Assembly: GCA_018242665.1 (NCBI GenBank)
Contig: JAFEBL010000041.1
Coordinates: 1-60,795 of the forward strand
Length of the DNA stretch: 60,795 bases
Origin: Nitrospira sp.
Lineage (GTDB): Bacteria > Nitrospirota > Nitrospiria > Nitrospirales > Nitrospiraceae
Direction: 5' to 3'
The notes under the pieces are model-generated. The model ran no database searches. It worked only from the letters and a program-made list of their open reading frames with translations, and was not told the DNA's origin. The stretch's first letter is position 1. Every line of letters begins with the position of its first letter. Shown piece after piece: positions 1-60,795 of the stretch. The translations under genes were made by a program, and so were the position numbers.

Positions 1-1756
1 TCACGGTAAATCGACCCTCGCCGATCGCCTTCTCGACGCAACTGGCGCAGTGACTGCCCGGGAAGCGAAGGAACAGATCCTCGACGCGATGGACTTGGAG
101 CGTGAGCGTGGCATCACGATCAAAGCTCACGCCGTAGCCATCCGATACAAGGCGCTCGACGGGAAGACCTATTTGCTACATCTGATCGATACGCCCGGAC
201 ACGTCGATTTCACGTACGAAGTGTCGCGCAGTCTCGCGGCCTGCGAAGGCTCACTCCTGCTGGTGGACGCCACGCAGGGCGTGCAGGCGCAAACCATCGC
301 CAACGTGAACCTCGCCATGGGCAGCCATCACACGATCATCCCGGTCATCAACAAAATCGATCTCGCCAGCGCCGACGTGGAGGGGACGAAGCAGCAGATT
401 TCCGACGTCTTGGCTCTGGATGCCAGCGATGCCATGCTGGTCAGCGCCAAAGAGGGGCTCGGCGTGCCCGAGGTGCTCGAGGCGATCGTGAAACGGATTC
501 CGCCTCCGTCCGGCGACCCGTCGCGCCCGCTCAAGGCGCTGATTTTTGATTCCTGGTTCGACAATTATCAAGGCGTGATCGTGCTGACCCGCATCATCGA
601 CGGCGCCGTGCGCCCGGGCATGAAGATCAAGGTCATGTCGAACGATCGCCTGTTTGAGGTGACAGAAGTCGGGCAGTTCACCCCGAAACGAACCAAGGGG
701 ACTCAGTTGCTGACCGGTGAAGTCGGGTATCTCTGCGCCAACATGAAGGAAGTGGCCGACGTGAAGATCGGCGACACCTTAACCGATGCGGCTCGGCCGA
801 CGGACCAGCCGTTCCCCGGGTACAAGGAAGTCAAACCGCTGGTGTTTTGCGGCCTCTATTCGACGGACACGGCGCGCTACGAAGATTTGCGCGATGCGCT
901 CTTGAAGCTACGCTTGAACGATTCCTCGTTCATCTATGAACCGGAAACCTCGTTGGCGCTCGGATTCGGATTCCGCTGTGGATTCCTTGGCCTGCTCCAC
1001 ATGGAGATTATTCAAGAGCGCCTGGAACGCGAGTACGGGTTGACGCTCATCACTACCGCGCCGACCGTCATCTACCGGATCTTGACGACCAGCGGCGACG
1101 TGCTCGAACTGAACAATCCGGCCGATCTGCCGGAGCCGAGTTCCATCGAATCGTTCGAAGAGCCATTCATTCTGGCGACACTGATCGCCCCGGAGCGGTA
1201 TCTCGGCGCATTGTTGCAACTCTGCCAGGAGCGCCGCGGCATCCAACGGAGCATCCACTATTTGGACCCGACCCGCGTGGTCGTCACCTATGAACTGCCG
1301 CTCAATGAAGTCATCTTGGACTTTTACGATAAACTGAAATCCAAGACCCAGGGATATGCGTCACTCGACTACGAACTGCTCGGGTATCGGGAATCCGAAC
1401 TAGTCCGCCTCGACATTCTCCTGAACAGTGAGCCGGTCGACGCGCTGTCGTTTATCACCCACAAGGAGCGGGCCTATCAGCGTGGACGGCAGGTTGCCGA
1501 GAAGATGAAGGAGCTGATTCCGAAGCAAATGTTCGAGATCGCCATTCAGGCGGCCATCGGCAACAAGATCATTGCGCGGGAAACCATCGGCGCCATCAAG
1601 AAAAACGTCACAGCGAAATGCTACGGCGGCGACATTTCCCGCAAGCGCAAATTGTGGGAGAAGCAGAAAGAAGGCAAGAAGCGCATGAAGGCAGTCGGAC
1701 GCGTGGAGGTGCCGCAAGAAGCATTTCTCGCGATTCTGAAGGTGGGCGAGGAATGA
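1..1756 (+). CDS. lepA: Elongation factor 4 (LepA), 5' partial
   Basis: Ribosome-associated translational GTPase that back-translocates or remodels stalled ribosomes; acts in the cytosol. The gene enters from the left edge in frame from base 2, starting within the G1 motif (HGKST), so only the first few codons are missing; 584 residues are present. Visible motifs are the G3 DTPGHVDF, the G4 NKID and the LepA-specific C-terminal domain ending in a basic stretch ([20 protein letters not shown]). Its TGA overlaps the ATG of lepB (ATGA), a coupling arrangement that is very common for lepA-lepB. Nothing suggests damage apart from the window edge. Confidence 0.97.
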
Positions 1757-2532
1757 GCGTCGATCCCAATCCACGCCCTGACGACGTCCCTGCCTCGACG
1801 AGCCCCGTTCCGCCTCCCGCGCCGTCGGCCCCATCTGCCGACGAACCTCGCGCTGCCGTTGCCGACCAACCGACACATAAATCGATCCTACGCGAATATG
1901 CGGAAGCCATCATCATTGCGATGTTGCTCGCGTTCGCCATCCGCGTCTTCGTGGTGCAGGCGTTCAAGATTCCCTCCGGTTCGATGATTCCCACACTACT
2001 GGTGGGTGATCATATTCTGGTCAGCAAATTATCCTACGGTCTCCAGTGGCCGACGGACTGCAAATTTCAACCGGGCTTTCCACCAGTCACCTGTTATTCC
2101 TCGCACACGGTTATTCCGTTCGGGTCGATCCAGCGTGGCGACATTATCGTGTTTCGTTTTCCCGAAGATGAAGACAAGGACTTCATCAAGCGCGTGATCG
2201 GCTTGCCTGGCGATACCATCCAGGTGCGGAATAAAGTCGTGCATATCAACGGCACTCCGTTCAATGACCAGGCCTTCACACAGCACACCGATCCGCCCAT
2301 CCATGACGGGCACATCAGCCCGCGAGACAATTTCGGTCCGGTGACGGTGCCGGAGGATGCGTACTTCGTGATGGGAGACAACCGGGATCACAGTCTCGAC
2401 AGTCGGTTCTGGGGATATGTGCGCACGGAGAAAGTGCGCGGCAAAGCCTTTCGCATTTACTGGTCGTGGAGCGGCCAAGGATCGTGGACGGAATGGGTAC
2501 GATGGGAAAGGTTAGGAAAAGCCATCCAGTAG
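1753..2532 (+). CDS. lepB: Signal peptidase I
   Basis: Membrane serine protease that removes signal peptides from exported preproteins, active on the periplasmic face. The ATG at 1753 overlaps the lepA stop and gives 259 residues; an upstream in-frame extension into lepA is ignored. A Pro/Ala-rich N-terminus (residues 1-40) precedes one membrane segment at about 50-68. The catalytic pair is S77 in PSGSM and K146 in [10 protein letters not shown], and the C-terminal box [15 protein letters not shown] is present. There is one N-terminal membrane anchor rather than the two of E. coli. The 3' end overlaps the start of the heptose kinase gene. Confidence 0.95.
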
Positions 2533-3566
2533 GGCGGTCCGGGCAGACCGGAGCGTCCAGCGGGCAGGAGAGCGACGATTCGACGGTGGATCAAGCCGGG
2601 CTTGCCACCTATATCCAACGCTTCTCGCAGGCCAGCGTGCTGGTCATCGGCGATTTGATCCTGGATCACTATGTGTGGGGTCGGGTCAGCCGGATTTCCC
2701 CGGAGGCCCCCGTGCCCGTCGTGCACGTCGAGTCTGAATCACTCAAGCTCGGCGGCGCAGCCAACGTGTTCAACAATATCTTGGCGCTCGGCGGCCAGGC
2801 CGATATCTGCGGAGTCATCGGGGCAGACGAGAGCGGGCGGCTCCTCCTCAAGGAATTGGGCGGACGCAGGCAGGGACGGGGCGGAGTCGTCATCGATCAA
2901 AGCCGACCGACGACCAGAAAGTCACGCGTCGTCGCCCACAATCAGCAAATCGTGCGGTATGACGTTGAACGGCGCAACGAACTCTCCGGCCTCCTGCAGC
3001 GGCGTATTCTTCGGTACGTCGAATCGCGCCTGAAGGAACTCTCCTGCCTGGTGGTCTCCGACTATGCCAAGGGCGTCGTCACCGCCTCGCTGATGGCAGA
3101 GTTGACTCGTTTGGCAGGACAGCGCAAGATCCCCATTGTCGTCGATCCCAAAGTGGAACATTTCAGTTATTACAAGGGTGTGACCGTCGTCACCCCGAAC
3201 CATTTGGAGGCCACCCAGGCCGCCGGTGTACAAGGGGAGGACGATAAGGCGATCAATAAAGCCGGCCTGATGCTGCGCCAGCGATTGGGGTGTCAGACGG
3301 TCCTTGTCACCAGAGGCGAACGAGGGATGAGCGTGTATCAGGGCCACGGCGACCATTGGCATATTCCCACACGTGCCCGGCAAGTCTATGACGTCACCGG
3401 CGCCGGCGACACCGTCGTCGGAACGCTGGCCCTGGCTCTGTCGACCGGCGCCAGTATGCGGGAGGCCGCCACGCTGGCCAATCAAGCCGCTGGGGTCGTC
3501 GTCGGGATGGTCGGCACCGCCACCGTCACCGCGGCTCAGTTGACGGATGCTCTGGGGCAGAGTTGA
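2502..3566 (+). CDS. hldE: D-glycero-beta-D-manno-heptose-7-phosphate kinase (PfkB family, HldE kinase domain only)
   Basis: Phosphorylates heptose-7-phosphate at C1 in the ADP-heptose branch of LPS core synthesis. The PfkB fold is clear: the N-terminal strand VLVIGDLILDHYVWGRVSRI, the substrate segment EAPVPVV, LGGAANV, and the C-terminal ATP/catalytic motif GAGDTVVGTLALA. About 354 residues from this ATG; only the kinase half of E. coli HldE is present, so a separate nucleotidyltransferase (HldE domain II type) must lie elsewhere. The start is uncertain: ATGs at 2493 and 2502 lie inside the lepB 3' end, whereas GTG 2586 would give an N-terminus closest to the family. None has a strong ribosome-binding site. 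Confidence 0.85.
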   Translation: MGKVRKSHPVGRSGQTGASSGQESDDSTVDQAGLATYIQRFSQASVLVIGDLILDHYVWGRVSRISPEAPVPVVHVESESLKLGGAANVFNNILALGGQADICGVIGADESGRLLLKELGGRRQGRGGVVIDQSRPTTRKSRVVAHNQQIVRYDVERRNELSGLLQRRILRYVESRLKELSCLVVSDYAKGVVTASLMAELTRLAGQRKIPIVVDPKVEHFSYYKGVTVVTPNHLEATQAAGVQGEDDKAINKAGLMLRQRLGCQTVLVTRGERGMSVYQGHGDHWHIPTRARQVYDVTGAGDTVVGTLALALSTGASMREAATLANQAAGVVVGMVGTATVTAAQLTDALGQS

Positions 3567-3567
3567 C

Positions 3568-4338
3568 GTGAGACGTTCGGTCACGGTCGTCATTCCGGCC
3601 CGGTATGGCTCTTCGCGATTTCCCGGCAAGCCGCTTGTGGACCTGCTGGGGAAACCGATGATCCAGCATGTGTATGAGCAGGCGAAGGCTTGCCGCGTGG
3701 TGGATGACGTGCTGGTGGCCACGGACGACGACCGTATCAAGAGGGCCGTCGAAGGATTCGGAGGCCAGGTCCTCATGATGACGGAGCCCTATCGCACCGG
3801 CACCGACCGCGTGGCGGCCGTCGCCAAGACTCGTGGCGGTGATTGTTACATCGACCTGCAGGGGGATGAAATTTTGCTGCATCCCGACCTGATCACGGAC
3901 CTGGTCGAACCATTTCTGGCCAGCGGCGCGCCGATGGGCACCCTCAAACGGCGGATCGACTCCGACCAGGATTTGCAGAACGCCGGCGTGGTCAAAGTCA
4001 CGACTGACCGGGAGGGCAATGCCCTCTATTTTTCACGGGCGCCGATTCCGCTGGTTCGCGACGATCCGAAACGGTCGGCCGTCCCGGGATTACATTTCAT
4101 TCATTTGGGTCTGTATATCTATACGCGTGAGACCCTCGCGAGCCTGACGGCATTGCCGACCGGGATTCTGGAAGAAGCGGAAAAACTCGAGCAGTTACGC
4201 GCGCTGGAAAACGGAATCCAGATTCGCGTCTGGGAGACGTCCCAGATGTCCCTGCGCATCGATAGCCCAGAGGACGTGCCGGTGGCCTTGGCCCAACTGC
4301 GGGCCTATACCAGCAAAGCGGGAAGCACTCAACCATGA
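3568..4338 (+). CDS. kdsB: 3-deoxy-manno-octulosonate cytidylyltransferase (CMP-Kdo synthetase)
   Basis: Activates Kdo with CTP to CMP-Kdo for lipid A-core assembly. The N-terminal nucleotide-binding signature [17 protein letters not shown] is diagnostic, followed by QHVYEQA, the RTGTDRVA box and LQGDEI. GTG 3568, just after the hldE stop and preceded by GGGGCAGAG, gives 256 residues and starts directly on the nucleotidyltransferase fold. An ATG at 3547 inside hldE is the alternative. It sits next to pyrG, which makes its CTP substrate, and upstream of kdsA and kdsD, which make Kdo-8-phosphate, so the pathway is nearly complete here. A Kdo-8-phosphate phosphatase (KdsC) gene is not seen. Confidence 0.92.
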
Positions 4339-4369
4339 CTATTGGACGCATTCACAAGAAGGTGCCACG

Positions 4370-5971
4370 ATGAGCAAGCTGATCTTTGTGACCGGGGGTG
4401 TCGTCTCGTCGCTCGGAAAGGGACTGGCTTCGGCGTCTATCGGCAATCTCCTGGAAAGCCGCGGGTTGAAGATCACCTTTTTGAAGCTCGACCCGTACAT
4501 CAACGTCGATCCCGGCACCATGAATCCCTACCAGCACGGCGAGGTCTACGTCACGGATGACGGGGCGGAGACCGATCTCGACCTGGGGCACTACGAACGC
4601 TACACTTCTCTCACGCTCACACGCGAAAATAACTATACGACCGGCCGCATTTATCACTCGGTGATCACGAAAGAGCGGCGCGGAGATTATCTGGGCGGCA
4701 CAGTCCAGGTGGTACCGCATGTGACCGATGAGATCAAGCAGTGCATCATGCGAACGTCGCAAGGCATGGATGTCACGATCGTGGAGATCGGCGGCACGGT
4801 CGGCGACATCGAAAGCCTTCCGTTTCTGGAAGCGATCAGGCAAATTCCCTATGACGTGGGGCGCGACAACGTGCTCTATGTGCATTTGACGCTGGTCCCC
4901 TATATCGGTGCGGCCGGTGAGTTGAAAACCAAACCCACTCAGCATTCCGTCAATAAGCTGCGCGAAATCGGTATTCAGCCGAACATCCTGTTATGCCGCA
5001 CGGATCGCTATCTTCCACCCGAACTCAAGGCCAAGATCGCCATGTTCTGCAACGTGGAGAAGGACGCGGTCATTACGGCCAAGGATGTCGAGACCATCTA
5101 CGAAGTGCCGATCGTGTTCCGCAAGGAAGGGCTGGATGAACTGATCGTGCGCCAACTGAAGCTCGAAACCGGTCCGCCCAATCTGCGCGAATGGGATGCG
5201 ATGGTGCAGAAGATCAAGCATCCCAAACACGAGGTGTCGATCGCGCTTGTCGGGAAATATGCCGGGCTGAAAGAATGTTACAAGAGCCTGGCGGAGGCGC
5301 TGGTCCACGGCGGCATCGACCACGAAACCCGCGTCAATGTCACCTGGATCGAATCCGAAGATGTGGAACGGCAGGGGACGGAGCGAATCCTGCGAGAGGC
5401 TGACGGCATTCTCATTCCCGGCGGGTTCGGCTCTCGGGGCATCGAAGGCAAGATTGTCACCATTCAGTATGCGCGGGAACACCAGATTCCGTTCCTCGGC
5501 CTTTGTCTGGGCATGCAATGCGCCACGATCGAGTTTGCGCGCAACGTTGCCGGCCTGACCGGCGCGAACAGCGCCGAGTTCAATGCACAGTCGCCGCATC
5601 CGGTCATCCATCTCATGTCCGATCAACAATCCGTCAATGACAAGGGCGGCACGATGCGCCTGGGCGCCTACACCTGCACATTGGGAGAGGGCACCCTGGC
5701 GCAGAAAATGTACGGCGTCAGCGAAGTGCGCGAACGGCATCGCCACCGGTACGAGTTCAACAATGCCTATCGCGAGCAATTGACCACCAAGGGCTTGGTG
5801 CTGAGTGGCCTGTCGCCGGATGGACGCCTGGTTGAAATCGTCGAACTGCCGAACCATCCCTGGTTTCTGGCCACGCAGTTCCATCCGGAATACAAGTCAC
5901 GGCCGCATCATCCACATCCGTTGTTTAGCGGGTTTGTCGGAGCCGCATTACGCCGCAAATGCGGCCACTAA
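4370..5971 (+). CDS. pyrG: CTP synthase
   Basis: Converts UTP, ATP and glutamine to CTP. At 533 residues it has the usual length. The N-terminal amidoligase domain starts at [13 protein letters not shown]; the C-terminal class I glutamine amidotransferase domain has its nucleophile C379 in GLCLGMQC and the His/Glu dyad in QFHPEY. The ATG at 4370 is preceded by AGAAGG at good spacing. Position within the kds genes makes sense because CMP-Kdo synthesis consumes CTP; the same neighbourhood (kdsB/pyrG/kdsA/kdsD) is common in Gram-negative bacteria. Followed by a family A palindromic repeat before kdsA. Confidence 0.97.
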
Positions 5972-5975
5972 TGGT

Positions 5976-6098
5976 GAGATGCTGAAACCGGCCTCCACCT
6001 GCGTTCTCGGTCACGTGTATCCTTGCGACGTACCGCAAGGGTACGCCTCAGTCCACACGCTCCCTGCGGCCTTGCTGGAAGACCGGTTTGAGCATCTC
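5976..6098 (+). repeat. Family A palindromic intergenic repeat, copy 1
   Basis: A 123-bp element between pyrG and kdsA. Its ends are inverted repeats (left GAGATGCTGAAACCGG at 5976; right CCGGTTTGAGCATCTC ending at 6098, one mismatch). The middle carries a conserved block GACGTACCGCAAGGGTACGC, itself a hairpin CGTACC/GGTACG, and near the right end CTGCGGCCTTGCTGGA. The same blocks in the same order occur at 20436-20556 (reverse orientation) and 39691-39813, with different but still complementary terminal stems. Confidence 0.85.
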
Positions 6099-6118
6099 CT
6101 GTGAGAGTCGGATAATCT

Positions 6119-6952
6119 ATGAGTCATGCAATTCAAGTTGGGAATTTTACCGTCGGGGCGGGGCATCGGCCGTTTTTGATTGCCGGGCCTTGTGTGATCG
6201 AGAGTGAACAGCTCGTCATGGATACGGCGGGGCAAATCGCGGAAATCACGAAGGCGCTCGGTATGCCCTACGTATTCAAATCCTCCTTTGATAAGGCCAA
6301 TCGCACGTCCATCTCCTCCTTTCGCGGACCAGGCTTAGAAAAGGGTCTTGCCGTGCTGGCCAAGGTCAAGCAGCAGATCGGCGTCCCGATTCTCACCGAC
6401 GTGCATTCGGAAGAGCAGGCGACAGAGGCCGGCCATGTCGTGGACATTCTGCAGATTCCCGCCTTTCTCTGCCGCCAGACCGACCTGTTGATTGCCGCGG
6501 CGAAGACCGGCAAGGTCGTGAACATCAAGAAGGGCCAGTTTCTCTCGCCACCGGAAATGGGCAACGCGGTTAAGAAAGTGGAAGACGCCGGCAACCGCCG
6601 TATTGTCCTGACGGAGCGGGGCTCCTCCTTCGGGTACAACAATTTGGTCGTCGACATGCGTTCGTTTCCGATCATGCGCCGCTTCGGCTACCCCGTGGTC
6701 TTTGATGCCACGCACAGCGTGCAATTGCCCGGTGGAGGCGGCACCAAATCCAGCGGCCAGCGTGAATTCGTCGAACCCTTGGCCTGCGCGGCGGCAGGCG
6801 CCGGCTGCGACGGGTTCTTCATGGAAGTCCACCCGGATCCCGACTCCGCCTTGTCCGATGGGCCAAACATGGTGCCGCTCAAGGCGCTTCACTCACTTCT
6901 TGAACGGGTATTACGTATATGCGACGCAGCCGCTCCACAACCGGTCCGGTAA
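6119..6952 (+). CDS. kdsA: 3-deoxy-8-phosphooctulonate synthase (Kdo-8-P synthase)
   Basis: Condenses arabinose-5-phosphate with phosphoenolpyruvate to Kdo-8-phosphate. The 277-residue TIM-barrel protein shows family motifs: IAGPCVIES near the N-terminus, [18 protein letters not shown], and [12 protein letters not shown] Cys at the IAGPC position is compatible with a metal-dependent (class II) enzyme, but I did not test this by alignment. The gene follows family A repeat copy 1 and its last 34 bases overlap kdsD, the supplier of arabinose-5-phosphate, so the two are almost certainly co-translated. Confidence 0.96.
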
Positions 6953-7956
6953 CACGCAAGACCAAGACATCCGCCGGGCGTTCGGCCGCAGTCGATGCGA
7001 GCGTGCGCGAGGGCATTCGCGTGCTCGATATCGAAGCGCGCGCGGTGCTCGATCTCAAGGCCCGTCTGGATGAGCGATTCGCCAGAGCCGTGACGCTGCT
7101 GTACGAATGCCAGGGGAAAGTCGTCATTTCCGGCATGGGGAAGTCCGGTCTCATCGGCCAGAAGATTGCGGCGACCTTAGCCAGCACCGGAACCCCTTCG
7201 TTCTTTTTGCATCCGGCCGAAGGGGTGCATGGCGATTTGGGCATGTTGGCACGTCGGGACGTGCTGATTGCGATTTCCAACAGCGGGGAAACGCAGGAAG
7301 TCCTTCAACTGCTCCCGTTCGTCAAACGCATGAATGTGCCAGTCGTCGGCATGACGGGGAAGATGACCTCCACGTTGTCGAAAAACAGCGATGTCACGCT
7401 GGATGTGTCGGTCGATGAGGAAGCCTGCCCGTTGGGCTTGGCCCCGACCGCCAGCACCACCGCCACGCTCGCGATGGGCGATGCACTTGCTGTCGCGCTG
7501 CTCCAGAAGCGGGGATTCAAACACGACGATTTCGCGCAGTTCCATCCCGGCGGCAGTCTGGGGCGTCGCTTGCTCGTCAAGGTGCGCGATCTCATGCAAC
7601 ATGGCGATCACTTGCCCCGCGTGCGTGTCGATGTATCCGGGGCGGACACGATACTGGAAATGACCTCGAAGAAACTCGGGCTAACGACGGTCGTTAACGC
7701 CAAGGGCGCCTTGTATGGAATCGTCACCGACGGCGACCTGCGTCGCTTTATTCAGGGAGGCGGGGACTTCAGCAAGGTTACGGCAGCGGACCTGGCGAGT
7801 CGCCATCCCAAAACCATCGGACCGGACGAACTGGCCACGACGGCCATCGCATTGATGGAACAGTATTCGATCACCGCCTTGGTGGTCATCGAGCCGCCAA
7901 ATCGGCTGGCCGGCGTCATCCACTTGCATGACCTGCTCAAACACGGCATTGTGTAG
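6919..7956 (+). CDS. kdsD: Arabinose-5-phosphate isomerase (SIS plus two CBS domains)
   Basis: Interconverts ribulose-5-phosphate and arabinose-5-phosphate for Kdo synthesis; KdsD/KpsF family. The 345 residues hold an N-terminal SIS sugar isomerase domain ([20 protein letters not shown], then SNSGET) and two CBS domains in the last 130 residues ([10 protein letters not shown] and [15 protein letters not shown] mark their ends). A basic Ser/Thr/Arg-rich leader of about 30 residues is longer than usual; the start overlaps kdsA by 34 bases. A later start is possible but no better initiation site is visible. Confidence 0.94.
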
Positions 7957-7988
7957 GAGAATCGGCGGGAGACACACCGGACGGGATC

Positions 7989-8603
7989 ATGGGAGATAAC
8001 TGGAAGGAAACTGGGCTGGTCTTGATGCGGTCGGCTGGGCAGGAAAGCAATATCAATCTGCCCAACGTGCTGACGCTCGTCCGGATTCTGCTGATTCCGG
8101 TGTTCGTCATGCTCCTGCTCGACCCCACGCCGGATCGATCTCTGGCAGCCGCGCTCGTGTTCGTCATTGCAGCGGTCACGGACCTGCTGGACGGCTACGT
8201 CGCGCGGAAAACCGGACAGATCACGAAACTTGGACGGCTCCTGGACCCCATCGCCGATAAGCTGCTGGTTCTTTCCGCATTGATCCTGCTGGTACAAGTT
8301 GATCGTGTCACGGCGCTAGTGGCGATTCTGATTATCGCCCGGGAAGTCGCGGTCACCGGCCTCCGTGCAATTGCGGCCTCCGAAGGATTGATCATGTCGG
8401 CCGAAGTCACAGGCAAATACAAAATGGCCTTGCAGGTGATCGCCATTGTGCTGCTGCTCCTTGAGGGCACCGTGGTGGAAGCCATCGGCAACCTGCACTT
8501 GGCGGGCATCGTCACGTTGTATCTCTCCCTCATCCTGGGCTATGTGTCAGGCGCGCAATATGTCTGGAGCTTCTGGCGTCAGGTAGGAGCGAAAGGCCTT
8601 TAG
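7989..8603 (+). CDS. pgsA: CDP-diacylglycerol-glycerol-3-phosphate 3-phosphatidyltransferase
   Basis: Makes phosphatidylglycerophosphate from CDP-diacylglycerol in the inner membrane, the committed step to phosphatidylglycerol and cardiolipin. The full CDP-alcohol phosphatidyltransferase signature D-x2-DG-x2-AR-x8-G-x3-D-x3-D is present (DLLDGYVAR then GRLLDPIAD), along with several hydrophobic membrane helices. It has 204 residues from ATG 7989; the N-terminal 20 or so residues before NLPNVLTLVRI are extra relative to the family, so an internal ATG at 8025 is possible. A second member of the superfamily (pssA) lies at 53.9 kb. Confidence 0.93.
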   Translation: MGDNWKETGLVLMRSAGQESNINLPNVLTLVRILLIPVFVMLLLDPTPDRSLAAALVFVIAAVTDLLDGYVARKTGQITKLGRLLDPIADKLLVLSALILLVQVDRVTALVAILIIAREVAVTGLRAIAASEGLIMSAEVTGKYKMALQVIAIVLLLLEGTVVEAIGNLHLAGIVTLYLSLILGYVSGAQYVWSFWRQVGAKGL

Positions 8604-8651
8604 TCGCTCACGCCGACGATCGCTCGCATTTGACGATCCGGTCAACCATTG

Positions 8652-9254
8652 ATGGACAGTTCCTGGCTCATCGGTTTCCTCATCCTCTTCGGCTATCTCC
8701 TTGGGTCGATTCCTTTTGGTGTCGTGGTCTCACGCCTGTTGGGCTCCGTCGATCCACGATCAGCGGGTAGCAAAAATGTGGGATTCACGAACGTCCTGCG
8801 CGTAAGCAGCAAGAAAGCCGGCGTGCTGACGCTGATCGGTGACATTGGCAAAGGATGGTTGGCAGGGTGGGCGGCCAGCATGCTCTTGCATCAAGAGGGA
8901 GCGGTGTTGGGCGTCGCTCTGGCTTCCATCATCGGCCATCTCCATTCCCTGTTCCTTGGATTCAAAGGGGGCAAAGGAGTAGCCACCGCGTTAGGGGCGG
9001 CACTGGGCGTCGCTCCTGGCGTTGGACTCACGCTGATGGCCCTGTGGATCGGCGCCGTGTTCCTGTGGAGGTATTCATCTGGAGGCGCGCTCTTCGCGTT
9101 TGCCATGTTTCCTATCGTCTCACTGCTGTTCCATCGTTCCTGGCTCTTTATCGGATTTGCCTGTGTGGTGAGCTTGCTCATCTGGGCGAGACACAGGGAC
9201 AATCTGGTTCGTCTGTGGAGCGGAACAGAATCTCGTATCGGACAATCTAGTTAA
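8652..9254 (+). CDS. plsY: Glycerol-3-phosphate acyltransferase PlsY
   Basis: Inner-membrane enzyme that acylates glycerol-3-phosphate using acyl-phosphate. The 200-residue protein is highly hydrophobic and carries the PlsY motifs: GSIPFGVVVSRLLG with the following SAGSKNVGFTNVLR (here in place of the usual SGNxGATNVLR), GFKGGKGVATALG in the centre and RHRDNLVRLWSGTE at the end. I chose ATG 8652 over the overlapping TTG 8649. Grouping with pgsA gives two successive phospholipid genes at the end of the envelope-precursor operon. Confidence 0.93.
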   Translation: MDSSWLIGFLILFGYLLGSIPFGVVVSRLLGSVDPRSAGSKNVGFTNVLRVSSKKAGVLTLIGDIGKGWLAGWAASMLLHQEGAVLGVALASIIGHLHSLFLGFKGGKGVATALGAALGVAPGVGLTLMALWIGAVFLWRYSSGGALFAFAMFPIVSLLFHRSWLFIGFACVVSLLIWARHRDNLVRLWSGTESRIGQSS

Positions 9255-9283
9255 CATAATACATCTTATCAGACATATCTACT

Positions 9284-9922
9284 ATGCTGTCTTTTGAGTT
9301 GTTGGCGCGCATCCGCAAGGAACTGTCCCTGACCGGCAGCGCACTCTACGAAACAATTGTGGCGATCGCCGAGCGCGTCAACCGCAAGGTTCACGTCCTC
9401 CGGCTGCATGGCCAGGCCACGACAATCTTGCACCAGATCCATACCATCCATCAGCAGATTGGCCAACGGGTTGCCACGGCGGTCGCCATGCCTGCCGGCG
9501 GGTTTCATCCGGAGCGTACCGCCACGATCGCACCGTTGGACGATGTCATTCGAGTCGCGTCTGAACGCATCAAGGGACAACGAGCGGCTCTGCAACAGGT
9601 CGAGCGCCAAATCCGCGAGCTCAAGATTGAATTGGCCCACGAAGACCTGCTGACGATGCAGCGTGAATTGGGCCTGCGGGATGCCGCCATTGAACGCGTG
9701 GTGGTGGCACGCGGAGCGCCGGTCATCGGCCATCCCATCGGCGAATTCGACCTCCCGCCCACAACCCATATCGCCGCCGTGTTTCGCGGACCATTCCTGC
9801 TTCCGCTCTCTGATTCCATGACTCTCAGGCCGGACGATGTCGTCATCCTGGTCGGCCTGCGCCATGACTTGATCCACTGGCTTCCCCATTTTCACCGCCC
9901 GGCCACCTCAAAGACCGCCTAA
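9284..9922 (+). CDS. Soluble RCK_C (TrkA-C) domain protein of unknown role
   Basis: 212 residues with no signal peptide or membrane segment. Residues 1-130 are predicted helical and charged (VERQIRELKIELAHEDLLTMQREL), likely a coiled coil. Residues 140-205 resemble a TrkA C-terminal (RCK_C) domain: VVVARGAPVIGHPIGEF, FRGPFLLPLSDSMTLRPDDVVILVG. RCK_C domains bind small ligands and regulate K+ channels and transporters, but no transporter or NAD-binding RCK_N domain is attached here. It starts 29 bases after plsY, so it may be the last gene of that operon. Function is not assigned; a ligand sensor is a guess from the domain alone. Confidence 0.7.
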   Translation: MLSFELLARIRKELSLTGSALYETIVAIAERVNRKVHVLRLHGQATTILHQIHTIHQQIGQRVATAVAMPAGGFHPERTATIAPLDDVIRVASERIKGQRAALQQVERQIRELKIELAHEDLLTMQRELGLRDAAIERVVVARGAPVIGHPIGEFDLPPTTHIAAVFRGPFLLPLSDSMTLRPDDVVILVGLRHDLIHWLPHFHRPATSKTA

Positions 9923-10011
9923 GCCCCATCGCGCTTTCGCTCCCGCGCAACAATCTGGTATTCTGACGACAAGTCACCGCGCAGAGGGACTCTCCCGGAG
10001 CTCGCCCGACT

Positions 10012-11415
10012 ATGAAGACATCGATCTCGTGTTCAACCGCCGCCGTGCTTGGATGTGGCCTTGCCCTGTGCTTACTCGGTGTGCCCGTTTCGACACTTGC
10101 CGCCGGAGAGACTCCCCCCGCACCGAAAAAATCCTCAGCGGGCTTGCGGATGTTGGAAGAACTCCAAACCGTCATCACAGACCTGGCTGAAGAGGCCAAG
10201 CCATCGGTCGTGAGCATCTTCCCCGTTCAAGCCACAGGACGTCTGCGGGATGCCGGCGAGCGCGCCCCGAACTCGACCGGTTCCGGATCCGGAGTCATCG
10301 TGGATGCCACTGGCCACATCATCACCAACAACCATGTCGTCGGCGATGCGACGGAAGTTGAGGTGCGCCTCTCCGACAAAACCAAACTCTTTGCCCAAGT
10401 GATCGGGAAAGACCCGGACACCGACCTGGCGGTCTTGAAGGTGACCACCGATCATCCCCTCCCCGCCGCCCGCTTCGGCGATTCGTCCGGCGTAAAGGTG
10501 GGACAGTGGGTCTTGGCCGTCGGCAATCCGTTCGGGCTGGATCGCACGGTGACGCTCGGCGTGGTCAGCGGCATCGGGCGGGAAAACATCAATCTGTCGC
10601 GGTATGAGAATTTCATTCAAACTGATGCGTCCATCAACCCCGGCAACTCCGGCGGGCCGCTGTTCGATCTGCGGGGAGATATTATTGGCATCAATACCGC
10701 GATCATCAACTTCGCCCAAGGGATCGGTTTCGCCATTCCGTCCAACATGGCCAAGCAGGTGATGAATCAGCTGATCAACAAAGGCAAAGTAGTCCGAGCT
10801 TGGTTGGGGGTCGGCCTGCAGCCGCTGACTCCGGACCTGGCGAGCAAGTTCGGCGTGGATGAAAATGAAGGCGTCCTGGTCAACGAGGTCTTCGAACGGG
10901 ATCCGGCCGCCCTTGCCGGAATCAGACCGGGCGATGTCATTACCAAAGTGGATGGCGCGCTCGTCGACACCCCGAACAAATTGTCGCGCCTGGTCGCCGC
11001 ACTCGACCCGGGATCCCTGGCCCTCGTGGAAGTCGTGCGGGACGGCAAACGGATCAATTTGAATGTCGCCTTAAGCGAACGCCGTGATGCAGCGGTGGTA
11101 GCCTCTCTGCCGCAAAGCCGCAGCGACTTTAAGCTCGGCATCGACGTGCAGGATTTGACGGCAGGCCTGGCAGAAAAGTTTCGTCTGAACGAAAGCCGAG
11201 GCGTGCTGATTTCCAAAGTGGAATCAGGCAGCCTGGCTCAGGCCGAAGGGTTGCGGGAAGGCGATCTGATCAAGGAAGTCAATCGGGTCGACACCGGCAC
11301 CGTCGGCGACTTCACGATCGCTGTCGCCAAGGTTAAACGCGGCGATACGATCCTCCTCCGGGTGTTACGAGAAGGCCGCGCCTTCTACGTTGTGCTCAAA
11401 CCATCCGACCACTGA
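10012..11415 (+). CDS. degP: Periplasmic serine protease/chaperone of the DegP/HtrA (Do) family
   Basis: Periplasmic protein quality control: degrades misfolded envelope proteins. Signal peptide at about 1-31 (hydrophobic stretch, then STLAAG). The trypsin-like domain has catalytic H108 (TNNHVVGD), D138 (DTDLAVLK) and S213 (NPGNSGGPL). Two PDZ domains follow, at about 265-355 and 370-460 (GVLVNEVFERDPAALAGIRPGDVI and a second GVLISKVESGSLAQAEGLREGDLI). The 467 residues match the Do family. It is separated from the plsY group by 89 bases, so it may have its own promoter; it converges on the EF-G-like gene with a 41-base gap and no obvious terminator. Confidence 0.95.
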   Translation: MKTSISCSTAAVLGCGLALCLLGVPVSTLAAGETPPAPKKSSAGLRMLEELQTVITDLAEEAKPSVVSIFPVQATGRLRDAGERAPNSTGSGSGVIVDATGHIITNNHVVGDATEVEVRLSDKTKLFAQVIGKDPDTDLAVLKVTTDHPLPAARFGDSSGVKVGQWVLAVGNPFGLDRTVTLGVVSGIGRENINLSRYENFIQTDASINPGNSGGPLFDLRGDIIGINTAIINFAQGIGFAIPSNMAKQVMNQLINKGKVVRAWLGVGLQPLTPDLASKFGVDENEGVLVNEVFERDPAALAGIRPGDVITKVDGALVDTPNKLSRLVAALDPGSLALVEVVRDGKRINLNVALSERRDAAVVASLPQSRSDFKLGIDVQDLTAGLAEKFRLNESRGVLISKVESGSLAQAEGLREGDLIKEVNRVDTGTVGDFTIAVAKVKRGDTILLRVLREGRAFYVVLKPSDH

Positions 11416-11456
11416 CCGGTCGCATCTCACGCCGCGATCAACGCCACGGACCTCGC

Positions 11457-13562
11457 CTAGTGCGCCGCCACGCCGTGGCGTTCCGACCGATGCTCATCCA
11501 CAATTCGGCCGGTCAGTTCCTTCGGCACCTCCTCATACTGGGCGTACTCCATGACGTAACTGCCCTGCCCGCCGGTCAAGGAGTTGAGCGCCGGTGCGTA
11601 GGTCAGGAGTTCCGCCTGTGGCACGAGCGCCTTCACGGTTTCCATGTGGCCCTTCGCCTCGACCATGATGATCCGTCCCCGGCGGGCGTTGAGATCTCCC
11701 AGGACAGCCCCGACACACTCGGCGGGCACTTCGACTTCCAGGGTCATGAGCGGTTCGAGCAGAATCGGATGGGCCCCTTCCAGCGCTTTTTTCACGCCCA
11801 TGGATCCGGCGATTTTGAACGCCAATTCCGACGAATCGACGACGTGATACGAGCCGTCATACACGGTCACGCGCACATCGACGGTGGGAAACCCAGCCAG
11901 AGGCCCTTCATGCAACGCCTCGACGACTCCTTTTTCTACAGCCGGCACGAAATTGCGCGGGATGGCGCCTCCGACGATTTTATTGTCGAACTCGAATCCC
12001 TGCCCGCGCGGCAGCGGGCCGACCTCCACCCAGCAATCCCCATACTGCCCATGGCCCCCGGTTTGTTTTTTGTATTTTCCTTGGGCCTGCGCCACGCTCC
12101 GGATCGTTTCACGATACGGAATCTTGGGCGCGTGCAGCGTGACATCCGCGCCATATTTCCGATGCAGCTTTTCCAAGGCCACATCGATCTGCCGTTGGCC
12201 CATCCCACTCAACACCATCTCTTTCGTTTCCGGATGGCGGACAAATTCCAGGCTGGGATCTTCCTCGATCAGCTTGTGCAACCCGAGACTCACCTTTTCA
12301 ATATCAGCCTTGGATTTCGGGTCGATCGCGAACGAGAGAACCGGCCTGCATGCAGGCATTCCGGGATAACAGATGGGCGCATGCTCATCACACAACGTGT
12401 CACCCGTGAGGGTATCCTTCAGTTTACCGATGGCGACGATATCTCCCGCCACGGCCCTGGACATCGGGGTGTATTTTTTCCCGACGATGGCAAACAGATG
12501 GCCACCACGTTCCCGAACCTGCTTGGTGGCATTGTAGAGGCCGCTATCCGCCTCCAAGGCGCCCGAGTACAGGCGGACATAGGACAACCTCCCGACGAAG
12601 GGATCGATCAACGTCTTAAAGACGAGGGCCGAGAACGGAGCGGTCGCCAGCGGGTCCCGTTGAATCGGAGCACTGTCGGCTAACGATCCGACACCATGCA
12701 ACGGCATCGCTTGGGCACGATCGATCGGTGACGGCAACAGATGGACAAGTGCAGACAGCAGCGGATGCACGCCCACATTCCGGAGCGCCGCCCCCCCCAA
12801 CACGGGAACCAGCGTCCGCCGGCGCACGCCCATCCGCAAGCCTTGCACGAGTGCGTCCTCCGTCAATCCGCCGTCGGTCACATAGTGCTCAAGAAGCGCC
12901 TCGTCCTGTTCCGCCACGAGTTCGGTCATACGCCGCCGAGCCTCAGCCACCTGGTCCTGGTACTCCGGAGGAACCGGCCCTTCGTCCGCCTTTGGCCGAT
13001 CCGTGCGGGCGATGACGAGACGATTCTGCAGCAGATCCAGCACTGCATCCATCTGCGCGCCGCCGCCCGCCGGCAGTATCAACGGAACCGCCTCGATCTC
13101 CAATTCGTCACTCAGCGATTCCACTGTGGCGTCAAACTGAGTGCCCTCTTTGTCCAGGCCATTCACAAACACCACACAGGGGAGTTCCGTGGCCTCCACC
13201 AGCGACCAGACTCGTTCGAGATCGCTCCGTACACCGGTCGCCGCATTCACCACCAAGACCACCGCGTCCGCCACGCGCAATGCGGCCCGGACATCGGCCA
13301 TAAAACTGGGCGCGCCCGGAGTATCCAGGAGATTCAGGACCATCCCGTTGTAGGAGCAGCGGAGCACGGTGGTGTTGAACGAGCTATGATGGTGGATTTC
13401 TTCCGGCTCGAAATCGGAGACCGTGTTGCCCGCGGTCACGGAGCCGAGAGAGGCAAGGGTGCCGGTGCAGTAGGCGAGCGCTTCGACTAACGAGGTTTTT
13501 CCTGATCCCGCATTCGAAACCACAGCCACATTCCTGATGGATTCAGTGAGGGGAACATTCAT
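11457..13562 (-). CDS. EF-G-like translational GTPase (FusA2 type)
   Basis: Paralogue of elongation factor G, 701 residues with the whole EF-G layout: GTPase domain, domain II, and domains III-V ending with the EF-G C-terminal fold. Divergent GTP motifs: G1 is SNAGSGKTS, G3 is DTPGAPSF rather than DTPGHVDF, and G4 is NGLDKE rather than NKMD. This pattern fits the FusA2-like or accessory EF-G group rather than the housekeeping FusA; the exact role is unknown. Start: ATG 13562 has GGAGGAGGT four bases upstream; ATG 13565 is too close to it, and a farther ATG at 13595 lacks a site. It reads away from radC by about 140 bases. Confidence 0.88.
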   Translation of the reverse strand: MNVPLTESIRNVAVVSNAGSGKTSLVEALAYCTGTLASLGSVTAGNTVSDFEPEEIHHHSSFNTTVLRCSYNGMVLNLLDTPGAPSFMADVRAALRVADAVVLVVNAATGVRSDLERVWSLVEATELPCVVFVNGLDKEGTQFDATVESLSDELEIEAVPLILPAGGGAQMDAVLDLLQNRLVIARTDRPKADEGPVPPEYQDQVAEARRRMTELVAEQDEALLEHYVTDGGLTEDALVQGLRMGVRRRTLVPVLGGAALRNVGVHPLLSALVHLLPSPIDRAQAMPLHGVGSLADSAPIQRDPLATAPFSALVFKTLIDPFVGRLSYVRLYSGALEADSGLYNATKQVRERGGHLFAIVGKKYTPMSRAVAGDIVAIGKLKDTLTGDTLCDEHAPICYPGMPACRPVLSFAIDPKSKADIEKVSLGLHKLIEEDPSLEFVRHPETKEMVLSGMGQRQIDVALEKLHRKYGADVTLHAPKIPYRETIRSVAQAQGKYKKQTGGHGQYGDCWVEVGPLPRGQGFEFDNKIVGGAIPRNFVPAVEKGVVEALHEGPLAGFPTVDVRVTVYDGSYHVVDSSELAFKIAGSMGVKKALEGAHPILLEPLMTLEVEVPAECVGAVLGDLNARRGRIIMVEAKGHMETVKALVPQAELLTYAPALNSLTGGQGSYVMEYAQYEEVPKELTGRIVDEHRSERHGVAAH

Positions 13563-13698
13563 CATGACCTCCTCCGATGCGTCGGCGGCCACCATGGGCC
13601 TGGTTAGAGGGAACCCTGTGGGTGATACCTTCCTTTCATGTATTGAGCAGTCGACGGGGCACGCAATGGCCGCATCACAGACCTACCGCTGTCGTGCC

Positions 13699-14412
13699 TC
13701 ATGGCAGGCCTTCCGCGGATAGCCATCCCTGATCGGCAAAACTGACATACCGGCCGTCGCCGACAATCAGATGGTCCAACACCTGAATACCCAGCAGCAC
13801 ACCGGCTGACACCAATCTTGACGTGAGTACACGATCCTCCTGACTCGGGGTCGGGTCGCCGCTGGGATGGTTGTGGAGAAAAATCACGCCCGCAGCCGAG
13901 GCACGCATCGCCGGAATGAAGACTTCCCGAGGATGCACGATGCTGAGGGTGAGACTGCCTTCCGAGATGGTGACGTCGCGAATGACCTGATTCTTGGCGT
14001 CCAGTAACACGACGGCAAAGATCTCGTGACGGAGATCACGTAGACGTGCGTGGTAATGCTTGAAGAGGTCTGCGCTGGAATTGATGCGGGTCCCGGTCGT
14101 CAGCGGAGCTGACACCGCCCGCTTGCCGACTTCGACCGCCGCCTTTAATTGCGCCGCCTTGGCCGGTCCAACCCCGGGAATGGCACAGAGTTCCTCGACG
14201 CTGCAGTGGAGAAGTCCGTAGATCCCGCCGATACGGGCCAGGACTTCCATCCCCACTTTGACGGCGGAGGCGTCCTGCCGTCCCACTCTCAGGAGAATCG
14301 CCAATAGTTGCGCATCGGAGAGACTAGTGGCCCCCTCACTGAGCAGACGCTCACGGGGCCGTTCAGTTTCCGGCCATTCCCCGATTCCGCGCCCTGCCTT
14401 TTTGGGTGTCAT
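13699..14412 (-). CDS. radC: RadC family JAB/MPN-domain protein
   Basis: 237 residues. An N-terminal helix-hairpin-helix part (CAIPGVGPAKAAQLKAAVEVG, about 85-105) precedes the JAB/MPN metalloprotease-like domain with its zinc motif in HNHPSGDPTPSQED. RadC proteins are historically called DNA repair proteins, but their biochemical role remains unsettled. The start at 14412 has AGAAGG eight bases upstream. It is divergent from the small zinc-ribbon gene at 14599 across a 186-base region. Confidence 0.92.
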   Translation of the reverse strand: MTPKKAGRGIGEWPETERPRERLLSEGATSLSDAQLLAILLRVGRQDASAVKVGMEVLARIGGIYGLLHCSVEELCAIPGVGPAKAAQLKAAVEVGKRAVSAPLTTGTRINSSADLFKHYHARLRDLRHEIFAVVLLDAKNQVIRDVTISEGSLTLSIVHPREVFIPAMRASAAGVIFLHNHPSGDPTPSQEDRVLTSRLVSAGVLLGIQVLDHLIVGDGRYVSFADQGWLSAEGLP

Positions 14413-14538
14413 AGCTTCGCCTTCTACGACAAAAAAATGTCAGCCCGCACCTTTTTGTGCCGGAGACTTGACGCCTGACGCATCTCATGTATGGCACTTT
14501 TCACTCGTAAATCATTGAAATATATCAACTTGACATTT

Positions 14539-14554
14539 TGGTGCAGCTCTTGCT
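14539..14554 (+). promoter_or_regulatory. Candidate sigma-54 (-24/-12) promoter
   Basis: TGGTGCAGCTCTTGCT has GG at 14540-14541 and GC at 14552-14553 with exactly ten bases between, and matches the sigma-54 consensus TGGCACG-N4-TTGCW at the key positions. It lies 45 bases upstream of the ATG of the 57-residue zinc-ribbon gene. No enhancer-binding-protein site or sigma-54 activator gene is visible nearby, so this is a pattern match only. Confidence 0.35.
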
Positions 14555-14598
14555 TGAGAGCAGACTCAGCTGTGAACGTCACCACCCAGGAGGAACAC

Positions 14599-14772
14599 AT
14601 GGAATGTCCGAAGTGCAAAGGCATGATGATGTTGGAACGGTTCTCTGATTTCTTTCTCATTTTCTATGCCTGGAAATGCATCAACTGTGGTGCCATCATC
14701 GACCGGACCATTTCGGCGAACCGTCGGAAGAGCCTCGCCGCCCGCGACGCTCAACCGGTTGCGACCCGCTGA
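14599..14772 (+). CDS. 57-residue zinc-ribbon-like protein
   Basis: Starts at ATG 14599 behind a near-perfect ribosome-binding site (AGGAGGA, 4 bases before the ATG). The product has two CxxC pairs, CPKC at residues 3-6 and CINC in the centre, spaced as in a one-domain zinc ribbon, with a hydrophobic stretch between them and a basic tail. A longer reading from 14491 is unlikely because it ignores that site. No function is recognised; comparable small proteins can be regulators or assembly factors. Upstream sits a candidate sigma-54 promoter. Confidence 0.7.
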   Translation: MECPKCKGMMMLERFSDFFLIFYAWKCINCGAIIDRTISANRRKSLAARDAQPVATR

Positions 14773-14936
14773 ACCGGCTGACGCAGCACTCCGTTCTGTG
14801 TGCGATGTGGTGGTGTGACGACCGTGAGTGTGGCCACCTCCTCAGCCCGCGTGAACTGAGTTCCAGTGTCGCCCGATTATAGCGAGCCTCCCCGTACGCG
14901 TCAAAGCACGACTCTCCGTTGATGACGTCTGCAGCG

Positions 14937-14958
14937 CTCCCCGCCCCGCGGCGGGGAG
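14937..14958 (+). terminator. GC-rich hairpin, possible terminator or attenuator
   Basis: Perfect 8-bp stem CTCCCCGC/GCGGGGAG with a loop of six bases, 165 bases after the zinc-ribbon stop and just upstream of the rsmD promoter candidate. It lacks a T-tract, so intrinsic termination is uncertain. Confidence 0.35.
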
Positions 14959-14998
14959 AAGACGCGTCTCTCTCGCGGTCTCCCGCACAAGCCTCACC

Positions 14999-15028
14999 TT
15001 GACCCCTGCAAAAACGCTGTGTTAGAGT
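14999..15028 (+). promoter_or_regulatory. Candidate sigma-70 promoter for rsmD-coaD-aminotransferase
   Basis: TTGACC at 14999-15004, an 18-base spacer, then TAGAGT at 15023-15028. The predicted transcript would start near 15035, which makes GTG 15039 an unlikely translation start and favours ATG 15075 for rsmD. Confidence 0.5.
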
Positions 15029-15074
15029 CTCTCACCTCGTGACCAACACGAGTGGCTCTCTTCCGAATACGATC

Positions 15075-15650
15075 ATGCGCGTCATCGCAGGGCTTCATCG
15101 GGGCCGACGATTGCTGGGTCCCAGGGGACAGGCTATCCGCCCCACATCCGACCGAGTGAAAGAAGCGCTGTTTTCGATTCTCAGTGACCGCACCACGGAA
15201 GCCCGCGTGCTTGATCTCTACGCCGGAACCGGCTCCATCGGGATTGAGGCCCTCAGCCGTGGCGCAGGCCATGTGACCTTCGTCGAAACCGACCGCGAAG
15301 CGCTTCGCCTCATCAGCTCCAATCTTCGCCATTGCGGCCTCGAACAGTTCGCCAATGTGTGCGCCTGCCAGGTAAGTCAGTTTTTTCGCCGGGGCACCCA
15401 ATGGTCAGGCCCCTACGATATTGTCTTCTGCGATCCGCCCTATCAGTTGACACCGGAACTGGTCACGCTGGCCGGCGACTGGCAACTCGGATGGCTGGCC
15501 GAGGATGCCGCTGTGATCATCGAACATAGCAGCAAAACAGAGATGCCCGGGACTCTAGGGCCACTGTCTCAACTAAAACGCTACGACTACGGCGATACCG
15601 CGCTCACTCGATTTCGCCTGGTGTCGACGAAAGAAGCTCCGTCCGCATGA
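15075..15650 (+). CDS. rsmD: 16S rRNA (guanine(966)-N(2))-methyltransferase
   Basis: Methylates G966 of 16S rRNA (E. coli numbering). The 191-residue product has the Rossmann methyltransferase fold: LDLYAGTGSIGIEALSRGA is the SAM-binding motif I, FVETDREAL follows, and the catalytic CDPPYQL is motif IV. The family N-terminus RVIAGLHRGRRL begins right at ATG 15075; an upstream GTG at 15039 would add 12 unlikely residues. Its stop overlaps the coaD start (ATGA), the well-known rsmD-coaD pairing. Confidence 0.93.
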   Translation: MRVIAGLHRGRRLLGPRGQAIRPTSDRVKEALFSILSDRTTEARVLDLYAGTGSIGIEALSRGAGHVTFVETDREALRLISSNLRHCGLEQFANVCACQVSQFFRRGTQWSGPYDIVFCDPPYQLTPELVTLAGDWQLGWLAEDAAVIIEHSSKTEMPGTLGPLSQLKRYDYGDTALTRFRLVSTKEAPSA

Positions 15651-16135
15651 AGACCGCCGTCTATCCAGGCACATTCGATCCCATCACGCATGGGCACAGC
15701 GACATTATCCGGCGTGGATTCCGCATGTTCTCGCGGGTCATTGTGGCGATCGCCCCCAATCCAGGCAAACATCCCCTGTTCACCACAGAGGAGCGATTGG
15801 ACATGGTGCGCCTCGTCACCAAGGATCTCCCGAACCTGGAGGTCACGACCTTCGAGGGACTGTTAGTGGATTTTGTGCGGAGCAGCGGTGCCCATGCGAT
15901 TTTACGAGGACTCCGCGCGATTTCTGATTTCGAACACGAATTTCAAATGGCACTCGTCAATCGCAAACTCGCCGAGACCGTCGAAACCGTGTTTCTGATG
16001 CCCAGTGAGGAATATTCCTACTTGTCTTCCACCATCATTAAGGACGTCGCCAGCCACGGAGGTTCGCTCAAGGATTTTGTGCACCCCGAAGTAGCCCGGC
16101 GGCTCCAAGAACGAATTCGGAGTTTCAAAGGATGA
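15647..16135 (+). CDS. coaD: Phosphopantetheine adenylyltransferase
   Basis: Penultimate step of coenzyme A synthesis: ATP plus 4'-phosphopantetheine to dephospho-CoA. The 162 residues match the family exactly: YPGTFDPITHGH with the TxGH nucleotidyltransferase motif at the N-terminus, LRGLRAISDFEHEFQMA in the centre, and the SSTIIKD (ISSTxVRE-like) motif near the C-terminus. It overlaps rsmD upstream and the aminotransferase gene downstream by four bases each. Confidence 0.97.
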   Translation: MKTAVYPGTFDPITHGHSDIIRRGFRMFSRVIVAIAPNPGKHPLFTTEERLDMVRLVTKDLPNLEVTTFEGLLVDFVRSSGAHAILRGLRAISDFEHEFQMALVNRKLAETVETVFLMPSEEYSYLSSTIIKDVASHGGSLKDFVHPEVARRLQERIRSFKG

Positions 16136-17325
16136 AACTGGCAGCCCGTGTCGGACGCATCGTCCCTTCCCCTACTTTGAGCATTACCGCCACCGCGAAG
16201 GCCATGGCGGCACAAGGCATCGACGTCATCGATTTTGCCTCCGGCGAACCAGACTTCGATACGCCTGAACCGGTCAAGGCCGCAGCTGAGGCCGCAATCC
16301 GCGCCGGCTTTACCAAATACACGCCGTCGTCGGGTATCGATGAATTGCGCGGGGCCATCGCCGACAAATTGAAAACGGAACAGGGGCTTCAGTACGACAA
16401 GTCCCAAATCCTGGTGTCCTGCGGCGCGAAGCATTCGCTCTACAACGTGGCCGAGGCGCTCCTTGAGGCGGGTGACGAACTGATTATTCCGGTGCCGTTC
16501 TGGGTCTCCTATCAAGACCAGACCCTCCTGAATGACGCCACGCCGGTGTTGCTGCGGACGGAGGAGCAGGACGGGTACACCATCAGGCCGGACGCGCTCG
16601 AAGCGGCCATCACCCCGCGCACCAAAGCCATCATCGTCAACAGTCCCTGCAATCCAACCGGCGCGACCTACGACCGGAAGACGCTCGAAGGGATTGCGGC
16701 CGCGGCCCTGCGCCATGACCTCGTCATTATTTCTGACGAGATCTATGAGAAAGTGCTCTACGACGGGGCGCAACACATCAGCATCGCCAGCTTGAGCCCG
16801 GAGGTCGCCGCACGAACGGTCGTGATCAACGGCGTCTCGAAAGCCTACGCCATGACCGGCTGGCGCATCGGATACGCCGCTGGGCCAAAACCCTTGCTGA
16901 ACGCCATGGCCAATATTCAAAGCCAGAGCACATCCAACCCCTGCTCTATTTCACAAAAGGCCGCAGTGGCGGCCTTGCGACTCGGCAATCCATTTACCAC
17001 CGTCATGGTGGCGGAATTCGACCAGCGCCGCCGCCTGATGGTCGAACGCCTCAACCAGATGCCCGGCATCACCTGCCGGATGCCGACGGGCGCGTTCTAT
17101 GCGTTCCCGAATGTCAGCGGCGTCCTGTCAAAACGTTGGAAGGATCAACCCATCGGCTCCGCCGCCAACCTGGCGACGTTTTTGCTCAACGAGGCGCAAG
17201 TGGCTCTGGTCCCCGGCGAACCATTCGGCAGCGATATCCACATTCGGCTGTCCTATGCCACCTCGATGGAGGCCATAGAACGCGGGCTGACCAGAATTGA
17301 AGCTGCCATTCGTCGGTTAACGTGA
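16132..17325 (+). CDS. Pyridoxal-phosphate aspartate aminotransferase (class I, AspC/AAT Ib type)
   Basis: Transaminase for aspartate/glutamate or an aromatic/prephenate substrate. 397 residues with the class I fold: FASGEPDFDTP near the N-terminus, NSPCNPTGA, SDEIYEKVLYDG, and the PLP Schiff-base lysine in SKAYAMTGWRIGY. The C-terminal Arg that holds the alpha-carboxylate is in HIRLSYATS. It overlaps coaD by four bases, so it belongs to the rsmD-coaD operon. The sequence resembles the subgroup Ib aspartate aminotransferases of bacteria such as Thermus; substrate range cannot be set from sequence alone. Confidence 0.93.
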   Translation: MKLAARVGRIVPSPTLSITATAKAMAAQGIDVIDFASGEPDFDTPEPVKAAAEAAIRAGFTKYTPSSGIDELRGAIADKLKTEQGLQYDKSQILVSCGAKHSLYNVAEALLEAGDELIIPVPFWVSYQDQTLLNDATPVLLRTEEQDGYTIRPDALEAAITPRTKAIIVNSPCNPTGATYDRKTLEGIAAAALRHDLVIISDEIYEKVLYDGAQHISIASLSPEVAARTVVINGVSKAYAMTGWRIGYAAGPKPLLNAMANIQSQSTSNPCSISQKAAVAALRLGNPFTTVMVAEFDQRRRLMVERLNQMPGITCRMPTGAFYAFPNVSGVLSKRWKDQPIGSAANLATFLLNEAQVALVPGEPFGSDIHIRLSYATSMEAIERGLTRIEAAIRRLT

Positions 17326-17451
17326 CGCGACGGTCCGACACTCAGCCCCTTGATTCTGGTGAAATCGAGGCTATGTAAGAGAACGATCCCGAGGATCGTG
17401 TGCGGTTGGGATTCTGTACCGTGCGGCGTGAGATCAGAGGAGGACGAGCCA

Positions 17452-17835
17452 GTGCCAATTTATGAGTATCAGTGTACCAGCTGCGCCCACCGATTCGAGG
17501 TGAAGCAGAGCATCAAGGATGACCCGATCAAGGAATGCGTGCGCTGCGGGAAGGACGTCACGAAACTGATTTCACCTCCCGCTATTATGTTCAAAGGCAG
17601 CGGGTGGTACATCACCGACTACTCGGACAAGATGAAACCTGGCGGCAGTGATACGTCTGAAAAGCCAGCGGCGACTGGGACGGACAAAACCACACCCTCG
17701 ACCACGACTGACAGCACAACAAGCACTACGGCCGCGGCTCCGGCCAACGCCCCGGCGGCCAGCACCACTCCGGCAACGAGTACGGCGAGTACCAGCACCT
17801 CCAGTTCGAGCTCCACCCCCACCTCTAGCAGCTAG
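17452..17835 (+). CDS. FmdB-type zinc-ribbon protein with Ser/Thr/Ala-rich tail
   Basis: 127 residues. The first 60 are the FmdB/CxxC_CxxC_SSSS regulatory-protein domain: PIYEYQCTSCAHRFE, then CVRCGKDVTKLISPPAIMFKGSGWYITDY. The rest is low-complexity Thr/Ser/Ala/Pro with almost no other residues. GTG 17452 follows AGAGGAGGA at good spacing and starts exactly on the domain; the upstream extension from 17350 is not supported. FmdB proteins are small putative regulators; no target is evident. The low-complexity tail varies widely in this family. Confidence 0.85.
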   Translation: MPIYEYQCTSCAHRFEVKQSIKDDPIKECVRCGKDVTKLISPPAIMFKGSGWYITDYSDKMKPGGSDTSEKPAATGTDKTTPSTTTDSTTSTTAAAPANAPAASTTPATSTASTSTSSSSSTPTSSS

Positions 17836-17894
17836 TGCGATCAGAGGCTACGTCTCTCCGCGCCTCACTCCTTTGACGCGAGGTGTGCTGACTA

Positions 17895-17917
17895 ATGGCG
17901 GCATCTTGCGCCGCCAT
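17895..17917. terminator. Hairpin between convergent genes
   Basis: Perfect 8-bp stem ATGGCGGC/GCCGCCAT with a seven-base loop, lying between the convergent FmdB-type gene (plus) and lipoprotein gene (minus). It could end transcription from both sides; there is no T-run. Confidence 0.45.
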
Positions 17918-17939
17918 CAGCGCAAGGATCCGCACGGCG

Positions 17940-18392
17940 CTACGGGTTCACGCGTTTGGCAGGAGCAGCCTTGGTGTTCTTGTGGGATCCCGACTTTCCC
18001 GTGGATTTGACAGTCGGCTTGGTTGAAGGCTTGGTGGCGTTTTTGACCGTGGGTTTTGCTGCCGGCTTGGCCGTGCTGGTCTTCACTGCCTTGGCGGCTC
18101 TCTCTCGCGCGGCGGCGATCGTATGCTCCAAATTCGCGATCATCGCCGACTTTTCCTTATTCACCCGCGTCAGGTCTTCCACGCGAATCTGCAACTCTTC
18201 CTTCGCCTTGTTGGCCGCGTTGAGCTGATTTTGCAGGAGCGCCTTATCCGCCGCAGCCTGCTGCGCTTCCGAATGCAGTTGTTCGATTTGCGCTTGAAGC
18301 GCCGGCGGCCAGAAATCACATCCCGTCAGCAACATGCTGCTGAACCCCAGCACAGACAATCCCATCACCGCGCGGCGTGAACGAATGAGCAT
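17940..18392 (-). CDS. Coiled-coil lipoprotein with Lys/Ala/Thr-rich tail
   Basis: 150 residues, starting at ATG 18392 behind GGGAGGA. A short basic and hydrophobic signal region ends in the lipobox LLTGC, so it is probably a lipoprotein. Residues 28-85 form a heptad-like coiled coil (QAQIEQLHSEAQQAAADKAL and so on), followed by a Lys/Pro/Ala/Thr-rich tail that could bind peptidoglycan or be disordered. It resembles Lpp-like or YbgF-like envelope proteins in general layout only; no family is recognised. Confidence 0.75.
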   Translation of the reverse strand: MLIRSRRAVMGLSVLGFSSMLLTGCDFWPPALQAQIEQLHSEAQQAAADKALLQNQLNAANKAKEELQIRVEDLTRVNKEKSAMIANLEHTIAAARERAAKAVKTSTAKPAAKPTVKNATKPSTKPTVKSTGKSGSHKNTKAAPAKRVNP

Positions 18393-18440
18393 AAGTGATC
18401 CTCCCATGGAGGTGAATTATACCGACTACGCGCCATCAAA

Positions 18441-19088
18441 TCATGATGAAAGTAGGTACCCTGACCGTTCCAGGGCCATTCGGATGTGATCCGTGGCAAT
18501 GGCTCCGGCTCGAAGAATTCGCGGCTGCTCGCAGGCATCGACAACGGTAGACGCCTGCCCTCCAGGCGTGCGCCCCCCGTCCAGAATGAGATCGATGGAG
18601 GATCCAAGAGCTTCCTGCACGGCACCCGCGTCAGCAAGAGGCTGTTCAGACGAACGATTAGCACTCGTCCCCGTCAGCGGCCCGATATGGAGCAGCAGTC
18701 GCTGAAGGCTCGGCAACGGGGACCAACGGACCCCGATCGTTCCGCTCCCTGCCGTGAGTAAGGGCGAAAGCCCTGGGGCGACCGGACATACGATGGTCAG
18801 CGGACCAGGCCAAAACTGCTCCATCAGAAGGGCAGCGGCGGGGGTAATGGACCCGACCAGAGAATCCAACTGCGCCATGGAGCCGATCAAGACCAGAATG
18901 GGTTTATCCGGCGGCCGGCCTTTCACCTCGACCAATCGGCGCAGGGCCACTTCATCGGTGGGACGAACAGCAAGACCGTAATAGGTTTCCGTGGGAAGCG
19001 CGACGACACCATGCGCCGCCAACACCCGCTGCACCTCTGGCAGTACGGCGTCACAGGAGGGATCGGTAAACGGAAGAACCAGTGCCAT
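18441..19088 (-). CDS. tsaC: Sua5/YciO/YrdC family threonylcarbamoyl-AMP synthase
   Basis: Makes threonylcarbamoyl-AMP for the t6A37 modification of ANN-decoding tRNAs. 215 residues with family motifs: VVALPTETYYGLAVRPT near the N-terminus, VKGRPPDKPILVLI (the KxR nucleotide-binding motif), PGPLTIV and LTGTSANRSS (SxN motif). It is close to the E. coli TsaC length rather than the longer Sua5 form with its extra C-terminal domain. It lies 24 bases downstream of purD on the same strand. Confidence 0.92.
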   Translation of the reverse strand: MALVLPFTDPSCDAVLPEVQRVLAAHGVVALPTETYYGLAVRPTDEVALRRLVEVKGRPPDKPILVLIGSMAQLDSLVGSITPAAALLMEQFWPGPLTIVCPVAPGLSPLLTAGSGTIGVRWSPLPSLQRLLLHIGPLTGTSANRSSEQPLADAGAVQEALGSSIDLILDGGRTPGGQASTVVDACEQPRILRAGAIATDHIRMALERSGYLLSS

Positions 19089-19112
19089 GTGATGGCCCGA
19101 TCCGGTGGCGGA

Positions 19113-20390
19113 TCAGGACGTGCGCGGTAATGCCCGGTGTGCAATGTCGGTGCGATAGTGCCGACCTTGGAACGAAATCGCCGGCACCGCCTGGTAGACC
19201 TCTGCTCTCGCCTGAAGGAGCGAAGGAGCCCAGGCCGTGACCGCCAACACTCGTCCCCCGGCTGTCACCACCTGCCCTGCCTCTCGCTTGGTGCCGGCGT
19301 GAAACACGGCGATCGGTGCCGCGTTCGATGGAGAGGGTAATCCTTGAATCGGCAATCCAGTGGGATATGATCCCGGATAGCCGGGCGACGTCAGCACGAC
19401 ACAGACCGCCGTCTCCGCCCGCCATTCCACGACCAGTTGGTCGAGACGATGTTCAACGACCGCCTCCATGACGTCCAAAAGGTCCGTCTTCAAGAGCGGC
19501 AACACCACCTCGGTTTCAGGATCTCCCATACGTGCGTTGAACTCCAGGACGTACGGCATACCGTTCACGATCATGAGGCCCGCGTACAACACGCCCTGAA
19601 ATGGGCAACCGAGGCGTGCCAGCGCGTCTACGGTCGGCTGCAACACCTGCCGCGTGACCTGCTCCCGGAGCCCCGCCGTGGCAATAGGAGCCGGTGCATA
19701 GGCCCCCATCCCGCCGGTGTTGGGACCAGCATCGCCGTCCCCCACCCGCTTGTGGTCCTGCGCCGAGATCATCGGCACGACGGTCTTCCCATCGGTGAAC
19801 GCCATGATGGTCAGCTCTTCTCCGTCGAGAAACTCCTCGATCAGGACGCGATGGCCCGCCTGGCCGAACACAGATTTTTCCATCGCATCGCGCACCGCCT
19901 GCTTGGCTTCCTCACACGTGGTGGCCACGACCACGCCCTTGCCCTGCGCGAGCCCATCGGCTTTCACCACGATCGGCACGGGCTGAGCATCCAGGTAGGC
20001 CAACGCCTCCTCCATCCGCTCGAAGCTTTTTGAGACAGCCGTCGGAATCCGGTTGGCACTCATGATGTCCTTCGAAAAACTCTTGCTCGACTCCAGTCGC
20101 GCAGCAGCTTTCGTTGGGCCAAAGATTTTCAACCGCGCCTTCCGGAACTCATCAGCAATGCCCAAGGCCAGCGGCGCTTCCGGCCCCACCACCGTGAGAT
20201 CGATCTGTTCTTTCAGCGCGAAGTCTTTGAGTCCGGCAATGTCATCCGCCTTGATGGAAACACAGGTCGCCAGCCCTTCGATCCCCGCATTCCCCGGCGC
20301 GCAAAAGATCTGCGGCTTCCGCGGACTCTGAGCAATCTTCCAGACCAGCGCATGTTCGCGTCCACCACTGCCGACAACCAGAATCTTCAC
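19113..20390 (-). CDS. purD: Phosphoribosylamine-glycine ligase (GAR synthetase)
   Basis: Second step of de novo purine synthesis: joins phosphoribosylamine and glycine with ATP. 425 residues with the ATP-grasp fold: KILVVGSGGREHALVWK at the N-terminus, LAQGKGVVVA, and EFNARMGDPETEVVLPLL near residue 290. It lies between tsaC and purH on the minus strand, with a family A palindromic repeat in the 170-base gap to purH. Confidence 0.97.
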   Translation of the reverse strand: MKILVVGSGGREHALVWKIAQSPRKPQIFCAPGNAGIEGLATCVSIKADDIAGLKDFALKEQIDLTVVGPEAPLALGIADEFRKARLKIFGPTKAAARLESSKSFSKDIMSANRIPTAVSKSFERMEEALAYLDAQPVPIVVKADGLAQGKGVVVATTCEEAKQAVRDAMEKSVFGQAGHRVLIEEFLDGEELTIMAFTDGKTVVPMISAQDHKRVGDGDAGPNTGGMGAYAPAPIATAGLREQVTRQVLQPTVDALARLGCPFQGVLYAGLMIVNGMPYVLEFNARMGDPETEVVLPLLKTDLLDVMEAVVEHRLDQLVVEWRAETAVCVVLTSPGYPGSYPTGLPIQGLPSPSNAAPIAVFHAGTKREAGQVVTAGGRVLAVTAWAPSLLQARAEVYQAVPAISFQGRHYRTDIAHRALPRTS

Positions 20391-20435
20391 AGCTCAACCT
20401 TTACATGAATGAAGTGCACGCGACGCTCGCTTCGA

Positions 20436-20556
20436 GGCTTCTCAAAATGGTCATCCAGCAAGGCCGCAGGGAAGCCAGAGGCTGAGGCGTACCCTCGGGG
20501 GTACGTTGAAGGCTCTGGCCGACCGAGAACGCAGCTGGCGGCCATTTTCAGAAGCC
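20436..20556 (-). repeat. Family A palindromic intergenic repeat, copy 2
   Basis: A 121-bp element between purH and purD, in reverse orientation to copies 1 and 3. The ends are inverted repeats (GGCTTCTCAAAATGG on the left; CCATTTTCAGAAGCC on the right). Read on the minus strand it contains CGTACCCCCGAGGGTACG (a hairpin with a different loop from copy 1), GCGTTCTCGG, and CTGCGGCCTTGCTGGA. It ends just three bases before the last base of the purH stop codon. Confidence 0.85.
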
Positions 20557-20559
20557 GAT

Positions 20560-22113
20560 TTAGTGGCGGAAGTGGCGCATGCCTGTGAGAATCATCGCCA
20601 TCCCATGCTCGTCCACCGCCTTCGTCACCTCGGGGTCACGGATGGATCCGCCGGGCTGAATCACGCACGTAATACCAGCCTCTGCCGCGGCGTCGATACC
20701 ATCACGGAACGGGAAGAACGCATCGGACGCCATCACGCATCCCTTCACCGATGATTGCGCTTTCATGGCCGCGAGCTTCACCGAATCAACACGGCTCATC
20801 TGTCCGGCGCCGATACCCACGATTTCCCCAGGGCGTCCGTAAATGATGGCGTTCGACTTCACATGTTTACACACGACCCAAGCGAAGGCGCAGGCCGCGT
20901 ATTCCTCTTCAGTGGGTTTGCGCGCCGTCGGCACCGCCAGGGCTTTGATGTCCTTGATCACACCCAAGTCCCGGTCCTGCACAATCAACCCGCCGACCAG
21001 CTTCTTCAGATCGTATCCTTCAGCCGTCGCCTTGCTCAGCGGGCCCACATCCAGCAACCGGATGTCCTTCTTCCGCTTGAGTTCGGCCAAGGCCTCTTCG
21101 GTGAACGCCGGCGCGATGACCACTTCCACGAAGGTCGACGTGATTTCTTTCGCCGTTACCAGATCCACCGGGCGGTTGAAGGCAATGACACCGCCGAACG
21201 CCGAGACGGGATCCGTCGCGCGTGCTTTGACATAGGCTTCCACCGGCGTGGCGCCGAGCGCGCAGCCGCACGGATTGTTGTGCTTGATGATGGCCACCGC
21301 CGTCTGATCGAATTCCTTCACCAGCTCAAGGGCAGAATTGGCATCCAGAAAATTATTGTAAGACATGGCCTTGCCGTGCAGGATCTTCCCGCGCGACACG
21401 GCCGGCTCCTTCGCGTGCAATTCACGGTAGAAGGCACCCTGCTGATGCGGGTTTTCTCCATAACGCAGCGTCTCCACCCGCTCGAACTGCAGTGACAGAA
21501 TGGCCGGAAATTTCACTTCGCTCCCCTGTACCTGCTTTTCGAGATAGCCCGCGATCAGGCTGTCGTAGCGCGCGGTATGCTGAAACACTTTCATGGCCAG
21601 TTCACGCCGCAAGGCGGGCGTCACCGCCCCGGCCTTCAACGCATCCAGCACACGGGCGTAGTCCGTGGGATCGACCACCACGAGCACGTCCTCATGGTTC
21701 TTCGCGGCGGATCGCAACATCGACGGACCGCCGATGTCGATATTCTCAATCGCCTCCTCGAACGGACAATTGGGCTTGGCGATCGTCGCTTCGAACGGAT
21801 AGAGATTCACGACGACGACGTCGATGTTGCCGATGCCGTGCTGCTGCATCTGCGTTACGTGAGCAGGCACGCCCCGGCGCCCCAGCAGACCGCCGTGAAT
21901 TTTCGGATGCAGAGTTTTCACACGCCCGTCGAGAATCTCGGGAGAACCGGTGTACGCCGCAACATCGGTCACCGCGACACCCGCATCACGCAGGGCTTTG
22001 GCCGTACCCCCGGTGGACAACACTTCCGCACCAAGGGCCGCCAATCCCTTGGCCATATCGATCACTCCGGTCTTGTCAGAAACACTGATCAGTGCCCGCG
22101 CAATGCTGGCCAT
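20560..22113 (-). CDS. purH: Bifunctional AICAR formyltransferase/IMP cyclohydrolase
   Basis: Last two steps of IMP synthesis. 517 residues from ATG 22113, which has GAAGGAG six bases upstream; TTG 22128 is rejected because it overlaps that site. The N-terminal MGS-like IMP cyclohydrolase domain is at about 1-195 ([31 protein letters not shown]). The C-terminal AICAR transformylase has [14 protein letters not shown] and [11 protein letters not shown] and ends [12 protein letters not shown] promoter candidate lies at 22179-22208. Confidence 0.97.
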
Positions 22114-22471
22114 GATGAACTCCTTCAACTATGGATATCGTTGTGGGTGGGATCACATTGGGACGAAAAAACGCCGTGACAATAGCAGATGCCTTGACGC
22201 CACTGCAAGTTGATCGCAGCGGAACGCGACGTCTCCCCAATCATGCTCAGGCGTCACGCGCCCCGATTCGAATCGAGACGCGAACGTGAGCCGTGATTCC
22301 GTGCTAGCATGAGACTTGACGTTGTGATACCCTCCGCACGATAGCCGTGCGTCGGCTGAAGCCGGCGCATTCCATCAATCAAGTAACACTCGAAGTCTTG
22401 AGAAGGTACCCGCCCTGCGGCGGCTCCATGCCGCAGTGAGGCCTCGTGCCTGGGTCGATAAGGGCTGGCGC
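22114..22471. other. Divergent intergenic region, purH and OmpA-like gene
   Basis: About 358 bases without a convincing gene. The left part holds the purH promoter candidate. The right part contains GC-rich hairpins, for example CTGCGGC/GCCGCAG at about 22420-22440 just upstream of the OmpA-like gene; they may affect its mRNA but no known riboswitch is recognised. Confidence 0.5.
22179..22208 (-). promoter_or_regulatory. Candidate sigma-70 promoter for purH
   Basis: On the minus strand: TTGCAG (22208-22203), 18 bases, TATTGT (22184-22179), placing the transcript start near 22172 and the purH ATG about 60 bases later. No PUR-box or G-riboswitch-like motif was recognised in that leader. Confidence 0.5.
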
Positions 22472-23374
22472 ATGTCGCGCGGAATTATTTTCGCAGTCGG
22501 ATTATTCGCACTCACCGTCCTGGCGTTCATCTGCATTCCGCGACACCTCCCTGTGACGTCGCCGGCAAGCGGCCACCCGGCGTTTCGCGCGCATCTTGAA
22601 AACGGCCACCTCACCCTCTCCGGCGCCATGGCCAGCGAGGAAGCCAAATCCGCAGCCGTCACGCGCGCTCAGGAACTGGCCAAAGGCCTCAAGCTTCGCG
22701 TCACCGACAATCTCGAGATTCTTGCAGACGCCAGTCCTGCTGCATGGGAGACCGCCTTACCGGCACTCTTAACACACGTCACGCTACTCCATCAGCATCA
22801 AGCCACGGTCTCGCTCTCGGAGCAGACCCTGACGGTCAAGGGGACCGTCGCAAGCGGCGAAGCCAAATCCAAGCTCTTGCACGAGGTCGCCGCCGCAGTC
22901 GGCAGTGCCGTGCATGTGCAGGATCAGCTCACCGTGGCCTCATCGTCTTCGTCGGCACCGGTCTCGCTCCCTGCCGTCCAGGCGTCGCCCGCGGTCCACG
23001 CCTCACGAGCTCAAGTGCAAGCCGGGCTCGACGACGTCTTGCGCGGAGAACATATCGCGTTCGAAAGCAACAGCGCCGTCCTCACCCCCAAAGGACGGGC
23101 GGTCGTCGACAAGTTGATTCCGGCGCTGAAGCGATCCCCGGAGGCGGTCATCGAAATCGGTGGCCATACCGATTCCTACGGCGATCCGGACTACAACCTC
23201 CAACTGAGCCGAACGCGTGCAGAATCCGTCCGCCAGTATCTGGCCGACCATGGAGTGACCAATCGACTGACCGCCGTCGGCTACGGAGCGACCCGTCCGC
23301 TCAGCCAGGACCGGACGCGCGCCGCCTCAAAGAAAAACCGGCGGATTGAATTTCGTGTGAAAGAGGAACGGTGA
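22472..23374 (+). CDS. Membrane-anchored OmpA-family protein with BON-like repeats
   Basis: 300 residues from ATG 22472. One N-terminal membrane segment (about 4-25) is followed by two related segments, one at about 45-100 (HLENGHLTLSGAMASEEAKS) and one at about 115-165 (QTLTVKGTVASGEAKSKLLHE), that look like BON domains. The C-terminal OmpA-like peptidoglycan-binding domain runs from about 185 to the end: IAFESNSAVLTPKGRAVVDK, then GHTDSYGDPDYNLQLSRTRA and KKNRRIEFRV. This BON-BON-OmpA layout resembles ArfA/OmpATb. It is probably in the inner membrane or envelope, tethering to peptidoglycan; the next gene starts four bases downstream. Confidence 0.85.
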   Translation: MSRGIIFAVGLFALTVLAFICIPRHLPVTSPASGHPAFRAHLENGHLTLSGAMASEEAKSAAVTRAQELAKGLKLRVTDNLEILADASPAAWETALPALLTHVTLLHQHQATVSLSEQTLTVKGTVASGEAKSKLLHEVAAAVGSAVHVQDQLTVASSSSSAPVSLPAVQASPAVHASRAQVQAGLDDVLRGEHIAFESNSAVLTPKGRAVVDKLIPALKRSPEAVIEIGGHTDSYGDPDYNLQLSRTRAESVRQYLADHGVTNRLTAVGYGATRPLSQDRTRAASKKNRRIEFRVKEER

Positions 23375-23378
23375 ACGT

Positions 23379-24623
23379 ATGGGAGCCTTAATTCTGCAAA
23401 TGATCGGATGCTTACTGGTGGCCGCCGCCATCGGGCTGATGATGGGGTGGCTACTGCGCAGTTTCGCCACATCGGAAAAGCGCCAGCAACTCTCCGAAAT
23501 TGCCACCCGGCTCCGGGGTCGTGAACATGAGTTGGACACCCTCAACCACGAATTGAAGGTGCGCACGTCCGCGGTGCAGATGTTGGAAGGAAAAATGATC
23601 ACCTCCGAGGCGGCGCTCAAGGACCTCACCGCCGACCTCGCCACGAAGGTGGAACAGCTGACGGCCTTGCAAACGGAAGTGCGGGAGAAAGGCGTACGCC
23701 TCCACGCCATCGAACGGGAACGCGATACGCTCCGGCGGGAAGTCGAGGACGCCGAAAATAAATATAAGGGGCAACAGGCGGGCTTCGCCGAGATGCAGGC
23801 CCAGATGGAACAGGCGGAAGACGTGCTGGTCAGCCGCGACCAGGAGATCGCCACTCTCAAGACCTGGGTGGAACAACTGGCCCCGAAAAATGCCGAGATC
23901 GCTCGTCTGCGAGCACGCACCGAAGAACTGGAACCGTTCCGCGAACGGAGTAGCCAGCTGGAACAGGACCTAGAGCACACACGCACCCAAGCCGCAGCCG
24001 CGCTTCAGAACAAGGCGCAGGAATTGGACCGGCGCCAGGCTCGTATCACCGACATCGAGGCCGAGCTGGCCCGTCTACGAACACAGAATCAGGAAGATCT
24101 CGCGCGGTTCACCGAAACCGTGGAACAGCGGGATCAGGACATCCAACGGCTGCGGGCAACCGTTGAAGAGCTGGAAGTGTTCCGCGGCGAAGTGGAGAAA
24201 AAAGAACTCGCGCTCCGCGAGGCGGAGGATCGACGGATCATGGATGTGAGCGAACGGGAGGAAGAAATTGCCGCCCTCCGCAAACGGCTCGTCGAATATC
24301 GCGTCGCCCAACGGCATGGAGCCAAAGCCTCGGCTGCGACCGATTCAAGCGCGCAGGTCGGCTCGAGCACAGCCCGTGGCGCGGGAAAACATCGATCAAC
24401 CCCAAAGGACGATCTCAAGCAAATCCACGGCATCGGGCCGGTAATGGAGCGGGTCCTGAATCGTATGGGCATGTTCACGTTCCGCCAGATCGCCGAATGG
24501 AAGGAGCAAGACGTCGAACATATGGCCTCGGAACTCAACACCTTCCCAGATCGCATCCGACACGACAATTGGATCGCCGGCGCCAAGGAACAACATTTCC
24601 TCAAGTACGGAGAAGAATTGTAG
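23379..24623 (+). CDS. Membrane-anchored coiled-coil protein with C-terminal helix-hairpin-helix domain
   Basis: 414 residues. A membrane segment at about 6-28 (MIGCLLVAAAIGLMMGWLLR) precedes a coiled coil from about 35 to 310, rich in Glu/Arg/Gln/Ala heptads. The last 75 residues form a helix-hairpin-helix-like domain (DDLKQIHGIGPVMERVLNRM, then FRQIAEWKEQDVEHMASEL) of the type found after long coiled coils in many bacterial membrane proteins. The gene starts four bases after the OmpA-family gene, so the two are one unit. A structural or nucleoid-membrane linking role is possible but not shown. Confidence 0.75.
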   Translation: MGALILQMIGCLLVAAAIGLMMGWLLRSFATSEKRQQLSEIATRLRGREHELDTLNHELKVRTSAVQMLEGKMITSEAALKDLTADLATKVEQLTALQTEVREKGVRLHAIERERDTLRREVEDAENKYKGQQAGFAEMQAQMEQAEDVLVSRDQEIATLKTWVEQLAPKNAEIARLRARTEELEPFRERSSQLEQDLEHTRTQAAAALQNKAQELDRRQARITDIEAELARLRTQNQEDLARFTETVEQRDQDIQRLRATVEELEVFRGEVEKKELALREAEDRRIMDVSEREEEIAALRKRLVEYRVAQRHGAKASAATDSSAQVGSSTARGAGKHRSTPKDDLKQIHGIGPVMERVLNRMGMFTFRQIAEWKEQDVEHMASELNTFPDRIRHDNWIAGAKEQHFLKYGEEL

Positions 24624-24640
24624 CGCGGTGCCTCGGACTC

Positions 24641-24664
24641 GGGCCTTTCCCCCGCCCCTTTTTT
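24641..24664 (+). terminator. Weak intrinsic terminator candidate
   Basis: GGGC, a C/T-rich loop, GCCC, then TTTTTT, 17 bases after the stop of the helix-hairpin-helix gene. The four-base stem is short, so support is limited. Confidence 0.3.
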
Positions 24665-25060
24665 CCAAATACCCCACGATGAGCGCTTACATAGGCGCAC
24701 CCGCTGACAGGAGGGTCTACATCCTCTATGGGACACATCCCCGTGCTTCAAGTCACTGACTGGAACACGACATCCTGCGCGGTATCCTACTCTTTGGAAC
24801 ATCACGATGCGATCCACTGATCTCGGTATACATATTCAGGAGGAGACAACCATCGATTCGTCCGTTGGCTGCCACATTCAGTGTATCGAAACAAGAATAC
24901 ACGTTGATTGCCTTGCCCAACCTCCTCGATCTCTCTTTTCCCCGACCGATTAAGCCAGCGTCCTGCTGATCGATTCGAGATGGAGCGTTGGTCGAGGGCG
25001 AACCATCGACTACGTGCTCCATCTTGAGTGCTGTGAAGGATCTTCAGTTGCTATGCTAGA

Positions 25061-25077
25061 AGGCTGACGTTCAGCCT
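25061..25077 (-). terminator. Hairpin after the metallopeptidase gene
   Basis: Perfect inverted repeat AGGCTGA-CGT-TCAGCCT, 23 bases past the stop of the minus-strand metallopeptidase gene. It has no T-run, so it may be a weak terminator or a chance palindrome. Confidence 0.35.
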
Positions 25078-25100
25078 CTGCCCAACCTTCACCCCGGTGG

Positions 25101-27008
25101 TTATGTAACGCCCAGTGCAAACCACCCTGCCCAACCGCTCGCGCCATCCCACCAGGTGCTGTAGACAACACCATCAGACCCGACGGTCACCAGATCAATG
25201 TGCTCGGTGACACGGGAGATCGCGGCCACCTGGCCACCCGGTTTTCCAACTCCACCCGACACGTTGAACCAACCAGCCCAGTTTTGTCCTTCATGCCACC
25301 AGGTACTATAGACCCGATTATCTGTACCAATGGTAAACAGATCGAGGTGGTTCGAGTACCGTGCAATTGCAGTCACGGGCGACCCGGGGGATGCGATACC
25401 ACTCGATACCTGGAACCAATTCCCCCAACCACTCCGGGCATTCCACCAGGTCGACATGATGCGTCCGTCGGAGGCAGTAGTAAACAGATCGAGTTGATCT
25501 GGGAAGCGCGCGACAACCGAGACTGTCGAGTCGGATCTGCCTTGTATCGTGCCGATCGCAAACCAGTTGTGCCAGCCGCTTCGTTCATCCCACCAGCAGC
25601 TGTACACGCGCGTGTCCGTGCCGATGGTGAAGAGATCGAGATGGAACGGGTATCGTGCGATGGCGGTCACAGTGGCGCCGGGGGCTGCGACCCCACCCTG
25701 GACCTGGAACCAATCGGCCCAGCCGGCACGGACATCCCACCAAGTGGACATGATCCGACCGTCCGCTGCGGTGGTGAAGAGATCGAGGTGATCACTGTAT
25801 CGCGACAGGGCAGTGACGGTGGAACCCGGGCGGCACTGCACGGTACCGATGGTGAACCACCCATGCCAACCGCTTGACGCATCCCACCACGCGCTATATA
25901 CCCGGTTGTCCGTGCCGACTGTAAATAAATCAAGGTGGCCGGCATATCGAGCCACTGCGGTAACCGGTGCCCCTGGCCCACCAGGCGAGCTGATCCCGCC
26001 CTGGACATGAAACCATCCCGCCCAACCGGTTGACTGATCCCACCAATTGCTCATGGTGCGGCCGTCACCAGCCACGGCAAATACATCCAAATGCTCCGGA
26101 AACCGTGCGACGAGAGTGATCGGCGTGCGGGCCCGTCCCACCAAGGTCGCCAACGGGCCAATGCGATTCCAGATGGCTTGGCGACAGACACGACAAAATG
26201 GCACGCCAAGCGCGCGCATCTTACAATCGTATTCCGGCCTGAAGGCGCCACAATGATAATAGTGGGCGCCTTCGAACAAGCCAACGGTACCGATAGGAAC
26301 CGGGCTGCTTCTCCCATCTATCTGGCTGCAATCGGGATTACTCATGGTTGGAATCGCGGTCGTCGACGCAACCGCCCACCGCCACTTCAAGGTGTTGCGG
26401 TCGGAATTCGTCGTGACGTTGGGTTCCGACGGCTCGCCGGCAGGGTGGTGGTCATGACCCGTTTCGTTGCCGCCAGCATAGTAGGGGTATTCGTCCGCCA
26501 ACCCAAACGCAGTATGTCCGAGCTCATGGATGGCGATTTCCGTGGCTCCTCCCGCCAGTGAATAGGTGCCTACACCGCCGCCACTTCCGCCATAAATCGT
26601 CGAATTCACAACCACCAACACGACGGTAAACTCCGGAACCTGTGCCGCTGCAACCTGCAAGGCAGTGGTCCCGTTGCAGAGCAACAATCGTCGGATATTG
26701 TTTCCACCGAAAGTCGCGTCAAAGTACGTTCGGGCAGTGGCTCCTGTGCCACCGGCTGCAATCGGGTCGTCCGCGCCGGAATCGGTCGAACTGACGTTCA
26801 CTCTGAACACATTGATCGCTGGACTGAGTTCATCGAACGGTTGGGTGCCGCGGAAGTCGCTGATGAACTGCGTGCAGGCCGTATCAAACGCGGCCTGCTG
26901 AGCGACGGTAAACCCTTCCGCAAGCAGGACGACATTGAACGCGCGGTTCCTGGGGGCTGAACCAAAGATTTGCGTCGAACCGATGACAGCGCCATCCGCA
27001 GTAGACAT
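25101..27008 (-). CDS. M64-type zinc metallopeptidase fused to a predicted seven-bladed lectin-like propeller
   Basis: 635 residues with no evident signal peptide. Residues 1-290 resemble peptidase M64 (IgA peptidase): NVVLLAEGFT near the start and the zinc motif HELGHTAFGLADEY at about 163. The rest is seven repeats of about 47 residues, each centred on a DLFTVGTDNRVYSAWWD-like block and a Gly-Trp-Phe turn. They alternate between two subtypes (GTDxRVYS and ASDGRIMS). This matches the DUF346/PLL fucose-binding lectin propeller family. It would be a glycan-targeted protease, but the absence of a signal peptide leaves its route out of the cell open. ATG 27008 has GGGGAGG upstream. An unrelated-looking gene starts 14 bases upstream. 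Confidence 0.85.
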   Translation of the reverse strand: MSTADGAVIGSTQIFGSAPRNRAFNVVLLAEGFTVAQQAAFDTACTQFISDFRGTQPFDELSPAINVFRVNVSSTDSGADDPIAAGGTGATARTYFDATFGGNNIRRLLLCNGTTALQVAAAQVPEFTVVLVVVNSTIYGGSGGGVGTYSLAGGATEIAIHELGHTAFGLADEYPYYAGGNETGHDHHPAGEPSEPNVTTNSDRNTLKWRWAVASTTAIPTMSNPDCSQIDGRSSPVPIGTVGLFEGAHYYHCGAFRPEYDCKMRALGVPFCRVCRQAIWNRIGPLATLVGRARTPITLVARFPEHLDVFAVAGDGRTMSNWWDQSTGWAGWFHVQGGISSPGGPGAPVTAVARYAGHLDLFTVGTDNRVYSAWWDASSGWHGWFTIGTVQCRPGSTVTALSRYSDHLDLFTTAADGRIMSTWWDVRAGWADWFQVQGGVAAPGATVTAIARYPFHLDLFTIGTDTRVYSCWWDERSGWHNWFAIGTIQGRSDSTVSVVARFPDQLDLFTTASDGRIMSTWWNARSGWGNWFQVSSGIASPGSPVTAIARYSNHLDLFTIGTDNRVYSTWWHEGQNWAGWFNVSGGVGKPGGQVAAISRVTEHIDLVTVGSDGVVYSTWWDGASGWAGWFALGVT

Positions 27009-27022
27009 CTCTGTACCTCCCC

Positions 27023-27484
27023 TTATCGACTAATGTGCAACGTAAAGTTTGCAAGTTCTTTCACCTCGGAGTCTCCAGGAAGAGAACTGGTTCCTGGAGT
27101 TGTGATCCCTGGCGCATCGCGCCTTGCTGGCGTCACCCGCACCACTGTCACACGGTCGGCGCCAGCCGGAACCGGCACGACAACCGTGAAGGCACCGGTC
27201 GCACGTTCTAAGGGAAGTCGAGTGATCGGTTTCCCAGGTTCTTCTGGAAAAATTTCCGCGCTCTGGGAGAAGGCGTCACGGGCGGGAACTCGCGCCAATA
27301 TTCGCCCACTTGCATCACGAGTATCTACGTAGTGGCCGGGCCGAACCGCACGACTGATATCGAAGCCCGTAATCGCCACATCCACCGGCTGCTGGCTGAC
27401 CAAACGCAGTTGATCACCCTCATACTCAAAGATCAGACGCATCGCGAGCGTTGAGGGCGCCTGGTCTGCTTCGTTCATGGGCAT
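27023..27484 (-). CDS. Protein of unknown function, co-transcribed with the M64 peptidase gene
   Basis: 153 residues from ATG 27484, with GGAG eight bases upstream. No signal peptide, membrane segment or known domain; the middle looks like beta-rich strands (LRLVSQQPVDVAITGFDISR; AFTVVVPVPAGADRVTVVRV). The stop is only 14 bases before the start of the metallopeptidase gene, so they are one operon. A binding partner, inhibitor or secretion chaperone of the peptidase is possible but nothing in the sequence decides this. Confidence 0.65.
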   Translation of the reverse strand: MPMNEADQAPSTLAMRLIFEYEGDQLRLVSQQPVDVAITGFDISRAVRPGHYVDTRDASGRILARVPARDAFSQSAEIFPEEPGKPITRLPLERATGAFTVVVPVPAGADRVTVVRVTPARRDAPGITTPGTSSLPGDSEVKELANFTLHISR

Positions 27485-28074
27485 GTCATGTTCTCCTTTC
27501 CATCGGCATTGAACACCAGTGTTGTTCCCAGCGAACGACCGGCTCATCATCTGAACCAGCAAGGCATGTGCCATAGGGATACGTGGAAGTCTTCCTCACA
27601 TTATGCGAGTGATACGAATGCACGCATTTGTGTCAAGGATTGGTTGCTCCACGAGATCGTATCTAAAGGGATAGCGCGGTATCAAAAGAGATACGGACAA
27701 GCGACCGACGGCACCCATCGTCGCCCCTCCCAGCCGTATTTCTCAACACAACAGAATGGGAAGGATTCTCCCCAGGCCCGAGAGACCGATGCCAATCCGA
27801 TCAACGGCTGTCCGATCCTCACTCGACCTGTCGGCAGCGTTCAGAACATGTGACTGGTGCGGTATAGCCATGGCCGCACCGCAGACTAGCTCTCGCGCAG
27901 ATGCCCGGTTGGATGGCCCAGGCGTCTATGAGCCGCATTGGCTGCCACATCCTTGCATGTCTTGATGCAGTGCAGGAACACGCTCATGCAGGATCGAAAG
28001 AGTAGTGCAGTGAACCCTTTCGGTATTTCCATGGTGCGCAAAGAATCGCCCGCAGGTTACATTTTCTCCGTTCG
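27485..28074. other. Intergenic region of about 590 bases
   Basis: Contains the promoter candidate for the M64 pair (27609-27636, minus strand) near its left end; the remainder up to the nnrS stop holds no gene I can support and no tRNA-like fold. Confidence 0.55.
27609..27636 (-). promoter_or_regulatory. Candidate sigma-70 promoter for the M64 peptidase operon
   Basis: On the minus strand TTGACA (27636-27631), a 16-base spacer, then TATCAC (27614-27609), followed by about 115 bases of leader to ATG 27484. Confidence 0.45.
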
Positions 28075-29262
28075 TTATTCGTCCACGCTGGGACGCAGCA
28101 GATAGGGTCCGTACACCACCGCGAACAACAGGTAGGCGCCGCTCCAACTCAACGCCGCCGCGCCCAACATCGCATGGGTCGGCAGCCCGGTGCTTGGCCC
28201 AAACACTCGGAGGATTGCCCCGAAGCTCACCAGCACATACATGGCGACCGTCGCTGGGTCCGCATGGCGCTCGCGTCCTGTATGGCCCAAACTCGCGCGG
28301 GTCATAATGCCGAGTGTCATGACACCCACGGCCCCGGTGGTCAACGCATGCACCGCATCTTCGTTCGGAAGGCCGACGCCAAGCGCAGCACATCCGAGCA
28401 GGAACATCGCCAACGTGAGCCACCCATATCCCCAGTGCAGCACAAAGACGAGCGGCTCCCGCCATGTGAACCAGCCGTACCACCGCGACAGTCGAACGAG
28501 ATTGAGGACGCCGGCAAGGATCAGGAACCAGCCGGCTACGGCGCCCTGCGAAAATACCGCCCAGATCGTCGAGGCGACCGCGACCACCCCGATCGCCGCC
28601 ATATCGAGATGCGTGAACCGCGCTGGTTTCTCCGGCCTGCGGTCATGAACCAGATACTCACGGGTGAAATTCGGGGTCACGCGCCCGCCGATGAAGGCCA
28701 GCAAGGTCATGTCCAGCCCCAACGCCATGCGTTCGGGCACATCCGTCGCGGTGCCATTGAGCGCAAACCCATGAAAGAGCAGATTCGTGACCGTGTAGAG
28801 ACTGAGCAGCACGCCGATCGGCGCATGATTCCAGCTTTTCCCCCCTGCGATTTCACGCCACAGCATGCCTGCCAACACCAGAAGATAGGCCGCATCGACG
28901 ATGGCTGCGAAGACCGGCGGGACCCAGGGCCACGCCAACAGCACACGACCAGCGAGCCACAGGCAGAACAGGCCCGCCAGTTCCCGTCCCTGGATTGGCG
29001 GACGATCCGTCCAGTTAGGCACCGCCGTCAGCACAAACCCGGTGATCACCGCCGGCAGAAAGCCGAACAACATTTCATGCACATGCCATTCACGAGGCGC
29101 CGCCAAACCGGTTGAACCAATCCCAAGCGACAACATCACGATCCAGGCAGGCACAGCCAGGCCAGCAAACCAGGCGGCGCCGAGAAAAAACGGCCGGAAG
29201 CCGTACGAAAACAGCGCCATCTGCAGTTCAGTCCCTCGACGTTTGACTGGAGCAATCTTCAC
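28075..29262 (-). CDS. nnrS: NnrS family haem- and copper-containing membrane protein
   Basis: 395 residues, about 12 hydrophobic segments. It starts in the NnrS style with YGFRPFFLGAAWFAGLAVP and has the conserved WHVHEMLFGFLPAVITGF and the GRVTPNFTRE block. Near the end are THAMLG and a hydrophobic tail. NnrS proteins are linked to nitric oxide and nitrosative stress defence in denitrifiers and other nitrogen-cycling bacteria. The gene sits between an intergenic gap and the TPR gene, on the same strand as the 1026-residue membrane protein gene; no NO-responsive regulator gene is nearby. Confidence 0.88.
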   Translation of the reverse strand: MKIAPVKRRGTELQMALFSYGFRPFFLGAAWFAGLAVPAWIVMLSLGIGSTGLAAPREWHVHEMLFGFLPAVITGFVLTAVPNWTDRPPIQGRELAGLFCLWLAGRVLLAWPWVPPVFAAIVDAAYLLVLAGMLWREIAGGKSWNHAPIGVLLSLYTVTNLLFHGFALNGTATDVPERMALGLDMTLLAFIGGRVTPNFTREYLVHDRRPEKPARFTHLDMAAIGVVAVASTIWAVFSQGAVAGWFLILAGVLNLVRLSRWYGWFTWREPLVFVLHWGYGWLTLAMFLLGCAALGVGLPNEDAVHALTTGAVGVMTLGIMTRASLGHTGRERHADPATVAMYVLVSFGAILRVFGPSTGLPTHAMLGAAALSWSGAYLLFAVVYGPYLLRPSVDE

Positions 29263-29350
29263 CGCGGACCTCCGCCATCCTTTTCAATCAGTCCTTGAAT
29301 CACCATGGGCTCTTCTCTCAAACACCACGGCTCGTCATCAACCCTATAGG

Positions 29351-30169
29351 TCACTTCGTCAATTGATCCATCAGCCATTCCATCGCATCCGAGGAGGCGA
29401 GCCAGGCCTCGGCAAACCCCGCAAAATAGAGGGCCGCCTCATGCCGGTCTCCCGGCGTGAACCGTTCAGGCAACCGCGCCGGAGGGTTCCGCTTTCCAGT
29501 GAAATAGTCCGCCACATGCGGATTGCGTTGAATCGCCGTCTGTAAGTGCTGCTGTGCCGTAACACGATCGCCGCGGCGAAGGTCGAGCAGGACACGGCTC
29601 CAGAGAAACGCGGCAGACGAATCCTCCGCATACCGATGAAAGAGCTCCTGTGCGCCGATATCATCCTCCACGGCAAGGTACCGATTCAGCAACCCGTAGC
29701 GAATCCCCTGGTTGTCGCCGGGATTCAGTTCCAGAAGGGCTTCGCAATGTGCGATGGAATCCTGCTTCCTGCCAAGCACCCATAGGCAATCGGCCAAGCC
29801 CTGACGCGCACGCATGTACGGCCTTGTCTCGATCAGTCCCCAGAAATAGCCCGCCTGCTGCGCAAACACTGTTTCGCCGAGATGACGTCGTCCGGCATCG
29901 ACTCCTTGTTGATACAACAGACAGGCGTCCTCTGCCGACCTGGCCTCAGATTCCGCCAACACCGTGTAAGCATCCGCACAATCGGGCGACATCGCCAGTG
30001 CCTGACGGGCTAACGCCGCGGCCTGCCGGGCAGTCGTGGCCTCCCAGGCCTTGGAGATCAAGACTTGCGCCTGTTCCAGTTTTTCGGCGTCGGCAAGAAC
30101 GGAGTTCACATGCACCGGCGCGGCAGACCGCTTGCGCCGTGTACCGGAGCGGGGGGATTTCCTGTTCAT
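29351..30169 (-). CDS. Tetratricopeptide-like protein, neighbour of the large membrane protein
   Basis: 272 residues, all-helical and soluble, with TPR-like helix pairs (for example QAAALARQALAMSPDCADAY at about 50-70 and SIAHCEALLELNPGDNQG at about 135-155). A basic leader of about 20 residues is not a signal peptide. It lies 54 bases downstream of the 1026-residue membrane protein gene on the same strand, so co-transcription is likely. No function beyond protein-protein scaffolding can be read. Confidence 0.7.
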   Translation of the reverse strand: MNRKSPRSGTRRKRSAAPVHVNSVLADAEKLEQAQVLISKAWEATTARQAAALARQALAMSPDCADAYTVLAESEARSAEDACLLYQQGVDAGRRHLGETVFAQQAGYFWGLIETRPYMRARQGLADCLWVLGRKQDSIAHCEALLELNPGDNQGIRYGLLNRYLAVEDDIGAQELFHRYAEDSSAAFLWSRVLLDLRRGDRVTAQQHLQTAIQRNPHVADYFTGKRNPPARLPERFTPGDRHEAALYFAGFAEAWLASSDAMEWLMDQLTK

Positions 30170-30223
30170 GAATTAGGTGCTCCTTCCAGCGGCCCGGGCG
30201 GCGCGACCCGCCAATCGCCTGCC

Positions 30224-33200
30224 TCAGAACAGCGTCGCCAAGTAATCCAGCAAGAACACCAGACCCGTGCCCCCCGTCGGTAAGGCGATCGCGCCGAACA
30301 ACGGATGCTGCGTGAAGGGCAGGAAGGCCCCATCGCGCGTCTGCTCGATCCGCTCGACCATGCCGTTGACTTGGCGGCGCTGCTCGCGCAAGAAGACCGG
30401 CGCGCCTGACAATCCATGGAGTCGCGCTTTCAACTGCTTCACCGCTTCCCGTTTTGCCCGCTCGGCGGACCGCCGCAGACAGACACCGTTGCCGAACGCG
30501 TAGAGCGCATTGAGGGTAAAGATCGCCATCAAGCCCGCCGGAAAATTCCACCGGTCGAAATAACTGTGTCGCGCCACGGCCATCAGGAACACGATGACAA
30601 ACGGATAATAGATCATGGCGCTGATGACCTGCGTACGCTTCGCAATAAATTGGACGCCGAGCCATTCGTGCACATAGGACTCATCGACGCCCAGCTTTTT
30701 GGCCTCCCGCGCGAGCAGCCGTTTCGGCCATTCAATCTTGGTCTTGATCATGATCAGGATCAACCGACGACAGAGTCGTGTGGCGTCCACCACATAAAAC
30801 ATCAGCAGCATCATGGCGATGACGCTCACCCACAGGATGAAGTAGTTGAGCGTAAAACAGGCGTCGCCTCGACAGGGCGTAACGGGAGAGCCAAACTGCG
30901 CCATCAACACGAGGCCGAACATCAGATACACCACCACCTGCGGCACCACGCGCCGTACTCGTTCTTGCCAGGCCCCGAGGAGACGATACTCGTGCCAGAG
31001 CTCCCGCGCTTCCGCATGACCAAAGAGCGACGGCCACCAGCGATGGATGCCGATCCAGGAACGGAACGGGCTCGAGAGCAGGGCATCAAGACGCAGCAAT
31101 CGAAATCTGCGAATCAATGTTCGATCGCTTTCCCACAGCCGCCACCAGGAATGGGCGAAAAAGATCACGCAGAACACGAACGCGAGCAAGCGTAGACTCG
31201 TCGTCGGCCAGACACTGATCCCGTCGGTGAAGGAAAAGGGTTCCCCGTCCGTCCCGTCCAACATGGCACTGCCTAGCAGTCCAGCCACGATCAATCCAAC
31301 CAGCAGGGCCACGAGAGGAAGCCCACCCCCCCAGCGCCGGCGGCAGACCACCCAGAGTTCGCTGTTGATCAAGACGGCGCACCCGAACATCAAGCCCGCG
31401 GCAAGCAGGAGGAGTCCCGTCGCACGAATTGATGGAAGCCCCAACGCGCCGGTGTGCGGATCGACATCGGGGCGAGGCAGATGGATGCTCTCGAGCGCGT
31501 CCGACGTGTGAACAGGATCCGGACTGAGATCGACGGCGCCATGCCGGCCGACTTCGTACAGGCGCGGCCGGACTTCCGCCGAAAATCGTATCCCACTGGG
31601 CAATGACAGAGAATCCTTCTCAGACTGGGACTGGTCTTTCGCTGGAGGGCTCCGGAGATGCCCCACCGCCCGCAGCACCGAATAGAACAGCGCGGTTTGA
31701 TAACTGTCCCGGAAGGGCGGGATCGGCGTCTGGATCCTGGGATCGAGTTCCAGGCCAAAATGCGAGGCGACCACCAGATTCCTGGTCCACGGCAATTGAC
31801 TGGAGTGGGTCAACCGGGAGTCGAGGTCGGTCGTGAAAAAGAGCGCGTGGGGAAAATTCTTTCGCAACGCCTGCAGGATCATGAGCTTGTCATAGACGTC
31901 GCTCCCCAACACCCCGATCGCTTTGAACTCGCCGTTCGACGTCGATTCTTCCCGCTTCAACTGCTCGACCAACCGCCGCAAATAGTCGAGCTGGCTTCGG
32001 CCCACCGGTACTTCCTCGGCCACCGGCTCGAGAACGAGCCCCTTGTCACCCGATTTGTCCTTGGCATTCCCGGCATCCTTCGCGTTGTCTTTGGGCGGCA
32101 ATTCCCCATCGAGGCCCGCGAGATAGGAATAGCGATGCGCCCAATTCGGATACTGTTCCGTGCGAAGTTCATCGAGATGTTGCGCCAGACTCCGAACAGG
32201 CTTCTTCTGAGCGTTTTCGGCCAATCCAGTGGCGACTGCCACGAACGTGCGCGGCAGGGATCGTCCATAGAGTGTGTCCCATTCCGAGATCAGCGCAATA
32301 TGCGGCATCGTCGACGAGGCCGTCAGATCGATGTGGCGGCGCGTCAGTTCCGACACCAATTGCTCGGCAAGCGCGTCGTCGCTTCCGATCGTCCTGAACA
32401 AGCGCAATCCGCCGGCCGTGAACCGGCCCTCGACGCCATTCTCCATTTCCTGTCCTGATCCCTCCCCCAACAGGATCGGGTCCGCAGCCGTGGCCCAGGA
32501 GGAATAGAATTCGGCGTCACTCAACAGAGGGCAAACAACCGGCTGAGGCGTTGTCGCAGTAGATTTGAGTTCCTTCAGCATGGCGCTCAGCGAGCCGGAG
32601 GTGCGAGGCCCCAACACGTGATAGGCTGAAGGGAGCCTATCCAACTGACCATTGAGATAGTCCAGCAAGCTCGTCAGGGCGTGCAAGGGCTTCGGGCCAA
32701 GATCCTGCTCTTTGAGCCACAGGACTAGAACGGCCTGCGGAGCATCCTCTTCCTGCTGGTTCGGCTTTGATGCCAGGCCTACCTTCGACAGCCTCGGCCC
32801 TGGGGTAAACCATTCGGCAGGCACGATCGTGGTAATACCTGCGGTCGATTCCCATTTGAAGAACCGGATAGATTCGCCGGACTCCGGCAGATACCCGGCA
32901 GCACCCAGCGCCGAGACCAGCGCATAACGATCGCGCAGCCTCGATTCCACACCACTGGCGTAGGGACTGCCATCGACAAACACGGGCATTAATAGAAAAC
33001 GGAATTGCCTATTGGCCAGTTCAGTCCCATCTACCAGACCAGGCGAGGCATGGTGTCCATGCTTTCCGTCTTCTGAAGCGTTTTCCTTCTGAATATGGGT
33101 CGCCACCGCCTCAAACGGATCCTGCCAGAGTCGGGATTGCACACGATCACGAACAACCGCGGCAGACTTCTCCGCCTCCTTATCGATCGGTCGCGAGGTC

Positions 33201-33304
33201 TTGATAGGCGCCTGATAGATGACGAAACTGCTCACCGCCGCCAGCAGCAGCGCCACCAGACCGGCTAGTGGCAATTTTGGTTTGTCTTCTTTTGATTCCG
33301 CCAT
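30224..33304 (-). CDS. Large multi-pass membrane protein of unknown function
   Basis: 1026 residues: one N-terminal membrane helix (about 12-30), a large presumably periplasmic domain (about 35-640), then about eight hydrophobic segments (645 to the end). The soluble part contains GVLGSDVYDKLMILQALRK and a segment ALFFTTDLDSRLTH that vaguely recall periplasmic-binding-protein folds, but no family is recognised with confidence. It precedes a TPR gene and nnrS on the same strand. A sensor or transporter with a large extracytoplasmic head would fit the layout. Confidence 0.65.
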   Translation of the reverse strand: MAESKEDKPKLPLAGLVALLLAAVSSFVIYQAPIKTSRPIDKEAEKSAAVVRDRVQSRLWQDPFEAVATHIQKENASEDGKHGHHASPGLVDGTELANRQFRFLLMPVFVDGSPYASGVESRLRDRYALVSALGAAGYLPESGESIRFFKWESTAGITTIVPAEWFTPGPRLSKVGLASKPNQQEEDAPQAVLVLWLKEQDLGPKPLHALTSLLDYLNGQLDRLPSAYHVLGPRTSGSLSAMLKELKSTATTPQPVVCPLLSDAEFYSSWATAADPILLGEGSGQEMENGVEGRFTAGGLRLFRTIGSDDALAEQLVSELTRRHIDLTASSTMPHIALISEWDTLYGRSLPRTFVAVATGLAENAQKKPVRSLAQHLDELRTEQYPNWAHRYSYLAGLDGELPPKDNAKDAGNAKDKSGDKGLVLEPVAEEVPVGRSQLDYLRRLVEQLKREESTSNGEFKAIGVLGSDVYDKLMILQALRKNFPHALFFTTDLDSRLTHSSQLPWTRNLVVASHFGLELDPRIQTPIPPFRDSYQTALFYSVLRAVGHLRSPPAKDQSQSEKDSLSLPSGIRFSAEVRPRLYEVGRHGAVDLSPDPVHTSDALESIHLPRPDVDPHTGALGLPSIRATGLLLLAAGLMFGCAVLINSELWVVCRRRWGGGLPLVALLVGLIVAGLLGSAMLDGTDGEPFSFTDGISVWPTTSLRLLAFVFCVIFFAHSWWRLWESDRTLIRRFRLLRLDALLSSPFRSWIGIHRWWPSLFGHAEARELWHEYRLLGAWQERVRRVVPQVVVYLMFGLVLMAQFGSPVTPCRGDACFTLNYFILWVSVIAMMLLMFYVVDATRLCRRLILIMIKTKIEWPKRLLAREAKKLGVDESYVHEWLGVQFIAKRTQVISAMIYYPFVIVFLMAVARHSYFDRWNFPAGLMAIFTLNALYAFGNGVCLRRSAERAKREAVKQLKARLHGLSGAPVFLREQRRQVNGMVERIEQTRDGAFLPFTQHPLFGAIALPTGGTGLVFLLDYLATLF

Positions 33305-33646
33305 TGAAACGACCTGCTCACGAGCCGGTAGGTCGATGCTCGGGTCTTCATAAGTGACCTGCCGAACATCGCCTACGCAAAATCAGCGACAGGCTAGTCT
33401 CGACAACGAAAACTGTCAATGGAGAGAATAAGGTGCAGATGGCCGGGGAATCCTCCAACTGTACGCCCGTCCGAATTCGCTCACCAGTTCTTCATGGAGG
33501 GTGGGGCGATGGTCTCCGGCTGCGCGCGTCCAACGAGGGCCTTCTGAGGCCGCGCGTTGCGCGAGCAAAGGAGACCATCACCCCGCCCTCCTCTCCCTCC
33601 CCCTTCCGTTTGACTTCAACTTTCACCCTCACTACAATCGGTCCCC
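33305..33646. other. Divergent intergenic region with family B repeat
   Basis: 342 bases between the divergent large membrane protein gene and dnaE. It contains the family B hairpin element (33499-33588), beyond which a pyrimidine-rich stretch leads to the dnaE start. No other gene is seen. Confidence 0.7.
33499..33588. repeat. Family B long hairpin repeat, copy 1
   Basis: 90-bp near-perfect palindrome. The outer stem pairs 33499-33517 (GGGTGGGGCGATGGTCTCC) with 33570-33588 over 19 positions (one G-T pair, one mismatch). Inner stems are TGCGCGCG (33521) with CGCGAGCA (33560), AACG with CGTT, and GGCCT (33538) with AGGCC (33547). The same architecture recurs at 47192-47276 with changed stem sequence. 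It lies about 60 bases upstream of the dnaE start in a divergent region, so it is not placed as a simple terminator. Confidence 0.85.
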
Positions 33647-36600
33647 GTGGCATCACAATTCGTTCATCTCCATCTCCACACCCAATACAGCCTTCTCGAC
33701 GGCGCCAATCAGATCGACCCCCTGATGCAGCAGGTAAAGTCGTTCGGGCAACCGGCCGTCGCGATGACCGATCACGGCAACATGTTCGGGGCGGTGGAGT
33801 TTTACCGGAAGGCCAGGGAAGCCGGCGTCAAACCCATCATCGGGTGCGAAGCCTACATGGCGCCGGGCAGCCGACTGGAGAAGAATTCCCATCTCGCGCA
33901 CAACGACTACTACCACCTCATCCTGCTCGCCACAAACCTCAAGGGATACCAGAACCTCATCAAATTGGTGAGCAAAGCGTACCTTGAAGGGTTCTACTAT
34001 AAGCCGCGGATGGATAAGGAAATTTTGCAGCAGCACCATGAAGGCCTCATCGGCCTGTCAGGCTGCCTGAGCGGCGAAGTTGCCTATCTCATCGGGCAGA
34101 AAGATCTGGCCGGCGCCACCAAGGCGGCGGGCGAGTATCGTGAGATCTTCGGCAAGGACAATTACTACCTCGAGCTGCAAGCCAACGGACTGGAACACCA
34201 GCGCATCGCCAACGACGGGCTGCTCGACATCCATAAGAAGCTCGGCATTCCCCTCGCCGGCACCAACGACTGCCACTACCTCAAGAAAGAAGACTCGCGT
34301 CCGCACGACCTCATGTTGTGCTTGCAGACCGGAAAAACGATCAACGATCCCAACCGCATGAAGTTCGACACGGACCAGCTCTACGTGAAATCCACGGAAC
34401 AGGCGCTGGTCGAGTTCAAAGAAATGCCGACGGCGGTCTCCAACACCGTCAAGATCGCCGAAGCCTGCACCCTCGAACTGGCGCTCAACAAAACGTATCT
34501 GCCCCAGTTCAAAGTGCCGGAAGGGTTCACGCGCGAAACCTACGTCGAGCAACTCGCCATGGAAGGCCTGACGGCACGCCTCAAGGAACGCCCGAGTTCC
34601 ATTCCTGAACTCGCCTATCAGGTGCGGCTCAAAGAAGAAATCGCGGTGATCTGCTCGATGGGATTCGCCGGGTATTTTCTCATCGTGTGGGACATCATCA
34701 AGTTCGCACGCTCGCGCGGCATCCCCGTCGGCCCAGGGCGCGGTTCCGCCGCCGGCAGCCTCGTCGCCTATGCCCTGCGCATCACCGATCTCGACCCGCT
34801 GGTCTACTCACTGCTGTTCGAGCGATTCCTGAACCCCGAGCGCGTCTCCCTCCCCGACATCGACATGGACTTCTGCATGGATCGCCGGGATGAAGTCATC
34901 AACTACGTCATCCACAAATACGGCGAAGACCACGTCGCGCAAATCATCACCTTCGGGACCATGAAGGCCAAGGCGGCCATTCGCGATGTCGGCCGCGTCC
35001 TCGAAATGCCTTACGCTGAAGTCGACCGGATCGCCAAACTTGTCCCCGACGATTTGAAGATGACGCTCGACAAGGCGCTCGAGCAGGAGCCACGCCTGAA
35101 GGAACTCGTCGACAAAGACATGAAGGTCAAGGAACTCATGTCGGTCGCGCAGTCGCTCGAAGGACTGGCGCGCCACGCCTCCACGCACGCGGCCGGTATC
35201 GTGATCTCGGATCAGCCGCTCACAGAACATGTCCCGCTCTACAAAGGGCCCAAGGACGAAATCGTCACCCAATATTCCATGGGTGATGTCGAAAAAATCG
35301 GCCTGGTGAAATTCGATTTTCTCGGTCTGAAAACGTTGACGATGATTCAGCGGGCCGAGTCCCTGGTCAACCAGGGCCGCCCCGACCAGCCGCCGCTGCA
35401 GGTCGAACAATTACCCTTCGACGATCCCGCGACCTTTGCGCTGCTCTCCTCCGGCAAAACCACCGGCGTGTTCCAGTTGGAAAGCTCCGGCATGCGCGAC
35501 CTGCTGATGGGACTCAAGCCAGACCGGTTCGAGGACATCATCGCCATCATCGCGCTCTATCGTCCCGGCCCCATGGATCTCATTCCGGACTTCATCAAGC
35601 GCAAACAGGGCAAGATTCCCATTGCCTACGAGATGCCTGAGCTCGAGCCGATCCTGAAAGACACGTACGGCGTCATCGTATACCAGGAGCAGGTCATGGC
35701 CATCGCCAATAAGGTGGCCGGATTCTCGCTGGGACAAGCCGACATTCTCCGCCGCGCCATGGGAAAAAAGAAGCCGGAGGAAATGGAAAAGCTCCGGGTC
35801 CAATTCCTGGAAGGCGCGAAGCAGAAAAAAATCGCGGAGAAAAAGGCCGACAAACTCTACGAGTTGATCCAGAAGTTCGCCGGCTACGGCTTCAACAAGT
35901 CGCACGCCGCCGCCTATGCCGTGGTCTGTTATCACACGGCCTATCTCAAGGCGCACTACCCGACGGAATTCATGGCCTCCCTGATGACGACCGACATGGG
36001 CAACGCCGACAAGATCGTCGGCTACTTCACCGAATGTCGCGGGCTCGGCATCCCGGTGCTGCCGCCCGATGTGAACCAGAGCCAGAAGGACTTTGCCGTC
36101 GTCGACAAGAGCATCCGGTTCGGCCTGGCGGCCATCAAGAATGTCGGCGAAGGCGCCGTCGAAGCGGTCATCGAGTCGCGCAAGGAAGAGGGCCCGTTCC
36201 GCTCGTTCTTCGATCTGTTCCGCCGCGTGGACCTCCGCAAGCTGAACAAGCGGATGATGGAAGGGCTGATCAAGGCAGGAGCCTTCGATTCCATGGGCGG
36301 ACGACGTTCACAATATCTGGCCGTGCTCGACCAGGCGATGGACGAAGGCGTGAGCATTCAAAAGGAACGCGCCGTCGGCCAGACGAGTATCTTCGGCGAC
36401 GACGTCCCCGGCCTTCCACAGCATCTTGCCGATCCGGCCTTGCCCGATGTGCCCGAGTGGAGCCAAGGGGAACTCTTGAAATACGAACGCGAGTTGACCG
36501 GCTTCTACATCAGCGCCCATCCGCTGGCGCGGTACGAGGCCGCCATTCAGCTCTTTTCCAACACCACGAGCATGCAGGTCGCCGATGTACCGGACGGCCG

Positions 36601-37099
36601 CGAAGTGAAACTCTGCGGCATCATCACCGCCGTGAAATCCATGCTGACCAAAAAGGGCGATCGCATGGCCTACATCACGCTGGAGGATTTACACGGCGTG
36701 ATAGAAGTGATAGCCTTTCCTGACCTTTACCGAGACCATGCCGACATGATCGTGCCGGAACAGGTCGTGCGATTGACGGGCACCGTGGATCGCGGAGACA
36801 AGGGCACCAAGTTGCGTGGGACCAAAATTGAACCCTTGGCCGAACTGCAGAACAAGGGGATCTCGCGGGTGATGATTCGCCTGCACGACAGCCCCTCGGC
36901 GTCCACGCGGCTGCCGATGCTGCGGCAGGTGTTCCAAAAATATCCCGGTTCCTCGACCGTGTCCCTGGTGATGGCATTGGGCGGCACGATTGAAGCCCGA
37001 ACGTCTCCCCTCCCCAATGTCAAGATTACTCCCAGCGAGCACTTCGTCGCCGATATTGAGGAAGTACTGGGCAAAGGCGCCATCACTTTGGTAACCTAG
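33647..37099 (+). CDS. dnaE: DNA polymerase III subunit alpha
   Basis: Replicative polymerase catalytic subunit, 1150 residues. The N-terminal PHP domain begins FVHLHLHTQYSLLDGANQI; the palm carries the acidic triad motif PDIDMDFC with GPGRGSAAGSLVAYALRI before it; the finger and helix-hairpin-helix regions follow (YGFNKSHAAAYA), and the C-terminal OB-fold lies near 990-1060. The start is GTG 33647; no stronger site lies upstream. It is followed 37 bases later by accA, a common dnaE-accA neighbourhood. No truncation or intein is visible. Confidence 0.96.
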   Translation: MASQFVHLHLHTQYSLLDGANQIDPLMQQVKSFGQPAVAMTDHGNMFGAVEFYRKAREAGVKPIIGCEAYMAPGSRLEKNSHLAHNDYYHLILLATNLKGYQNLIKLVSKAYLEGFYYKPRMDKEILQQHHEGLIGLSGCLSGEVAYLIGQKDLAGATKAAGEYREIFGKDNYYLELQANGLEHQRIANDGLLDIHKKLGIPLAGTNDCHYLKKEDSRPHDLMLCLQTGKTINDPNRMKFDTDQLYVKSTEQALVEFKEMPTAVSNTVKIAEACTLELALNKTYLPQFKVPEGFTRETYVEQLAMEGLTARLKERPSSIPELAYQVRLKEEIAVICSMGFAGYFLIVWDIIKFARSRGIPVGPGRGSAAGSLVAYALRITDLDPLVYSLLFERFLNPERVSLPDIDMDFCMDRRDEVINYVIHKYGEDHVAQIITFGTMKAKAAIRDVGRVLEMPYAEVDRIAKLVPDDLKMTLDKALEQEPRLKELVDKDMKVKELMSVAQSLEGLARHASTHAAGIVISDQPLTEHVPLYKGPKDEIVTQYSMGDVEKIGLVKFDFLGLKTLTMIQRAESLVNQGRPDQPPLQVEQLPFDDPATFALLSSGKTTGVFQLESSGMRDLLMGLKPDRFEDIIAIIALYRPGPMDLIPDFIKRKQGKIPIAYEMPELEPILKDTYGVIVYQEQVMAIANKVAGFSLGQADILRRAMGKKKPEEMEKLRVQFLEGAKQKKIAEKKADKLYELIQKFAGYGFNKSHAAAYAVVCYHTAYLKAHYPTEFMASLMTTDMGNADKIVGYFTECRGLGIPVLPPDVNQSQKDFAVVDKSIRFGLAAIKNVGEGAVEAVIESRKEEGPFRSFFDLFRRVDLRKLNKRMMEGLIKAGAFDSMGGRRSQYLAVLDQAMDEGVSIQKERAVGQTSIFGDDVPGLPQHLADPALPDVPEWSQGELLKYERELTGFYISAHPLARYEAAIQLFSNTTSMQVADVPDGREVKLCGIITAVKSMLTKKGDRMAYITLEDLHGVIEVIAFPDLYRDHADMIVPEQVVRLTGTVDRGDKGTKLRGTKIEPLAELQNKGISRVMIRLHDSPSASTRLPMLRQVFQKYPGSSTVSLVMALGGTIEARTSPLPNVKITPSEHFVADIEEVLGKGAITLVT

Positions 37100-37136
37100 G
37101 CGAACCTAGGCAACACCCGTAAGGGAGTTCAGCAGT

Positions 37137-38105
37137 ATGAGAGACTACCTCGACTTTGAAAAACCGATCCGCGAACTCGAAGAGAAAATCGAGAAGCTGG
37201 CTTCCGCCGAGTCGCCCAAATCCGGGACCCAGGACGAAATCCGGAAGCTGCGAACCAAACTCGCGCAGGTCGAGCATCAGCTCTACACCAGCCTGACGCC
37301 CTGGCAACGGACCCAGTTGGCCCGTCATCCCCAACGCCCGACATCCCTCGACTATATCAACGAACTCTCCCGGGAATTTCTCGAATTGCATGGTGATCGC
37401 AGCTTCGGCGACGATCGCGCGATTGTCGGCGGATTCGCCCGGTTCAACGATCGCTCGGTCATGATCATCGGCCACCAGAAGGGCAAAACCCTCAAGGAAC
37501 GCATGCAGCGGAATTTCGGCATGCCCAATCCCGAGGGCTACCGCAAGGCGTTGCGGCTCATGCGCCTCGCGGAAAAATTCAACCGCCCCATCATCACCCT
37601 GATCGACACCCCCGGCGCCTATCCCGGCATCGGCGCGGAAGAGCGGGGACAGGCCGAAGCCATTGCCAGAAATCTTTTCGTCATGTCCCGGTTGACCGTC
37701 CCCATCATCTCCGTCGTCATCGGCGAAGGCGGCAGCGGCGGCGCCCTGGCCCTCGGCGTCAGCGACCGCATTTTGATGTTGGAGCATTCCGTCTACTCCG
37801 TCATTTCGCCCGAAGGCTGTGCCGCCATTCTTTATGACGATCCGGCCAAGGTGCCGGATGCCGCGGCCTCGCTGCGAATGACCGCTCAAGACCTCGTGGG
37901 ACTCGGCATCGTAGACGAAGTGATCCCGGAACCGCTCGGCGGCGCGCACCGCGAGCCACGAGCCATGTGCGACCGGGTCGCCAAGGCGCTCGCCAATCAA
38001 CTCTATGCCCTGGCGGAACTCCCGACGGATCAGCTCATCGCCCAGCGCGACCAGAAGTTCCGCAAGATCGGCGTCGTGGGCAACCTCGTGCCGGTCGCGA
38101 GCTAA
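37137..38105 (+). CDS. accA: Acetyl-CoA carboxylase carboxyltransferase subunit alpha
   Basis: Carboxyltransferase half of acetyl-CoA carboxylase, which transfers the carboxyl from biotin to acetyl-CoA in fatty acid synthesis. 322 residues, standard length. The N-terminal helix block (YLDFEKPIRELEEKIEKLA) is followed by the crotonase-like core: FLELHGDRSFGDDRAIVGG, GFARF, then LIDTPGAYPGIGAEERGQ and GEGGSGGALALGV. AGGGAG lies upstream of the ATG. It works with AccD, which is not encoded in this window. Confidence 0.96.
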   Translation: MRDYLDFEKPIRELEEKIEKLASAESPKSGTQDEIRKLRTKLAQVEHQLYTSLTPWQRTQLARHPQRPTSLDYINELSREFLELHGDRSFGDDRAIVGGFARFNDRSVMIIGHQKGKTLKERMQRNFGMPNPEGYRKALRLMRLAEKFNRPIITLIDTPGAYPGIGAEERGQAEAIARNLFVMSRLTVPIISVVIGEGGSGGALALGVSDRILMLEHSVYSVISPEGCAAILYDDPAKVPDAAASLRMTAQDLVGLGIVDEVIPEPLGGAHREPRAMCDRVAKALANQLYALAELPTDQLIAQRDQKFRKIGVVGNLVPVAS

Positions 38106-38373
38106 CCTCCAAGGCAACGCCTCTCCCAGTTCCGCAATCGCCAATCCCACATCGTGGCGTCCACGTTCCCCTGTCTCCTTCTTTCGTGTGCAATCTACAG
38201 GCTTTCCCCGATTTTCGGACATCCCGCAAGTTGTTAGACTGCCGCCCGCTGACGTGCGGCATCTGACTTTCCCTCGATCAGCATGATTCAACCGTCGCCG
38301 GACAACACCCACACCAGGCCCGGCCCATTCACCCATCGTGCGCTACGATTGTTCAGAGGAGGTATGTGGCGGT

Positions 38374-39690
38374 ATGTCGAAGAAGCATGTGAACAGGTTC
38401 ATCATGGCAGTGGCCCTCGCGTGTGTCGTTGACGCCGGGAGCACCTTTGCGCAATCGTTACTCACCGGGTTGCCGTCGGGCGACATGCCCACTCCTGTGT
38501 TTTCCGCGCAACCATCCGGCTTGGAGGGAAGTCCTGCATCCGAACCATTGTGGACCGACGCGCTCTGGCACGCCGACGAAAAGGGCATCCGCCGTTTTTT
38601 CCCGCAGGACGGCGTTCTCCGCGTCCGGGGCTGGATCGACGGCGGCTACACCTACAATGCCAGCAGCCCGAGCCACAACTTCAACGGGCCGTACAACGCG
38701 ATCGACCGTGATATCCCGGTCCTCAATCAGTTGTATATGATCGTCGAAAAGCCGTTGACGGCCACCGGCAGCAACTGGGGCATCGGCGGACGCCTCGACT
38801 TCATGTATGGCTACGATTACTTTCTGACACAGAGCAACGGCGTCGAGCGGCGCGAGAACGGCGCCCAGCGGTGGAACGCGCAGGGGCAACATTACGGACT
38901 GGCGATGCCGCAAGCCTATGCGGAAATCGGCAACCAGACCTTTTCCGTGAAGATCGGACACTTTTATACGATTATCGGGTACGAGGGCGTCCCGGCCATC
39001 AACAACTTCTTCTATTCGAAATCCTACTCCTATCAATTCGCCGGACCATTCACCCATTGGGGTGGACTAGCGACGTGGCGCATCAATGACCGGGTGACGT
39101 TGCAAGGCGGAGTAGTCAACGGCTGGGATTCGCTGAACCGATACAAGGACAGCGCGACGGGCCTCGCCAGCATTAAGTACACCGCCCCGGAAGATTTCTG
39201 GTCGCTCTCGTTCTCGATGGTGACCGGCAACGAACCAAGTGCCGTCGCCACGCAGTTTGAAACCCGTACCCGCTACAGCGCGATCTTCACGCTGCATCCG
39301 GCAGAGCGATGGGAATATGTCTTCCACCATCACTATGCGTACCAAAACCAGGGCAGACTCGACGGCGGCACCGCGCGCTGGTATGGAATCGACAACTATC
39401 TCTACTACGCCCTCACCGATCAGGTGCGCGCAGGGCTTCGCCTGGAGTGGATGCGCGACGAAGCCGGTACCCGCGTCGGAGGTAACCCGGTACGCGACAA
39501 CCCGAACCTCGGGCCGTTCGCCGGCTCCTTCTACTCCGTCAGCGTCGGCCTGAATTATCGGCCGCATCCCAACGTGCTGATCCGTCCGGAAGTGCGCGCC
39601 GATTGGTTTGATGGCCAACGGCAGCCCTTCAACGACGGCCTGAACAAGAACCAGGTTCTGGCCGCGATCAACGGCAATCTGCAGTTCTAA
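38374..39690 (+). CDS. Outer-membrane beta-barrel porin, BBP2/OmpL-like
   Basis: 438 residues from ATG 38374; a signal peptide (about 1-28) ends in GSTFAQ. The mature part is rich in alternating strands and aromatic girdles, with YGYDYFLTQSNGVERRENGA, YAEIGNQTFSVKIGHFYTII and C-terminal strands ending in the aromatic residue LQF, as expected for a barrel. The motifs fit the BBP2 (DUF1597) porin family. A GAGGAGG motif lies 11 bases upstream, slightly far; an ATG at 38364 is out of frame. No partner transporter is encoded next to it, and family A copy 3 follows immediately. Confidence 0.85.
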   Translation: MSKKHVNRFIMAVALACVVDAGSTFAQSLLTGLPSGDMPTPVFSAQPSGLEGSPASEPLWTDALWHADEKGIRRFFPQDGVLRVRGWIDGGYTYNASSPSHNFNGPYNAIDRDIPVLNQLYMIVEKPLTATGSNWGIGGRLDFMYGYDYFLTQSNGVERRENGAQRWNAQGQHYGLAMPQAYAEIGNQTFSVKIGHFYTIIGYEGVPAINNFFYSKSYSYQFAGPFTHWGGLATWRINDRVTLQGGVVNGWDSLNRYKDSATGLASIKYTAPEDFWSLSFSMVTGNEPSAVATQFETRTRYSAIFTLHPAERWEYVFHHHYAYQNQGRLDGGTARWYGIDNYLYYALTDQVRAGLRLEWMRDEAGTRVGGNPVRDNPNLGPFAGSFYSVSVGLNYRPHPNVLIRPEVRADWFDGQRQPFNDGLNKNQVLAAINGNLQF

Positions 39691-39813
39691 CAGGATGCGG
39701 AAAACGTCCGCCAGCGGCGTTCTCGTTGCGTTCAGGCCCTCAACGTACCGCAAGGGTACGCCTCGGGTCTTCACTGACTGCGGCCTTGCTGGACAGCCAT
39801 TTTGCGCATCCTG
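39691..39813 (+). repeat. Family A palindromic intergenic repeat, copy 3
   Basis: A 123-bp element right after the porin stop. Terminal inverted repeats CAGGATGCG/CGCATCCTG are perfect over nine bases. The inner blocks match copy 1 in order: GCGTTCTCG, then CAACGTACCGCAAGGGTACG, then CTGCGGCCTTGCTGGA. The terminal stem sequence differs completely from those of copies 1 and 2, yet pairs. Confidence 0.88.
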
Positions 39814-39904
39814 CAAGGTGTTTTGCTGCAGGATAGCTCAACGCGAGCTTGACGCAACAAACGATTATTCCAAGACCTGACAAGGAGAATTGAATAGCCG
39901 AGCG

Positions 39905-39932
39905 TGCAGGGTGGTCGAGCGACCATCCTGCA
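39905..39932. terminator. Strong hairpin between convergent porin and ferritin-like genes
   Basis: 12-bp stem TGCAGGGTGGTC/GACCATCCTGCA with a GAGC loop and a single G-T pair. Placed between the convergent porin (plus) and ferritin-like (minus) genes, it could stop transcription from both; it has no T-run on either side. Confidence 0.55.
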
Positions 39933-39955
39933 TGTTCGTCTGTCACCCGTGACCG

Positions 39956-40552
39956 TCAATGGAAAGTTGGGATCGTCGCATCGGCAAGCAGACCGAGCGA
40001 CACGAAGCGCTGTCCAATCACTGAGAGGATGTGTCCGCGCAGCTCAGCCCGATAGGGTTCCAGCGCGGGGTCTTGAAGATACCGATCCACTGTGCGAGGC
40101 AACTTCTTCCACCAGGTGCGCGCGGCCTCACGTGCCTGTTGCGCACCGACTGCGCCGCCGGCCAGAATGGCCTTCAATTCCTTCTCGAAAAATCCGACGT
40201 GCACCTGTTCGTCTTCCAGGATGTCGGACAGATCCGGCCTGATCCCGGCCAGCAGCGTGGCAAACTCCAACCCCAACGCCTCATAGCCGAACAACAACAC
40301 CGCCAGCATTTCCCACTGTGAGGGCACCGTCGGCAATGTGGCCGGCCGTTGGGACGTCGTCCCGAGCATGCCTTCAAATTGCTTGAGATGGTCTTGTTCA
40401 TCCGTCTCATGCCGCTGGAGGAAAGTCTGCACATGGCGAGGCAACTGTTGCGTCTGAGCGGCGCGCACCGCCCACAAGGCCATCGCTTCGGCTCGCAGAA
40501 ACCGTTCGAGCAAGGCCCGTTCGCAGGTGGCAGGCAGGGCGATCATCGTCAC
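39956..40552 (-). CDS. Ferritin-like di-iron domain protein
   Basis: 198 residues from GTG 40552 (ATG 40546 is the alternative). All-helical with the ferritin-like ligand pattern: an early Glu in FLRAEAMALW, then EQDH in HETDEQDHL, a Glu in LFGYEALGLEF and EQVH in EDEQVHVGFF, the E/ExxH pairs of a di-iron carboxylate site. The C-terminus is a predicted short helical tail. GGAGGAG sits just upstream, within the end of the preceding 66-residue gene, and translational coupling is likely. Function (iron storage, oxidase or other) cannot be told. Confidence 0.75.
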   Translation of the reverse strand: MTMIALPATCERALLERFLRAEAMALWAVRAAQTQQLPRHVQTFLQRHETDEQDHLKQFEGMLGTTSQRPATLPTVPSQWEMLAVLLFGYEALGLEFATLLAGIRPDLSDILEDEQVHVGFFEKELKAILAGGAVGAQQAREAARTWWKKLPRTVDRYLQDPALEPYRAELRGHILSVIGQRFVSLGLLADATIPTFH

Positions 40553-40554
40553 AC

Positions 40555-40755
40555 TCACTGCTCCTCCGGCGGCGCGATCGGACCGGCCCATTCGCCCTTG
40601 GTCAAGCCGACTTCCTGAGACGCCCCATCGGGCCATTGAAAATAACCCACCTGGTCGACAAACAGAATGAGCGGGTCCATGTCCTCCCCCAGCCCACGCC
40701 ACCAATACCAGCCGGCCTGCGTCGGTTTGTCGCTCGTCCATCTCAAGCTATTCAT
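40555..40755 (-). CDS. Small conserved-looking protein of 66 residues
   Basis: Starts at ATG 40755 behind GGGAGGACC. The product is rich in Trp and acidic residues (GWYWWRGLGEDMDPLILFVDQ) with no signal peptide. Its stop is two bases before the GTG of the ferritin-like gene, so both are translated from one message. No family is recognised; a short Trp-rich layout is seen in some phage and plasmid proteins. Confidence 0.6.
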   Translation of the reverse strand: MNSLRWTSDKPTQAGWYWWRGLGEDMDPLILFVDQVGYFQWPDGASQEVGLTKGEWAGPIAPPEEQ

Positions 40756-40866
40756 GGTCCTCCCGTGAATCGTGAAGCGTCTCTCGTCAAGATGAGGGGA
40801 TTGGGCTATCCGGTCCTGTCACTGTCCCATTCACTATGCGCGATGTGTTATAGGCTACGTCAGGCG

Positions 40867-43377
40867 ATGCACCCTACCATGGACCGATTACCAATAGAAG
40901 AGGTGATTCCCGCGCTCCGCGAGCGGCTCGCGACGGGGCGATCGGTGCTGCTGACCGCACAACCGGGCGCCGGCAAAACCACCCGTGTTCCGCTGGCCCT
41001 GCTCGACGAACCTTGGCTGGCAGGACAGAAGGTCGTCATGCTGGAGCCACGCCGGCTGGCCGCGCGCGCCGCCGCGGCCTACATGGCCGCGAGCCTCGAC
41101 GAGCCGGTTGGTCGAACGGTAGGCTATCGCATCCGGCACGAAACCAAAGTCAGCGCGGCTACCCGCATCGAGGTCGTAACCGAAGGCATCCTCACGCGTA
41201 TCGTGCAGCACGATCCGTCGCTGGCCGGGTACGGCCTCGTGATCTTCGATGAATTTCACGAACGCAGCCTGCAGGCCGACCTCGGACTGGCGTTCGCAAG
41301 GGAATCGCAACGATTGTTCCGCGAAGACCTACGCCTGCTCGTGATGTCTGCCACCCTCGACTGCGCCGCCGTGACGGCATTGCTGTCTGACTCCACAACC
41401 ATCTCCTGCGACGGGCGCCTGTTTCCTGTCACCACGCAGTATCTCGACCGGCCGATCGAGGGCCATCTGGAACCGGCGGTGGTGCGAAATATCAAATTGG
41501 CACTGGCGAAAGAACCGGGCAGCCTGCTGGTCTTCCTGCCCGGCATGGCGGAGATCCGGCGCGTCGAGCGACAACTGCATGAGAGCCGGCTGGACCAGGA
41601 CATCATCATTGCGCCTCTGCACGGAGAGCTGCCGCAGGCCGAGCAGGACCAAGCGATACGTCCCGCGCCTTCAGGCAGCCGCAAGATCGTGCTGGCCACT
41701 TCAATCGCGGAAACGAGTCTAACCATCGAGGGCGTGCGCGTCGTCATCGATGCGGGACTCATGCGTGTCCCTCGCTTTGATCCGCGCACCGGCCTCACCA
41801 GGCTGGACACCATTCGCGTCACGCAGGATGCGGCTGACCAACGTCGCGGCCGCGCCGGACGGTTGGAGCCGGGCACCTGTTACCGCCTGTGGACCAACGC
41901 GGAGCATCAGGGACTACTGCCGCGACGGCCGCCGGAAATACTTGAAGCGGACCTGGCACCACTCGCATTGGAACTGGTGGAATGGGGCGTGCTCGACGCC
42001 GCGGAACTCTCCTGGCTGGATCCTCCACCGGCCGGAGCGTTGGCACAGGCCAGGGACTTGCTCAGACAATTGGGCGCACTCGATGCGCAAGGCGCGTTGA
42101 CGGCCCACGGCCGCCGGTTGGCCCACGTCACGGTGCACCCGCGACTGGCTCATATGATGGTCGCCGCCGTGCCGTTGGGATTTGGCCCCTGGGCCTGCGA
42201 CCTCGCCGCGCTACTCAGTGAACGCGACATCCTGCAAGGCGGCCCCGGTTGGCGCCATGCCGACCTGCGGCTGCGCATGGAAGCGCTATACGGCAATAAG
42301 GAACACCTCGCCGCCGCCACGATCAACCGGGCTGGCTGTGAACGGGTCCGGCGCGCATCAGAACAATGGCGGCGGCAACTTCAACTGAGCGCCCCATCCG
42401 GTGACGGTATCGAACATATCGGCATCCTGCTGGCCTTCGCCTACCCGGATCGCGTAGCGCAACGGCTCGCGGGAAACGACGGACGCTACCGCCTCGCGAA
42501 TGGCCGCGGGGCGTCGTTCCAAGGACAGCAGGGGCTGTCGCAGGAAGAGTACCTCGTCGTGGCGCAACTCGACGGCACAGGCGACTGGGCACGCATCCTT
42601 GCCGCCGCGCCGGTGCCGCTTCAAGAACTCGAGCGTCACTGCGCGGAACAGATCTGTACCGTCGACTTGTTGGAATGGGATGACCGGTCGGAGTCCGTCC
42701 GCGCAAGACGGCAGCGGCGCTTCGGCCAATTGATCCTGGAAGATCGCGCCGCCCATGAGCCGGATCCAGCGCAGGTGGCTGCCGCGCTGCTCCTTGGTCT
42801 CCGACGCGCCGGACTCACCGCCCTGCCTTGGACCAAGGAGCAGCAGCAATGGCGGGCACGCATTGCCCTTCTCCACCGCATCGACCCAACCTGGCCCGAT
42901 CTTTCCGACGACGCGCTCACAAAAAATCTGGAGCAATGGCTGGCCCCGTTTTTGACGGGACTCACCAGCCTGGCGCAACTCCGCCGCCTGGACCTACAAG
43001 CTCCGCTCGATAGCCTGTTGACCTGGCAGCAGCGTCAGGACTTGCCCCGGCTCGCACCGACGCACATCACGGTGCCGAGCGGCTCACACGTGCGGCTCGA
43101 CTACGAGCAGGGTGACTCGCCGGTCCTCGCCGTTCGTCTGCAGGAAATGTTCGGCTGTCAGGAGACACCGAGGATCGCAGGAGGAGCCGTGCCGGTCATG
43201 GTGCATCTGCTCTCACCGGCCGGCAGGCCCGTGCAAGTCACCAAGGACCTGGCAAGTTTCTGGCGATCGGCGTATCAGGAGGTGAAAAAGGAATTGCGCG
43301 GCCGGTACCCCCGCCACCATTGGCCGGATGATCCCCTCAGCGCACCACCGACCAACCGGGCCAAGCGACGCACGTAG
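40867..43377 (+). CDS. hrpB: ATP-dependent helicase HrpB
   Basis: DExH-box helicase of the HrpB family, 836 residues. Walker A is QPGAGKTTR, Walker B is FDEFHERS (DEAH-type variant DEFH), motif III is SATLD, and the QxxGRAGR motif VI is QRRGRAGR. C-terminal HA2/OB-like and HrpB-specific domains follow. The start at ATG 40867 gives the usual N-terminus (LPIEEVIPALRERLATGRSVLL); upstream residues from 40636 overlap the divergent 66-residue gene and are not used. Role in the cell is poorly known; HrpB is a predicted RNA helicase. Confidence 0.93.
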   Translation: MHPTMDRLPIEEVIPALRERLATGRSVLLTAQPGAGKTTRVPLALLDEPWLAGQKVVMLEPRRLAARAAAAYMAASLDEPVGRTVGYRIRHETKVSAATRIEVVTEGILTRIVQHDPSLAGYGLVIFDEFHERSLQADLGLAFARESQRLFREDLRLLVMSATLDCAAVTALLSDSTTISCDGRLFPVTTQYLDRPIEGHLEPAVVRNIKLALAKEPGSLLVFLPGMAEIRRVERQLHESRLDQDIIIAPLHGELPQAEQDQAIRPAPSGSRKIVLATSIAETSLTIEGVRVVIDAGLMRVPRFDPRTGLTRLDTIRVTQDAADQRRGRAGRLEPGTCYRLWTNAEHQGLLPRRPPEILEADLAPLALELVEWGVLDAAELSWLDPPPAGALAQARDLLRQLGALDAQGALTAHGRRLAHVTVHPRLAHMMVAAVPLGFGPWACDLAALLSERDILQGGPGWRHADLRLRMEALYGNKEHLAAATINRAGCERVRRASEQWRRQLQLSAPSGDGIEHIGILLAFAYPDRVAQRLAGNDGRYRLANGRGASFQGQQGLSQEEYLVVAQLDGTGDWARILAAAPVPLQELERHCAEQICTVDLLEWDDRSESVRARRQRRFGQLILEDRAAHEPDPAQVAAALLLGLRRAGLTALPWTKEQQQWRARIALLHRIDPTWPDLSDDALTKNLEQWLAPFLTGLTSLAQLRRLDLQAPLDSLLTWQQRQDLPRLAPTHITVPSGSHVRLDYEQGDSPVLAVRLQEMFGCQETPRIAGGAVPVMVHLLSPAGRPVQVTKDLASFWRSAYQEVKKELRGRYPRHHWPDDPLSAPPTNRAKRRT

Positions 43378-43487
43378 CGATTCCACGCAGCGCAATCACA
43401 AGTCACATCCCCCGCTACTTGCGAATCCTCCTCGATTCCCGCATGCTACGCGGCACATCTTACGGACGATCACCCAACGAGTTGTAC

Positions 43488-44036
43488 ATGAACCATTTCG
43501 TCATCGTCACCGCCTTCGGTCAGGACCGTCCCGGCATCGTTGCCCTCATGGCCGACAGCCTCTACCAACTCGGCTGCAACATTGAAGACAGCTGCATGAC
43601 CAGGCTCCGCGGCGAGTTCACCATGATGCTGATGGTCCGCCTGCCGCAAGGACTCGACGCCGACGCCCTTGGCAGTAGACTCACCGTCTCCACGCGCCCG
43701 TTGGACCTTGCCGTGCTCTGCAGAGCGCTCCCCGATCAGGCAGCGGTCCGGCAACACATGCCTGAGCTACCGACCTTCATGCTCTCGGTCTACGGCGCGG
43801 ACCATCCCGGCATTGTGGCGCAAGTGGCCCGCACCGTGGCGGAGCAAGGCGGCAACATTACCGACATGAACACCCGCGTGATCGGCTCAGGCGAGGTCCC
43901 CGTCTATGTCATGATTCTAGAAATCCAATTGCCGCAGGACCGGCAGGCCGACCAACTCAAGCAGGCCCTGGAAGCGCTCAAGCCGCTCTTGGGTGTCGAT
44001 CTCACGTTCCGCCCGCTCGACAGTGTGACGTTCTAA
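43488..44036 (+). CDS. Two-ACT-domain protein, GcvR-like
   Basis: 182 residues. Two ACT domains: FVIVTAFGQDRPGIVALMAD at about 3-75 and FMLSVYGADHPGIVAQVARTV at about 92-170, each with the DRPGI/DHPGI amino-acid-binding signature. This matches the glycine cleavage repressor GcvR family of small regulators that bind amino acids and modulate partner proteins; no DNA-binding domain is present. ATG 43488 starts directly on the first domain. It ends three bases before def. Confidence 0.85.
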   Translation: MNHFVIVTAFGQDRPGIVALMADSLYQLGCNIEDSCMTRLRGEFTMMLMVRLPQGLDADALGSRLTVSTRPLDLAVLCRALPDQAAVRQHMPELPTFMLSVYGADHPGIVAQVARTVAEQGGNITDMNTRVIGSGEVPVYVMILEIQLPQDRQADQLKQALEALKPLLGVDLTFRPLDSVTF

Positions 44037-44038
44037 TC

Positions 44039-44536
44039 GTGGCGATCCGTCCGATCCTGCACTATCCTCACCCGACATTAAAAACTGACAGCGCCGTCGC
44101 TCTGCCTTCCGATCCGGCAACGCAGGCGATCGTGCAAGACCTGCTCGATACCCTCGCGACGTCTCCCGGCGTGGCCCTTGCCGCGCCGCAGATCGGCTCT
44201 GCCCTGCGCGTGATCGTCGTGGATGTGTCGCGCAAAAAGGGCGAAAGGGGCCATGGGCTGATCGTGCTGATCAACCCGGTTATTCTCCTGCTGGACGGAC
44301 CGAAGATTCTGCGGGAAGGCTGCTTGAGCGTACCGGATTACACCGGCAACGTGCTGCGGCATGAGCAGGCGGTGGTGGAAGGCCTGGCGCCGGACGGCAG
44401 GGTCGTGACACTCACCACATCAGGATTCGAGGCGCTGGCGTTCCAGCACGAGGTGGACCATCTGAACGGCCTATTGTTTCTCGACCGGATTCAATCACTC
44501 AGCACGGACCTCTTCAGGCGGAAAACCTCTGGCTGA
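44039..44536 (+). CDS. def: Peptide deformylase
   Basis: Removes the formyl group from nascent proteins. 165 residues with all three catalytic motifs: GVALAAPQIG (motif 1), EGCLSVP (motif 2) and HEVDHLNG (motif 3, HExDH; the two His and the Cys of motif 2 bind the metal). The start is GTG 44039, two bases after the ACT-protein stop. It converges on the Sel1-like gene with 20 bases between. No fmt gene is adjacent. Confidence 0.95.
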   Translation: MAIRPILHYPHPTLKTDSAVALPSDPATQAIVQDLLDTLATSPGVALAAPQIGSALRVIVVDVSRKKGERGHGLIVLINPVILLLDGPKILREGCLSVPDYTGNVLRHEQAVVEGLAPDGRVVTLTTSGFEALAFQHEVDHLNGLLFLDRIQSLSTDLFRRKTSG

Positions 44537-44556
44537 ACACTTCCTTGGTCGCCAAT

Positions 44557-45015
44557 CTATTTCCTGGGTCTCCACCCCTTGAGGCGCGCGGCAATGGCTT
44601 CACGCTGATCAGGCGTGAGCATCGCAGCCAAGGCGTCGCGCCGGAGTCTGGCTCGCCCGCTGTCCTGACGGCTGGCGAGGGAATACCAGAAAAACGCTTC
44701 CAGCGTATCTTGGATCACGCCCTGCCCTTGTTCGTACAATAGACCGAGGTCCCGTTGCGCCAAAGCATGCCCCTGGTCCGCCGCAAGTTGAAACCACCGC
44801 ACGGCTTCGCCTTCGTCGGTCGTGCCGAGGCTGCCGGTGAGCAGGGCCTGGCCCAACATCCACTGTGCGTTCGCGTCTCCTTCGCCGGCGAGCGCCTGGA
44901 GTTGATACTCGGACGCGGGATCGGCGAGGACCCATGGCGCCCAGCCACAGAGCAACGCTGTCACAGTCGCCACCATCACGCCCCACCGTCGTCTCTCCGT
45001 CATGAAGTTTCTCAT
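44557..45015 (-). CDS. Exported Sel1-repeat protein
   Basis: 152 residues from ATG 45015 (CAAGG seven bases upstream). A basic leader and hydrophobic stretch (VMVATVTALLCGWAPWVLA) form a signal peptide. The mature part holds Sel1-like helical repeats: QWMLGQALLTGSLGTTDEGE and LAQRDLGLLYEQGQGV, each ending in an A-x-x-W-x-x-x-A-A pattern. Sel1 proteins act as scaffolds, often in the envelope. The neighbour on the same strand is the adhesin E-like gene at 45098. Confidence 0.75.
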   Translation of the reverse strand: MRNFMTERRRWGVMVATVTALLCGWAPWVLADPASEYQLQALAGEGDANAQWMLGQALLTGSLGTTDEGEAVRWFQLAADQGHALAQRDLGLLYEQGQGVIQDTLEAFFWYSLASRQDSGRARLRRDALAAMLTPDQREAIAARLKGWRPRK

Positions 45016-45097
45016 CACAAAACCTTGAAGTCGGCGAGGAACGCGAGGGGAGGCAGGGCCGGACTCCAGGCCCAGAACGTGGTGCTGTCGCACGCCG

Positions 45098-45490
45098 CTA
45101 GACCTTCTTGCAGGCAATCTTCAACTCCGCCTCGCCGTCACTCCCCGGCGTGACACGTGACCATTCCCGCGTGGCCTTCCCTGCCTGCATGGGACGGCCC
45201 TTCGCCATCTGCCCGGCATAATACTTCGTCTGCAGCGGCCGGCTCTTTCGCCCATCGCAATCAATTTGTTTCTTGATCTTCACCGAGCGATAGGTGCCTT
45301 GCGGAATTTGCCGGTCCACCTTGAAGTCCTTCAACGTCCAGAGCGTGACCGTCTTGCCCGTCGGCCCGATCGTCGCCATGTCCACGTACCCATCATACTT
45401 ATGTGTGCCGCCGACCAACACCCATTCTGCCGAGGCGGTCTCCACGATCAACAGGATCGCCCCCATGATCATCACGACAGATCTCCGCAT
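45098..45490 (-). CDS. Exported surface-adhesin E family protein
   Basis: 130 residues. N-terminal signal peptide (about 1-21, ending TASA). The mature part matches the small surface-adhesin protein E (Adhesin_E) family: EWVLVGGTHKYDGYVDMATI, LWTLKDFK, and a C-terminal strand pair ending in KIACKKV. Members occur as small secreted or surface proteins; the name comes from protein E of Haemophilus and does not prove adhesion here. It is upstream of the Sel1 gene on the same strand, about 80 bases apart. Confidence 0.7.
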   Translation of the reverse strand: MRRSVVMIMGAILLIVETASAEWVLVGGTHKYDGYVDMATIGPTGKTVTLWTLKDFKVDRQIPQGTYRSVKIKKQIDCDGRKSRPLQTKYYAGQMAKGRPMQAGKATREWSRVTPGSDGEAELKIACKKV

Positions 45491-45669
45491 CGTCCGTCCT
45501 TTGAATCAGAATGTGCTGCCGAACCACAGACAGGAGTAGCCGCTCCCGCCATCAACACGACTGCCTTCCAGCCGCCGATCGCATCATACCATCGGCGCTC
45601 CGTGACATGCAGCCGCCCTGCCCTTCTCTTCTGCTGCATTTTCATCCGGGGTCCGTGTAGAGTCACTCC

Positions 45670-46467
45670 ATGCCACGCCCATCCGACAGAAAACCTGAGC
45701 CGCCACACACGACAGGGCTGGCGAAAGCCGATTCAACCGGCGATCCCAAACGCGTCACACTGGATCGGCTTCTGTCGAAACTCGGCATTGCTAGCCGAAG
45801 CCAGGCCCAAGAGTGGATCAGGGCCGGGCGCGTGCGCATCAACCAACGTCTCGTGCGTCAGCCGGACACGTGGGTTGACTGGCCCGGTGATACCGTCACG
45901 CTCGACGACCAGCCGCTTCACCAGAGCACGCCGCGTTTCATCATTTTTCACAAGCCGAAGGGCTGCGTCACCACGCGACAGGACGAGCAAGGACGCCGCA
46001 CGATCTTCGACGTGCTCCCGCCCGAGATGCAACGCTTGCACGCAGTGGGACGTTTAGACCAGGCCACCAGCGGCCTGCTTCTGCTCACGAACGATTCCAC
46101 GCTTTCCAGCTTTCTCACGGATCCGGCGCACCAGGTCCCGCGCGAGTATCTCGTCACCGTGCGCGGGGACGTGACGGACCGCGTGCGACAGGCAGCCATC
46201 GACGGACTGCACGACGAGGGTGAGTACTTACACTGTGCCGAGGTGACGATCCAGAAACACTCCGGTCGCGAATCCCATCTGGTGGTCACGTTGACCGAAG
46301 GCAAGCATCGCGAGGTCCGCCGCCTGTTCAAGGCCCTCGGCCATGAGGTGACCAGGCTGCGCCGTATCCGTTATGGCCCATTCACGCTGGGCGATCTCCA
46401 GCCAGGCGCCTGGCGCGAGCTTCCGATCGCAGAAGCTAAGACCTTGATCAACAAGGGTTTACCCTGA
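45670..46467 (+). CDS. Pseudouridine synthase, RsuA/RluB family
   Basis: 265 residues. An S4 RNA-binding domain (about 27-85: VTLDRLLSKLGIASRSQAQE) precedes the catalytic RsuA/RluB domain with the motif GRLDQATSGLLLLTND, whose Asp is the catalytic residue. A basic, poorly conserved leader of about 25 residues is present. Within the family it could be RluB/RluE/RluF-like or RsuA-like; the target uridine cannot be told. It is not in an operon with its neighbours; the downstream gene has a separate promoter candidate. Confidence 0.9.
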   Translation: MPRPSDRKPEPPHTTGLAKADSTGDPKRVTLDRLLSKLGIASRSQAQEWIRAGRVRINQRLVRQPDTWVDWPGDTVTLDDQPLHQSTPRFIIFHKPKGCVTTRQDEQGRRTIFDVLPPEMQRLHAVGRLDQATSGLLLLTNDSTLSSFLTDPAHQVPREYLVTVRGDVTDRVRQAAIDGLHDEGEYLHCAEVTIQKHSGRESHLVVTLTEGKHREVRRLFKALGHEVTRLRRIRYGPFTLGDLQPGAWRELPIAEAKTLINKGLP

Positions 46468-46523
46468 TTGGCTCTACCCCTGATCGTTCCCCCACTCGCG
46501 CCTGTTCATTCCCGTGAAAGAAC

Positions 46524-46551
46524 TTGCCAACCGGCAGTGCTGTGCTAAGGT
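46524..46551 (+). promoter_or_regulatory. Candidate sigma-70 promoter of the cupredoxin-like gene
   Basis: TTGCCA at 46524-46529, a 16-base spacer, then TAAGGT at 46546-46551, with a leader of about 150 bases to ATG 46711. Confidence 0.45.
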
Positions 46552-46710
46552 CAATACAACAGGCGAAGCGTTCGGGAACATACGGTCTGCATCGTACTGA
46601 ACACCCCACTCTGCTCCGTCCTCCACAACATTTTCACCAACCGTCGCTCCCAATCAGGGAAGGGCCGGCAAGGACAACAAGCCGGTCAGATAGAGGAGAA
46701 CAGGATCATC

Positions 46711-47160
46711 ATGAAGGAGATCATCAAGCGATTCGCCACCGGACTCACCACCTTGGCCTTTGCCGCCGCCTTGGCCGCGCCGGCACTGACCTACGCCAAC
46801 GGTCTCGACAAGGCTCCGTTGGAGATCAAGGTGCGCGTGAGCGAAAAGGGGTTTTTCGATGAGAAAGGCAAACCCTACGGCGGAAAACGCATCTTGCAGG
46901 TGCCGAAGGATACGATGGTGAAAATTACCTTCGTCTTCGGGGAAGAGCTCACCAGCCTAGCCGCGGGCGACACGCACCAGATTACCGTTCGTTCTGAAGA
47001 CGGCTGGAAACAGGAAACCAACCCGCTCTGGATGATGAACCGGGAATCGACCGTGAGCTTTCTCGCCGGCGAAAAGGGCCGCACGCAGTATCGCGCCTAC
47101 TGCATCCTCGATTGCATTGGGATGGAACACCTGACCAATCTGATCATCCAGGTGGTCTAG
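46711..47160 (+). CDS. Exported cupredoxin-like protein with CuA-like cysteine pair
   Basis: 149 residues from ATG 46711, preceded by AGGAG at 46695-46699. A signal peptide ends about residue 29 (PALTYA/NG). The mature part has a beta-sandwich layout like cupredoxins: VKITFVFGEELTSL, GDTHQITVRSEDGW with H89, and the cluster C131-ILD-C135-IGME-H140 near the C-terminus. The C-x3-C-x4-H spacing resembles, but is one residue longer than, the C-x3-C-x3-H of CuA centres. Whether it binds copper, and in what form, is unknown. A family B hairpin follows the gene. Confidence 0.7.
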   Translation: MKEIIKRFATGLTTLAFAAALAAPALTYANGLDKAPLEIKVRVSEKGFFDEKGKPYGGKRILQVPKDTMVKITFVFGEELTSLAAGDTHQITVRSEDGWKQETNPLWMMNRESTVSFLAGEKGRTQYRAYCILDCIGMEHLTNLIIQVV

Positions 47161-47191
47161 CCAGGAGTAATCTTCCCTCTATCCACCCAAG

Positions 47192-47276
47192 GGCCGGGAT
47201 GAGTCCTCGCCTGCGCGCGCCCAACGGGAGTCTTTAAAGACCTCGCATTGCGCGAGCAGAGGGGACTACCCCGGCC
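47192..47276. repeat. Family B long hairpin repeat, copy 2
   Basis: 85-bp element between the convergent cupredoxin-like gene and the 138-residue gene. Outer arms GGCCGGGATGAGTCCTC (47192) and GGGGACTACCCCGGCC (ending 47276) pair with one bulge; the next stem is CTGCGCGCG (47211) with CGCGAGCAG (47251); the tip is the palindrome GTCTTTAAAGAC (47230-47241). Compared with copy 1, the tip changed from GGCCT/AGGCC to GTCTT/AAGAC and still pairs. Confidence 0.85.
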
Positions 47277-47283
47277 ACACTTT

Positions 47284-47700
47284 TTAGTACCCCCGTCCGG
47301 TGCTTCCTCCGCCCCCACCCATCCGACCCAAGGGCAGCGCGTCATAACGCGTCTTGAGATCCGGGTGCGTGGCCAGGTAACTGTTCACGGCTGCCTCATC
47401 GGCAAACACGTCTTTGCTGCGCGCTCGATATTCTTCCACCGTCAGCCCGCGTTTCGACAACAGCGCGCTGAGTTTGGCCTGGATGTCGTCGCTCATTTCC
47501 TTCATCTTTTCCTGTGAAGGCCGCTGGCCTGAGCCATACGATTCCCCGCCTTTGAAATAGTTCGCCATCATCTCACCGATCTCGATACGGGCATTCACGA
47601 ATTTCTCCACATCGGCCGGTTCCGTCGCCAGACCGGTTCCCGACCATAACAACAGGCCAAGTGAGATGCCGATGATCGATCGCGATACGTACTTGGTCAT
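47284..47700 (-). CDS. Small exported protein of 138 residues, Gly-rich C-terminus
   Basis: Starts at ATG 47700 behind GGGGAG. A signal peptide (about 1-26, LLLWSGTGLATE) precedes a helical mature part with EKMKEMSDDIQAKLSALLSK and a Gly/Ser-rich tail (GRMGGGGGSTGRG). No family is recognised. It faces the cupredoxin-like gene and the family B hairpin. Confidence 0.6.
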   Translation of the reverse strand: MTKYVSRSIIGISLGLLLWSGTGLATEPADVEKFVNARIEIGEMMANYFKGGESYGSGQRPSQEKMKEMSDDIQAKLSALLSKRGLTVEEYRARSKDVFADEAAVNSYLATHPDLKTRYDALPLGRMGGGGGSTGRGY

Positions 47701-47803
47701 AATCTCCCCTCTGAGTGATAGCGTCATATGAACTGACTTCGGGCATCATACCATCCCGCCGGATGACGCGCACAGGCGGCGAATCGCCCGTCTGCCCCCA
47801 GCA

Positions 47804-48718
47804 CTACTGCGATTGCGGCAACCTTTTCAAAAATTCTCCGAGCACAGCACGGAAGCGATCGGGATCTTCCGCCATCATGAAATGGCCGGTCTTGAACTCC
47901 ACGACCTGTGATCCGGCAATCTGTGCCTGGATGCCCTTCGCAATCGCCGGGGTCGCAACGTCATCCTTGGCCCCCACCATGATCAAGGTCGGCACCCTGA
48001 TCGCCGTCAGTCGCCCATGCGCATTGAACTGCGACATAGAAGTAAGCGCCTCGCGAATCACCGTCCCGTTCCAAGTAGGAATGCGCTCCAGCAACGGTTG
48101 ATAGGTTTTCGGCAGCGTGCCGGCAGGAAAACTCTCGACGATCATGCGTTTGGACACATCCTGATAGTCGCGCGGTTGGCCGATGGTCGGAATGTCCTGA
48201 TCCAGGATCATCGCGCCATCGGTGGTTGAGACCAACACCAGCGCCCGTACCCGCTCGGGATGGTCCAGGGCGAGCTGTTGCAGAATCATCCCTCCCATCG
48301 ACACGCCGACCCACACGGCCTTCTTGATGTCCAGCGCATCAGCCAGCGTGATCAGGTCTTGTGAAAATTGAGGGATGGAATAGCCGGTCGCCGGCTTTTC
48401 TGAATCGCCATAGCCGCGCAGATCGACCGCGATACCGCGAAACTCCGGCGAATAGGCGCCGACGTACTTGGGGAAAATATTGCTGGTCGTCACCACGCCA
48501 TGGACAAAAATAATCGGATCACCCGTGCCGGCTTCCAGCACACTCAAACGCAGGCCGTCCACATTGACCAGGTGGCGGGTAAACGGCTGGTTGGGCGGAA
48601 TCACGTCGGCGAGTTGGGGTGGATGCGCGCCGCTGTTGGTGCGGACCGGAGGGGCTGTGCCGGCGCACCCGATGCACCCGACGAGGCCAAGCGCGAGAAC
48701 CATTCTTGAGAACAGCAT
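47804..48718 (-). CDS. Alpha/beta-hydrolase fold lipoprotein
   Basis: 304 residues with a lipoprotein signal (lipobox around VGCIGC, residue about 15). The fold has the oxyanion motif HGVVTT, the nucleophile elbow GVSMGG (Ser near residue 140), the acid Asp in GAKDDVATP and the His in KTGHFMMAE. The family resembles haloperoxidase/esterase-type hydrolases of the abhydrolase superfamily. No substrate can be assigned, and the neighbours do not help. Confidence 0.85.
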   Translation of the reverse strand: MLFSRMVLALGLVGCIGCAGTAPPVRTNSGAHPPQLADVIPPNQPFTRHLVNVDGLRLSVLEAGTGDPIIFVHGVVTTSNIFPKYVGAYSPEFRGIAVDLRGYGDSEKPATGYSIPQFSQDLITLADALDIKKAVWVGVSMGGMILQQLALDHPERVRALVLVSTTDGAMILDQDIPTIGQPRDYQDVSKRMIVESFPAGTLPKTYQPLLERIPTWNGTVIREALTSMSQFNAHGRLTAIRVPTLIMVGAKDDVATPAIAKGIQAQIAGSQVVEFKTGHFMMAEDPDRFRAVLGEFLKRLPQSQ

Positions 48719-48865
48719 ACAGTTCCCCTTTCTGAACAGACTGAGAGATACAGACGTAGCGTAAGCTGTCAGTCAATCAGATTCAATGCTGGAATCCGAA
48801 AGGAATGGCAGCTGGTGTGAATCTCCGGCAAATATGTGATGTACCAGACCGCCTTCAGCATGAGA

Positions 48866-48889
48866 ACGATGTCATGGAGAGGACATCGT
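48866..48889 (-). terminator. Hairpin at the end of the metallo-beta-lactamase gene
   Basis: 8-bp stem ACGATGTC/GACATCGT with an eight-base loop, overlapping the last codons of the metallo-beta-lactamase gene on the minus strand. Position suits a terminator but no T-run follows. Confidence 0.3.
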
Positions 48890-49624
48890 GACGGTGGCTG
48901 CGCCGCCGAGGACTTCACGGAAGACCTGCGCCAGATCGCGCAGCGCCTGCGCCCCGTCGCCCGCATAGACCGAACCATGCATGGTCGCCAGGGTCTTCGG
49001 CTTCAACGCCGCCAACCTATTGAGGGTGGGATCCGTCAACGTGCAGTACGGCATATAGTTGGCCAAGGGGCCTTGTTGATACTCCGTGAGCACCTCGCGG
49101 CAGCGTCCGACGACATCCGACTGGGTCACCGGTTCACTATTCCCGGCCTGATGAAACAAATCGGAGCAGAGGAGGGTGCGCTGGGTCTCTTCGAACAACA
49201 GGCCCGACTCCCAGCAATGCGGCACATGGGGTGTCGCAAGAAACTGAAACCGATACCTCCCCGTCTGCAGCACCTCTCCATCCGTCATGCCCTTCGCCGG
49301 ACGACGCGCCAGGCAATCATCCACGCTGACCAGTTTTCCAACCAGACTGCAGACGGCATCCGCTTGCGGGGCAAGCTGTTGCCATTCCGGCAATGAGCCG
49401 CATTCATCGGCCTCGAAATGGCTGAAGCCGATCCAGCGGAGCCTTCGCACGTCGATCAGCGACGCCACCGCTTCTTTCACATCGGCAAACAGCGCGCGAG
49501 GACCGGTATGAAACAGCAACGGCTGTTCGTCGCGCACCAGGAATTGACTGAATTGCAGATTGAACGCTTCGAGGAAGGTCGTGATGCGAAACAGGTCCGG
49601 AGCGACTTCAGTAATCTTCGCCAT
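48872..49624 (-). CDS. Metallo-beta-lactamase fold protein, flavodiiron-like
   Basis: 250 residues from ATG 49624 (GGAGG five bases upstream). The fold follows the lactamase domain of flavodiiron proteins: [11 protein letters not shown] (the H-x-E-x-D motif), then [27 protein letters not shown] and TMHGSVY. No flavodoxin domain follows, so if it binds two irons it acts without an internal electron carrier. The residues and motifs fit an oxygen- or NO-related role in principle, but nothing fixes this. Confidence 0.78.
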
Positions 49625-49723
49625 GATGCCCTCCAGCATGAAGATGGCAGGCATCGTACCGGCTGAAAGAGGCAGGATCAAGATGCGACGAAGGCGTCCT
49701 GGCTCGTGGAGCACTCGGCGGAG

Positions 49724-50293
49724 TTACTTGAACAGTCGTCGCAGGCCGGAGAGCGACCGATTGATCACGTCATCGGACGGACCTACGAGCGAGGTTGCGG
49801 GATAGTACCGGGTCTCCCAGAGTTTGACGAGGCGCACCGGCAGGAAGAACAAGCCGCCTCCCAGCAGAAACAGACCCCACCCAACTATGAGCATGTCCGT
49901 ACCACCGGCGAGCCAGCACCGCTTCGACAACAGGCCACAGAGCAGGCCCAGTGCGACCACGCCTTCGAGTAGCCAGACGAACTGGCTCAGGGTCAGTCGC
50001 AGGGGAAGCCGCAAGGTCGCACTGAGATAGATCGTATGAGGCCCCTTGGGCAAGGGCGCCAGCAGCGCGTGGCCGATACGATGGATCAGCGCGCTCAAGG
50101 GAAAGCCGATCGCGCTGTGGAAGAGTATGCTTGGCAGCGGCTCGCGAGCCATTACTGCGGAGGGGCCGATCATGAATAGGAGCGGCGCGGCATAGCACAG
50201 GCACGCCATGACGTCCTCATAGGTGAACGTCCGCAACAGATCGCGGCACCCTTGCGTAAACGCATCTGGCCTGGGAGCGCGGTGATTGTCCAT
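49724..50293 (-). CDS. Multi-pass membrane protein of unknown function
   Basis: 189 residues with about four hydrophobic segments (CLCYAAPLLFMIGPSAVMA, LPSILFHSAIGFPLSALIH, FVWLLEGVVALGLLCGLL, MLIVGWGLFLLGGGLFFLP). No domain is recognised. It follows the metallo-beta-lactamase gene region on the same strand about 100 bases away; the start at ATG 50293 is not strongly supported by a ribosome site. Confidence 0.55.
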   Translation of the reverse strand: MDNHRAPRPDAFTQGCRDLLRTFTYEDVMACLCYAAPLLFMIGPSAVMAREPLPSILFHSAIGFPLSALIHRIGHALLAPLPKGPHTIYLSATLRLPLRLTLSQFVWLLEGVVALGLLCGLLSKRCWLAGGTDMLIVGWGLFLLGGGLFFLPVRLVKLWETRYYPATSLVGPSDDVINRSLSGLRRLFK

Positions 50294-50573
50294 GAGCAGT
50301 GATAGGTGGAACGTGACCGATGGAGCGGAGGTGTGAATCGGTGAGTTCGCGGCCTTGTCTCGAGCTGAATAACGAATCTGTTGAAACTTGCTACTGAAGT
50401 CGTTTGTATCGCGGGGCTATGGAAACGTCAAACAAAGACATGTTTTTCGCCGCCTTATCGACTAGGGCGAAGGTTTCCCGGCCCCAGGGATTCCGCTAGT
50501 CGTGACTTCCAAGGACCGGCGGTAGAACAACAGACAGGTAGATCGATCGCTCTTCATCACCCAGGAGGCCACC

Positions 50574-50753
50574 ATGAAACAGCAGATACAACGCCCGATT
50601 CGACGCACCGAACAACAGCGGCCCACGCAAGACAAGGATGGCGTCTGGCCCCTGTCGGCCCGCGAGTTCATGAAGCTTCCCGTGTCGGGCCTCCTCTCGA
50701 CCGGCAAACGCATCCGGTTCACGCGCCTGATGCCTCCTGATCAAGCCGCGTAA
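50574..50753 (+). CDS. Small basic protein of 59 residues
   Basis: ATG 50574 is preceded by CCAGGAGGCCACC, a strong ribosome-binding site. The product is basic and Gln/Arg-rich at the start (MKQQIQRPIRRTEQQRP), with the central part WPLSAREFMKLPVSGLLSTG and no signal peptide. No family is recognised. Codon use and the upstream site suggest it is a real gene; a second small gene follows 28 bases later. Confidence 0.55.
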   Translation: MKQQIQRPIRRTEQQRPTQDKDGVWPLSAREFMKLPVSGLLSTGKRIRFTRLMPPDQAA

Positions 50754-50781
50754 TTCGCGGCTCAAGACGATGAGGTGCATG

Positions 50782-50970
50782 ATGACTGACGACAGTCTTC
50801 TCACACATGACGAACTCAAGGCCGCGGAGGCGGCGTTCCGTGGCCTGCCCCTGAATACTCGCTGGTCCAACGGCGCACAGAGAATTTACATCGGCATTCT
50901 CGAAGTCACCCGCGGCCGGGACATTGTCGAAGAGTGTGGCTGGGAGGCCGCAGCCGCCGTCGGTTCCTGA
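50782..50970 (+). CDS. Small protein of 62 residues
   Basis: Starts at ATG 50782 (another ATG at 50779) with GAGGTG a few bases upstream. Acidic and helical (DELKAAEAAFRGLPLNTRW, then GILEVTRGRDIVEECGWEAA), no signal peptide. It follows the 59-residue gene closely; both are of unknown function and likely co-transcribed. Confidence 0.5.
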   Translation: MTDDSLLTHDELKAAEAAFRGLPLNTRWSNGAQRIYIGILEVTRGRDIVEECGWEAAAAVGS

Positions 50971-51090
50971 CCAACATCCTTCTGCCCCTCGCGAACAACA
51001 GGCGCCACACCCTACCGCCTGCGCCCGATCATCAGGATTGAAATCGAACCGCGAGTGGCGTAGAGGATGGAGGTACGGGAGGTCCGAATC

Positions 51091-51639
51091 ATGGCCCGAC
51101 GGCTGTTGCCCGCTCTAGCTTCACTTCTACTACTCGTTGCGCCTGTCTATGCCCAAAGCCCCTGCTCCGATTGTTTCTACGCCGCCGAAGAAGAGGTGCG
51201 CAAATGCCTCGACAATGCCATCAGTTCGAACGATAGAAATGGCTGCCTGGAAAATCGGCGAGTGCGGCTCAAGGCCTGTAGCGACAACCAATGCCAGACG
51301 GTCAGGGAGGAAACGTCGGTCACGGAGACGCAATCGACACCTGCCCGGCCAGGCGTCGCGCCCTATACGCCGACGGAAGCCGAATGGCTGGCCTTGATCA
51401 CGAGGGCCGGCCTCCGGCGGGAAGCCACACCAGACCGCCCCTACTCGCTCGACGTTATGCTCGCCGATCCGCAGACTCTGCATATTATGGTTCGACATGC
51501 GTCCACGATGGACCGGGAACAGCTGAAAAAAGCCATCGAAGGCGCGAGGGAGACAATCCGGAACACCGCCAAAAGTTATGGCTGGGACAAGTGGGTCAAG
51601 ATTCGAGAGACGGTCGAAATGTATACGGCGAAGAAATGA
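51091..51639 (+). CDS. Exported Cys-containing protein of unknown function
   Basis: 182 residues from ATG 51091 (GGGAGG upstream). Signal peptide with LPALASLLLLVAPVYAQ. The mature N-terminus is Cys-rich (CSDCFYAAEEEVRKCLDNA, then CLENRRVRLKACSDNQC), compatible with disulfides; the C-terminal half is helical (DREQLKKAIEGARETIRNTA). No domain is recognised. It converges on the phosphatase gene. Confidence 0.65.
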   Translation: MARRLLPALASLLLLVAPVYAQSPCSDCFYAAEEEVRKCLDNAISSNDRNGCLENRRVRLKACSDNQCQTVREETSVTETQSTPARPGVAPYTPTEAEWLALITRAGLRREATPDRPYSLDVMLADPQTLHIMVRHASTMDREQLKKAIEGARETIRNTAKSYGWDKWVKIRETVEMYTAKK

Positions 51640-51665
51640 GCGGCGGCCGCAATGACCGTGACGGC

Positions 51666-52172
51666 TCATTCCATGATCAGCATGATCTGCGCAGGCGTGA
51701 GCAGCGCGCCTGGTTGATGGCGTCCCAACCAAGCCAGGGCTTCCGGCCCGGACAGTCCTAACACCGATCGGGCTAGCAACGTGGCAAACAGGGCCGTGCG
51801 GCCAAGACCGGCGGAACAGTGGATGAGCAGATTGCGACCCTGCGCCGCCTGTTCATGGGCTCGCTTCAACACCTCAGGAAGGCCGCCCTCGGCTGGAATA
51901 CCGTAGTTGGGAATCGGCAGCGGCAATACTGTCAGTCCTTCTTCCCGATACATCGCCAACAGATCCCGCCCTGTCTTTTCCCGGCATTCATCGGGCTCAG
52001 CGAGAAGCACCACGCCGTGGATCGCGGCGGCTCTGAACTTCGGCAGCAACGTCCCTTCCGGATCATAGAGGCCGAATGGCATGGCGCTGCCGTAGATGCG
52101 GCCCGGCAGATTGAGGGGGTATGACGTCAGCATCGTCAGGGGGTTCTGTTCTCGTGACGGATTACTCAGCAT
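51666..52172 (-). CDS. Dual-specificity/tyrosine phosphatase-like protein
   Basis: 168 residues. The P-loop active site is HCSAGLGRT (C-x5-R with Cys the nucleophile), typical of dual-specificity and cyclin-dependent-kinase-inhibitor-3-like phosphatases; LLPKFRAAAIHGVVLLAEPDE precedes it. ATG 52172 overlaps the last 11 bases of the DUF2252 gene (ATGCTGAGTAA), so the two are translationally coupled; the internal ATG 52133 is the alternative. The DUF2252 family is kinase-like, which makes a kinase-phosphatase pair plausible but unproven. Confidence 0.8.
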   Translation of the reverse strand: MLSNPSREQNPLTMLTSYPLNLPGRIYGSAMPFGLYDPEGTLLPKFRAAAIHGVVLLAEPDECREKTGRDLLAMYREEGLTVLPLPIPNYGIPAEGGLPEVLKRAHEQAAQGRNLLIHCSAGLGRTALFATLLARSVLGLSGPEALAWLGRHQPGALLTPAQIMLIME

Positions 52173-53247
52173 GGTGTTCGGCCCACTCGTTCCAATCTTC
52201 GACCGTCGCGTTCATCATGGCCTTTGCGGCCTTTTTCAGCCATGGAGTTTTTCGCATCGCCAGGTCGCGCTGCACAGCCTTGATCTGTGCCTGGTCGCCG
52301 AGATGCACATTCGCCGTCTCCCAGCCCATCGCATAGAGCAGCTTGCCCTCGTCTCGTTTTCTCGGCAACGATGTCACTTCAATTCGGGAGCAATAGGGCG
52401 AGAGCCGCCGGAGCAACCAGGAGCCGTCCATCCCGACAAATGGATCGCGACAGCGCACGGACTGTTCCAACATGATTTGGTACAGCAACGCGCCGCCGCC
52501 CTTCTGCCCTTGCGCCCACAGACCGGCGGAGGCGATCAGCCGCTTCGCTTCCCGAGCGATCTTGCCTCCGCGCCACTCGGCCAGCGCCACGACGCGCGGC
52601 CGCCCAAGGCTGCCGAGGCCCGATACCCGCCGCCGCAGCCCATACGACAAGCCTGCTTCCGGCATGACCTTCTCAAGTGCGGTCGTGACCTCCGGAGGGA
52701 CTGTTTCTTTCATCATTGGCAGGGCCGCCATCTTTTTCCAGAACTTCACCGGATCGCGCAGGGAGTTTGTGGCGATCTCGCGCAACCAGGCATGCTGCTC
52801 CGACAACACAAACGGCCGCCCGCCGATACGTAGGCCTTCGAGGTAGCCGGTCAGCACCGCATCGCAAGCCTCATCCAACTTCACGGCGAGGTGCTCAGCC
52901 CGACCGGCCAGTTTGGCGCTGACGACCAAACGCACCAGGTCGCTGGCATAGGGAAAGACGCAGGCCTCGTCAAAATCGTTGATGCCCCAGATCAAGCGGC
53001 CTTCGCTGTCGCGCCAGGTACCGAAATTTTCGACATGGAGATCGGCCACCGCCCGCAGCGCAGGCGCCGCCGTGAGATCGGCACAGACTTTCGGCCACAC
53101 CTGCATCCACCGGTAACAGGCGGCCCGCAAAAATGAGAAGGCGCTCTGCGTCATCATCCTGTGCTTCAGACGCAGATCGGCCGGCATAAACGGCACTTGC
53201 CGCGCCGACCATCGCTCATACTCATGCGTCGCTTGGACAATGTTCAT
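52162..53247 (-). CDS. DUF2252 family protein
   Basis: 361 residues. Family motifs: DLHVENFGTW near residue 70 and the downstream NDFDEACVFPYASDL, which recall the catalytic loop of kinase-like proteins. No signal or membrane segment. The function of DUF2252 is unknown; its fold relation to phosphotransferases is an inference. It is upstream of and overlapping with the phosphatase gene, suggesting a functional pair. Confidence 0.85.
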   Translation of the reverse strand: MNIVQATHEYERWSARQVPFMPADLRLKHRMMTQSAFSFLRAACYRWMQVWPKVCADLTAAPALRAVADLHVENFGTWRDSEGRLIWGINDFDEACVFPYASDLVRLVVSAKLAGRAEHLAVKLDEACDAVLTGYLEGLRIGGRPFVLSEQHAWLREIATNSLRDPVKFWKKMAALPMMKETVPPEVTTALEKVMPEAGLSYGLRRRVSGLGSLGRPRVVALAEWRGGKIAREAKRLIASAGLWAQGQKGGGALLYQIMLEQSVRCRDPFVGMDGSWLLRRLSPYCSRIEVTSLPRKRDEGKLLYAMGWETANVHLGDQAQIKAVQRDLAMRKTPWLKKAAKAMMNATVEDWNEWAEHHAE

Positions 53248-53345
53248 AGGCTCGCCTGCTCAGTGGCGCTAAGGTCTCACGTCTTCCGTCTGATCGCAAG
53301 ACGAGAATAGGAGCCAGAAGGGAGTTGATTGCTAACGGCGAGTGT

Positions 53346-53624
53346 TTAACGAGCTGTTTTCGTCGCGTACGTGGGAAGGGGGATCCCTGTGACTCGTGCG
53401 TAAAGGACGACGGGGTCGAGGTCTGCTCCATTGGGCCAGTAAATGGTTCCGAGGTCGTGGTCGACTGACAACTCTCGAAAGCGGGCGAGGTCCCGCAGGG
53501 GTGCAAATATTCCCTCAAAGCGGATGATCGTGGCCAAATCCAATTCGCCCTCTATGCCATCTTCGAACCGCAACCGCACCTGATACCCATCAAGCACCGT
53601 GGCTTCGACAAGATCCTTGAGCAT
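53346..53624 (-). CDS. DUF2442 family protein (antitoxin-like)
   Basis: 92 residues, DUF2442 family: MLKDLVEATVLDGYQVRLRF, then IYWPNGADLDPVVLY. DUF2442 genes usually lie directly after a DUF4160 gene and are suspected toxin-antitoxin partners. Here the DUF4160 frame upstream (53630-53764) is broken, so this gene may be an orphan partner. Confidence 0.82.
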   Translation of the reverse strand: MLKDLVEATVLDGYQVRLRFEDGIEGELDLATIIRFEGIFAPLRDLARFRELSVDHDLGTIYWPNGADLDPVVLYARVTGIPLPTYATKTAR

Positions 53625-53629
53625 GATAC

Positions 53630-53764
53630 TTACTCCAGCGGTCTAATTTTCTTGAGTGGCACTCGCTGCTCAGCCAGTGCCCAATCTTCCCGCAACTCGT
53701 CTCGGTGTAAGGCGCCCCACTCTAGCCAATTCGCTGCTAGAACACCAGCGAACCAAGCGTGCCG
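53630..53764 (-). pseudogene. DUF4160 remnant, partner of the DUF2442 gene
   Basis: Read on the minus strand, the last 45 codons encode HAWFAGVLAANWLEWGALHR, DELREDWALAEQRVP and LKKIRPLE before TAA. This is the usual C-terminus of DUF4160 proteins (helix with HxDEL-x-x-DW, then KI-x-PL). In-frame stops (two TGA codons) lie immediately upstream, and the N-terminal half is not found. The stop is five bases from the DUF2442 ATG, preserving the usual DUF4160-DUF2442 order. So the pair is inactivated by loss of the DUF4160 start half. Confidence 0.65.
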
Positions 53765-53910
53765 TCATCAGGACGAAAGAATACACGAGAGGTTCACCGG
53801 GTCAGAGATGTATTAAGCAAAGCCACATCTTGGATAAGCGGGCTGTGCAAATCTGACCGGAATCAGGCAAGGATACAATCATTGCTTCCGGGAAAGGAAC
53901 AGCGGTGCGG

Positions 53911-54606
53911 CTACAGTTTTGGAATGTGAAGCGTCTTGCTGATCATCAACGTACCGGAAAGAACGAAGAGTAGAGACAAGGCATGGAGGTCGCCTGGACC
54001 GATCGTCCACACACCTCCGTAGAGTTGCTCGCCGAGGCGATCTTGCCACGCGGCCCAAGCCAGCACTCCGGTCAGCAGCGCCGTGGTAGGAATGGGCGTG
54101 CCTTCGAAATAGGCCACCTTGTCATGGCCTGCAGAAAGGCGTTCGGCAGTGACGTTGTAGCGGGCCAGCCGGCTCACGCCACAGCAGACGAAGTACGTCA
54201 GCGCGATCCAATCCCACCCGCCTCGCAGGCCTGCGGCAAAGGCCAGAGCAGCCGGGGCCACGCCGAAGGAGATGATGTCGGCCAACGAATCCAGTTCCCG
54301 CCCGAGCACCGACTGCTGGTGCCGCCATCGGGCGACACGGCCGTCAAACCAATCGAACAATAGCGCGGCCGGCGAGAATGCCGCGGCGGCAAAAAAGTGG
54401 GGCAGCGAACCGCTGCTCATATACTGCATCGCAAAGAACAGGCCCGCGAGCCCACAGGCGGCGTTGCCGAGCGTGAGCACATCGGCCAGGTGGAACTCGC
54501 GCAACATCGAAAAATGTTTGGGTGGCAGCACCGTCACGGCAGGAAACCCCAAGCGGGATTCCGTTACATGGTCAACGAGGATACTTACTCGGCCGGTTGT
54601 CACCAT
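53911..54606 (-). CDS. pssA: CDP-diacylglycerol-serine O-phosphatidyltransferase
   Basis: Makes phosphatidylserine from CDP-diacylglycerol and serine in the membrane. The full signature D-x2-DG-x2-AR-x8-G-x3-D-x3-D is present (DWFDGRVAR, then GRELDSLAD), with the following IISFGVAPA typical of the PssA group. 231 residues, with about six hydrophobic segments. The start is not certain; an internal ATG at MLREFHLADV gives the family-typical N-terminus. No psd gene is adjacent. Confidence 0.9.
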   Translation of the reverse strand: MVTTGRVSILVDHVTESRLGFPAVTVLPPKHFSMLREFHLADVLTLGNAACGLAGLFFAMQYMSSGSLPHFFAAAAFSPAALLFDWFDGRVARWRHQQSVLGRELDSLADIISFGVAPAALAFAAGLRGGWDWIALTYFVCCGVSRLARYNVTAERLSAGHDKVAYFEGTPIPTTALLTGVLAWAAWQDRLGEQLYGGVWTIGPGDLHALSLLFVLSGTLMISKTLHIPKL

Positions 54607-54722
54607 CGGCCACTCGACGGGAACGATGATAGCAGATTCCTGCTCACTGCGGAACGGGATGGCTGCGGAGCCCGTGGGCGACAGGCCTGCAGCCCTGCCG
54701 CCCTGACCACCTCGTATGGCTG

Positions 54723-55037
54723 CTATTTCTCGACTCGCTGTAACGTGGTGACGTGGCCCCTCTCGGTGACATAGGCCTTGACCATATCACCTTCGACTAC
54801 CTTATCGAGCTTGGTACTCTTGTCCACATGCACTCGAACGAGTTCCCCATCCGTGTTCCTAATCTGGTAGAATTCCCCGTCCATCTTCATCAGTGTGCCC
54901 TTCACGGCATCCTTCGTGATCCGCTCGCCCAGGGTCGGGGTCGCTTCCTTGTCCTTCATGGGATCGGCCGCGAATGCGAGTCCTCCTCCACCAGTGATCA
55001 GGGCTGCAACAAGACATATTTGAAGAGTTCGCTTCAT
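54723..55037 (-). CDS. Small exported protein, OB-like/DUF-type, unknown function
   Basis: 104 residues from ATG 55037 (GGGAGG seven bases upstream). Signal peptide (about 1-24, ending LAFA). The mature part alternates strands: VKGTLMKMDGEFYQIRNTDG, ELVRVHVDKSTKLDKVVEGD, VKAYVTERGHVTTL, consistent with a small OB-like fold. Function unknown. Confidence 0.65.
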   Translation of the reverse strand: MKRTLQICLVAALITGGGGLAFAADPMKDKEATPTLGERITKDAVKGTLMKMDGEFYQIRNTDGELVRVHVDKSTKLDKVVEGDMVKAYVTERGHVTTLQRVEK

Positions 55038-55387
55038 CATACAACCTCCCATTTCGTGAGCCGAATCGAGAGAACCTGATTCAGCCTAACCCGCGTCGGA
55101 AGGCCGACCTACTGGGAAAAGCCCCTGTCGCGGGAGCACTAGCATGAAGTGTCGCGATGGATGAAGAGAAGGAGGCCCTGCTCGACTCAGGCCACAGTGG
55201 TGTTCAACTCCTGCACGAGCAGATCGAAGAGCCGATCCTATATCTCACGGTCCCGGGCGCGGAGAATGCTGGAGGGATGGTATGTGAGACGAATGCGGGA
55301 AGAGATCTACGGTGAGGGTTGGCGAGTGGCCGAGATTGGGAGCAGCGAAGGGCTGAAGTGCGCCGCTCAGGTGAGCCTGGAATGGCT
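55038..55387. other. Intergenic region of 350 bases, no convincing gene
   Basis: Lies upstream of the 104-residue gene and downstream of the 60-residue gene. Short open frames on both strands have no family resemblance and no good start site. No RNA fold is recognised. Confidence 0.5.
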
Positions 55388-55570
55388 TCAGCTTGCGGGG
55401 TTGGTATCAGCCAGCTTTTTAACCAGCGCCGACATTTCTTCGAGTTTGCGCGCGCCGGCGGATAAGTCATTCTCGAGCCGTTCAATCATATCGAGGCAGG
55501 TCTTCACCGTGTCGACAAGTTGAGCCTGCGTCATCGTCGGCAGCTTTTCTTCCAGTTCCTGTCGCTTCAT
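55388..55570 (-). CDS. Small helical protein of 60 residues
   Basis: Starts at ATG 55570 with AAGGAG 10 bases upstream. The product is predicted helical and acidic (KRQELEEKLPTMTQAQLVDT, CLDMIERLENDLSAGARKLE) with a heptad-like pattern. It is close downstream of hflX on the same strand. No family is recognised; a small regulatory or scaffold protein is possible. Confidence 0.5.
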   Translation of the reverse strand: MKRQELEEKLPTMTQAQLVDTVKTCLDMIERLENDLSAGARKLEEMSALVKKLADTNPAS

Positions 55571-55595
55571 ATGTTTGTGGCTCCTTGCCAACCCC

Positions 55596-56981
55596 TCATC
55601 GCCCAAGCTTCTGTTTAATCGCCGTCAGGTTCTCAGGCGTCGATCGCACCCGTATCGTGAGCCCCTCAGCATCATATGCTTCAGACAAGACCCGCATCCG
55701 GGCGCGGATCTCCGCCACGACCTTTTGAGCGGTAAATGGAATCCGCAATTCCTCGTCGAGCATATCGCTCTCGAAGTACCCCATAATGCGCTCGCGGAGC
55801 GCCTGCAGGTCGTCCTTGTTTCTCGTGGACAGCACAAACGCGTCGGGATATTCCGCCTTCAGGGCCGCGAGCTCCTCCGGCACGAGACGATCTCGTTTGT
55901 TCAACACCAACAGGCTCGGGACATCCGTGGCGCCCACTTCGGCCAATACCTTCCGCGTGACCTCGAGTTGGGAGCGAAAGGACGGATCGGAGGCATCGAC
56001 GACAAACAGCAGGAGCGAGGCACTGGCCGCTTCATCCAGTGTCGACTTGAACGAGGCCACCAGGTCATGCGGGAGCTTTTTGATGAAGCCCACCGTATCG
56101 GACAGGAGCACTTTTGGACGCGTCTCAGGATACAGGGGCCGGATCGTGGTATCGAGTGTGGCGAACAACTTGTCGGCCACGAGCACCTCGCTGCCCGTCA
56201 TCGCACGCATGAGCGAGGATTTCCCGGCATTGGTGTAACCCACGAGCGCGACCGTGAGTTCGTGTTCCCGCCTCGCGCGGCGCGTCTGATGCTCGTCCCC
56301 GATCGCGGCCAATTCCGCCCGGAGTTCTTTCGTGCGATCGCGGATTCTGCGCTTATCGAGCTCGAGACTCGTCTCTCCAGCGCCCTTGCCCCCGACTCCC
56401 CCGCCCTGCCGCTCGCTGCCGCCGCCGGTTTCCCGCAATCGTGGCGCGAGATAATTGAGCCGCGCGATCTCCACCTGCAGCCGGGCCGCTCTCGTTCGGG
56501 CGTGCCGGCTGAAAATCTCAATGATGACCCCGGTTCGATCGAGCACCGGCACGCCGGCGGCACGTTCAAGGTTTTTCAATTGAGACGGCGACAGATCACA
56601 GTCCACGATGACGATCTGCGCCTGTTCGCCAGGGCCTGGGGAGGCTTCAAGACTGTCATCCAATTCGTCATCGTCTGATTCGTCCTCGGCGTCTACATCC
56701 GCCGCCTCGTGCTTCGACGCGGCCTTGTGCGCCGGCCGTTCAAACGCCTCAATTTTTCCAGACCCACCGGTCCATCGTGCCAACTCGGCGAGTTTGCCCT
56801 GTCCCAGGACCGCCGCATAGCGATCGGAACTCCGCTTTTGCGTCACACGGCCCACGACGCGGTACCCGAGAGTCGTCACCAGACGGGTGAGCTCTTGCAG
56901 CGAACTCTCCACCTCCTCCGCAGTCACGCGGGGGGTGCGGATCGCCACAAGCACGGCATTCGATTGAGAGGGCTTCGACAT
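55596..56981 (-). CDS. hflX: GTPase HflX (ribosome-associated)
   Basis: 461 residues. N-terminal HflX domain (about 1-190) with an acidic insert (DVDAEDESDDDELDD, about 95-110), then a coiled coil and the Gly-rich loop GGGSERQGGGVGGKGAGETS, then the GTPase domain: G1 GYTNAGKSSL, G3 DTVGF, G4 LNKRD. HflX splits stressed 70S ribosomes. The acidic insertion is not typical of E. coli HflX but fits the variable N-domain. Monocistronic apart from the short downstream gene. Confidence 0.93.
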   Translation of the reverse strand: MSKPSQSNAVLVAIRTPRVTAEEVESSLQELTRLVTTLGYRVVGRVTQKRSSDRYAAVLGQGKLAELARWTGGSGKIEAFERPAHKAASKHEAADVDAEDESDDDELDDSLEASPGPGEQAQIVIVDCDLSPSQLKNLERAAGVPVLDRTGVIIEIFSRHARTRAARLQVEIARLNYLAPRLRETGGGSERQGGGVGGKGAGETSLELDKRRIRDRTKELRAELAAIGDEHQTRRARREHELTVALVGYTNAGKSSLMRAMTGSEVLVADKLFATLDTTIRPLYPETRPKVLLSDTVGFIKKLPHDLVASFKSTLDEAASASLLLFVVDASDPSFRSQLEVTRKVLAEVGATDVPSLLVLNKRDRLVPEELAALKAEYPDAFVLSTRNKDDLQALRERIMGYFESDMLDEELRIPFTAQKVVAEIRARMRVLSEAYDAEGLTIRVRSTPENLTAIKQKLGR

Positions 56982-57225
56982 CGCAGGCCTTTCCTAGAAT
57001 ATCTTCGTGAGGGTGGGCATTGTAACAGGGAATGTCGTGTGAAAGCCTACTGGCGTCGCAGGATCTCTCGAAGAACCCCAGCCATCACCAACGCGGCGGT
57101 GTCGAGGATACCTCAGAGAAAGAGCAGACCTGGCTGAGGCAGTTGCGGACGGGTTAGCTTCTTAATGGACCGGATGCATTAGCGAGCGGATAGAGTTCCT
57201 TAAGGGGCTTGGGCATAAACCTTGT

Positions 57226-57918
57226 CTACTTTCTAAGCTCACGAAGAATGACCCATTCATGTGGGCCGCGTTCGTACTTCCAAAACGTCCATCCATTGCA
57301 GGTTCGGCGATTACAGGCAGCTGCAGCGGCCATTGAGGGTGAGTTATAGCGCTTGCCCTTAAAAACTATTGCGCCACCTCTCAGGACATGTGCTCGGATT
57401 GTATTTCCCTTAAACTTGGCACGTAGTTTTAAGGTTTTCGCAACATAAGGGGCAAGCACAGGCACTTTGCCATTTAGGAGAGGGGCGGTCTGAACCAGCT
57501 TCACCTTCTTGGTCGATCCCAACAATTCCCCGAGCTGGAGCCGCTGTTTACGTCGGATGTCTGCTTTAAATCGCGCAATCAGGTTTTCCGCCTTGGAGAA
57601 TTTACCCGCTACTCTATTCCCAATCGGCCGCCCGATTCGTAGGATTAAGCTTTCCATTTCTCTTATGTGCGTATCTCCTATAGTGAGATACACACTAAAT
57701 CTGTCCCATGATTTCCCATGCCGGTCACGCAAATGCGTGTGTAGCCGATTTCGCAGGTTGCGAGCAAGACCAACATAGTAGAGTCGATCTTTCCTATACA
57801 GGGCATAGACCCCATGGCGCTTACGCACATAGTCACGGATAATGTCCTGGTGAACCTCCAGTGCCTTGCGAGAGATCTTTTCAAGGTGCTGACAAACCAG
57901 AATGGTCGGTTTTGGCAT
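57226..57918 (-). CDS. GIY-YIG nuclease fused to a RAMA-like C-terminal module
   Basis: 230 residues from ATG 57918 (an in-frame extension from 57960 overlaps hsdM). Residues 35-110: a GIY-YIG domain with the variant motif GVYALY...YYVGLARN, the Arg in NLRNRLHTHL and the Glu in IREMESLIL. The last 60 residues, with KGKRYNSPSMAAAAACNRR followed by CNGWTFW, resemble the RAMA/DUF2924-type module found beside DNA methylases. The gene begins four bases after the hsdM stop, where hsdS would be expected. It is visibly AT-richer than the core genes. A role as a specificity or nuclease partner of HsdM is inference. Confidence 0.8.
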   Translation of the reverse strand: MPKPTILVCQHLEKISRKALEVHQDIIRDYVRKRHGVYALYRKDRLYYVGLARNLRNRLHTHLRDRHGKSWDRFSVYLTIGDTHIREMESLILRIGRPIGNRVAGKFSKAENLIARFKADIRRKQRLQLGELLGSTKKVKLVQTAPLLNGKVPVLAPYVAKTLKLRAKFKGNTIRAHVLRGGAIVFKGKRYNSPSMAAAAACNRRTCNGWTFWKYERGPHEWVILRELRK

Positions 57919-57922
57919 GAGG

Positions 57923-59452
57923 CTAATCCACGGGGTGTGATGCTTCACTACCGAGATCATTCACGATCAATCTGAACTGCTCTAATGCCGCTTCGAGATC
58001 GTCCACAATTTCTTGGGCGATAATATCAGGGTCGGGAAGGTTGTCGGAAGCTGCGAGGGATTCGTCTTTGAGCCAGAAGATGTCGAGGCTGGCTTTGTCG
58101 CGGGCAATCAGTTCGTCGTAGTCATAAGCGCGCCAGCGGCCGTCTGGTTTTTTCTCTGACCACGTCGCTTTGCGAATGTGGCGGTTGCCTCCGGCTTGCT
58201 TGTCAGGCCGGTCGAGATTGCCGTTGTAGCACTTCACAAATTCGTCGAGGTTTTCGCGCGTGAGCGGGTTGGTCTTGAGGGTGAAGTGCTTGTTGGTGCG
58301 GAGGTCGTAGATCCAGAGCTTTTTGGTCCAAGGGGTCTCGCTCGCCGGCTTCTTGTCGAAGAAGAGCACATTGGCTTTTACGCCTTGGGCATAGAAGAGG
58401 CCGGTCGGTAGGCGCAGCAACGTGTGCACATCGCATTCGTGCAGCAATTTGCGCCTGACGGTTTCACCCGCCCCACCTTCGAACAAGACGTTGTCAGGCA
58501 CCACGACTGCAGCACGGCCATGTTGCTTCAGTAACGTTTTGACGTGCTGGACGAAGTTGAGCTGCTTATTGGAGGTGGTAGCCCAAAAGTCGTCCCGCTC
58601 GACGATGTCCCGTTCCTTGGAGACTTGGCCCTCTTCGCCGACAATCGTCGTGCTGCTTTTTTTCCCAAAAGGTGGATTGGTCATCACGATTTCAAACCGA
58701 TCTCCAGGATCGGCGGCCAAAGAGTCGGCCACGACGAGGGGCAGGTCTTTGTCGCTCCCGATTCCGTGGAGCATCAGATTCATTGCGCAGAGCCTAGCTG
58801 TGCTTTGGACCAATTCCCAGCCCTTAAACGTACCTTGCCTGAGCTGTCGCTTTTCGTCTCTGGTCAGGTTGGGATAGTGCTTCACGATGTAGTCGTGGGC
58901 AGCCAGAAAGAATCCGCCGGTCCCGCAGGCCGGGTCGCAGATGGTATCGGCTGGTTTCGGGGCAATGACCTCAACCATTGCCTGGATTAGCGGGCGCGGA
59001 GTGAAATACTGGCCAGCACCAGATTTGGTATCCTGCGCGTTCTTCTCCAGCAGGCCCTCATAGGCATCCCCTTTTACATCGGCACTCATCGTGGACCAAT
59101 CTTCCTTGTCGATCAGATCCACAATCAGCCGCCGAAGTTTGACGGGGTCTTGGAACTTATTCTGAGCCTTGGTGAATATCAGGCCGAGCATGCCCTTCCC
59201 TTTGCCAAGCTCTTCTAAGAGATGACGGTAATGGTCGAATAAGTCGTCACCGTCCTTCTTGAGCAGGCTTGGCCAACTGTACTTGTGGGGAATCTGGCTG
59301 GACTGGTTGTACGGCGGCTTGGTTCGCTCATCGGCCATCTTGAGGAACAACAAGTACGTCAACTGCTCGACGTAGTCGCCATAACTCATGCCGTCGTCAC
59401 GAAGGACGTTGCAGTAGTTCCAGAGCTTTTGAACGATGGCTGATGGACTCAT
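57923..59452 (-). CDS. hsdM: Type I restriction-modification methyltransferase subunit
   Basis: N6-adenine methyltransferase subunit, 509 residues, complete. The N-terminal helical HsdM domain (AIVQKLWNYCNVLRDDGMSY) is followed by the SAM motif DPACGTGGFF at about 190 and the catalytic NPPF motif near 275, and ends in a typical helix (DDLEAALEQFRLIVNDLG). Normally an hsdS specificity gene follows; here a GIY-YIG/RAMA gene takes that place. A diverged 5' fragment of another hsdM lies upstream at 60095-60166. hsdR is not in this window. Confidence 0.93.
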   Translation of the reverse strand: MSPSAIVQKLWNYCNVLRDDGMSYGDYVEQLTYLLFLKMADERTKPPYNQSSQIPHKYSWPSLLKKDGDDLFDHYRHLLEELGKGKGMLGLIFTKAQNKFQDPVKLRRLIVDLIDKEDWSTMSADVKGDAYEGLLEKNAQDTKSGAGQYFTPRPLIQAMVEVIAPKPADTICDPACGTGGFFLAAHDYIVKHYPNLTRDEKRQLRQGTFKGWELVQSTARLCAMNLMLHGIGSDKDLPLVVADSLAADPGDRFEIVMTNPPFGKKSSTTIVGEEGQVSKERDIVERDDFWATTSNKQLNFVQHVKTLLKQHGRAAVVVPDNVLFEGGAGETVRRKLLHECDVHTLLRLPTGLFYAQGVKANVLFFDKKPASETPWTKKLWIYDLRTNKHFTLKTNPLTRENLDEFVKCYNGNLDRPDKQAGGNRHIRKATWSEKKPDGRWRAYDYDELIARDKASLDIFWLKDESLAASDNLPDPDIIAQEIVDDLEAALEQFRLIVNDLGSEASHPVD

Positions 59453-59531
59453 TCAGGTAGGGAGCACGGCATCCTCGAACACCGAGAGGCGAGGACGCGT
59501 TCGCGTATGTGTGGCAGCCTGCAATTCCCTC

Positions 59532-59744
59532 TCAGGTCCCGGTCATGAGTTCGGCTTCCAGGGGCCGATCCTTATTGAAGCGGCTGACGCCGAGCACCGA
59601 GAAGCCCAGCACATGGCCCTCCTCGTCTACCCGTTCCATCACCGCATCGTTCGCCGTGGCCCGCATGAATCCGGGCGCATCCCGGAACTGCACTTCGAGG
59701 TAATCCGCCTCTGGATCGAACCAGACTTTTACTTTGTCGGCCAT
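59532..59744 (-). CDS. DUF2283 family small protein
   Basis: 70 residues, DUF2283 family: VWFDPEADYLEVQF, then NDAVMERVDEEGHVLGFSVL. Its start overlaps the end of the frameshifted toxin-like gene by 16 bases. DUF2283 proteins are small acidic partners often next to toxin-like genes; an antitoxin role is suspected in general but not shown here. Confidence 0.82.
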   Translation of the reverse strand: MADKVKVWFDPEADYLEVQFRDAPGFMRATANDAVMERVDEEGHVLGFSVLGVSRFNKDRPLEAELMTGT

Positions 59745-60041
59745 ATGGTCGCTCCCGCCTTGAGTTGATCGGTCAAATAGGCCGTGACGACAAAAGCATC
59801 TTCAGCGCTGTACTTTACCACGACGCACAACCATTTCCCATCGACCATCGTTCGCGCATAGAACGCATAAAACAACCGCACTCCCTGATCGGACCGCGAA
59901 AGCCGCACTTCCGTCGGAGCCTGTAGCACTCGCTCAATCTCCTGGGCCATTCCCGCCATTTTCCTGATGCTGCAGCACATGGGCGATCCATTCCTCTGGC
60001 GATCGGACAGATTGGCCAAAACAATCGCGGAGAATCTTCAT
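59729..60041 (-). pseudogene. Frameshifted DUF4258/toxin-like gene paired with DUF2283
   Basis: The family N-terminus is in one frame (ATG 60041: MKILRDCFGQSVRSPEEWIA, then HVLQHQE) and the rest in another (MAGMAQEIERVLQAPTEVRL, RSDQGVRLFYAFYARTMVDG, KWLCVVVKYSAEDAFVVTAY). The two join at a run of four A (59959-59962 as T on the given strand): one A fewer restores HQEMAGMAQEIE, the expected helix. The second frame could also start at ATG GCG GGA. So the gene is either broken, a sequencing error, or read by frameshifting or restart. The end overlaps the DUF2283 gene. Confidence 0.6.
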
Positions 60042-60094
60042 CGATCTTCCATACGGATGGAGCGTCTCGGTGTCACCGATGTTTGAGATAGTCG

Positions 60095-60166
60095 TCAGCT
60101 CATCCTGTCGTCGCGGAGGACGTTGCCGTCATTCGGGAGTTTTGGGACGATTGCAGAAGTTGTCAC
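60095..60166 (-). pseudogene. 5' remnant of a second, diverged hsdM
   Basis: GTG 60166 begins a 23-codon frame reading VTTSAIVPKLPNDGNVLRDD, then RMS and a TGA. It aligns without gaps to the start of the intact HsdM (MSPSAIVQKLWNYCNVLRDD, then GMS); traces continue past the stop as DDYLK versus GDYVE. The differences are mostly at third positions, so this is not a recent duplicate. It lies 600 bases upstream of the intact gene, with the DUF2283 pair between. Confidence 0.65.
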
Positions 60167-60192
60167 TTTCTTGTCTTTTTATTCCGTGGTCG

Positions 60193-60768
60193 CTAGTTAT
60201 GCGGGTGAATCTCCAGTAACTCACAGAGAACAACTCTGACGAGGTCTCTCACTCGAAGAACTTCAGCTTTGTCCGTCGGAGTATGCGTCGAAACGCTTGA
60301 TCTTGTGTAAACAGAACGGACAAAAGATCCCATGGTTTCTTCGACTGCGTCTGCCGCCTCTTCGGCTGTTCCTGAAACCGCTTTTGATGCTCCCCTGTTT
60401 TTTAATATGTAACGAACCTTCTGCTTCATTGTTGGTCCGTCTGTGCCTGCATCCTGTTTGTAGCCAGGCGTGGCCTTTACATCCTTGTCAGGTGCTAGGT
60501 GGTCAAGAGTTTCACGCAATGCTTCTCTTAAATCCGTTGCCGGCCCTCTCCAAGAAAGTCTCCTGTTCGACTGAATATCGGAGGTCGCCTGTTCGTAGGA
60601 TAGTGCCGCTGAGGGAACAATGGCTTGCAAGGTCTCTACTATTTGGCTATCAACAAAGTCTCTTCCATTGTTGCCGGCGATTTGACCGGCAGTGGCAACA
60701 TTCTGGCTGTCCAGCTCGATGAGTGACTTCTTAACGCCAGTGAGTATTTCCTGGTAACGCTTAGCCAT
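60193..60768 (-). CDS. Predicted pPIWI-associating-nuclease-like protein
   Basis: 191 residues, soluble. The sequence resembles the predicted pPIWI-associating nuclease group 2 (PF18166-like) seen in defence contexts: LSYEQATSDIQSNRRLSWRG, DLREALRETLDHLAPDKDV, PTMKQKVRYILKNRG and RSVYTRSSVSTHTPTD. The assignment is by recall of family motifs, not by alignment. No pPIWI/Argonaute gene is in the window. Low GC compared with the core genes. The gene is complete at both ends; the operon may continue beyond the right edge. Confidence 0.6.
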   Translation of the reverse strand: MAKRYQEILTGVKKSLIELDSQNVATAGQIAGNNGRDFVDSQIVETLQAIVPSAALSYEQATSDIQSNRRLSWRGPATDLREALRETLDHLAPDKDVKATPGYKQDAGTDGPTMKQKVRYILKNRGASKAVSGTAEEAADAVEETMGSFVRSVYTRSSVSTHTPTDKAEVLRVRDLVRVVLCELLEIHPHN

Positions 60769-60795
60769 GCTTTGACCTTCCCCTGATTTCGTGGA

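Follow-up and report, generated by a model that had tools for sequence, protein, structure and literature searches.

A MITE-derived palindromic element behind stop codons of Nitrospira, probably kept as a DNA hairpin

Genomes of nitrite-oxidizing Nitrospira contain a recurrent palindromic element that typically lies behind the stop codon of a gene. We consider it probable that this element is a palindrome born from a MITE and kept as a hairpin of the DNA itself, with a putative role for the host. Three copies are present in the window, i.e. the whole stretch of 60,795 nucleotides that was analyzed. Copy 1 occupies 5976–6098 on the plus strand (covariance model score 122 bits) with its arms at 5976–5991 and 6083–6098, and starts 5 bases past the stop codon (TAA, 5969–5971) of pyrG, which encodes CTP synthase (4370–5971, plus strand). 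Copy 2 (20436–20556, minus strand) is located directly past the stop codon of purH (20560–22128, minus strand), and copy 3 (39691–39813, plus strand) begins with the first base after the stop codon (TAA, 39688–39690) of a gene for a putative beta-barrel porin (BBP2; 38338–39690, plus strand). The copies sit directly behind the stop codon, which sets their left end.

All three copies have in common a TGCGTTCTCG-like block, a CGTACC/GGTACG hairpin and the block CTGCGGCCTTGCTGGA. On the plus strand of copy 1 these correspond to the conserved unpaired TGCGTTCTCG at 6000–6009, the apical hairpin CGTACC-GCAAG-GGTACG at 6029–6045, which was delimited by folding and covariation, and CTGCGGCCTTGCTGGA at 6064–6079, which was located by exact-match search and alignment. 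Exact matches of CTGCGGCCTTGCTGGA occur three times in the window, each inside one of the copies. The outer stem carries a conserved G-G mismatch, formed by G5984 (plus strand) and G6090 in copy 1 and by G39700 and G39804 in copy 3. Folding the copies end to end gave z-scores of -5.8, -5.7 and -2.9 relative to dinucleotide shuffles. A preliminary description of this DNA had reported three copies with ordered blocks whose outer stems each pair with their own right end; coordinates and blocks were all verified, and the pairing is borne out by the end-to-end folding and by strong covariation. The outer stems do not "differ completely", as had been stated, but are variants of one consensus, cAGGATGCtGAAAA...TTTTGaGCATCCTG. 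Elsewhere in the window, five direct repeats with a spacing of 147 bp (49 codons) are found at 25320–25977 within a long minus-strand ORF (25101–27008), which probably encodes a repeat protein.

A covariance-model search for further copies, as the preliminary description had suggested, was carried out with a model built from 24 copies and yielded many: 72 matches at E<=0.01 in the genome of the window itself (4.06 Mb in 57 contigs), of which about 65 are credible, and 117 matches in Candidatus Nitrospira defluvii (G024), representing about 115 copies. The exact block CTGCGGCCTTGCTGGA occurs at 16 places in the own genome. A strict core pattern was present in 41 of 61 relatives and in 12 of the 19 genera of the order, the reversed control giving 0 matches, and among the matches listed in a scan of 84,980 species almost exclusively Nitrospira and Nitrospirota records appeared, the pattern being nearly confined to Nitrospirales. 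The core pattern was also seen in two contigs binned as Methylomirabilota (L272) and Krumholzibacteriia (L323), which points to either misbinning or a spread beyond Nitrospirota. Plasmid and phage collections contained no match to the element, and a literature search of incomplete coverage retrieved no earlier description of the repeat from Nitrospira. Some loci harbor longer variants of about 175–194 bp with an insertion of about 45–65 bp in or near the apical loop (L025/L097, G000:C12:8105-8279; L121:10827-11000; L111; L011). Two or three elements, partly of different subtypes, can also be arranged in tandem (L143, L147 and L152 at the purH site; G024:C1:2715445-2715836).

The hairpin is maintained by paired changes. 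In 70 copies of the own genome pairing is found in 91.8% of cells compared to 74.4% in shuffles, and the covariation score amounts to 0.386, compared to 0.104 after shuffling and at most 0.077 with the partner slid. Changes on both sides are seen in 25 of 30 pairs, and sliding the partner by 1–3 columns abolishes the signal. A copy set from another species (G001) shows similar covariation, and in two data sets none of 500 shuffles reached the observed value. The underlying alignments were fitted to the model; a MAFFT alignment predating any model gives the same result. When copies at orthologous sites of the own genome and N. defluvii are compared, 50 of 67 doubly changed pairs are still Watson-Crick, and single-sided departures comprise 11 G-T, 21 A-C and 35 other combinations. 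At the pyrG site, for instance, the own genome has GAGATGC/GCATCTC where N. defluvii has GGGATGC/GCATCCC. The claim of compensatory change in the stems thus proved real against both shuffles and slid partners. The opposite reading, that unrelated terminal stems pair by chance, is refuted by the shuffles as well as by the double changes at the same site, and we give it practically no credence. The G-G mismatch, which lies midway along the outer stem, is retained in 146 of 164 aligned copies; some of the pairs around it are altered in up to half of the copies.

Near-identical, young copies in N. defluvii reveal where the element comes from. In these the palindrome makes up 125 bp on the left side of a MITE of 199 bp, which has the layout YTAR-CAGGATGCGGAAAAA...palindrome...variable part...TTTTTCCGCAACCTG-YTAR. 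CAGGATGCGGAAAAA and TTTTTCCGCAACCTG constitute the terminal inverted repeats, the left arm of the palindrome being the left terminal repeat, and the 4-bp YTAR target duplications are identical on both sides (TTAG/TTAG, CTAG/CTAG and CTAA/CTAA). Insertion often occurred inside a TAG or TAA stop codon, which is rebuilt by the insertion; for one N. defluvii MITE in the stop codon of a gene the uninterrupted site with a single CTAG is found in G015, G019, G020 and G023. A 1.3-kb IS in N. defluvii has the same ends as the MITE, TTAG duplications and a transposase with DUF772 and DDE_Tnp_1. The reading frame of this IS5-type element (L222:973-2295) is apparently interrupted near the start, so that the copy is possibly frameshifted. 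The proposal of a MITE- or REP-like interspersed element is supported in its MITE form by these duplications and the many further copies. The window was also said to hold no transposase that could mobilize the element, which is true for the window itself, but an IS5-type transposase with matching ends is present in a relative, so that mobility needs no RAYT.

In most old copies, including those of the window, the right MITE end is lost or decayed; near copy 3 the stretch TTATTCCAAGACCTG (39865–39879, plus strand), as compared to TTTTTCCGCAACCTG, may tentatively be regarded as a decayed right end of the original MITE. Insertion at YTAR explains both the start of elements right after stop codons and the scarcity of TGA among these (21% of adjacent stops versus 46% genome-wide, p=1e-5). 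Old copies mostly have their left end at the stop codon, whereas young copies may have either end, for which YTAR insertion alone is no explanation. The young form is an ordinary MITE; it is the conserved, covarying and replication-oriented old form that is unusual.

Old copies persist at their sites across the genus. For 36 copies of the own genome, N. defluvii has a copy at the same left-hand gene end. At the purH site the element is present in 25 of 27 Nitrospira species, the others having one fragment and one trace, and some species carry tandem pairs. The pyrG site is occupied in about 24 of 27 species, with one truncated element and two cases of outer stem or trace. One and the same site can hold different subtypes, with modular changes of the inner body and the arms. 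The pyrG site of G021 (L164) has been reduced to a bare outer stem, GCAGGATGTTGAACATCCTGC, and G004 (L165) retains a trace of it; both give the impression of an in-place deletion of the sequence between the arms. Comparing the own genome with N. defluvii, we found an element identity of 0.79 versus 0.58 for third codon positions of the adjacent gene (higher in 23 of 24 sites), and of 0.77 versus 0.57 for the next 45 intergenic bases (21 of 22 sites). The identity between elements at different sites is 0.69. These values indicate purifying selection and shared descent rather than homogenization.

The orientation of old copies follows replication. According to the GC skew of N. defluvii, which puts the terminus close to 2.36 Mb and the origin close to 0, the top strand of old copies lies on the leading strand in a ratio of 49:16; young MITE-like copies show 12:8. 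For old copies of G001 the ratio is 39:9 (p=1.5e-5), N. defluvii and G001 sharing some sites at which orthologous copies are non-independent. In tandem contexts of two genomes, with genes called by a simple codon model, 40 of 53 elements are on the leading strand where the genes lead, and 22 of 29 where they lag. As these shares are alike, replication and not transcription predicts the orientation: 62 of 82 elements are oriented with replication, and 47 are oriented with the gene versus 35 against it. G009 was left out of the replichore count because of its mosaic GC skew; on its contig C1 the skew flips sign several times and elements seem to track the local skew, the chromosome being either rearranged or misassembled. 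GC skew in the window is negative over most of its length: copy 2 conforms, copy 3 is contrary and copy 1 lies in a neutral stretch. Folding shows the bottom strand to be the more stable hairpin in about 80–85% of copies; the idea that the G-G-bearing strand forms the more stable hairpin was dropped, as folding favors the opposite strand. From the geometry of replication, the preferred orientation would keep the strand with the more stable hairpin off the lagging-strand template.

As a rule, covariation is regarded as proving a functional RNA. In the present case it is very strong, yet wobble tolerance and orientation to genes point to DNA. In the stem of a functional RNA, more tolerance is expected for G-U than for A-C. 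We counted 147 G-T versus 145 A-C mismatches in the copies of two genomes. Since elements occur in either orientation to genes, mismatches of copies in tandem contexts were also scored on the strand that is transcribed, which gave 79 G-U versus 62 A-C (p=0.18); in a small control of eleven tRNAs the numbers were 10 and 0. As G-U is no favorite over A-C, the pairing constraint is not the usual one of RNA. An Rfam scan gave no match at gathering score, no T-run follows the stem in any of the three window copies, and a terminator scanner covering two of them did not list the element hairpins among its hits; an intrinsic terminator was thus rejected, in line with the earlier doubt about a single terminator role. 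The RNA stabilizer, another option of the preliminary description, fares poorly given the missing wobble preference and an orientation independent of gene direction, whereas a structured RNA should keep a fixed orientation to the transcribed gene. The RNA reading of the element is weakened by these observations. It may nevertheless be argued that the mRNA is protected or ended by a hairpin past the stop codon, whichever way the element points, in the manner of REP or ERIC RNA. The left end abuts the stop codon in most co-directional copies, contexts are 4 divergent versus 48 convergent among 182 (29 to 23 in a genome sample), sites are conserved, and the slight excess of G-U in the transcript sense would fit as well. 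This excess is not significant, however, the orientation is blind to gene direction, and YTAR insertion in stop codons already accounts for much of the position, so that we regard such a 3'-UTR element as possible but rather unlikely.

The copies might also be neutral MITE fossils in which quasipalindrome template switching preserves the complementarity of the arms, the orientation bias resulting from strand-biased deletion. Mobility is evident, the covariation lacks a G-U bias, and in G021 an element was deleted in place to its outer stem. Template switching during replication is known to yield compensatory changes within a single step (PMC8794818); in E. coli the process has a strand bias (PMC7202029). 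The earlier conclusion that compensatory change argues for selection therefore stands only with this caveat. Neutral decay is hard to reconcile with elements that are more conserved than both third positions and flanks. Moreover, template switching should convert the G-G mismatch into a pair and has rarely done so, which is the main argument against a purely neutral upkeep. We consider it unlikely that the copies are such fossils.

Under the reading that we favor, a palindrome retained as a DNA hairpin, a 199-bp MITE inserts at YTAR with a 4-bp duplication, often in a TAG or TAA stop codon, as shown in N. defluvii, and would be mobilized by an IS5-type transposase with the same ends. Old copies, mostly without their right end, remain at sites stable throughout the genus, the hairpin being kept by paired changes and the unpaired blocks and the G-G mismatch staying fixed. 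Their pattern of orientation with replication, irrespective of gene direction, suggests that it is as DNA, on the strand being replicated, that the hairpin is important. Loss may be more frequent among copies of opposite orientation, which have the more stable hairpin strand on the lagging-strand template. In our view the element is retained as a putative structure-specific site at gene ends that is likely bound by a protein; this host role is the weakest step of the explanation. Speculatively, each genome of the genus might possess some 50–110 polar DNA hairpin sites that were recruited from a MITE and that a host protein recognizes on the strand being replicated, with the fixed G-G mismatch and the unpaired blocks as recognition code and stems free to covary, a proposal that we ourselves rate as improbable. 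If true, segregation, fork restart or nucleoid organization would be candidate roles of this protein. The family provides a natural data set of orthologous sites in many species for weighing selection on DNA hairpins against template-switching mutation. It also shows how, in an important nitrifier, a MITE inserting into stop codons can turn into a durable feature of the genome that is oriented with replication.

Several known systems resemble the element. In IS5-family MITEs, terminal repeats and YTAR duplication are found as in the young N. defluvii copies, whereas in Nitrospira it is the left half by itself that has remained at the conserved sites, with covarying arms. Integron attC sites are imperfect hairpins behind stop codons with conserved pairing, variable stem sequence and mispaired features. 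The element is similar in all these respects, but its outer stem is devoid of the attC core sequence, and in three genomes no integron integrase scored above cut-off, generic tyrosine recombinases appearing below it only; an attC identity was thus rejected. REPs and REPINs with their RAYT are likewise palindromes at gene ends, and GTAG REPs may supply the TAG stop (PMC3733652). They are 20–40 bp long and linked to a Y1 transposase; the element of about 125 bp is no GTAG- or CGTC-tagged palindrome of that size, bearing YTAR as stop and target tag only. A REP/RAYT system was rejected, as the own genome has no match to the Y1 (HUH) transposase PF01797. ERIC (RU-1) of enterobacteria, about 127 bp long, agrees in size, in being an imperfect palindrome over its full length, in its intergenic position and in its MITE-like form with target duplications (PMC2229807). 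ERIC has TA termini and duplication and a reported effect at the RNA level that depends on its orientation; by description, the Nitrospira element differs from it in having YTAR duplications, ends of the IS5 type and an orientation relative to replication. With a length of about 168 bp, YPAL (RU-2) of Yersinia is also palindromic, intergenic and mobile with target duplications (PMC2229807). Compared by description, its duplications of 3–26 bp and its internal inverted repeats differ. No sequence relation between YPAL and the Nitrospira element is known to us. ERIC and YPAL are thus closest in form, and GTAG REPs are closest in position.
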